The notes under the pieces are model-generated. The model saw nothing but the letters and a program-made list of their open reading frames with translations, did not search any database and had not been told where the DNA came from. The position numbers were made by a program, and so were the translations under genes. From positions 1 through 35,916 of the forward strand of contig CALKLO010000018.1 of the NCBI GenBank assembly GCA_937991945.1: 35,916 nucleotides of DNA. Reading direction: 5' to 3'. The stretch comes from an uncultured Granulosicoccus sp. (GTDB lineage Bacteria; Pseudomonadota; Gammaproteobacteria; Granulosicoccales; Granulosicoccaceae). Position 1 is the first letter of the stretch. Every line of letters begins with the position of its first letter. Positions 1-35,916 of the stretch are shown piece after piece.

Positions 1-9
1 AAGCACCTG

Positions 10-855
10 TTAATACTTACCGTTTATTGAAGCGAATGCTTCCGGAATAGTGATCTGGTATTGTTGATTCAGTTTTCCACCAGTCACTATTTGTCTTTTC
101 CCAGAGCCTATATTTATCAGTGACTCATCGATTCTTGATATCCAAGGATGTTGGTAGTAGTGAGCCAAAAACAAATAAAGCCGATTAGTTTTTATGGTGT
201 TGCTTCGTGCAAGCAACGACTGCACTTTCTTTGGACTCAAACTGGTAAGGCCTTGAAACACTTCTGCTGCATGCTCAAAGGATATGCTCGTTGGAACGGC
301 CCCTAGCAGCTCAAAGGCTGCAAGCTCTGCGCTGCTAGCTTTGATCATTACTCCATTCACATCTATGTCTATTAGATCTGTTGGCTCAACTGAAGTGAGC
401 TTGTTGCTAGAAACTAGTAGCCAGTTAGGGTGTTTTGAATTAGACAAATTTTCGAGGTTTTGATGTCCAGAATTGTTTAGTGCCGGGTCGCTGTTCTCAG
501 CGTGTGTAGGAAATGTTCTGAACCACAGAGGAAGAACCTTCTTAGGGGGTATTTCCAACCATATGGATGTCTCGGTGAGCTGAACATAGTGGGCCTTGCC
601 CTGATGGGTCAAGCTAGATAGTCCCGCCAGATGTATTGGAAAGCGTAACTGCTCTGTTAGGCAGCTAACTGCGTTGAACCACTTAGGTGCTTTTCCAGGA
701 CGGGCGTATACGCCAGAACGAAGTTTAAGCAGCGAACCGTTTTTGACGTATTTCTGAGCCAGTTGCGGGCTGATTTCATGTTCCGACAGCCATGATTGCA
801 GAACGAGTGAGCCTGGCTGTATTGTCTGGCTAAGCCAGTTTAGTTTTGCCGACAT
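10..855 (-). CDS. AbiEi-family type IV antitoxin / transcriptional regulator
   Basis: This 281-residue protein resembles the antitoxin half (AbiEi) of the AbiE abortive-infection/toxin-antitoxin systems, in which AbiEi represses its own operon and counteracts the nucleotidyltransferase toxin AbiEii. The N-terminal part (about residues 20-90) has the family's winged-helix pattern ending in LRSGVYAR (46-52 region) and a HLAGLSSL stretch. The C-terminal part carries GSGKRQIVTGGKLNQQ (251-266) and an ITIPE ending, as in longer AbiEi proteins. The start is an ATG at 855 with only a weak Shine-Dalgarno site. A toxin gene would have to lie beyond position 1. A GTG at 6-4, just after the stop, could be its start, but only two codons are visible. 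The gene sits beyond the 3' end of ssrA and its promoter region is visibly AT-rich, which suggests an accessory origin (inference). It could instead be a solitary AbiEi-like regulator. Confidence 0.8.
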   Translation of the reverse strand: MSAKLNWLSQTIQPGSLVLQSWLSEHEISPQLAQKYVKNGSLLKLRSGVYARPGKAPKWFNAVSCLTEQLRFPIHLAGLSSLTHQGKAHYVQLTETSIWLEIPPKKVLPLWFRTFPTHAENSDPALNNSGHQNLENLSNSKHPNWLLVSSNKLTSVEPTDLIDIDVNGVMIKASSAELAAFELLGAVPTSISFEHAAEVFQGLTSLSPKKVQSLLARSNTIKTNRLYLFLAHYYQHPWISRIDESLINIGSGKRQIVTGGKLNQQYQITIPEAFASINGKY

Positions 856-868
856 AGTTATACTTGAA

Positions 869-922
869 GTTTAACTTAGTGAGATACTATAAACTAGTTT
901 GTAATATATGCAATAGTTAAAC
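869..922. promoter_or_regulatory. Dyad-symmetric operator over the AbiEi promoter
   Basis: GTTTAAC at 869-875 and its exact inverse GTTAAAC at 916-922 flank a perfect 10-base palindrome AAACTAGTTT at 891-900. Both symmetries share the same centre (895/896), with 15 bases on each side between arm and core, and part of those 15 bases also matches across the axis. The dyad spans the -10 and -35 elements. AbiEi proteins are known to autoregulate by binding inverted repeats in their promoters, so this is a good candidate for the operator. Binding is inferred. Confidence 0.55.
886..913 (-). promoter_or_regulatory. Sigma-70-like promoter for the AbiEi gene
   Basis: On the minus strand a TTGCAT (-35, 913-908) is followed after 16 bases by TATAGT (-10, 891-886). 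Transcription would start near 879, giving a leader of about 24 bases before the ATG at 855. This is seen by eye only. Confidence 0.55.
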
Positions 923-1132
923 CATAGGTATAGCTTTAAGCTGAATCGCAAACTCACACTATGAGGCATGGCATGCTAGGCATGCTAGGGTAGCTGCTGT
1001 CTACATCGCGATAAACAACATGGTTGAGTAATCAACTTCGCTTACCTTACCTACAAGCCAACGTGCATCAACAGGGCGGCTTTGGGGCATTAAATGAATC
1101 GCCTATTCAGCAGCAAATCAGCCTCCACAACG

Positions 1133-1162
1133 AAAAAAGCCCCAATCAAATGATCGGGGCTT
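1133..1162 (-). terminator. Intrinsic terminator of ssrA
   Basis: On the minus strand, starting a few bases after the tmRNA CCA end, AGCCCCGATC pairs with GATTGGGGCT (one G-T wobble) around an ATTT loop. It is followed by a run of six T. This is a textbook Rho-independent terminator. Confidence 0.92.
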
Positions 1163-1168
1163 CGGTAT

Positions 1169-1541
1169 TGGTGGAGCTGGGGGGAGTCGAACCCCCGTCC
1201 GGAAGTACTCTGCCGTCGGTACTACATGCTTAGGTCCGTCATTGGCTTTAGCCACTCAGTGCAGGACGGGCACCATAAAGAGCAGCGAGCCCATTATTTT
1301 TTTAGCGATCCAGTGTAAGGGCGACCCTTCACGCGATCCTGTGTCTGTTGCCCCCGCCCAAACCCACAGGCAGATCCGAAACGGGGTAGAACTACAAAAC
1401 TAAACCCTAGGGTCTAATTATGCAGCCATTGCGTAGTTGTCATCGTTGGCAACTAAAAGTTTTCAGCTGGATTTACGAGGTAGTCTGAGCCTCGGCATGC
1501 ACCTAAGGGTTTGCCACTCCCGTCGAAACCATGTCAGCCCC
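1169..1541 (-). ncRNA. ssrA: Transfer-messenger RNA (tmRNA)
   Basis: tmRNA rescues stalled ribosomes: it acts first as an alanine tRNA, then as a template for a degradation tag. The gene reads GGGGCTGACATGG at its 5' end, with TTTCGACGGGA and GGTGCATGCCGAGG following. Its 3' end has TAAGCATGTAGTACCGA, a T arm with GGTTCGACTCC, and CAGCTCCACCA. The acceptor stem GGGGCTG pairs with CAGCTCC, with the expected G-U at the third pair. CCA is encoded. The tag frame starts at a GCC resume codon preceded by AGTT. The length is about 373 bases, close to the E. coli RNA. It is a single-piece (not permuted) tmRNA, divergent from purL. The 3' end of this gene is a common integration site for genomic islands. 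Confidence 0.97.
1418..1450 (-). other. tmRNA tag-peptide reading frame
   Basis: Starting at the GCC resume codon (1450-1448), the frame reads A-N-D-D-N-Y-A-M-A-A and stops at TAA (1420-1418). The tag added to stalled proteins would thus be (A)ANDDNYAMAA. The E. coli tag is (A)ANDENYALAA. The Leu of the terminal LAA degron recognised by ClpX is Met here. Confidence 0.9.
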
Positions 1542-1566
1542 GTGGAGGTAGTTCACCTTCAACACC

Positions 1567-1595
1567 ATTATGCGGCCGATATCATGGAAACTCAA
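1567..1595 (-). promoter_or_regulatory. Sigma-70 promoter for ssrA
   Basis: TTGAGT (1595-1590) and CATAAT (1572-1567) on the minus strand are separated by 17 bases. Transcription would begin about 20 bases before the mature 5' end at 1541. This fits the known maturation of tmRNA precursors by RNase P. Confidence 0.75.
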
Positions 1596-1756
1596 TGCTC
1601 CGTGCCGCAATTGTCTAATCATTATGTTTCTGCCGGCACCGCTGTTGTACGACGCAAAACTCGGTGCGTATGCGGCACATCCAGTATCATAGAGCGCTTC
1701 CAAGCCGTTGCGGCTCTCGGCGGCTTCATTCCAGCGTAATTTTTTAGAGATTTTCC

Positions 1757-4700
1757 ATGCTCTGTCTATCTGGCGAGAATGCCCTTTCCGCGTTCCGGCA
1801 AGACCTCCTGCTGCAACAGCTTCAGGCTCTAGACCCCTCTATCAGCACTGTTGAGGCAAGATTTACCTACTTTGGTGATCTAAATGCCGGTGCGGCTGAG
1901 CTTGATGGGAGTGCCTTAACAAGGCTCTGCTCGCTACTCAATTCCGATGAGCACTACAAGGCGGTGTCTACAGGCTGGCAAATAAGCATTGTGCCCCGAT
2001 TGGGAACGCGCTCAGCATGGTCATCCAAAGCCACCGATATCATCAATCGCTGCGGCATGGACCAAATCAAGCGGGTAGAGCGCGGTGTGCAATATCACGT
2101 CCACTCTACCGACCCGTCAAAATTGAGCGATGAGACTCGTCAGCAAATCATTGCCCAGCTACACGATCGCATGACAGAGGCGGTTATTGAGGTGCCTGAG
2201 CAGCAGCATTTATTGTTTCAGGTGTCAGAACCTGCACCACTGGTATCGGTCAATGTGCTGGAAGAGGGCAAAGCCGCATTAGCCACTCACAACCAGCAAA
2301 TGGGCCTCGCGCTATCATCGGATGAACTGGACTACCTGGAAGCCAGTTTTTCAACGCTTCAGCGCAACCCAAGCGATGCAGAGCTCATGATGTTTGCTCA
2401 GGCAAACTCGGAACACTGCCGCCACAAAATATTCAATGCCGATTGGACGCTTGATGGAGAGGTGCAAGAGCACTCTCTATTCGGCATGATTCGGCATACG
2501 CACAAAACATCGCCAGAAGGCGTTTTGTCGGCGTATCACGACAATGCAGCTGTAATAGAAGGCAGCATGGCTCATCGCTGGCTTCCAGGTCCAGATGGCC
2601 ACTACCAGGCCACAGAAGAGCCTGTGCATATCCAAATTAAAGTAGAGACACACAATCACCCTACGGCCATTTCACCGTTTCCTGGTGCTGCAACGGGTTC
2701 CGGTGGCGAGATACGTGACGAAGGCGCTGTTGGTAATGGCTCCAAACCCAAAGCAGGCTTGTGTGGTTTCACCGTGTCCAACTTGTCTATACCCGGTTGG
2801 GAGCAGCCTTGGGAGAGCGTTACGGACAAGCCCGATCGTATAGCCAGTGCATTTGAAATTATGCGCGATGGTCCTATCGGTGCTGCGGCGTTTAACAACG
2901 AATTTGGCAGACCCAACCTTGGTGGCTACTTTCGAACCTTCTGCCAATCAGTGCCTGCTCAAAATGGTGCCACTGAGGTGCGCGGTTATCACAAGCCCAT
3001 CATGATTGCGGGTGGAATGGGCAACATTCGCGCAGGCAACATCGATAAGCAAGCAGTGCCTGTCGGTACTGCCATTGTTGTATTGGGTGGCCCTTCCATG
3101 TTGATTGGTTTAGGTGGCGGTGCCGCCTCATCGGTAGCAAGTGGCGAAGGCGATAGCGAACTGGACTTTGCCTCTGTGCAACGCGGCAACCCTGAAATGC
3201 AACGCCGTTGTCAGGAAGTCATTGACCGATGCATAGCGCTGGGCGACGACAGCCCTATCTTATCTATTCATGATGTTGGCGCAGGTGGTTTGTCTAACGC
3301 ATTGCCAGAGCTTATCAATGATGCACAACGAGGCGGTGAGTTTGAACTGCGGACCATACTCAACGATGAGCCGGGTATGTCACCCATGGCAATCTGGAGC
3401 AACGAGTCACAAGAGCGCTACGTTATGGCAGTCTCTCAAGACAAGCTTGCGCAGTTTGAATCTCTTTGTCATCGAGAACGATGCCTTTATGCAGTAGTAG
3501 GTACGGCCACTGAAGAGCGCGTGCTGAAAGTATCCGATGAGGTATTTGGCAATCATCCTGTCGATATGCCGTTGGATGTTCTACTAGGAAAACCGCCTAA
3601 AGTATCGATCAATGCCGTGCATGTGAAGAGTGAGGGCGATGATTTAGACACCTCGGCGTTGAGTCTTGATGAAGTATCTGCACGTGTTTTGAATCTGCCT
3701 TCAGTGGCTGCAAAGAACTTTCTTATCACTATCGGCGATAGAAGTATTACCGGTCAAGTGGTTCGAGATCAAATGGTAGGGCCATGGCAAATGCCGGTGT
3801 CAGATGTTGCAGTAACTGCGGCGGACTACACAGGCTATACCGGAGAGGCAATGGCAATGGGTGAACGTTCACCGTTGGCCATTCTCGACGCGGCAGCATC
3901 TGCGCGAATGGCAGTGGCTGAATCTTTGACCAACATGGCAGCAGCCGACGTTGGTGATATCTCAAGAGTAAAGCTATCAGCAAACTGGATGGCAGCAGCG
4001 GGTCACCCAGGTGAAGACGCAGCACTTTATGATGCCGTTAAGGCGGTAGGGTTAGAGCTAGCGCCTGCGTTAGGCATTGCTATTCCTGTCGGCAAAGATT
4101 CACTATCCATGAAAACGGTATGGAACACTGATGCAGGGGAGCAACAAGTGACGGCCCCTGTCTCGTTAGTGGTAACCGCTTTTGCAGCCGTGTGTGATGT
4201 GCGTAAAACGCTAACTCCTGAGCTTCGATCAGATTGCGGCGATACCGATTTACTGCTTATTGATTTAGGTGCAGGTAAGAACCGACTGGGTGGCTCAGCC
4301 TTGGCTCAAGTGTACGAGCGTATGGGTAGACAGGTGCCAGACTTGGACAGCCCTGAACTGCTGAAAGGATTGTTTAACGCACTACAAACGCTGATTAATG
4401 CGAAGACTGTTCTCGCGTGGCACGATCGCTCTGACGGTGGTTTGTTTACAACGCTTGCAGAAATGGCTTTCGCTGGCAACACCGGTTTAAAGATTGATCT
4501 ATCGAGTTTGCCTAGCGATCATATTGCAACGTTGTTTAATGAAGAGTTGGGCGGCGTCCTGCAAATACGCTCTCATCAATACGCGCAAGTCATGGCCGTA
4601 TTCGAAGAACATGGCTTAGGTGATGTTGTTCATCTTGTGGGTTCGTTAACCGATACGCTCAATATAGAAATTTGGCGCAGTGGTGAAATGGAATTCAGTC

Positions 4701-5653
4701 AATCACTCACCTCGCTTCGCCAACAGTGGTGGCAGACGAGTTACCAAATGCAACGCTTAAGAGATAACCCAGATGCTGCTGATCAAGAGCTTGCGCATAT
4801 TTCTCGAAGCGATGATCCGGGTATCTCCCCACGTTTGACGTTTGATCCGGCAAGTTCGCTCATCGAATCAGCTCCGCAAGTGCTTGCTCATAGACCTAAA
4901 ATTGCCATTCTGCGAGAGCAGGGAGTCAATGGGCATATAGAGATGGCGGCAGCGTTCGACCGTGCCGGTTTCGATGCAGTGGATGTTCACATGAGCGATT
5001 TGTTCGAAGGGCGTCATACGCTGGCAGACTTCAAAGGCCTTGCTGCATGCGGTGGATTCTCTTTCGGTGATGTGCTCGGTGCGGGTGGTGGTTGGGCTAA
5101 TTCAATTTTGTTTAGCGAATCAATGTCAGACATGTTCCAAACATTTTTTCATCGTGAAGATGCCTTTGCATTAGGTGTATGCAACGGTTGCCAAATGATG
5201 TCACAGCTTAAAAGTTTAATACCCGGTGCTGATCAATGGCCTCGTTTCGAACGCAATGAGTCCGAGCAGTTTGAAGCTCGCGTGGCAACGGTTGAAATTT
5301 ACGAATCCCCGTCGTTGTTCTTTACTGACATGGCTGGCTCGCGTATTCCCGTCGTCTTGGCGCACGGTGAGGGACGAGCGGTATTCGACACGCCTGAGCT
5401 TGCGCAGAGTGCGCCGGTATCCATGGGCTACGTCGACAACAATGGCAACCTGACCGAGTCTTACCCATTGAATCCTAATGGGTCGGCATTTGGTGTCACA
5501 GGCCTTTGCAACGACGACGGTCGTGTCACCATCATGATGCCGCATCCTGAGCGGGTATTTCGCACAGTGACCAACTCATGGGCACCGGCTGAATGGGGCG
5601 AGAATGGACCTTGGCTTCGCATGTTCGAAAATGCCCGAATTTGGGTTGGCTAG
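1757..5653 (+). CDS. purL: Phosphoribosylformylglycinamidine synthase
   Basis: PurL converts FGAR, glutamine and ATP into FGAM in de novo purine synthesis in the cytoplasm. The 1298 residues match the large fused form typical of Gammaproteobacteria. An N-terminal PurS-like region is followed by a linker, two AIRS-type synthetase halves (with [13 protein letters not shown] near residue 215 and the [20 protein letters not shown] substrate region), and a C-terminal class I glutaminase domain from about residue 1050. The nucleophile is Cys1142 in GVCNGCQ, and the His-Glu pair lies in [10 protein letters not shown] near the end. The ATG at 1757 follows a modest AGAG site and gives an N-terminus like E. 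coli PurL (ENALSAFR). It is divergent from ssrA. I see no convincing PurR operator upstream. Confidence 0.98.
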
Positions 5654-5691
5654 TTAATGCACGTGTTGCACTGATTGAAAACGAAATCCCT

Positions 5692-6597
5692 ATGAGTTCA
5701 TCAAAACCGAACGCTAGCGATGCGGTATTGCGCTACCAGCAAATTCAGCCTCGTTTGCCGACAGCTACGTTTCCAGCGCAATCTGTATATCGTGAAAATT
5801 TGGCAGCCCTGGCCGATGATATCGATTGCTTTGTACTCGACGGCTTTGGTGTGCTGAACGTGGGTGACGACACCGTACCGGGTGCCGTTGATCGCGTAAA
5901 CCAGCTCAGAGCCATGGGCAAGCAAGTGCGTGTGCTAACCAACGGTGCCTCATTTCCTGCAACAAAGACGTGCGCAAAATATAGAAACTGGGGTATGGAG
6001 TTTGATCTTGCTGAAGTCATCTCGAGTCGCGATGCGTTAGCGGTGGAGCTCAATAACCACCAGCACATGCGCTGGGGCTTCTCTGCGTTGCCCACCTCGG
6101 AATTAGAACTACTAGCTACCGATTCTGTGTTGTTAGAAGACGATGCAACAGCGTATGACAGCTGCAATGGTTTTGTTTTATTGGGAGTGGGGCAATGGAC
6201 AGCTGACAGGCAATCACTGCTTGAGCAATCCTTAGCTAAAAAACCGCGCCCTGTGTTTGTGGGTAATCCTGATCTTGTTGCGCCGCATCCTGGCAGACTC
6301 TCGCAAGAGCCAGGTTGGTTTGCGCATAGGTTGGAAGATGAGAACTTAGCAACGCCTCAGTTTTTTGGCAAACCCTTCGACAATGCGTTTGCCTTGGTGC
6401 GCGAAACACTGGGTGGGGTTGATCCTCAGCGTATCGCTATGGTGGGGGATACCTTGCATACCGATATTTTAGGTGGGGCACAAGCGGGTTGGAAAACCGT
6501 GCTGGTAACGGAGCACGGCTTGCTCAAAGGCATGGATGTAGAAAAGGCGATTACCGACAGTGGTATTCGCCCCGATTACATTATTCCAACAACCTAA
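5692..6597 (+). CDS. HAD-superfamily subclass IIA hydrolase
   Basis: This 301-residue protein has the layout of HAD-IIA enzymes (NagD and TIGR01459-like groups), which usually act on small phosphorylated compounds. The motifs are VLDGFGVL with the likely nucleophile Asp50; VLTNGAS with Thr83; Lys227 in FFGKPF; and MVGDTLHTDILGG with Asp253 and Asp258. The residue two after the nucleophile is Phe52, where most HAD phosphatases have an Asp. From memory, a similar replacement (D-x-W-G) occurs in the TIGR01459 group. The ATG at 5692 is preferred over an in-frame ATG at 5593, which would overlap purL. It may be cotranscribed with purL, 38 bases upstream. The substrate cannot be told. Confidence 0.8.
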   Translation: MSSSKPNASDAVLRYQQIQPRLPTATFPAQSVYRENLAALADDIDCFVLDGFGVLNVGDDTVPGAVDRVNQLRAMGKQVRVLTNGASFPATKTCAKYRNWGMEFDLAEVISSRDALAVELNNHQHMRWGFSALPTSELELLATDSVLLEDDATAYDSCNGFVLLGVGQWTADRQSLLEQSLAKKPRPVFVGNPDLVAPHPGRLSQEPGWFAHRLEDENLATPQFFGKPFDNAFALVRETLGGVDPQRIAMVGDTLHTDILGGAQAGWKTVLVTEHGLLKGMDVEKAITDSGIRPDYIIPTT

Positions 6598-6609
6598 AGC
6601 GAATAGCGT

Positions 6610-8661
6610 TTAGGCAATTTGCAGGTGTTCAACAATAGCGTGAATATCTAGCTCGTTTTCAGCTGCTGTATTACTTGCATCTAACAACCACTGCAATGTC
6701 TCTGAGATTTGCTCACGGCTTATCTCGCCAGATTCTAACTGTTGGTTGATTTGGCTGCGTGTGTCGTCCACTTGTGCTTCAACGACCACATCGTCTCGAG
6801 ACTTGCCTGAAAAGCTGGATAAAACCATAGCAGGCGTTTTGTCTGCATGGTTCTCTACGATGCCGTAGGTGTTGCGCCACTCGTTGAGTTTGCTAGCAAT
6901 TTGTAGCGCGTGTTCCAGTAGTGAATGCACGCTCTTGTTTTGCCAACGTGTACCTACTGTACCTAAAAGGCGGCGGCATCCATCGGCAGCGTTTTGCAGT
7001 GTGTCGAGTTCTACGCAGTAGCTTGATCTGAAGCCCGGCCAGTTGCTAACAATTTGCGCAGCAATGGTTTCTGATTCAAGTACCATAGCCAATTCGCGTG
7101 CATAGTCACTAGTTTGGTTGAGCACTGCCCAGTCGGTCCGTAAACCTTTATAGCCAGGCCCGAGCGCTGCGCGATATTCAGTGTTGTTAACAAACAGTTC
7201 GCGAAACCGTAAAACCTTCACCAATTGTGACAGCATGCGCTTATGGTTAGCTGTAAGATTGCTCGGCTTTTGTATGCTGAATTCCATGAACTGACGTCGT
7301 GCACTGAAATAATCAGCATCCACAAAGTCGTTTTCCATCTCTACGGTGCCACCCAGTTCCGTCATAAGGCTGAGCAGTTGAGACTTGGCAGGGACTTTGT
7401 CCAGTACAAAATGCTCTTGCAGGGCAGCTAGCTCATCTTCAATTAATTTTGATTGGTGTTCGGCACGTCTTAGCAGCAAAGCGCTATTGGCGTAGCACAA
7501 ATCACCATGACCTAATTGGTCTAAAGAATTCGGTGCTTTGTCGATCAACTCGATAATGCTAGAAAGTCGAATGAGTTCGCGCGCTGACATCTGGGGTATA
7601 TCAAGATGTGTATTGATCGCTTTGGTTTCTAGCCCGACGCGAACTGCGTCAACCCATTTTTGGATCATGGCGGGTAAGGCGACCAACTGACGAAACTCAA
7701 CATGGTCGAGTCCTTCTGCAGCTAAACGAGCGGCATATTTTCGAAGGCTCGCAACGCTTTCAGTCTGATTGGGGTTTTGGCTTTCAGAGCGTGTTGTAGG
7801 TTTTGATGTTGCGTAGTTAGGTATGAGTTGCAGTACGGCATTCAGTTGTAACAAGCTTTTGTTATTGGCAATGCTCATAGCCAGCGCTATATCGAAATGC
7901 TCTGGCACATCGGGCAAGTCAACTTTGCCGGACTCACTGTTTTCTTGGTGCAGTAAAGAGGCGCTACCTAGTGCGATATCGAATTCGAGTTCCAACGTTT
8001 TAGAACTGCGGATTGAGGCTGCGACGCTTGCAAAATAATCGCTCAACGGTACGGCGTTTTCATGGGGCGCTATCGTTACATCAAATCGTTGTTCTGCGTG
8101 TTCAGCAAACGCTAAGTTGAATTCCGGGTTGTCGTCGGCAATACGAATCTCGTAACGTGTTTCGTCGGGCACCCTGACTAACAATGCCGGGTAGAGAAGA
8201 AGGGGGGCGCGTCTGCGGGAACCTTCGACGTCAGAGGTGTCTTGCCAGCTAACAAAGCCTGCTGCAAGATATAACTGTCTATCACCCTTAGACTTGATGA
8301 GTGCATTCTCAACAAGATTTTTCTTACACTGCCTCATTAGCTCGTCAGCATCGTGACGCGTTAATAGGTTCGAACGGCCGTGTGTGACGCGCTTCGCATT
8401 TTTCGGCGAATGGCTATCGTTTTGTCTGCGGTTTAGCGGCGCAACATTGGTTGGTTCTGCAGCATTTGCACTGGGTATTAAATCTAAAATGCCACCTTGT
8501 TTCGACAAGACGCCGCTGAGAGCCAAGGGCGAGTGCGGATACAGCTCGATATCAGAATCTAGTGATCCCCAATCGAGCGCGCGCTTATCGCCTTGAGTAA
8601 TAGCATCGGACCTGCGCCGCGCATGCTTAGGGTTTGATTGATTTCCTTGAAGGACTTCCAC
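6610..8661 (-). CDS. DUF4011-like domain protein without helicase domain
   Basis: I recognise only one region in these 683 residues. About residues 100-240 read like the DUF4011 domain found at the N-terminus of very large superfamily 1 helicase proteins. Key stretches are QLYLAAGFVSWQD (129-141), RRAPLLLYPALLVR (150-163), DDNPEFNLAFAE (176-187), LSDYF and FDIALGSASLL. The first 95 residues are polar and basic, probably disordered. The remaining 440 residues appear mostly helical, and I see no Walker A/B or other helicase motifs and no nuclease motif. No signal peptide is evident. The start is a GTG at 8661 with no strong ribosome site, so a later start is possible. It converges on the HAD gene with a 12-base gap. 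The function is unknown; a link to nucleic-acid processing is only suggested by the domain's usual company. Confidence 0.65.
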   Translation of the reverse strand: MEVLQGNQSNPKHARRRSDAITQGDKRALDWGSLDSDIELYPHSPLALSGVLSKQGGILDLIPSANAAEPTNVAPLNRRQNDSHSPKNAKRVTHGRSNLLTRHDADELMRQCKKNLVENALIKSKGDRQLYLAAGFVSWQDTSDVEGSRRRAPLLLYPALLVRVPDETRYEIRIADDNPEFNLAFAEHAEQRFDVTIAPHENAVPLSDYFASVAASIRSSKTLELEFDIALGSASLLHQENSESGKVDLPDVPEHFDIALAMSIANNKSLLQLNAVLQLIPNYATSKPTTRSESQNPNQTESVASLRKYAARLAAEGLDHVEFRQLVALPAMIQKWVDAVRVGLETKAINTHLDIPQMSARELIRLSSIIELIDKAPNSLDQLGHGDLCYANSALLLRRAEHQSKLIEDELAALQEHFVLDKVPAKSQLLSLMTELGGTVEMENDFVDADYFSARRQFMEFSIQKPSNLTANHKRMLSQLVKVLRFRELFVNNTEYRAALGPGYKGLRTDWAVLNQTSDYARELAMVLESETIAAQIVSNWPGFRSSYCVELDTLQNAADGCRRLLGTVGTRWQNKSVHSLLEHALQIASKLNEWRNTYGIVENHADKTPAMVLSSFSGKSRDDVVVEAQVDDTRSQINQQLESGEISREQISETLQWLLDASNTAAENELDIHAIVEHLQIA

Positions 8662-8765
8662 GAGAATATCGAATGCCTTAAATGGTTAGGAATAGGCCAG
8701 CTGTGCGACCGAGATAACCTAGTGATTCAGGAATCGGGCCAAACGGACCGGCAGAACCGTCAACT

Positions 8766-8779
8766 AACTTGATCAAGTT
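8766..8779. repeat. Perfect 14-base palindrome
   Basis: AACTTGATCAAGTT is a perfect palindrome 72 bases upstream of the msrP -35 element and 105 bases upstream of the DUF4011-like start. It could be a regulator site. No regulator can be named from the sequence. Confidence 0.5.
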
Positions 8780-8850
8780 CGTTTATTAGCTACTAAAGTT
8801 AATAGCTGTAAAAGAGCGAATTGGCAAATACTTGCGTAAAAATTGCTAGC

Positions 8851-8878
8851 TTGACAATGTTGCGGAATTCTTTATCTT
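8851..8878 (+). promoter_or_regulatory. Sigma-70 promoter for msrPQ
   Basis: A consensus TTGACA (8851-8856) is followed after 16 bases by TATCTT (8873-8878). The start would be near 8885, leaving a leader of about 105 bases before the msrP ATG at 8990. Confidence 0.65.
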
Positions 8879-8989
8879 TTCTACGGTCCTATTTCATAAG
8901 GCTGGCGAATGGTGAGGTGGATCGTTTGATAAAAGCGTCCAACGTTCTAATCCATCCGTATTTTTAATAAATTGCAGAGAGAAATAAGT

Positions 8990-9967
8990 ATGCGTGACTG
9001 GATGAAAATGGCGGGAATTCGGAGTAGCGAAATCACCGACCAAAACCTGTTTAAACGCAGGCGTCAATTCCTTCAAGCCTCTGCAGCTGCTGGCGTTACA
9101 GGCGCAATTGCATTACCAAACTCAGCGTATGCCGAGACACGCGGTGAGGCGCTGCCTGAACCCATCGTTAAGAGCCCCTTTAGTACAACTGATGAACTCA
9201 GCTCCCACGAGACCATCACCACGTACAATAATTTCTATGAGTTAGGTACCGACAAGGGTGACCCTGCCCGTTATGGCAGCCGATTAAAAACTGAGCCGTG
9301 GAGTTTGACGATAGACGGTGAGTGCGATAACCCAGGTGTCTATACCTTAGAGGACATCCTAAAACCTCACGCTATGGAAGAACGCATTTATCGTATGCGC
9401 TGCGTAGAGGCATGGTCCATGGTTATTCCTTGGAACGGTTTTGCTTTGGCTGATGTCATCAAGCGAATGAAACCTAATTCAAAGGCAAAATACGTTGCGT
9501 TCGAAACGGTTGTACAAGATGACCTACCAGGTGTGCAAAGAAACGTTCTAGAATGGCCGTACAGAGAAGGCCTGCGTATGGACGAGGCGATGAACCCGTT
9601 AACAATGCTATCAGTAGGCTTATACGGTGAAGAGCTTCTGGGGCAGAGTGGAGCGCCGATTCGTTTGGTGGTGCCATGGAAATACGGTTACAAGAGCATT
9701 AAATCTATTGTGCGTATCAGTTTTGTAGAAGAGCAACCCGACACCAGTTGGAATATGTCGTCTCCTCGTGAATACGGTTTCTACAGTAATGTGAATCCAG
9801 AGCGAAGTCATCCGCGCTGGAGTCAGGCAAAAGAGCGTCGCCTTGCCGGTTCTACCAGTGGTTTATCTGCGCTGTTCACATCTAAAACGGAGACGCAGTT
9901 TATGAATGGTTACGCCGAGCAAGTTGCCAGCTTGTACGACGGTATGGATCTACAGACTAACCACTAA
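8990..9967 (+). CDS. msrP: Periplasmic methionine sulfoxide reductase, catalytic subunit
   Basis: MsrP (formerly YedY) is a molybdopterin enzyme of the sulfite-oxidase fold that reduces oxidised methionines in periplasmic proteins, fed with electrons by MsrQ. The 325-residue protein starts with a twin-arginine signal (KRRRQFLQ, residues 22-29, hydrophobic stretch, likely cleavage after AYA at 48). It matches the E. coli protein throughout: TTYNNFYELG, ERIYRMRCVEAWSM with the molybdenum ligand Cys138, VVPWKYGYKSIKSI, EYGFYSNVNP and a C-terminal QVASLYDGMDL. The ATG at 8990 is preceded by GAGAGA at a good distance, and an in-frame TTG at 8972 is not needed. msrQ follows after 5 bases. Confidence 0.97.
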   Translation: MRDWMKMAGIRSSEITDQNLFKRRRQFLQASAAAGVTGAIALPNSAYAETRGEALPEPIVKSPFSTTDELSSHETITTYNNFYELGTDKGDPARYGSRLKTEPWSLTIDGECDNPGVYTLEDILKPHAMEERIYRMRCVEAWSMVIPWNGFALADVIKRMKPNSKAKYVAFETVVQDDLPGVQRNVLEWPYREGLRMDEAMNPLTMLSVGLYGEELLGQSGAPIRLVVPWKYGYKSIKSIVRISFVEEQPDTSWNMSSPREYGFYSNVNPERSHPRWSQAKERRLAGSTSGLSALFTSKTETQFMNGYAEQVASLYDGMDLQTNH

Positions 9968-9972
9968 TCATC

Positions 9973-10590
9973 ATGGCTGTAACCGACGAAGCTGTTCGCG
10001 CACGATTGCCTCGATTTCGATGGCAATTGTTGCTAAAGCCGTCGGTTTTCATTGCAGCGTTACTGCCGTTCCTGTTGTTAGTGCAATCGTTATTGGCGGG
10101 GCAGCTGGGCCCTAATCCTATCGATACCTTGACCGATCAGACGGGTACCTTGGCTATTCGTATGCTGCTCATCAGTCTGATGCTTACGCCTCTGCGCTGG
10201 ATATTGAAAGACACTTGGCCGATTCAGCTTCGACGAATGATGGGCTTATTTGCGTTCTTTTATGCAAGCTTGCACGTGACCACGTATTTTGCGCTTGATC
10301 AGCAATTCGATTTAGCGGCAGTTTGGGCTGATTTATCAGAGCGACCCTATATCGTGGCAGGCACCATTGCATTTCTGATTATGGTGCCGCTAGCCATTAC
10401 CTCAAACAAGCGAATGGTAAGGCGTTTAGGGAAGCGTTGGATGAGCTTACACCGAGGGGTGTATATCGCAGGCCTGGCAGTCGTGGTGCACTACGTTTGG
10501 TTAGCTAAGGGCGACCTTATTGAGCCAATCGTCTACCTGGCATTGCTGATAGTGTTATTCAGCTACCGATTGGTAAAAACACTACGTTAA
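9973..10590 (+). CDS. msrQ: Heme-binding membrane subunit of the MsrPQ system
   Basis: MsrQ (formerly YedZ) is a ferric-reductase-like b-type cytochrome in the inner membrane that passes electrons to MsrP. The 205 residues contain several hydrophobic helices. Visible family stretches are GPNPIDTLTDQTG, LTPLRWI, LRRMMGLFAFFYASLHVTTYF with a heme-ligand-type His, KRWMSLHRGVYIAGL and VVHYVWLAKGD with further His residues. It starts 5 bases after msrP, so the two form an operon under the promoter at 8851-8878. The downstream neighbour mdh is convergent. Confidence 0.96.
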   Translation: MAVTDEAVRARLPRFRWQLLLKPSVFIAALLPFLLLVQSLLAGQLGPNPIDTLTDQTGTLAIRMLLISLMLTPLRWILKDTWPIQLRRMMGLFAFFYASLHVTTYFALDQQFDLAAVWADLSERPYIVAGTIAFLIMVPLAITSNKRMVRRLGKRWMSLHRGVYIAGLAVVVHYVWLAKGDLIEPIVYLALLIVLFSYRLVKTLR

Positions 10591-10598
10591 ACGACAAG

Positions 10599-10626
10599 CA
10601 TGGCGCACCTATAAAGGCGCGCCATG
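10599..10626. terminator. Hairpin between convergent msrQ and mdh
   Basis: CATGGCGC (10599-10606) and GCGCCATG (10619-10626) pair perfectly, with an inner CCT/AGG pairing and an ATAA loop. T-rich sequence follows only weakly on either side. It lies centrally in the gap between two convergent genes and probably acts as a bidirectional terminator. Confidence 0.6.
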
Positions 10627-10644
10627 TTATTTACTTTACTCGAC

Positions 10645-11628
10645 TTACGAAGGCAGTAGGTGAGCGACTGTGTTCTTCTCATCCTGCAATTCTGTCTGGC
10701 TTGCGATCATCTTTTCTTTGATGACATCGCTGACGCTAAGATCACTAATGATTGTGTAGTCGCCGTCTTTGCACGTCACTGGGAAGGAGTAAATTAAACC
10801 TTCTTCAATACCGTAGCTGCCGTCACTAGGTACAGCCATGCTGACCCAATCGCCATCAGGAGTGCCTTGCATCCAGCTAGCCATGTGATCAATGACGCCG
10901 TTAGCAGCAGATGCTGCGCTTGAACTACCACGTGCATTAATGACAGCCGCTCCACGCTTAGCAACGGTGGGGATGAAGTCATTCAACGCCCAATCGCTAT
11001 CGACCATGTCACTAGCCGCTTTGCCAGCGATAGAAGTGTGGGAGATATCAGGAACCTGAGTGGTGCTGTGATTGCCCCAGATAACCATACGGTTGATATC
11101 AGATACCAATGAATCGGTTTTGCCAGCTAGTTGAGACATAGCCCGGTTGTGATCAAGGCGTGTTAGCGCTGTGATGTTACGCGGGTTAATGTTTGGTGCA
11201 TTGGCTTTCAGAATGAACGCATTGGTGTTTGCAGGGTTGCCCACAACACACACCTTGCAATCTGGTGAGCCTACTTCGTTTAATACAGCACCTAGGGCGC
11301 TGAAAATTTTGCCGTTATCGGTGATGAGGTCGCTGCGTTCCATGCCTGGTCCGCGTGGCTTAGCGCCAACGAATAAGGCTGCATCAACGCCATTAAGTGC
11401 AACTTTCGGGTCGTCGGTTACGACAACGCCAGCCAGTAGAGGGAAGGCACAGTCATCGAGTTCCATTTTTACGGCTTCAAGCAAGCCTAAGGCTGGCGTG
11501 ATTTCTAGTAAATGGAGGATGACCGGTTGGTTTGGTCCGTATATGTCGCCCGCAGCAATGCGGAATAACATGGAGTAACAGATCTGTCCGGCTGCGCCGG
11601 TGATTGCGACGCGCTTCGGCTGAGTCAT
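10645..11628 (-). CDS. mdh: Malate dehydrogenase (NAD)
   Basis: This TCA-cycle enzyme interconverts malate and oxaloacetate with NAD. The 327 residues belong to the cytosolic-like MDH group rather than the 312-residue E. coli type. The nucleotide loop is [12 protein letters not shown] (9-20), the acidic residue is in LLEITPALG, and the mobile loop [14 protein letters not shown] contributes Arg92 and Arg98. Asn131 lies in VGNPANTNA, Asp159 and Arg162 in TRLDHNRA, and the catalytic His187 in [11 protein letters not shown]. The ATG at 11628 has AAGGA about ten bases upstream. An in-frame extension of 15 residues (to 11673) does not fit the family. The gene is divergent from nrdR, 103 bases away. 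Confidence 0.97.
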
Positions 11629-11731
11629 TGTTCGAGATTCCTTGAGTGAATTCACTAAACGTGCGCGCCGCATGTTATCACAGGCTCATGTGGTACTCTC
11701 CCAGCGCTAAGATCCTGAGAGACTAAACCTG

Positions 11732-12250
11732 ATGCGGTGCCCCTTTTGTGGCGCTCTTGATACCCGAGTTGTAGATTCCAGATTGGTAGGCGATAGCGAC
11801 CAGGTTCGGCGCCGACGCGAATGTACAGAGTGCGAAGAGCGTTTTACGACCTACGAATCCGCTGAGCTGAACTTGCCACGCATTGTGAAGTCTCGGGGTA
11901 ACCGTGAGCCCTTCTCTGATAGCAAGCTGCAGGCCGGTTTCCAGAAGTCTTTGGAAAAACGCCCTGTTAGCGTGGAGTTGATTGACGAGGCTGTGGCCCG
12001 CGTCAAACATCGCTGTCTGGTGGCTGGCGAGCGAGAGATTGATGCGAGGCGAGTAGGTGAGTGGGTCATGGCGGAGCTGAAGCAGCTCGATGAGGTGGCC
12101 TACATAAGATTTGCCTCGGTCTATCGACAATTCGAGGATGCCGCTGCGTTTCGTGAGGCGATCGACACCCTGGAGAGCGCTCCAACGGCGATTGAGGAGG
12201 CTAATCAGCTTTCCTTGCTGCCGAATAACGACCCAATAGACGGTAGCTGA
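11732..12250 (+). CDS. nrdR: Transcriptional repressor of ribonucleotide reductase genes
   Basis: NrdR senses ATP/dATP and represses ribonucleotide reductase genes by binding NrdR boxes. The protein has 172 residues. A zinc ribbon is formed by Cys3, Cys6, Cys31 and Cys34 (MRCPFCG and [15 protein letters not shown]), followed by an ATP-cone domain (about 49-139) and an acidic C-terminal tail. The ATG at 11732 begins exactly with the invariant MRCPFC. A long reading frame on the opposite strand (11723-12382) is a shadow. I see no NrdR box in the mdh-nrdR gap. Confidence 0.98.
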
Positions 12251-12317
12251 GCTGTCAAACTGCAACAATACTGACACGGAAGTTGTCCACTTTGCCTCCA
12301 AATAAGAGAGTAACGCC

Positions 12318-12902
12318 TTGTCTACGATTGTTGTGGCCCGTAAGGGTCGAACCGCTTGCATAGCTGCTGACACCCTGACCACGTTCGGGGATATCCGGCT
12401 AGATCACTCGCTGGATTGCCATCATTCTAAAATTCAGACGTTTGGCAAGACCCACATGGGGATTGTCGGCAGTGCTGCGCACACACTAGTGGCCGAGCGC
12501 GCATTCAACGATAAGGCCGTTAAAGCGGACTTCTCCACCCGCGATACCACCTTCGATACCCTGATCCGCTTGCACCCTGTGCTCAAGGAGAATTACTTCC
12601 TGAACGCCAAGGATGCGGAGGAAGACCCCTACGAAACTAGCCAGATCGACTCGGTGTTTATCAACGCAAATGGCATATTTGCCATGTTTTCCCTGCGGGA
12701 AGTCTACGAGTACACGCGTTTCTGGGCTGTGGGCTCTGGAGCCTGTTATGCGCTGGGTGCCATGCACGCGGTTTATGATCGATATAAGAGCGCCAAAGAC
12801 ATCGCTATGGCAGGGGCAGAGGCTGGTGCTATGTTCGATACGTCGTCGCAATTGCCTCTGACATTCAAAACTGTGAAGTTGCATCAAACTGAGGGTCAGT
12901 AG
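12318..12902 (+). CDS. HslV/proteasome-like Ntn hydrolase
   Basis: The 194-residue product resembles HslV and proteasome beta subunits, which form ring proteases with an N-terminal nucleophile. After removal of the initiator Met it would start S-T-I-V-V-A. Counting from that Ser, Asp17 falls in IAADTLTTFG exactly where HslV has its catalytic Asp, and Lys37 in HSKI corresponds to Lys33 of HslV, four residues later. The motif FWAVGSGACYALGAM matches the GSG region of HslV. The nucleophile would be Ser rather than Thr. From memory, the nearest named group is the bacterial proteasome homologue 'BPH'; databases sometimes mislabel such proteins as transporters. The start is a TTG at 12318 with GAGAG upstream. 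No unfoldase partner (HslU) is nearby. It follows nrdR by 67 bases. Confidence 0.75.
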   Translation: MSTIVVARKGRTACIAADTLTTFGDIRLDHSLDCHHSKIQTFGKTHMGIVGSAAHTLVAERAFNDKAVKADFSTRDTTFDTLIRLHPVLKENYFLNAKDAEEDPYETSQIDSVFINANGIFAMFSLREVYEYTRFWAVGSGACYALGAMHAVYDRYKSAKDIAMAGAEAGAMFDTSSQLPLTFKTVKLHQTEGQ

Positions 12903-12967
12903 GGCGCCGAAATCCGTTACAATGGTGGGTTGACTGATTTCCGTTTCAAACTTACTAGGAGTGCCCC

Positions 12968-13399
12968 ATGGCCGTCGAACGTACACTTTCAATCATTAAG
13001 CCCGATGCAGTTTCCAAAAACGTCATTGGCGAAATCTACAGCACGTTTGAAAAAGCGGGCCTCAGCATCGTTGCTTCTCGCATGATGCACCTGAGTGCTG
13101 AGCAAGCGGGTGAGTTCTACGAAGTTCACAAAGAGCGTCCTTTTTACAACGATCTTGTCAGCTTCATGACATCTGGCCCAGTTATGGTTCAGGTTCTTGA
13201 AGGCGAAAACGCTGTGCTTGCACACCGTGACGTTATGGGTGCAACTAACCCATCTGAAGCAGCTGAAGGCACTATCCGTCAGCGTTTCGCATCTTCTATC
13301 GATGAAAATGCTGTTCACGGTTCTGATGCGACTGAAACAGCCGCTGTTGAAATCGCGTTCTTCTTCGGTGACGACGGCGTTTGCCCTCGCACTCGATAA
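12968..13399 (+). CDS. ndk: Nucleoside diphosphate kinase
   Basis: Ndk transfers the terminal phosphate of ATP to other nucleoside diphosphates through a phosphohistidine. The 143 residues are typical: [15 protein letters not shown] at the start, [19 protein letters not shown] in the middle, and the phosphorylated His117 in NAVHGSDA. The ATG at 12968 has an AGGAG site at 12957-12961. A TACAAT at 12918-12923 could be a -10 element, but no matching -35 was found. rlmN follows closely. Confidence 0.98.
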
Positions 13400-13427
13400 T
13401 CAAGATCAGCAACGTTTAATCGCAGCC

Positions 13428-14555
13428 GTGTCTACGACATCAGCGATCAACCTGTTCGACCTAGATAGGGACGCACTTGTCTCTTTCTTGGTCGAGCAGG
13501 GTGAGAAACCCTTTCGTGCTAAGCAAATCATGAAATGGTTGTATCAGCGTAATGTGCGTGATGTAAACGCCATGACTGATGTGTCCAAGGCCACTCGAAC
13601 TAAGCTACTCGACTGCACAACTACGGTTCTGCCTAGTGTTCAGGAATCTCAGCTGAGTCGTGATGGCACAGCCAAATGGTTATTTGAATTGCACGATGGC
13701 AATTGCATCGAGACCGTTTACATCCCCGAAAGTGACCGAGGCACCCTCTGTGTGTCGTCGCAAGTAGGTTGTGCGCTTGATTGCTCTTTTTGCTCAACAG
13801 GTCGCCAAGGATTCAACCGCAATCTGTCGGTATCAGAAATCATTGGTCAGGTATGGCTTGCGACCAATCTGCTGGCCCAAGAGCCGGCAACCGCTAACCA
13901 GCGAATTACCAATGTTGTCATGATGGGTATGGGAGAGCCACTGTTGAATTACCGTCAACTGGTGCCGTCCTTAAATCTCATGATGGACGATCTGGCTTAC
14001 GGCATGAGTAAGCGCCGAGTAACAGTCAGCACGTCAGGGGTTATTCCTGCCATGGATAAGCTCACCGCCGATATCGACATTTCGCTAGCCGTATCGCTAC
14101 ATGCGCCCAACGATAAACTGCGTGATGAGTTGGTGCCAGTAAATAAAAAATACCCAATTAGTGAGCTCATGGGAGCTTGCAGACGTTACGTGGAAGGCGA
14201 AGAAGCCGTCTCTCAACGCAAGAAACACGTACTTTTCGAATACGTCATGCTCTCAGGCGTCAATGATCAGGCAGAACAAGCGCACGAATTGGCAGAGCTG
14301 TTGCGTGGGTTCCCTTGTAAGGTCAATTTGATCCCCTTCAATCCGTTTGCACAATCCGGATATCGTCGCTCTTCGCGTAACGCTGTAGAACGCTTTGCTA
14401 AGATCCTTAGCGATGCGGGCATAATTACGCTAAAGCGGACCACTCGTGGCGATGATATCGATGCTGCTTGCGGTCAATTGGCGGGTGACATTGATGACCG
14501 GAGCAAGCGGCACATAAAATTTATCGAGCCGCGATTTGGAGAGCAGATTCGATGA
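13428..14555 (+). CDS. rlmN: Dual-specificity RNA methyltransferase RlmN (23S A2503, tRNA A37)
   Basis: RlmN is a radical-SAM enzyme that methylates C2 of A2503 in 23S rRNA and A37 in some tRNAs. The 375-residue protein has INLFDLDRDAL and GEKPFRAKQIMKWLYQ at the N-terminus. The cluster-binding Cys115, Cys119 and Cys122 lie in GCALDCSFCS, with GQVWLAT, MMGMGEPLLN, SLHAPND and EYVMLSGVND following. The catalytic Cys348 is in DAACGQLAGD, matching Cys355 of E. coli. The GTG at 13428 is chosen because it gives the family's N-terminal length and lies just after ndk. The frame stays open into ndk, and the ribosome site is weak, so the start is not certain. It overlaps the next gene by ATGA. Confidence 0.96.
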   Translation: MSTTSAINLFDLDRDALVSFLVEQGEKPFRAKQIMKWLYQRNVRDVNAMTDVSKATRTKLLDCTTTVLPSVQESQLSRDGTAKWLFELHDGNCIETVYIPESDRGTLCVSSQVGCALDCSFCSTGRQGFNRNLSVSEIIGQVWLATNLLAQEPATANQRITNVVMMGMGEPLLNYRQLVPSLNLMMDDLAYGMSKRRVTVSTSGVIPAMDKLTADIDISLAVSLHAPNDKLRDELVPVNKKYPISELMGACRRYVEGEEAVSQRKKHVLFEYVMLSGVNDQAEQAHELAELLRGFPCKVNLIPFNPFAQSGYRRSSRNAVERFAKILSDAGIITLKRTTRGDDIDAACGQLAGDIDDRSKRHIKFIEPRFGEQIR

Positions 14556-15340
14556 ATACATGTGGTTCCCCTCAGACTCGATCGCGTGCGCCTGTGTGGC
14601 GGTGTGTGAGTCTTTTGTTTGTTGTGGGTTTTGTGCAAGCCTGTTCGATGAGTGGCGATCTTAGCCAGAAAGACAGCGAAAATGCGGCGCAGTACAACGC
14701 GCAACTAGGTGCCCAGTACCTGCGACGCGGTGATCTTGATCAAGCACAAGAAAAGCTAACCAAAGCCTTGGAGCAAGATGACTTCAATGCTCTGGCTCAC
14801 GTTACCTATGCTCAGCTGCAGCATCGGGTCGAAAAACTGTACAGCGCTGACAAACACTTCAAGCGAGCTCTAAAGCTTGAGCCTGAGGAAGCAGAGCATC
14901 GCAACAGTTATGGCATTTACCTGTGCAGTGTTAGGCGCTACGAGGTAGCAGAGGAGCAGTTCCAATTGGCTGCCGATAACCCTTATTACAAGACACCTGA
15001 GTTTGCACTCGACAACGCAGGTCTTTGCATGCTCGATGCAAACCGCCTGGATGATGCCGAAAAATATCTTCGAGAGGCGCTGCGCGTTAATACGAAATTC
15101 GGTAATGCCTACTTACATATGGCAGACCTCATGTATCGGCTCAAGCGGCTGACTGTTTCTGAAGCTTATTTCGATCGTTACAAGGTTTATGGCCAAGAAT
15201 CATCAGAAGGCCTATGGTTAGGATATAAAATCAAGCGCGACGCTGGCGATATCGCAGGCGCCGAAAGCTACGGGGGTCAGTTGCTCGATAAATTTCCAGC
15301 ATCTCGCGAAGCCGGTGATTACCTAACTCAATCTCAATAG
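14552..15340 (+). CDS. pilW: TPR lipoprotein PilW/PilF (type IV pilus biogenesis)
   Basis: This protein is the pilotin that helps the PilQ secretin assemble in the outer membrane. The 262 residues start with a lipoprotein signal whose lipobox is FVQAC (Cys31). About five tetratricopeptide repeats follow, with AQYNAQLGAQYLRRGDLDQA and HRNSYGIYLCSVRRYEVAEEQF as clear examples. The ATG at 14552 overlaps the rlmN stop by four bases, so the two are translationally linked. The place after rlmN is the usual one for this gene in Gammaproteobacteria. No other pilus gene lies in the window. The gene is called pilF in Pseudomonas. Confidence 0.9.
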   Translation: MNTCGSPQTRSRAPVWRCVSLLFVVGFVQACSMSGDLSQKDSENAAQYNAQLGAQYLRRGDLDQAQEKLTKALEQDDFNALAHVTYAQLQHRVEKLYSADKHFKRALKLEPEEAEHRNSYGIYLCSVRRYEVAEEQFQLAADNPYYKTPEFALDNAGLCMLDANRLDDAEKYLREALRVNTKFGNAYLHMADLMYRLKRLTVSEAYFDRYKVYGQESSEGLWLGYKIKRDAGDIAGAESYGGQLLDKFPASREAGDYLTQSQ

Positions 15341-15360
15341 ATTTACATCGTACCTAACTC

Positions 15361-16641
15361 ATGAAAACTCAATTCACGCGACTGCGAGGTATGCCGGATT
15401 TATTGCCGGCCACCATCGCCCCATGGCAACGGCTGGAAGCTGCTGTGGGTCATGCAATGCGTGCTTATGGGTATGGTGAGATGCGAACGCCGCTCATTGA
15501 GCGCACCAGCTTGTTCCATCGCTCAATAGGCGAGGCGACCGACATTGTCGAAAAGGAGATGTACACCTTCTCCGATCGCAAAGGCGAGTCGATGTCATTG
15601 CGCCCAGAAAATACAGCAGGGTGCGTTCGAGCGGCCATTGAAAATGGCATGTTGCAGCCGGGTAGCGTTAATCGAATTTGGTACACGGGCCCTATGTTTC
15701 GCTATGAGCGCCCACAGTTAGGCAGGCAACGACAGTTCTTCCAAGTCGGTGCGGAAGTCTACGGACTTGCAGGTCCTGCTGTAGAAGCTGAGCTTATTTT
15801 ACTCAGCGCTCGCCTGTGGCGAGAGCTCGACATCCTCGATGCGCTAACGTTGGAAATAAACACGCTGGGCGATACCGATGACAGAGCCCGTTATCGCGAA
15901 AAGTTAGTCGCGTATTTCGAGCAGCATAAAGAGTTACTGGACGAGGACAGCCTGCGACGCTTAGAGCGCAATCCGCTCAGAATTCTAGACAGTAAAAATC
16001 CTGTAATGCAGGACATGATTAATGCAGCGCCGGCTCTTAAAGACAGCCTCAGTGAAGAATCAGTAGCGCATTTCGAGCAGCTATGTCAATTGCTTGAGGC
16101 CAGCGGCATTAAAGCCACTATCAATCCTCGGCTTGTCCGTGGTTTGGATTATTACAGCCACACAGTGTTCGAATGGACCACTACACAGCTTGGTTCGCAA
16201 TCCGCTGTTTGTGCGGGTGGACGGTACGATGGTTTGCTTACGCAACTGGGTGCTAAGAATATGCCGGGTGTGGGTTGGGCTTTTGGTATGGAGCGTGTCA
16301 TTGCTCTTATGGAAAAATTAGGAAAAACGGCTGCAGCTTCACCGCCTGATATTTTTGTCATCGGTACAGATGAAGTATCTGTCGCAGATTCTCTAGCCTT
16401 AGCTGAGTACCTTCGTGAACAATTACCGGCAGCGGGTGTATTGCACAATACAGGCGGTGGCAGCATGAAAAGCCAGTTCCGCAAAGCAGATAAGAGTGGG
16501 GCTGCGTTTGCGGCTATTATCGGTGGTGACGAACTTGCCAAAGGGGTAGTCACTCTCAAGCCTCTATTGGGAGCTGGAGAGCAACAAACACTGGCTCGTG
16601 AAGAGCTTGCTGATGCGCTTCAAAGTCATCTAAACGAATAA
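15361..16641 (+). CDS. hisS: Histidine-tRNA ligase
   Basis: HisS charges tRNA-His. The 426 residues show the class II synthetase motifs: RGMPDLLP near the start, MSLRPENTAGCVRA, motif 2 in GPMFRYERPQLGRQRQFFQ, the histidine-specific LVRGLDYYSHTVFEW and AGGRYDGL, and motif 3 in GVGWAFGMERVIAL. A C-terminal anticodon-binding domain follows. The ATG at 15361 lies 20 bases after pilW. In many relatives rodZ and ispG sit between pilW and hisS; here neither is present. Confidence 0.98.
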   Translation: MKTQFTRLRGMPDLLPATIAPWQRLEAAVGHAMRAYGYGEMRTPLIERTSLFHRSIGEATDIVEKEMYTFSDRKGESMSLRPENTAGCVRAAIENGMLQPGSVNRIWYTGPMFRYERPQLGRQRQFFQVGAEVYGLAGPAVEAELILLSARLWRELDILDALTLEINTLGDTDDRARYREKLVAYFEQHKELLDEDSLRRLERNPLRILDSKNPVMQDMINAAPALKDSLSEESVAHFEQLCQLLEASGIKATINPRLVRGLDYYSHTVFEWTTTQLGSQSAVCAGGRYDGLLTQLGAKNMPGVGWAFGMERVIALMEKLGKTAAASPPDIFVIGTDEVSVADSLALAEYLREQLPAAGVLHNTGGGSMKSQFRKADKSGAAFAAIIGGDELAKGVVTLKPLLGAGEQQTLAREELADALQSHLNE

Positions 16642-16712
16642 AGAATCACCGTACTGTGCGTCAGTTGTCTAAACTGGCGTCGGACTAGTGCCTTGGGGCG
16701 CGGAGAAAATAA

Positions 16713-17348
16713 GTGGAATACGAAACAGAAGAACAACAAGTTGAAGCGCTGAAGGCGTGGTGGAACGAAAATGGTCGTGCGGTAATTACCGGTGTGGTGA
16801 TTGGTGCGGCGGTTATCGGCAGCTGGACTTTCTGGCAGAGCCACAAAGAAGCTCAGGTTGTCGCAGCCAGCGACTCCTTCAGTCGTACCCTTGAAGCGAT
16901 CAACGCTAACGACAACGCAACGGCTGCAAAGCTTGCGGATGAGCTTCAGGACGATCAAGCTGACAGTCTGTATAGCAGCTACGCCAATTTTGCAGCAGCA
17001 AGATCAGATGTTGAGAACGATAACTTGCAAGGCGCCGCCGATAGACTCAAATGGGTTGCTGACAACGCACCTCAAGACGACATTCAACTCATTGCCAAAG
17101 TAAGGCTGGCACGAGTTCAAGGCGCGCTGGGCGATGCAGCAGCTGGGTTATCCACGTTGCCTGCCAGTTTCCCAGAAGTATTTACCGGTTTGGTAGAAGA
17201 AGCTCGTGGTGATTTACTCCTACAAAATGGTGATGTTGATGCCGCTCGAAGCGCTTACGAAAGTGCTCAAGATAGCGAGTACATCACCAACCGAGAAGGT
17301 TTGACCATGAAACTTAATGAGCTAGCTACACCTGCGAGTTCTAGCTAA
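16713..17348 (+). CDS. yfgM: YfgM family TPR membrane protein
   Basis: YfgM is an inner-membrane protein with a periplasmic TPR domain that associates with the SecYEG translocon and the chaperone PpiD in E. coli. The 211 residues begin with an acidic cytoplasmic stretch including EEQQVEALKAWWNENG, a hallmark of the family, followed by one membrane helix (about 22-40). A helical domain rich in Ala, Asp and Leu follows. The start is GTG at 16713 with GGAGA upstream. bamB starts one base after its stop, so the two are probably cotranslated. Confidence 0.93.
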   Translation: MEYETEEQQVEALKAWWNENGRAVITGVVIGAAVIGSWTFWQSHKEAQVVAASDSFSRTLEAINANDNATAAKLADELQDDQADSLYSSYANFAAARSDVENDNLQGAADRLKWVADNAPQDDIQLIAKVRLARVQGALGDAAAGLSTLPASFPEVFTGLVEEARGDLLLQNGDVDAARSAYESAQDSEYITNREGLTMKLNELATPASSS

Positions 17349-17349
17349 G

Positions 17350-18498
17350 GTGTTCTCTTCACTGGCCAACTGGCGCATACCTGCGGCACTTTTGTGTGCA
17401 GCGTTAATCGTTGGCTGTGCTAACGATCCGCCGCTAGTTCCGCCAGCCGAATTGAAAGCGACTAGTTCTGAAATCAGCCCGCTACGTTTGTGGCGTGCCA
17501 ATGTCGGGGAGGCCGGTAGAGGTCGCTTTGAGCCTAAAATATCTGGCGAGCAGCTAATTCTTGCAAACCGTCGTGGCAAGGTAACCAGCTTGTCAGTCAG
17601 TACTGGCATACGCCAATGGACTAACGAGCTTGATGTCCGCCTCACTAGCGGAATTGGCGGCGATGCAGGTCAGCTGTATGTCGGTGATATAGACGGTGTG
17701 TTGCATGCCCTAGATGAAGACTCCGGCGAGCTGCTTTGGACCGCAAAAGGTTCGTCTGAAATTTTGGTACCTGCCTCAGCCGATTTTGGTGCGTTGATTG
17801 TTCGCAGCACCGATGGGCGAGTCGTGAGTTTGGATCCAGCCACCGGTGAAGCTCTCTGGACTGTTTCCAATACACCTCCAGCGCTAACATTAAATGGTTA
17901 CAGCCGCCCGCTAGTGCTAGAAAGTGGCGTGTTGTTGGGTTTAGACGATGGCCGTTTGTTGGCTCTCGATGTTGATACTGGCAAAGTCTTTTGGGAATCT
18001 GTAATCAGTGTCCCTTCAGGACGTTCTGAGGTCGAACGTCTAGTCGATATCGACGCTGATATCGTTGTTGATGACGACGGTATTTACATAGCCAATTATC
18101 AAGGCAAGGCGGCTCGATTAGAACCTGCCCGTGGCCAAACGGTTTGGTCAGTACCGCTATCCGCAGGCGCCGGAATTGGCGTCATAGATGACAGCCTTGT
18201 GGTCATTGATGATGAAGACAGCGTGCATCGTTTAGACAAAGAAACGGGCCAAATTATTTGGTCTAATGACGAGATGCCGGGTCGGCGTCTGAGTCCACCT
18301 GCATTTACCTCCGCTGGAGATATCGTCGTTGGCGATACTGAAGGCTATATCCATGTGATTGACATCGACACCGGTGTACTTACAGGCCGTGCTCGTCTTA
18401 GCAAAGATGCTATCACTGCACGCCCAGTATCTACCGAAGACGCGATGTTTGTTCAGTCCACCGACGGAATCGTCGGAGCTTATAGATTCGCGCGTTGA
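17350..18498 (+). CDS. bamB: Outer-membrane assembly lipoprotein BamB
   Basis: BamB is the beta-propeller lipoprotein of the BAM complex, which inserts beta-barrel proteins into the outer membrane. The 382 residues start with a signal ending in LIVGC (lipobox, Cys23). Repeated PQQ-like blades follow, with the pattern G-x-hydrophobic-x-A-L-D-x-x-T-G-x-x-x-W, for example VLHALDEDSGELLW, VVSLDPATGEALW, LLALDVDTGKVFW and VHRLDKETGQIIW. The GTG start at 17350 is one base beyond the yfgM stop. der starts 7 bases after its end. The order yfgM-bamB-der agrees with E. coli. Confidence 0.96.
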   Translation: MFSSLANWRIPAALLCAALIVGCANDPPLVPPAELKATSSEISPLRLWRANVGEAGRGRFEPKISGEQLILANRRGKVTSLSVSTGIRQWTNELDVRLTSGIGGDAGQLYVGDIDGVLHALDEDSGELLWTAKGSSEILVPASADFGALIVRSTDGRVVSLDPATGEALWTVSNTPPALTLNGYSRPLVLESGVLLGLDDGRLLALDVDTGKVFWESVISVPSGRSEVERLVDIDADIVVDDDGIYIANYQGKAARLEPARGQTVWSVPLSAGAGIGVIDDSLVVIDDEDSVHRLDKETGQIIWSNDEMPGRRLSPPAFTSAGDIVVGDTEGYIHVIDIDTGVLTGRARLSKDAITARPVSTEDAMFVQSTDGIVGAYRFAR

Positions 18499-18505
18499 AT
18501 AAACC

Positions 18506-19987
18506 ATGAAACCCACCATCGCTCTGGTGGGGCGGCCGAACGTCGGCAAGTCCACCCTGTTTAATAAGCTGACTCGCACCCAAGATGCTCTAGTCGCCGA
18601 CCTCCCGGGTCTTACCCGTGATCGTCAGTATGGCGACGGCAAAGTCGGTGGTTGGCCGTATCTATTAGTAGATACAGGCGGCTTAAGTGGCGCACCCGAT
18701 TCACTCGATGCGGCTATGGCCGATCAAACCCTGAGTGCTGTCCGAGAAGCCGACCTAGTCGTCTTCATTGTGGATGGCCGTGCAGGGCTTGTTTCTGTGG
18801 ATGAAGAAATAGCCGATGTCTTAAGGCGTCAGGCTCAGCATGTTGTGTTGTGCGTGAATAAAATCGATGGTATCGGTGAAGACAAAGCGATGCTCGAATT
18901 CCACCAGCTTGGCTTTGATGGCATGGTGCCTATAGCGGCGTCGCACAATAGAGGTATTCACCAACTCGTTGATGAGCTGGGTGATTTCTTTGAGATACCA
19001 GAAAGCGAACGCATTGAGGCATCACGTAAGAAGCGCAACAAGCGTAAAAAAAATAAAGACGGCACACTGGTTGATCCGACCCAGCCGGCTTACGAGCCTC
19101 GTGAAAATGATGAAGTACGCATCACGTTTGTTGGCCGCCCGAACGTGGGTAAATCAACATTAATTAACCGTCTGATTGGTGAAGATCGCGTTATTGCTTA
19201 CGATCAACCAGGAACGACTCGTGACTCTGTATCGGTACCGTTTGAACGAGCGGGTCAGGAATACACATTAATCGATACTGCCGGTGTTCGACGCCGCGGT
19301 AAAGTCAGCGAAAAAGTTGAAATCTTCAGCATCATAAAGACGCTGCAAGCGGTCGATAAAAGTAACGTGTGCGTCATGCTGCTCGATGCCTCAGACGGTT
19401 TAACTGAGCAAGATCTATCGCTATTGAGCTATATCATCGACAAAGGCCGAGCCTTAGTCGTAGCGGTTAACAAGTGGGACAGCCTGGATTCTGACCAACG
19501 CGATGCGATGCGAGAAGAATTGGAACGACGGGTCGAATTTTTAAAGTTCACACGCATACACTTCATTAGTGCCTTGCATGGTTCTGGAGTAGGCGACTTA
19601 TTTAAATCAATAAACAAAGCTTACGCCTCTGCGTTTACTGATTTATCGACACCGCAGCTAACGCGTATGTTGGAAGTGGTCATTGCACAGCACCAGCCAC
19701 CCATGGTTAACGGTCGTCGTATCAAGCTTCGGTACGCGCACCAAGGCGGTCAAAATCCACCCATCATTATAATTCACGGTAAGCAGGCGCTCAAAGTGCC
19801 GCAAAGCTACCAGCGATACTTGATGAACCACTTTACTAAAGCGTTGAAGTTATTCGGTACGCCGCTTCGTATTGAGTTTCGCCAAGACGACAACCCATAT
19901 TCGGAAGTCAAGCGTGTTAAGCCTGTGTTGGATAAGGCTGAACAGAAAAAACGCAAAATAGAACGTCGCCGCAAAGACAAAGAATGA
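18506..19987 (+). CDS. der: Ribosome-biogenesis GTPase Der (EngA)
   Basis: Der is an essential double GTPase acting in maturation of the 50S subunit. The 493 residues hold two G domains, each with a P-loop GRPNVGKST (residues 7-15, and again near 210) and NKxD signatures (CVNKIDG; AVNKWDS). A KH-like C-terminal domain ends in a Lys/Arg-rich tail. The linker between the G domains is unusually basic, with a run of Lys, Arg and Asn (RKKRNKRKKNKDG). The ATG is at 18506. A strong hairpin follows 7 bases after the stop. Confidence 0.98.
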   Translation: MKPTIALVGRPNVGKSTLFNKLTRTQDALVADLPGLTRDRQYGDGKVGGWPYLLVDTGGLSGAPDSLDAAMADQTLSAVREADLVVFIVDGRAGLVSVDEEIADVLRRQAQHVVLCVNKIDGIGEDKAMLEFHQLGFDGMVPIAASHNRGIHQLVDELGDFFEIPESERIEASRKKRNKRKKNKDGTLVDPTQPAYEPRENDEVRITFVGRPNVGKSTLINRLIGEDRVIAYDQPGTTRDSVSVPFERAGQEYTLIDTAGVRRRGKVSEKVEIFSIIKTLQAVDKSNVCVMLLDASDGLTEQDLSLLSYIIDKGRALVVAVNKWDSLDSDQRDAMREELERRVEFLKFTRIHFISALHGSGVGDLFKSINKAYASAFTDLSTPQLTRMLEVVIAQHQPPMVNGRRIKLRYAHQGGQNPPIIIIHGKQALKVPQSYQRYLMNHFTKALKLFGTPLRIEFRQDDNPYSEVKRVKPVLDKAEQKKRKIERRRKDKE

Positions 19988-19994
19988 AGTGAGG

Positions 19995-20030
19995 CTTTAC
20001 CGAGCGCTCGAGAGTGAGCGCTCGGTAAAG
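19995..20030. terminator. Bidirectional terminator between der and the M23 peptidase gene
   Basis: CTTTACCGAGCGCTC (19995-20009) pairs perfectly over 15 bases with 20016-20030 around a GAGAGT loop. TGTTTGTCTTT follows on the plus strand. It lies in the 52-base gap between two convergent genes and can serve both. Confidence 0.85.
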
Positions 20031-20039
20031 TGTTTGTCT

Positions 20040-20942
20040 TTAAGGATCTGCTGGTGGTGGCATGTCAGTGGGAAGCACCAATAAAGGATTAACCCAAGTC
20101 GCGTTCAAACCGACTGACCAATGCAAGTGTGGTCCAGTGACTCTACCTGTTTGACCGACTGCTCCAATGATTTGTCCGCGTGTGACTCTATCGCCGGCCT
20201 TTACATCGATGCGACTCATGTGCGCGTAAAAGGTTTGTAAACCTAGGCCGTGTTCAATGAACACAGAGTTGCCATTGAAAAAGTACTCGCCTGTGTCCAC
20301 AACCACGCCATCTGCAGGTGCCATTATTGGTGTGCCTTCGGGCGCTGCGATATCAATGCCGCCATGTGGGCGTCTGGGTTGGTCGTTATAAAAGCGCTTT
20401 AAGCCGAATGGGCTGGATACGATTCCCTTTAATGGCCAGTCAAATTGGTCGGTCAGTAATCGATCAGCGCGGTAGCTTTTCACCTCTTTGAGTCTTTTGT
20501 TTTCCCGATTTATTCGCTCCATGTCGATAGGGGCAGGATTTACCTTGCGCTTGTTTTTAATGACGAGGCGTTGCTCTTCATAGCGTTTGGAATCAACTGT
20601 AAAGTCGACGGTCTCAGCCGCTTCGTTTGTGGTGCTAAGAGAGAGTGTGTGCTTGCCCGCAGCGGTGGATAAGGGAATACCCACTAATGCGACGTAGGTG
20701 TCTGCTTGCCGCATGGTCGCTATGGCTCGACCGTTCCACGTAACGTAGGGTGCTGCGGCGCTAACGGGAAATTTCTGCGCATCCAGAGCGACCCGTGCAA
20801 TGCCGCCCGGTACTGAAGAGGATTCAATAAACGCGGAAGGCTCTGCAGCTTGGCTTGCATGGATTGGCAGTAGCGTAATAATGCAGATGGCTACCCACAA
20901 GCTCCAGGGCACGTGACGGCCAGAAATATTCAGTGTTTTCAT
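20040..20942 (-). CDS. M23 family metallopeptidase (LytM domain)
   Basis: This is an exported zinc peptidase of the lysostaphin/LytM type, likely to cut peptidoglycan cross-links. The 300 residues start with a signal peptide (hydrophobic 12-30, AQA-type end near 33). An N-terminal beta domain like Peptidase_M23_N follows (SSVPGGIARVAL to KHTLSL), then a charged helical stretch (about 120-160) and the catalytic domain. The zinc ligands are His193 and Asp197 in HGGID and His274 in GPHLH; His241 and His272 complete the site. All are present, so it should be active, unlike the EnvC/NlpD activators. The ATG at 20942 is preferred over an in-frame GTG at 21038, which would overlap cysZ and bury the signal. 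Confidence 0.92.
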   Translation of the reverse strand: MKTLNISGRHVPWSLWVAICIITLLPIHASQAAEPSAFIESSSVPGGIARVALDAQKFPVSAAAPYVTWNGRAIATMRQADTYVALVGIPLSTAAGKHTLSLSTTNEAAETVDFTVDSKRYEEQRLVIKNKRKVNPAPIDMERINRENKRLKEVKSYRADRLLTDQFDWPLKGIVSSPFGLKRFYNDQPRRPHGGIDIAAPEGTPIMAPADGVVVDTGEYFFNGNSVFIEHGLGLQTFYAHMSRIDVKAGDRVTRGQIIGAVGQTGRVTGPHLHWSVGLNATWVNPLLVLPTDMPPPADP

Positions 20943-21018
20943 CGCAAGTACGCCCTTGGCATGGTTGGACAACGTTTCGGCTAACGCCTGTGCAAGCCGG
21001 AGATAGCTTAGGTTGAGT

Positions 21019-21813
21019 TTAAACGCTTTTACTTGCACCAGCCGAATGGCCGATTTCCCCTAAATGCTCGTCGCGAATGTGATCAACATACAAGGCGGTT
21101 GCACCTGCAACAGCAACGGGCATGATGAACAAATTAACGATGGGAATGATACTGAATAGGGACACCACACAGCCAAACCCGTAGGCCGCTCGTCGATTAA
21201 GGCGCATACGTTTTCGGACATCACGGAACAGCGCACCATGGTTGCCCATTGGGTAATCCATGTATTCGAGGGTAAACATCCACGCGCCAAATAAGAACAA
21301 TAATGCGGGAGCTATGAGGTTTATGACCGGAATAAACTGCAAAATAAGTAAGGGCAGTAAACACAGAGCCAGATACAAGAGCTTTGACAGCTCGGAGAGC
21401 ATGAGTCGTGGCACGCTTTTGATTAACACGACAAGCGATGGGGCAGGTTGTGTGACATCGCCTACCAAGTGCGCCTCCACGCGCTCTGCTAACAGCCCGT
21501 TAAAGGGCGCTGCAATGAGATTGGCGAGCAGGGTGAACAAAAAGGCCGTTGAAAATAACAGGGCAATAATAATAATCCACTGCAGGACTGTCTTAAGGGC
21601 ATTGATAATCCACCAATCGCCTAAGGAATTAAACAGAGACCAAGAGCCAACCCAGCCCAAAGCCAAGCTGTTGATCCACCATCCGAGTACACCAAACACT
21701 AGCAAATTCACCAGTAATGGCATCCAGACAAAGCGGCGCAAGCCAGGAGTGCGCAATAGTCGCCAGCCCACTGGCACGTATTTCATGGACTGCGTGAAAC
21801 CAGGATTATTCAT
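21019..21813 (-). CDS. cysZ: Sulfate transporter CysZ
   Basis: CysZ is an inner-membrane protein that mediates sulfate uptake for cysteine synthesis. The 264 residues contain several long hydrophobic segments. Family stretches include the N-terminal GWRLLRTPGLRRFVWMPLLVN, LIAAPFNGLLAERVE, WMFTLEYMDYPMGNH and RAAYGFGCVVSLFSIIPIVNLFIMP. The ATG is at 21813. The M23 peptidase start lies 76 bases beyond its stop, so the two may share a transcript. In E. coli cysZ neighbours zipA; here it is divergent from smc, which precedes zipA. Confidence 0.95.
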   Translation of the reverse strand: MNNPGFTQSMKYVPVGWRLLRTPGLRRFVWMPLLVNLLVFGVLGWWINSLALGWVGSWSLFNSLGDWWIINALKTVLQWIIIIALLFSTAFLFTLLANLIAAPFNGLLAERVEAHLVGDVTQPAPSLVVLIKSVPRLMLSELSKLLYLALCLLPLLILQFIPVINLIAPALLFLFGAWMFTLEYMDYPMGNHGALFRDVRKRMRLNRRAAYGFGCVVSLFSIIPIVNLFIMPVAVAGATALYVDHIRDEHLGEIGHSAGASKSV

Positions 21814-21840
21814 AAGCTCAAGGATAGCCGTTCAACACCA

Positions 21841-21869
21841 TTGGTGTGCTTGTTAAAACGAAGTACAAT
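21841..21869 (+). promoter_or_regulatory. Sigma-70-like promoter for smc
   Basis: TTGGTG (21841-21846) and TACAAT (21864-21869) are 17 bases apart. A short inverted repeat ACACC-ATT-GGTGT (21835-21847) overlaps the -35 element and could hold a regulator. The start would be near 21876. Confidence 0.55.
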
Positions 21870-21934
21870 ACTGGGTATCAGAAGACGCATGCCTCCATGT
21901 GTCACTTACTTCAATAACGGCCCTTCTATACCCT

Positions 21935-24900
21935 ATGCGTCTGAGCCGTATCAAGATTGCCGGATTCAAGTCGTTTGTTGATCCGACTGAAATAAAAATG
22001 CCAAGTGCCTTGGTGGGCATTGTTGGGCCTAATGGTTGCGGAAAATCGAATACGATTGACGCGGTTCGTTGGGTCATGGGCGAATCATCCGCAAAGCATT
22101 TGCGTGGTGAGTCAATGGAAGACGTTATTTTCGTCGGTTCCAGCACCAGAAAGCCCGTAGGTAAAGCCTCTGTAGAGCTTGTGTTTGATAACGCTGACGG
22201 GTCTTTGGGTGGTGAGTACGCGCAATACGCGGAAATTTCCATTCGCCGAGAAGTAACCCGCGACGGTCAATCTAAATACTCCCTCAATAATGCACGCTGC
22301 AGACGGCGAGATATACGCGATATTTTTCTAGGTACGGGTCTAGGGCCGCGTAGTTACGCCATTATCGAGCAGGGAATGATTTCCAAGCTCATCGAAGCGA
22401 AGCCTGAGGACTTACGCGTCTACCTGGAAGAGGCCGCTGGCATCTCTAAGTATAAAGAGCGTCGAAAAGAGACTGAAACTCGAATTCGACACACCCGCGA
22501 AAACCTTGATCGCCTAGACGATTTGCGCGAAGAGGTCGACAAGCAGCTCGCACACTTAAAACGACAAGCAAGTACCGCTGAGCGCTACCAAAGACTCAAA
22601 GAAGAAGAGCGACAGAAGCGCGGTGAGTTGTTGGTGCTGCGGCGTCGCGATTTTGAGACGGCCCGTGATGAGCAAGGACTAAAAACCAGCGAGCTGGAGA
22701 CCGAGCTAGAGGGCGTCGTTACTGAGCTTCGATCAGCAGAAAGCGCTATTGAGATGGCTCGTGAGCAGCAAACAGAAGCCTCAGATAGCTTTGCTGAAAT
22801 TCAGGCTGAGTTTTATCGTGTGGGTGGAGAAGTAGCGCGTATCGAACAAACCATTGAGCACACTAAAGAGACACGACACTCTCAGAGTCAAGAATTAGCA
22901 GAATTAGATAAATCGTTAGAAGAGTCGCAAGCTCACTTGCGTGACGATACGGCGCGAATCGCAGACATAACCCTGTCTTTGAATACAGATCAGCCCGCAT
23001 TCGATGTTCTTAAAGACAGCCAGAAGCATTCAGCAGAACTTTTGGTCAGGGTGGAGTCAGAATTACAAGAATGGCAGTCTCGTAATGATGCGTTCAACCG
23101 TCGTTATTCTGAAGCGACGCAAATCGCTCAGGTTGAAAAATCCAGAATTGAACAGTTCGAGCGCAGCATGTCGAATGCTGATTCGCGCCGAAATCGTCTG
23201 ACTGAAGAAAAGCAGTCTCTCGATTTAGAGCCGTTGCGTGAAAAAATTGAAGAGACTATCGCCGAAGAGCTAGCCGCTCAAGAAGATGAAGAGCGTTTGC
23301 AGGCCTCTTTGCAGGCTGCCAGTGAAAAACAGCAGCTGCAAAAAGAGTCTATTCGCCAACGTTCAGAAGAGCTCGATCAAGCTCGATCGAGAGCGCAATC
23401 AGGCTTAGGCCGGCTTGCCTCCTTGGAAGCGTTGCAACAAGCGGCATTAGAACCTGACAGTAGTGCCGCTGATAGCTGGCTGCACTTAAACGAATTAGAC
23501 GATAACCCTCGTTTGGCGCAGTCTATTACTGCAGAGCCAGGTTGGGAAGCCGCTGTAGAGCTCGTACTTGGGCCGCACCTAGAGGCGGTTTGTGTCAGCT
23601 CGGATGCCGTTATTGAGCGTTGCTTAAGTGACATGCCTGCAGCCCAACTTACCTTGGTGAAAGGCCAGGCTAGCCAACAAGCGGCAGCCCCTGATTCACT
23701 GGCAAGTAAGGTTCGTGGCGAATTGCCGCTCGTTGAAATGCTGGCTGGTATTCATATCGCTGACAATGTTCAGGAGGCTTTGCGTCTTCGCGAGCAATTG
23801 AAAGATGGCGAGTCTGTTGTCACCCGAGATGGTCTGTGGCTAGGCAAGGCTTGGTTACGCGTGGCGCGTGCTGACTCCCAAGACAGCGTGTTAAAACGTG
23901 AAGCTGAAATTGTTGATCTGAAAGATCAGATGGCCTCGCTGGATTCGCAGTCTCAAACACTAACCGACCAACTCGAAGAGCTGACTCAGCAACACGATGA
24001 GCTTGAGATGCGACGCGAAACGCAGCTGCACGCTTACAACGATGCTGTGCGCAATTACTCACAATTGAGTTCTTCTTTAGCGGGCGATAGGCAATCGTTA
24101 GAGCAGGGCGAGCGTCGTTTACGCGCCCTGGATGAGCAACTATCCGAGCTAGAACAAGAGCGTGAGCAAGAATCACATCAGCGTGAAGATGCACTCGAAC
24201 GAAAGCTAGAAGCCGTTGAGCAGTTAGAAGCCTTTGAAGCCGAACGCTCTCAAATGGCGTCAGAGCAAGAGACAATGCGCGCCAGCTTGCAGTCAGCAAA
24301 GAATCAGCGAGACGCAGATAGAGACGCAGGGCAAGAGCTAGCTATACGGGTTGAATCGATGCGCAGTGCCAAGGTGGCAACTGAGCAGAACCTCATGCGC
24401 ATGCAAGCTAGAATTACGCAGCTCGGAGAACGTCGCACGCGTCTAAATGCCATATTGGCTACCGAAGATGAAGATCCACTGGTAGCTCTGGAAGCTGGTT
24501 TACAACAGCACCTAGAAGCCAAGCTCAACAGCGATAGCGCATTACGGACAGCGCGTGAACAACTCGACAGCATCGAAAACCGTTTGCGTGAGCACGAGCA
24601 AGCCCGTCAACGTCACGATGTCCGGTCGCAGTCGGTCCGAGACAAATTACAAAACCAGCGCATGGCATCGCAAGAAGTACTTGTCAGGCTCAAGACCCTG
24701 GACGAACAGCTTGCAGAGCACGACTTCAAGGTGGCAGAAATCCTCGAAGGGTTATCTGTGCTGGAAAGCCTGCCAGACGTAGACACGTGGGCTGCTGAGT
24801 TAGAAAAAATTGAGCGACAAATCCAGCGCTTAGGGCCTATCAATTTAGCGGCAATCGATGAACTGGCTGAGCAATCACAGCGTAAAAATTATCTGGACGA

Positions 24901-25444
24901 ACAGCACCTCGATGTGACCGAGGCCTTGGACACATTGGAGCGTGCTATCGCGAAAATTGATCGTGAAACCCGATCACGATTTAAAGATACGTTTGATAAA
25001 GTTAATGCCAAGGTCGAGGAATTCTTCCCGCGCTTGTTTGGTGGTGGCAGTGGTTCATTGCAAATGACGGGCGACGATTTACTCAGTACCGGTGTTAGCG
25101 TTAATGCACAGCCTCCGGGTAAGCGGGTGAGTAACATTCAGCTACTCTCTGGTGGTGAAAAAGCACTGACAGCCGTTGCACTGGTATTTGCTTTCTTTGA
25201 GCTGAACCCTTCACCATTCTGTATGCTTGATGAAGTGGACGCTCCATTAGATGATGCTAATGTGGGTAGGTTCTGTGCGCTGGTCAAGGAAATGTCAGAG
25301 CGTGTACAATTTATCTTTATTACGCACAATAAAGTCACCATGGAAATGGCGCAGCAATTAATGGGCGTCACAATGAACGAGCCTGGCGTGTCGCGTCTGG
25401 TGGCAGTTGATGTGCAAGAAGCGGTAGAAATGACGGGCGTGTAG
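21935..25444 (+). CDS. smc: Chromosome partition protein SMC
   Basis: SMC is the ATPase of the bacterial condensin that folds and segregates chromosomes with ScpA and ScpB. The 1169 residues show the full architecture. The Walker A is GPNGCGKSNT (31-40), and a first coiled coil (about 170-490) leads to a hinge (about 500-660, rich in Gly/Ala, with EPGWEAAVELVLGPHLEAV). A second coiled coil (about 660-990) leads to a head half with LLSGGEK (1070-1076) and Walker B MLDEVDAPLDDAN (Asp1099, Glu1100). The ATG at 21935 gives the canonical MRLSRIKIAGFKSF; a GTG at 21899 would add 12 residues without parallel. Presence of SMC rather than MukB excludes enteric relatives. zipA follows. Confidence 0.98.
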   Translation: MRLSRIKIAGFKSFVDPTEIKMPSALVGIVGPNGCGKSNTIDAVRWVMGESSAKHLRGESMEDVIFVGSSTRKPVGKASVELVFDNADGSLGGEYAQYAEISIRREVTRDGQSKYSLNNARCRRRDIRDIFLGTGLGPRSYAIIEQGMISKLIEAKPEDLRVYLEEAAGISKYKERRKETETRIRHTRENLDRLDDLREEVDKQLAHLKRQASTAERYQRLKEEERQKRGELLVLRRRDFETARDEQGLKTSELETELEGVVTELRSAESAIEMAREQQTEASDSFAEIQAEFYRVGGEVARIEQTIEHTKETRHSQSQELAELDKSLEESQAHLRDDTARIADITLSLNTDQPAFDVLKDSQKHSAELLVRVESELQEWQSRNDAFNRRYSEATQIAQVEKSRIEQFERSMSNADSRRNRLTEEKQSLDLEPLREKIEETIAEELAAQEDEERLQASLQAASEKQQLQKESIRQRSEELDQARSRAQSGLGRLASLEALQQAALEPDSSAADSWLHLNELDDNPRLAQSITAEPGWEAAVELVLGPHLEAVCVSSDAVIERCLSDMPAAQLTLVKGQASQQAAAPDSLASKVRGELPLVEMLAGIHIADNVQEALRLREQLKDGESVVTRDGLWLGKAWLRVARADSQDSVLKREAEIVDLKDQMASLDSQSQTLTDQLEELTQQHDELEMRRETQLHAYNDAVRNYSQLSSSLAGDRQSLEQGERRLRALDEQLSELEQEREQESHQREDALERKLEAVEQLEAFEAERSQMASEQETMRASLQSAKNQRDADRDAGQELAIRVESMRSAKVATEQNLMRMQARITQLGERRTRLNAILATEDEDPLVALEAGLQQHLEAKLNSDSALRTAREQLDSIENRLREHEQARQRHDVRSQSVRDKLQNQRMASQEVLVRLKTLDEQLAEHDFKVAEILEGLSVLESLPDVDTWAAELEKIERQIQRLGPINLAAIDELAEQSQRKNYLDEQHLDVTEALDTLERAIAKIDRETRSRFKDTFDKVNAKVEEFFPRLFGGGSGSLQMTGDDLLSTGVSVNAQPPGKRVSNIQLLSGGEKALTAVALVFAFFELNPSPFCMLDEVDAPLDDANVGRFCALVKEMSERVQFIFITHNKVTMEMAQQLMGVTMNEPGVSRLVAVDVQEAVEMTGV

Positions 25445-25512
25445 TGCCTCTCATCGTCGTATTCGTTGGTCATTGAAGTTTTATTAAAACAAGAATTCCG
25501 GAGGAATCGCAC

Positions 25513-28402
<2,890 letters not shown>

Positions 28403-28556
28403 CCTTTAAACGCCCGGCTTCAAGTTACTAGAAGAGCGGCCAGTATAGTTAAGCGTGCGTGTGTGTAGAGGGGATAACCTGAGTCAAATGGTTGGCTGTG
28501 ATATTCTCGCGCGATTCGACAGTTAACTACCCGTTTGTAACAAGAGATCATTTTGA

Positions 28557-29369
28557 GTGGGCATGCCAATTAAACTTGCAGTAAATGGGGCCGCTGGGCG
28601 CATGGGGCGTCAGCTACTCGGTGCTATCTCCGAGCGCCCCGATGCGACACTCAGTGGAGCTTCTGATGCGCCCGGTCAGGCGTCAATTGGTGTTGATGCA
28701 AGCGTGCTGTCAGGCGGCAATAGCACAGGGGTTGTTGTAGAAGACAATCTTTCCAATATTGTAAAAAGCAGTCAAGTTATCGTTGATTTTACGGCCCCCA
28801 AAGTGTCTCTGGCGGTACTTGAAGCAGCCGTCGATACCAACACAGCTGTGGTTATCGGTACGACAGGTTTTGACCCTGAACAATTAGAGCAATTACACAG
28901 CTACGCTCGGCGCATGCCGATTATGTTTGCGCCCAACTACAGTGTCGGCGTCACCGTGACGTTGGACTTACTAGCAAAGGCTGCTCGCGCATTGGGCGAT
29001 GACTACGATGTTGAAATCATCGAAGCTCACCACCGGCACAAAGTTGATGCACCTTCTGGCACAGCTATCAAAATGGGTGAGGTAGTCGCCGACGCCTTAG
29101 GGCGTGATTTAGCCACGTGTGCCATCTATGGGCGGCAAGGCATAACCGGCGAACGAGAGACGAAAACCATCGGTTTTGAAACCATTCGCGCTGGCGATAT
29201 CATTGGCGATCACACCGTTTTGTTTGCGGGTAACGGTGAGCGTATTGAGATTACCCACAAAGCGACCGATCGCATGACGTTTGCTCGTGGAGCTATTCGT
29301 GCCGCGGTATGGCTATCGACTCAGCCGGCGGGTATCTACGATATGCGCAACGTGCTCGGTCTAGACTAA
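28557..29369 (+). CDS. dapB: 4-hydroxy-tetrahydrodipicolinate reductase
   Basis: DapB makes tetrahydrodipicolinate in the lysine and diaminopimelate pathway. The 270 residues have the nucleotide-binding loop NGAAGRMGRQ near the start, FTAPKVSL, VIGTTGFD, NYSVGV, the family signature EAHHRHKVDAPSGTA with the catalytic His and Lys, and RAGDIIGDHTV. The start is probably GTG at 28557, with an AGAG site at usable distance; ATG at 28563 is the alternative and changes only two residues. It stands alone between ligA and fabD. A hairpin follows the stop. Confidence 0.97.
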   Translation: MGMPIKLAVNGAAGRMGRQLLGAISERPDATLSGASDAPGQASIGVDASVLSGGNSTGVVVEDNLSNIVKSSQVIVDFTAPKVSLAVLEAAVDTNTAVVIGTTGFDPEQLEQLHSYARRMPIMFAPNYSVGVTVTLDLLAKAARALGDDYDVEIIEAHHRHKVDAPSGTAIKMGEVVADALGRDLATCAIYGRQGITGERETKTIGFETIRAGDIIGDHTVLFAGNGERIEITHKATDRMTFARGAIRAAVWLSTQPAGIYDMRNVLGLD

Positions 29370-29378
29370 ACAAACGCT

Positions 29379-29398
29379 TAAAGCCTTCCTAGGCTTTA
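29379..29398 (+). terminator. Small hairpin between dapB and fabD
   Basis: TAAAGCCT and AGGCTTTA pair perfectly over 8 bases around a TCCT loop, ten bases after the dapB stop. There is no T run afterwards, so it may be a weak terminator or an mRNA-stability element. The fabD ribosome site lies 20 bases further on. Confidence 0.5.
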
Positions 29399-29429
29399 TA
29401 CTAAGCAACAACGTTACAAGGAGATTCAT

Positions 29430-30380
29430 TTGACGATTGCAATCGTTTTTCCAGGCCAAGGATCGCAAAGTGTTGGCATGCTAGCTGCGCTTGCGACAGA
29501 GCATGATGTTGTGCAGGCCACGTTTGCTGAAGCCTCCGAGGCGCTTGGACAAGATCTTTGGGCATTGTCTCAAACAGGTACCAAGGAAGCACTGGCAGAT
29601 ACACGAGTGACTCAGCCTCTGATGTTTACATCTGGCGTCGCTGTGTGGCGTGTGATGCAAAGTGCCGGTGTGCCGATGCCAAGTGCATTTGCCGGACATA
29701 GCTTGGGTGAATTTGCAGCAATGGTTGCGGCCGAGATGCTGTCCTTCGCGGATGGTATACAGCTGGTCAAACGTCGCGCCGAACTCATGGCTGCTGCTGT
29801 CGCCGAAGGTGAGGGCGGTATGGCAGCACTCATTGGAATGGATGACCAGGCGGTTGTTGATCTGTGTGAATCGATCACGGGTGAGCGTGTCTCAGAAGCG
29901 GTCAATTTCAACGCACCCGGTCAAGTTGCCATCTCGGGGCATATCGATGCACTAGAAAAAAGCATTGAAAAAGCTCGTGAGCTAGGCTGTCGAAAAGCGC
30001 TAATGCTGGCGGTTAGCGTGCCTAATCATTCGTCGTTAATGAAGCCAGCGGGTGTAGAGCTTGCCGACACTATCGATAGTATCGAATGGTCAGAACCATC
30101 TCGTCCCTTGGTGCAAAACGCCACGGCAAAAGCTGCCGCAGATTTACCCTCTCAGTTAGAGCACCTAAAAGCGCACGTCTACAACCCAGTGTATTGGACA
30201 CGCACCGTTGAAGCTCTTCGCGATGACCATGCAGTGACAACAATTTTAGAAGCAGGTCCTGGCAAGGTTCTTACGGGTTTGAGCAAGCGTATTGACCGTA
30301 GTTTGCCAACGATGCCTGTAGATTCGCCAGAAACGCTAGCGGCAGCCTTAGAAGCACTTCAGGCGCCAGCAGCAGGGTAA
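29430..30380 (+). CDS. fabD: Malonyl-CoA:ACP transacylase
   Basis: FabD loads malonyl groups from CoA onto acyl carrier protein for fatty acid synthesis. The 316 residues contain FPGQGSQ (7-13), the active-site Ser91 in GHSLGEFAA, and the catalytic His200 in VPNHSSLM. The start is a TTG at 29430, decided by AAGGAG (29418-29423) six bases upstream. fabG, acpP and fabF follow on the same strand. In many relatives plsX and fabH precede fabD; here dapB does. Confidence 0.97.
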   Translation: MTIAIVFPGQGSQSVGMLAALATEHDVVQATFAEASEALGQDLWALSQTGTKEALADTRVTQPLMFTSGVAVWRVMQSAGVPMPSAFAGHSLGEFAAMVAAEMLSFADGIQLVKRRAELMAAAVAEGEGGMAALIGMDDQAVVDLCESITGERVSEAVNFNAPGQVAISGHIDALEKSIEKARELGCRKALMLAVSVPNHSSLMKPAGVELADTIDSIEWSEPSRPLVQNATAKAAADLPSQLEHLKAHVYNPVYWTRTVEALRDDHAVTTILEAGPGKVLTGLSKRIDRSLPTMPVDSPETLAAALEALQAPAAG

Positions 30381-30496
30381 TCGTTAAATCGCACTTATAG
30401 TGCGTCTTGGGATGCCTGTGAAGCTAGCCAGCCTGATGGTATGGGGATGCAATCACTCTGTCCTGTTATATTTACTAACTAATCTGGAATTTAACT

Positions 30497-31249
30497 GTGG
30501 ATAATTCGATGCTCGACACTCAAGTCGTACTCGTAACCGGTGCCAGCCGAGGCATAGGCGCTGCAATCAGCGATGTCATGGGCGCAAATGGTGCCACTGT
30601 CATTGGAACGGCAACCTCCGATGCGGGTGCTGCGGCGATCTCTGAAAGATTCAACGCTGCAGGTGTCAAAGGCGTGGGCATGAAGCTAAACGTAACGGAT
30701 GCAGAAGAAACAGCGGCAGTCATTGCCAAAATATCGACTGACTTTGGCCCAATTTCTATCTTGATTAATAACGCTGGTATCACCCGCGACAATCTGTTCA
30801 TGCGCATGAAAGATGAAGAGTGGGATGACGTCATCTCTACCAACCTGACTAGCGTCTATCGTTTGTGTCGTTTGGTTATCAAGCCCATGGTGAAAGCCCG
30901 TGGAGGTCGCATCATTAACATTAGTTCTGTTGTGGGTATAACCGGCAATGCAGGTCAGGTGAATTATGCTGCTGCTAAAGCAGGAGTCTTAGGTTTGACT
31001 AAATCACTGGCTAGAGAGCTTGGCTCACGATCCATAACGATTAATGCCGTTGCGCCAGGTTTTATTGAATCGGATATGACTGACTCACTGCCAGATGAGC
31101 AAAAAGAGAAGCTGAAAGGCGAAATTGCGCTGGGTCGTCTAGGTACACCCGATGATATCGCCCAAACGTGTCTATTCTTGGCCTCTCCAGGGGCTGCGTA
31201 CATCACTGGCCAGACAATTAGCGTCAATGGCGGTATGGTGATGACCTAA
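30497..31249 (+). CDS. fabG: 3-oxoacyl-ACP reductase
   Basis: FabG is the NADPH-dependent reductase of the elongation cycle. The 250-residue short-chain dehydrogenase has the cofactor loop TGASRGIG (14-21), NNAGITRDN, the catalytic residues Asn116, Ser144 in NISSVVG, Tyr157 and Lys161 in NYAAAKAG, and the C-terminal GQTISVNGGMVM. The GTG at 30497 has a GGA at a fitting distance; an ATG at 30509 is possible. The 116-base gap before it contains a small hairpin (CGCACT/AGTGCG, 30390-30404). Confidence 0.97.
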   Translation: MDNSMLDTQVVLVTGASRGIGAAISDVMGANGATVIGTATSDAGAAAISERFNAAGVKGVGMKLNVTDAEETAAVIAKISTDFGPISILINNAGITRDNLFMRMKDEEWDDVISTNLTSVYRLCRLVIKPMVKARGGRIINISSVVGITGNAGQVNYAAAKAGVLGLTKSLARELGSRSITINAVAPGFIESDMTDSLPDEQKEKLKGEIALGRLGTPDDIAQTCLFLASPGAAYITGQTISVNGGMVMT

Positions 31250-31255
31250 TGAATT

Positions 31256-31286
31256 GTTACGGCGGCGAATTTTTTCGCCGAGTAAC
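31256..31286 (+). other. Hairpin after fabG
   Basis: CGGCGAA (31263-31269) and TTCGCCG (31274-31280) pair perfectly around TTTT. An outer GTTAC/GTAAC pairing (31256-31260 and 31282-31286) extends the stem past a small internal loop. It starts 7 bases after the fabG stop. No T tract follows, so processing or partial termination before acpP is as likely as full termination. Confidence 0.5.
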
Positions 31287-31422
31287 GACTCTGAAGGTTT
31301 AGAATGCAGTTCTGGATGATCTCAGTTTTTGCTTAACAGTTAAAATTCGTACCTGAATACGTCATTCAGTTGTTTTTACAACCAACAACCCCCAAATTTT
31401 GATCAAAGAATTTGCGGAAGAG

Positions 31423-31452
31423 TTGGCACGTTCTGTCGGAACTCACTACAAT
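31423..31452 (+). promoter_or_regulatory. Promoter for acpP
   Basis: TTGGCA (31423-31428) and TACAAT (31447-31452) are 18 bases apart and close to consensus. Transcription would start near 31459, giving a 40-odd base leader before the ATG at 31502. acpP has to be made in far larger amounts than its neighbours, which fits a promoter of its own. Confidence 0.7.
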
Positions 31453-31501
31453 GGCGGCACGGCTTACGCCGCACATTTCTTTATCAGAGGTTTACCCCAC
31501 A

Positions 31502-31744
31502 ATGAGCAGTATTGACGAACGCGTCAAGAAGATTGTCGTAGAACAGCTTGGCGTAAAAGAAGAAGAAGTCACGGCCACAGCTTCATTTGTCGAAGATCTA
31601 GGCGCAGATTCTCTCGATACCGTAGAGTTAGTGATGGCATTGGAGGAGGAATTCGAATGCGAAATTCCCGATGAAGAGGCCGAAAAAATCACAACGGTAA
31701 CCCAAGCAGTCGATTACGTTAAAGCGCATATTGACCAAGCTTGA
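31502..31744 (+). CDS. acpP: Acyl carrier protein
   Basis: ACP carries growing acyl chains on a phosphopantetheine arm. The protein has 80 residues and is very acidic. Ser37 in GADSLD is the prosthetic-group site, followed by the conserved helix [12 protein letters not shown] and [10 protein letters not shown]. The ATG at 31502 gives the normal length; an in-frame extension upstream to 31412 reaches into the promoter and is discarded. The gene is framed by its own promoter and a strong terminator, so much of its mRNA is probably monocistronic. Confidence 0.99.
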
Positions 31745-31840
31745 TCCCGTTGCCATGTCTGTATGCGGCACAATTTGATTAAAGCGTAGATAATTACTCA
31801 TACGCTTGATCATGCATACCGATTGGAAGTACGGTAAGGG

Positions 31841-31902
31841 GCCGCAACGTGTCGATATCTCTCTAATGCAGAGGGGTGTTTGTGCGTGTTGCGGCTTTTT
31901 TT
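31841..31902 (+). terminator. Intrinsic terminator after acpP
   Basis: GCCGCAAC (31841-31848) pairs with GTTGCGGC (31888-31895), followed by seven T. The 39-base loop contains a small inner hairpin (CTCT/AGAG). It lies about 100 bases after the acpP stop and would limit read-through into fabF. Confidence 0.8.
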
Positions 31903-31908
31903 GTTATC

Positions 31909-31927
31909 GCCTTGCCACTGGCAAGGC
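31909..31927 (+). other. Perfect hairpin just before the fabF ribosome site
   Basis: GCCTTGCC and GGCAAGGC pair over 8 bases around ACT. The stem ends 11 bases before the GGAG of fabF. It may be an mRNA 5' end structure, a stability element or a control of fabF translation. The role is not known. Confidence 0.5.
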
Positions 31928-31952
31928 CTGTCATTAACGGAGCTTGACGGGT

Positions 31953-33206
31953 TTGACACGTAGACGAGTAGCAATTACTGGCTTGGGTCTGGTGACCCCG
32001 GTAGGCGGGAACGTCGACGACAGCTGGAAGAATATTCTGGCCGGTGTGTCCGGTGTAACCAGTATCGATAGCTTTGACACCGCTAAATTTGGTACGAAAT
32101 TCAGTGCGTCGGTTAAAAACTTCGATGTCTCTGAGTATTTCACCACCAAAGAAGCGCGCAAAATGGATACGTTCATCCATTTCGGCATTGCTGCTGGCAT
32201 GCAAGCCATCCGCGATGCAGGGCTTGAAGCTGCTGCTGAGAACGGAATGGATCTAGAGCGCGTTGGCGTCTCCATAGGCTCCGGTATTGGTGGTTTGCCC
32301 AATATTGAAGCTCAGCATAAAGCACTGCTAGACGGTGGTCCGCGCAAAGTATCCCCGTTTTTCGTGCCCTCGACCATTATCAACATGATCAGTGGCAACC
32401 TCTCAATTAAATACGGCTACAAAGGCCCTAATGTGTGCACGGTTACTGCCTGTACGACAGGGACCCACAACATTGGTGATGCGGCGCGTTTTATCGAATA
32501 CGGCGACGCAGATGTCATGATTGCTGGTGGCGCTGAAATGGCGACATGCCCGCTAGGTTTAGCTGGCTTTGGAGCGGCACGCGCACTATCAACGCGAAAC
32601 GATGACCCAACAGCGGCAAGTCGCCCTTGGGACAAGGACCGTGATGGGTTTGTTCTTGGTGATGGCGCAGGCGTTATGGTGCTTGAAGAAATGGAACACG
32701 CTAAAGCACGAGGCGCTAAAATTTACGGCGAAGTAGTTGGCTATGGCATGAGTGGCGATGCATCTCACATGACGCTGCCCTCAGAAAATGGTGAAGGTGC
32801 TGCTCGTTGCATGCGTGCTGCACTCAAAAACGCTCGGCTTGACGCCTCCGATGTGGATTACATCAATGCTCACGGTACGTCAACGCCTGCTGGCGATGTT
32901 GCTGAGACAGATGCCATCAAGACGGCCATGGGTAGTCACAGCCAATCTGTGCTGGTCAGCTCAACGAAAAGCATGACGGGACACCTTTTAGGTGCAGCCG
33001 GCGGAATCGAAGCCGTATTCTCTGTCCTTGCATTAAGAGATGGCGTAGCGCCGCCAACAATCAACCTAGACAATCCTGGCGACGGCTGTGATCTTGATTA
33101 CGTGGCGAACAAAAGCCGTAAAGCGGATTTAAAAGTGACGATGTCCAATTCTTTCGGATTTGGCGGCACTAACGGCACACTGATTTTTGCGAAAGACGGC
33201 GTGTGA
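31953..33206 (+). CDS. fabF: 3-oxoacyl-ACP synthase II
   Basis: FabF extends acyl-ACP by two carbons with malonyl-ACP. The 417 residues start [17 protein letters not shown]. They contain the catalytic Cys167 in [10 protein letters not shown], His307 in [11 protein letters not shown] and His344 in GHLLGAAGG, the full Cys-His-His triad, and [11 protein letters not shown] near the end. The TTG at 31953 is preferred: GGAG (31939-31942) stands ten bases upstream and the N-terminus matches the family, whereas the TTG at 31944 would be only one base from that site. It overlaps mltG by four bases; pabC, often found between the two, is missing. Confidence 0.97.
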
Positions 33207-34207
33207 TTCGGTTTCTGTTGTTCTTGATGGTTGCCGCGGCAGGTGCGGGCTGGTTTGGTTGGTCGGATTATCAGCGCTACCTAGATCAACCTATTGCCTT
33301 ATCGGCCGAAGGCCAGCAATTTACCGTTGAACCTGGGTGGTCTGCTAAGCGTGTTGCTGACCAACTTGAACAACAGGGCATCATCCAGAAACGGCACTGG
33401 TTTGATGTGTACGCTCGTCTGAGTAACAAAGCAGGCGGCATTAAATCGGGAGAGTTCAACTTACAACCCCCTCTAACGGTTCCAGCGTTGTTTGATACGT
33501 TGGTAAAAGGCCAAACAATTCAGTATTCCTTGGCCATCATTGAAGGGTCTAACTGGAAACAAGCCATGGCGCGCGTTGCCAGCTCCGCTGATTTAAAACA
33601 CACTTTAGATGATCAGACATTGCAGTCCGCTGATGCACTGATGAGCGCATTAGGTGAAACTGGAATTTATCCTGAGGGGCAATTCTTTTCAGATACCTAT
33701 GCCTTTCCTAAGGGCACAACTGATGTCGAATACTTGCGTAGAGCGAAAAAAATGCTCGACAAAGTATTACAAGAAGAATGGGATGCACGTGCTGAAGACC
33801 TACCTATTAAGACGCCCTACGAGGCTTTAATACTGGCATCCATCGTTGAAAAAGAAACAGCGGTGGCATCGGAACGACCTTTAATTGCAGGGGTTTTTCA
33901 TGCACGTCTACTAAAAAAAATGCGGCTGCAAACCGACCCTACTGTCATCTACGGTATGGGGGATAGTTATGATGGGAACATCAGGCGCTCAGACTTAACA
34001 ACCGATACGCCGTACAACACTTACACGCGAGCGGGACTTCCACCAACACCTATTTCTATGGTTGGGCGAGAAGCCATTCATGCTGTGTTGCATCCGTTAG
34101 AAACGAAAGCGCTGTATTTTGTCGCTCGTGGTGATGGCTCCCATCAATTTTCAGAAACGTTGGAACAACACAACGCGGCTGTTAGAAAATATCAATTAAA
34201 ACGATAA
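33203..34207 (+). CDS. mltG: Endolytic murein transglycosylase MltG
   Basis: MltG (YceG) cleaves nascent glycan strands and may end their synthesis. The 334 residues have an N-terminal membrane anchor (about 3-18), a LysM-like region ([20 protein letters not shown]) and a catalytic domain. That domain has [12 protein letters not shown], the acidic residues of [13 protein letters not shown] (Glu216 and Glu218) and [14 protein letters not shown]. The GTG at 33203 overlaps the fabF stop by four bases. The tmk start overlaps its stop by one base. Confidence 0.96.
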
Positions 34208-34848
34208 TGAGTTCTGCCAACTCAGAGCGCGGCAAGTTCATCACCTTAGAAGGTCTTGAAGGTGTGGGCAAAACCACCAACAGAGCGTTCGTTGAAAAAC
34301 TACTTGCGCAGCACAACATCGATTTTGTTGGCACTCGCGAACCCGGTGGCACACCACTGGGAGAAACTCTTCGAGATCTCGTTTTGCATTCCGCAGGAAA
34401 CATGCAAGACGAAACTGAACTCTTATTGATGACCGCATCGCGTGTTGAGCATGTGGCCAATGTTATTGAACCGGCTTTAAGCCTAGGGCAATGGGTACTG
34501 TGCGACCGTTTTCTCGATGCCAGTATTGCCTACCAAGGTGCAGGACGTGAGCTGGGTATCAATCGGATTGTCGATCTACACACTATGATGGGTGTCACCA
34601 TTGAACCAGACTTGACCTTACTGCTAGACATGCCGGTAGAAGCGGGGCTTGCACGCATGAGTGCCCGCGGCCAGCCTGATCGTATAGAGAAGGAAACATT
34701 GGCATTTTTTGAACGTGCTAGAGCAGCCTATCTGCAACGAGCGCTAGAGGCACCTAATAGAGTCAGTGTCATAGATGCATCAGGCTCATTGGAGTCGGTT
34801 CAGCTATCAGTGAAGGCTGCTTTGATGCCGCTGTTGAAGACGGCGTAG
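34207..34848 (+). CDS. tmk: Thymidylate kinase
   Basis: Tmk phosphorylates dTMP to dTDP. The 213 residues hold the P-loop GLEGVGKTT (16-24), the REPGGTPLGE substrate segment, DRFLDASIAYQGAGREL, and a LID-like stretch RMSARGQPDRIEKE. The ATG at 34207 shares one base with the mltG stop. holB follows 5 bases after the end. The mltG-tmk-holB order is conserved in Gammaproteobacteria. Confidence 0.98.
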   Translation: MSSANSERGKFITLEGLEGVGKTTNRAFVEKLLAQHNIDFVGTREPGGTPLGETLRDLVLHSAGNMQDETELLLMTASRVEHVANVIEPALSLGQWVLCDRFLDASIAYQGAGRELGINRIVDLHTMMGVTIEPDLTLLLDMPVEAGLARMSARGQPDRIEKETLAFFERARAAYLQRALEAPNRVSVIDASGSLESVQLSVKAALMPLLKTA

Positions 34849-34853
34849 TTGTC

Positions 34854-35840
34854 TTGGATAAACTGACACCCTGTCCTCCTTGGTTAGTCGATGACGCTAC
34901 GGCTTTATTGGCTCGATCGACGGGCGGGCGTATGCCTCATGCCATTTTGCTTTCAGGAGTAGAAGGTATTGGCAAACGAGATTTTGCACAAAGTGTGGTT
35001 GAAGCGTTGTTATGTCGCAATCGCCAAGGATGTCATGCTTGCGGTGAGTGCGAGTCTTGTCGACAGTTGTTAGCTGACTCGCATCCGGACTATCAAAAGT
35101 TAATGCCTGAAGGTGCTAGCTCTGTTATCAAGGTTGATTCGGTGCGCGCATTGGTCGACTGGTTGCAGTTAACGGCGAGTCAAGCCAGTCATCGAATTGC
35201 TCTCATAGAGCAAGCGGACAGGCTTAATCGTAATGCGGCTAACTCTCTACTAAAAACCTTAGAAGAGCCGGGCGAGCAAGCCATTCTTATTCTGAGTGCA
35301 ACGCGCGCGGGCGCATTGCCTGCCACAATTCGTAGTCGTTGTCAGAAAGTTACACTGAAGATGACGAATCAAGCAGCAGCTATTGCCTGGTTAGAGGGTC
35401 AAGTGGATGACCCTGTCGCAGCACTTGCTGGAGCAGGTGGTGGGCCGTACTTAGCAGTCGATAATGCAAGTCCTGAGAGTTTAGCGGCTGAAGAGAAACT
35501 GCTTGCAGCGTGGCGAGATCTATTTCTACACAAAGGCAGTGTCGGCCGTATAAGTGATTCGCTGTCCGATCTTGACACCTCAGTGTGCCTTGCTACGTTC
35601 TGTCGCTGGTGTCTTATGGCAATAAAACGACGTGAAGGTGTACAGGGTGTAGCGACAGCTGCGGTTACAGAGGTGATATCCGAAACGCAAGCGCGAATGA
35701 CTAACGATCAGTGGTACAGATTTTATGATCGGTTGCTGCAGTTACACCGCACCGATAGCGCTAGTTTTAAAACACAAATGGTGCTTGAGGGACTGTTTGC
35801 TGACACTCGTTTAATGACGATAAGTGCAGCTACTCGCTGA
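34854..35840 (+). CDS. holB: DNA polymerase III delta-prime subunit
   Basis: HolB is part of the clamp loader that places the sliding clamp on DNA. The 328 residues have a P-loop-like GVEGIGKRD (35-43), a zinc module with Cys54, Cys60, Cys63, Cys66 and Cys69, SNSLLKTLEEP-like text (NAANSLLKTLEEPGEQ) and the SRC motif (TIRSRCQ) that supplies an arginine finger. The start is TTG at 34854; the ribosome site is weak and no better start was found. The C-terminal third is poorly conserved, as usual. Confidence 0.95.
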   Translation: MDKLTPCPPWLVDDATALLARSTGGRMPHAILLSGVEGIGKRDFAQSVVEALLCRNRQGCHACGECESCRQLLADSHPDYQKLMPEGASSVIKVDSVRALVDWLQLTASQASHRIALIEQADRLNRNAANSLLKTLEEPGEQAILILSATRAGALPATIRSRCQKVTLKMTNQAAAIAWLEGQVDDPVAALAGAGGGPYLAVDNASPESLAAEEKLLAAWRDLFLHKGSVGRISDSLSDLDTSVCLATFCRWCLMAIKRREGVQGVATAAVTEVISETQARMTNDQWYRFYDRLLQLHRTDSASFKTQMVLEGLFADTRLMTISAATR

Positions 35841-35916
35841 CACGCGTTAATGTGCCGTGCGATACGGTTACTTGTGAAACTCCTATAGATCCTAGTGTTC
35901 TAAGCTGAAAAGCACA
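35841..35916. other. Right-hand end, no gene seen
   Basis: The last 76 bases hold no supported gene, terminator or promoter. In relatives a PilZ-domain gene often follows holB, but nothing of it can be read here. Confidence 0.4.

Follow-up and report, generated by a model that had tools for sequence, protein, structure and literature searches.

DUF4011 is listed by Pfam as a domain of unknown function, and a gene of an uncultured Granulosicoccus raises the question of what such a domain does in a protein of 683 residues in which an earlier note on the sequence had seen neither an ATPase nor a nuclease motif. That note left a choice between a stand-alone version with a new role and the remains of a larger protein. 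The window analysed here is an entire contig (35,916 bases); the genome it belongs to spans 3.83 Mb over 158 contigs and is 97% complete. The gene and its parts are as follows, with the long DUF4011 helicase L033 as reference.

6610..8661, minus strand: stand-alone DUF4011-stalk gene, an open reading frame with a GTG start encoding 683 aa, with relatives in 45 of the order's 48 genomes
7963..8661, minus strand: N-terminal region and DUF4011 domain, residues 1-233 (Pfam match at 72-187; alignment with the helicase N-terminus confident at about 91-237)
7903..7962, minus strand: junction region, about residues 234-253 (position approximate), the place of the Walker A segment in helicases, from residue pairing with L033
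7450..7902, minus strand: residues 254-404, with a stalk alignment of low confidence at 254-360 and fair confidence at 361-404
7117..7449, minus strand: stalk core, residues 405-515, the best conserved of six family segments, from segment identities, conserved residues, a match to L033 786-903 and a confident alignment
6613..7116, minus strand: C-terminal part, residues 516-683, with low-scoring matches and low alignment confidence; helicase counterpart unsure beyond about residue 540

The DUF4011-like domain that had been placed at about residues 100-240 was recovered by two routes: Pfam DUF4011 (PF13195) matches residues 72-187 (8.2e-14; 52.3 bits, above the gathering cut-off of 22.2), the best stretch covering profile positions 49-156 of 158 and leaving the first third unmatched, and helicases were matched by the family profile over about residues 90-233. 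Besides DUF4011, no Pfam family, and hence no AAA family and no MTES_1575 nuclease, was found for the protein at E up to 10 with the usual HMMER filters, and the P-loop pattern G....GK[ST] occurs in none of the 28 family members examined, which bears out the reported lack of ATPase and nuclease motifs. A search for relatives of solved structure gave none that is credible, the best (E 0.045) being a leucine-rich protein. DUF4011 is weak in some members, since L060 has no Pfam match and L059 scores 20.6 bits in one profile search and 23.3 in another; the PF13195 match is missing in 2 of the 45 gene-bearing genomes (G025, G028). The relative L002, which is 81% identical to the window protein, was found by exact peptide patterns and was the sole relative in the genome-contig scan.

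The rest of the protein had been described as a helical tail of 440 residues. Alignment of the family (27 of 29 input rows used; two rows come from the same contig) with nine helicases by hhalign gave one alignment of 670 columns (P 5.9e-19). Read residue by residue, it pairs residue 237 with residue 286 of L033 and residue 238 with residue 490, so that the stretch carrying Walker A (L033 372) is a gap, and it stops at L033 1071, ahead of motif II (L033 1303). Mean alignment confidence is 5-9 at residues 91-240 and 361-540, 0.5-3 at residues 241-360, and mostly 1-2 beyond residue 540 (4.7 for 631-660), which makes DUF4011 and the stalk core secure and the other tail parts insecure. Judged from this alignment, residues of about 91-237 and 361-540 can confidently be regarded as homologous to two parts of Hhe-type helicase-nucleases, the DUF4011 domain and the helical stalk, respectively, and residues 241-360 and 541-683, placed with low confidence, may be something other than stalk. 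The order, DUF4011 followed by stalk, is that of the helicase, in which the two flank Walker A; the 683-aa protein has no counterpart of Walker A, motif II or the nuclease. With HMMER, DUF4011 was found in all 18 long helicases (16 from one profile search and two from another) and a separate stalk match after Walker A in ten of them, with none in the other eight; one helicase profile search gave matches in 19 of 20 stretches, L103 having none though the class-sample search had matched it. In NCBIfam, residues 236-519 match positions 582-870 of Hhe, and residues 44-233 match positions 392-587 of ProA. The description of the tail thus stands for residues 361-540, by homology, whereas the helical character of residues 240-683 as a whole is seen in low-confidence predicted models only (two-row inputs; pLDDT 33 for the whole protein and 52 for residues 385-545). 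A hidden helicase core in the C-terminal part was rejected, as residues 361-540 are stalk and neither a P-loop nor a nuclease was found, though residues 541-683 are unplaced; neither a lack of DUF4011 match nor such a core, the two outcomes named in the earlier note as speaking against it, was thus found.

Among named systems, the gene resembles Hhe (NCBIfam NF042953, DUF4011 domain-containing anti-phage protein) in having DUF4011 and a helical stalk in the same order, and the stalk that Hhe bears between motifs I and II is present, by homology, at residues 361-540. Its score against the Hhe model, 60.2 bits, is below the equivalog cut-off of 2000. Hhe-type relatives of 1709, 1740 and 1826 aa match this model over nearly its full length and carry AAA_11, AAA_12 and MTES_1575, whereas the 683-aa protein does not match in this way and lacks all three domains. 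The long relatives L095, L090 and L033 score 2096.5 (which passes 2000), 1899.9 and 1483.5 bits, respectively; DUF4011, AAA_11 and MTES_1575 were found by Pfam in these three and in L096, AAA_12 being above cut-off in three of the four and below it in L033. L096 (2824-9192) encodes a DUF4011 helicase-nuclease of 2122 aa that ends in a C-terminal GreA/GreB domain. The likeness to ProA (NCBIfam NF058533, anti-phage protein) amounts to 71 bits, below the equivalog cut-off of 1500, and the gene differs in having no helicase or nuclease. In the PADLOC candidate PDC-S37, positions 51-228 of 1550 are matched by the best stretch, residues 52-232, and a second matching stretch was also counted; the protein is less than half as long as this profile. 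Utp25, described as a eukaryotic pseudohelicase (PMC9539457), is helicase-like and comparable by analogy only. The excerpts available of five further papers place a large DUF4011 gene among the core genes that flank a defence hotspot in P. aeruginosa (PMC10250203), count Hhe among the SF1/SF2 defence helicases (PMC12278908), name it in a list (PMC11291487), name an hhe deletion strain (PMC9391042) or describe MTES_1575 domains with no mention of DUF4011 (PMC3710099); these excerpts assign no role to DUF4011 or to the long helicase stalk. By title, no report of a stand-alone form was found in the open-access literature searched.

The gene was detected by the family profile in 45 of the 48 genomes of the order, all of which carry the same family code, and is split across two contigs in G004. 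In the three genomes without it (G003, G007, G022), neither msrP nor purL, both found near the gene in the window, is matched either, so the locus is probably unassembled there; a tie between the gene and msrP drawn from this joint absence was rejected, purL being missing as well. Of the 369 genomes of the class sample, 18 gave a match, four of these belonging to the family. Outside the family there are 18 matched places: 16 in frames of at least 1540 aa, one cut by a contig end (G388) and one in a DUF4011 protein of 333 aa that has no stalk match. In the phylum sample, in which at most two candidates were scored per genome and which overlaps with the class sample, 42 of 398 genomes match, our own included; none of the 43 other places matched past model position 237, 40 lying in frames of at least 1543 aa and three in frames of 906-1052 aa. 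The motorless form was thus found outside the family in none of the 369 class and 398 phylum genomes (overlapping samples, the three frames of 906-1052 aa left out). A side observation is L094 (2951-3952), which encodes a second, different stand-alone DUF4011 protein of 333 aa that matches neither stalk nor helicase; a type I restriction HsdR-like gene and a pair of AAA and subtilase genes lie nearby.

In the tree, a branch with support of 100/97 parts the 28 family rows from 18 helicases and the 333-aa protein; the rows are full length for the family and DUF4011 only for the helicases, most of which fill about one quarter of the columns, and L060 forms a long branch. Left out were L002 (same contig as L042), two short tandem paralogues, L109 (a contig-cut, stalk-only paralogue), L108 (a contig-cut frame with DUF4011) and L103. 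As DUF4011 is above cut-off in the Thermotoga and Methanosarcina controls and the motorless form was seen only in the family, the simplest reading is that the short form is derived. We infer a change by loss rather than gain, and regard it as probable that the gene is a vertically inherited, ATPase-free derivative of Hhe that serves the Granulosicoccus family as a core gene for a non-enzymatic binding or adaptor protein. The ancestor would have been a DUF4011 SF1 helicase-nuclease of the Hhe type, which would have lost the nuclease, the Walker A-bearing RecA-1A segment and the whole part from motif II onward, so that the remaining DUF4011, joined to the helical stalk, would form a binding or adaptor protein devoid of enzyme activity.

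A shortened gene could also be the decaying debris of a helicase gene. The protein is indeed most simply a truncated Hhe-type helicase, as both sides of Walker A match, and the weak DUF4011 of some members would fit decay, so that "remains of a larger protein" was apt as to origin. It is not debris, however, as the family retains it, almost always at the same locus, and it is under purifying selection in the measurable pairs; the suggestion of a stand-alone protein with a new role likewise holds in part. The best match is free of internal stops in 44 of the 45 genomes, the exception being G028, where a TAA closes the open reading frame about four codons before the match ends, and the family forms one old clade. 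By a simple counting method, omega is 0.042, 0.094 and 0.123 in the three of nine pairs with measurable dS, dS being saturated in the other six, and for these three pairs the gene is under purifying selection, by which decay, in our view a highly improbable explanation, is already largely refuted. Judged by identity, the evolution of the gene is faster than that of msrP in eight of the nine pairs and roughly as fast as that of msrQ.

If the gene is a maintained derivative of Hhe, the distribution of constraint may point to the part that works. Among family pairs with a DUF4011 identity of 0.35-0.45 (114 of 378), mean identity is 0.676 in the stalk core and 0.389 in DUF4011; among helicase pairs in the same bin (18 of 36), it is 0.236 in the stalk core, 0.388 in DUF4011 and 0.734 in the RecA 1A segment, with even lower values for the stalk parts flanking the core (0.133 and 0.152). 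Family and helicases thus rank the two domains in opposite order, the constraint on the stalk core setting the 683-aa protein apart from Hhe-type helicases, with the caveats that the helicase stalk aligns poorly and that DUF4011 may be relaxing in the family, which alone would widen the contrast. Residues conserved in at least 85% of rows include R399, R455, R456, K482, R485, R487, G501, G506, T509 and W511; the basic ones are accompanied by conserved acidic residues (E408, E410, E488, E495), which we count against a binding reading. The stalks of SF1 helicases contact nucleic acid or partners. In our reading, the stalk core would contact a partner, either nucleic acid or protein, and DUF4011 would provide a second contact, the protein thus presumably acting through binding and having no enzymatic activity. 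That the stalk core, highly variable in the motor protein, is the best preserved part in the family points to a new job. A further step, to which we give somewhat less than an even chance, is a single domestication of a defence helicase in the family's ancestor, in which motor and nuclease were deleted and the variable stalk of the parent became the working site of a core, non-immune cellular function.

A protein that shares DUF4011 and stalk with Hhe might instead regulate a full-length Hhe-type helicase in trans, or act as its dominant-negative partner, in defence. Such a partner would have to be present, and a long DUF4011 helicase frame does accompany the gene in five of the 48 genomes; in a sixth (G059) there is one that is probably cut by the contig end, and in G030 a DUF4011 match lies in a frame of 710 aa. 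No long or contig-cut DUF4011 helicase was seen, however, in at least 38 of the 45 gene-bearing genomes. The trans-acting helicase that the earlier note had proposed to look for was not found in our own genome by the profiles used: there is no second DUF4011 match, no AAA_11 match above cut-off (two lie below, at 18.7 and 17.2 bits) and no MTES_1575 match at E up to 0.01. As the gene is also surrounded mostly by housekeeping genes, we consider regulation in trans distinctly unlikely.

The features of the surrounding locus that bear on function are the following.

1757..5653, plus strand: purL (FGAR amidotransferase; Pfam), on the other side of the gene, past a HAD-type gene
8662..8971, no strand: divergent intergenic region of 310 bases common to the gene and msrP, with promoter-like sites at shuffle level
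8972..9967, plus strand: msrP, the adjoining divergent neighbour (NCBIfam MsrP, 437.8 bits, cut-off 207)

The neighbours in the window with Pfam matches are mostly housekeeping genes, SMC and LigA were recognized by NCBIfam, and a tmRNA is present, so that the context lends no support to the link with defence raised in the earlier note. This bears on the view that the gene is a stand-alone anti-phage protein retained as core immunity, for which one can cite that its relatives are named anti-phage proteins, that PDC-S37 matches residues 52-232 and that, in the excerpt of PMC10250203, a large DUF4011 gene is core by a defence hotspot of P. aeruginosa. Yet Pfam detects no effector domain, and the gene is nearly universal and syntenic in the family, whereas defence genes are typically patchy; plasmid and phage records gave no match, nor did viral contigs with a single short peptide pattern as query. 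An anti-phage role is, on balance, unlikely. The exception among the mostly housekeeping neighbours is an AbiEi-type antitoxin/regulator (AbiEi_3) next to the tmRNA gene, at the edge of the contig (window 10-855 and 1169-1541, both minus strand); no relative was found in the other stretches, most of which do not extend that far, and its toxin partner, if any, may lie past the contig end.

Conserved neighbours were sought at 28 loci, namely the window and 27 from other genomes, several of whose stretches stop at a contig edge. When frames below 150 aa are ignored, msrP adjoins divergently at 25 loci, and purL is within the same stretch at 21; the 3' side of the gene differs between loci and no conserved operon partner was seen among the 28. 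At L049, L050 and L051, a related gene pair on the same strand follows immediately downstream, which in L049 comprises a molybdopterin-like protein and a hybrid histidine kinase. The adjacency would suit a partner of the divergent msrP/msrQ, for example in the response to oxidative methionine damage. Of the 48 genomes, 41 have an msrP match. Against a partnership, the genus g6 (G031, G034), G006 and G061 keep the gene without an msrP match (in G031 and G034, the gene and purL are on different contigs), and promoter-like sites in the shared region are at shuffle level; we hold a partnership with msrP/msrQ to be very unlikely.

With a derivative of Hhe as the probable origin, a marine bacterial family would keep a shortened relative of an anti-virus DNA motor protein as an ordinary chromosomal gene, which suggests that immune helicases can be domesticated. 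A DUF4011-stalk protein without motor and nuclease that is under selection across the family also makes the role of these parts directly testable.

Three minor observations concern individual genomes. G031 carries, in tandem with the gene, a complete stalk-only paralogue of 354 aa without a DUF4011 match (L056 10028-11092). In G028, two contig-cut, nearly alike stalk-only pieces without a DUF4011 match (L060 8654-9766; L109 1-1158) may be one gene. L059 (8299-11031) contains a frame of 910 aa that fuses a Clp-type AAA_2 ATPase and a PCRF release-factor domain.
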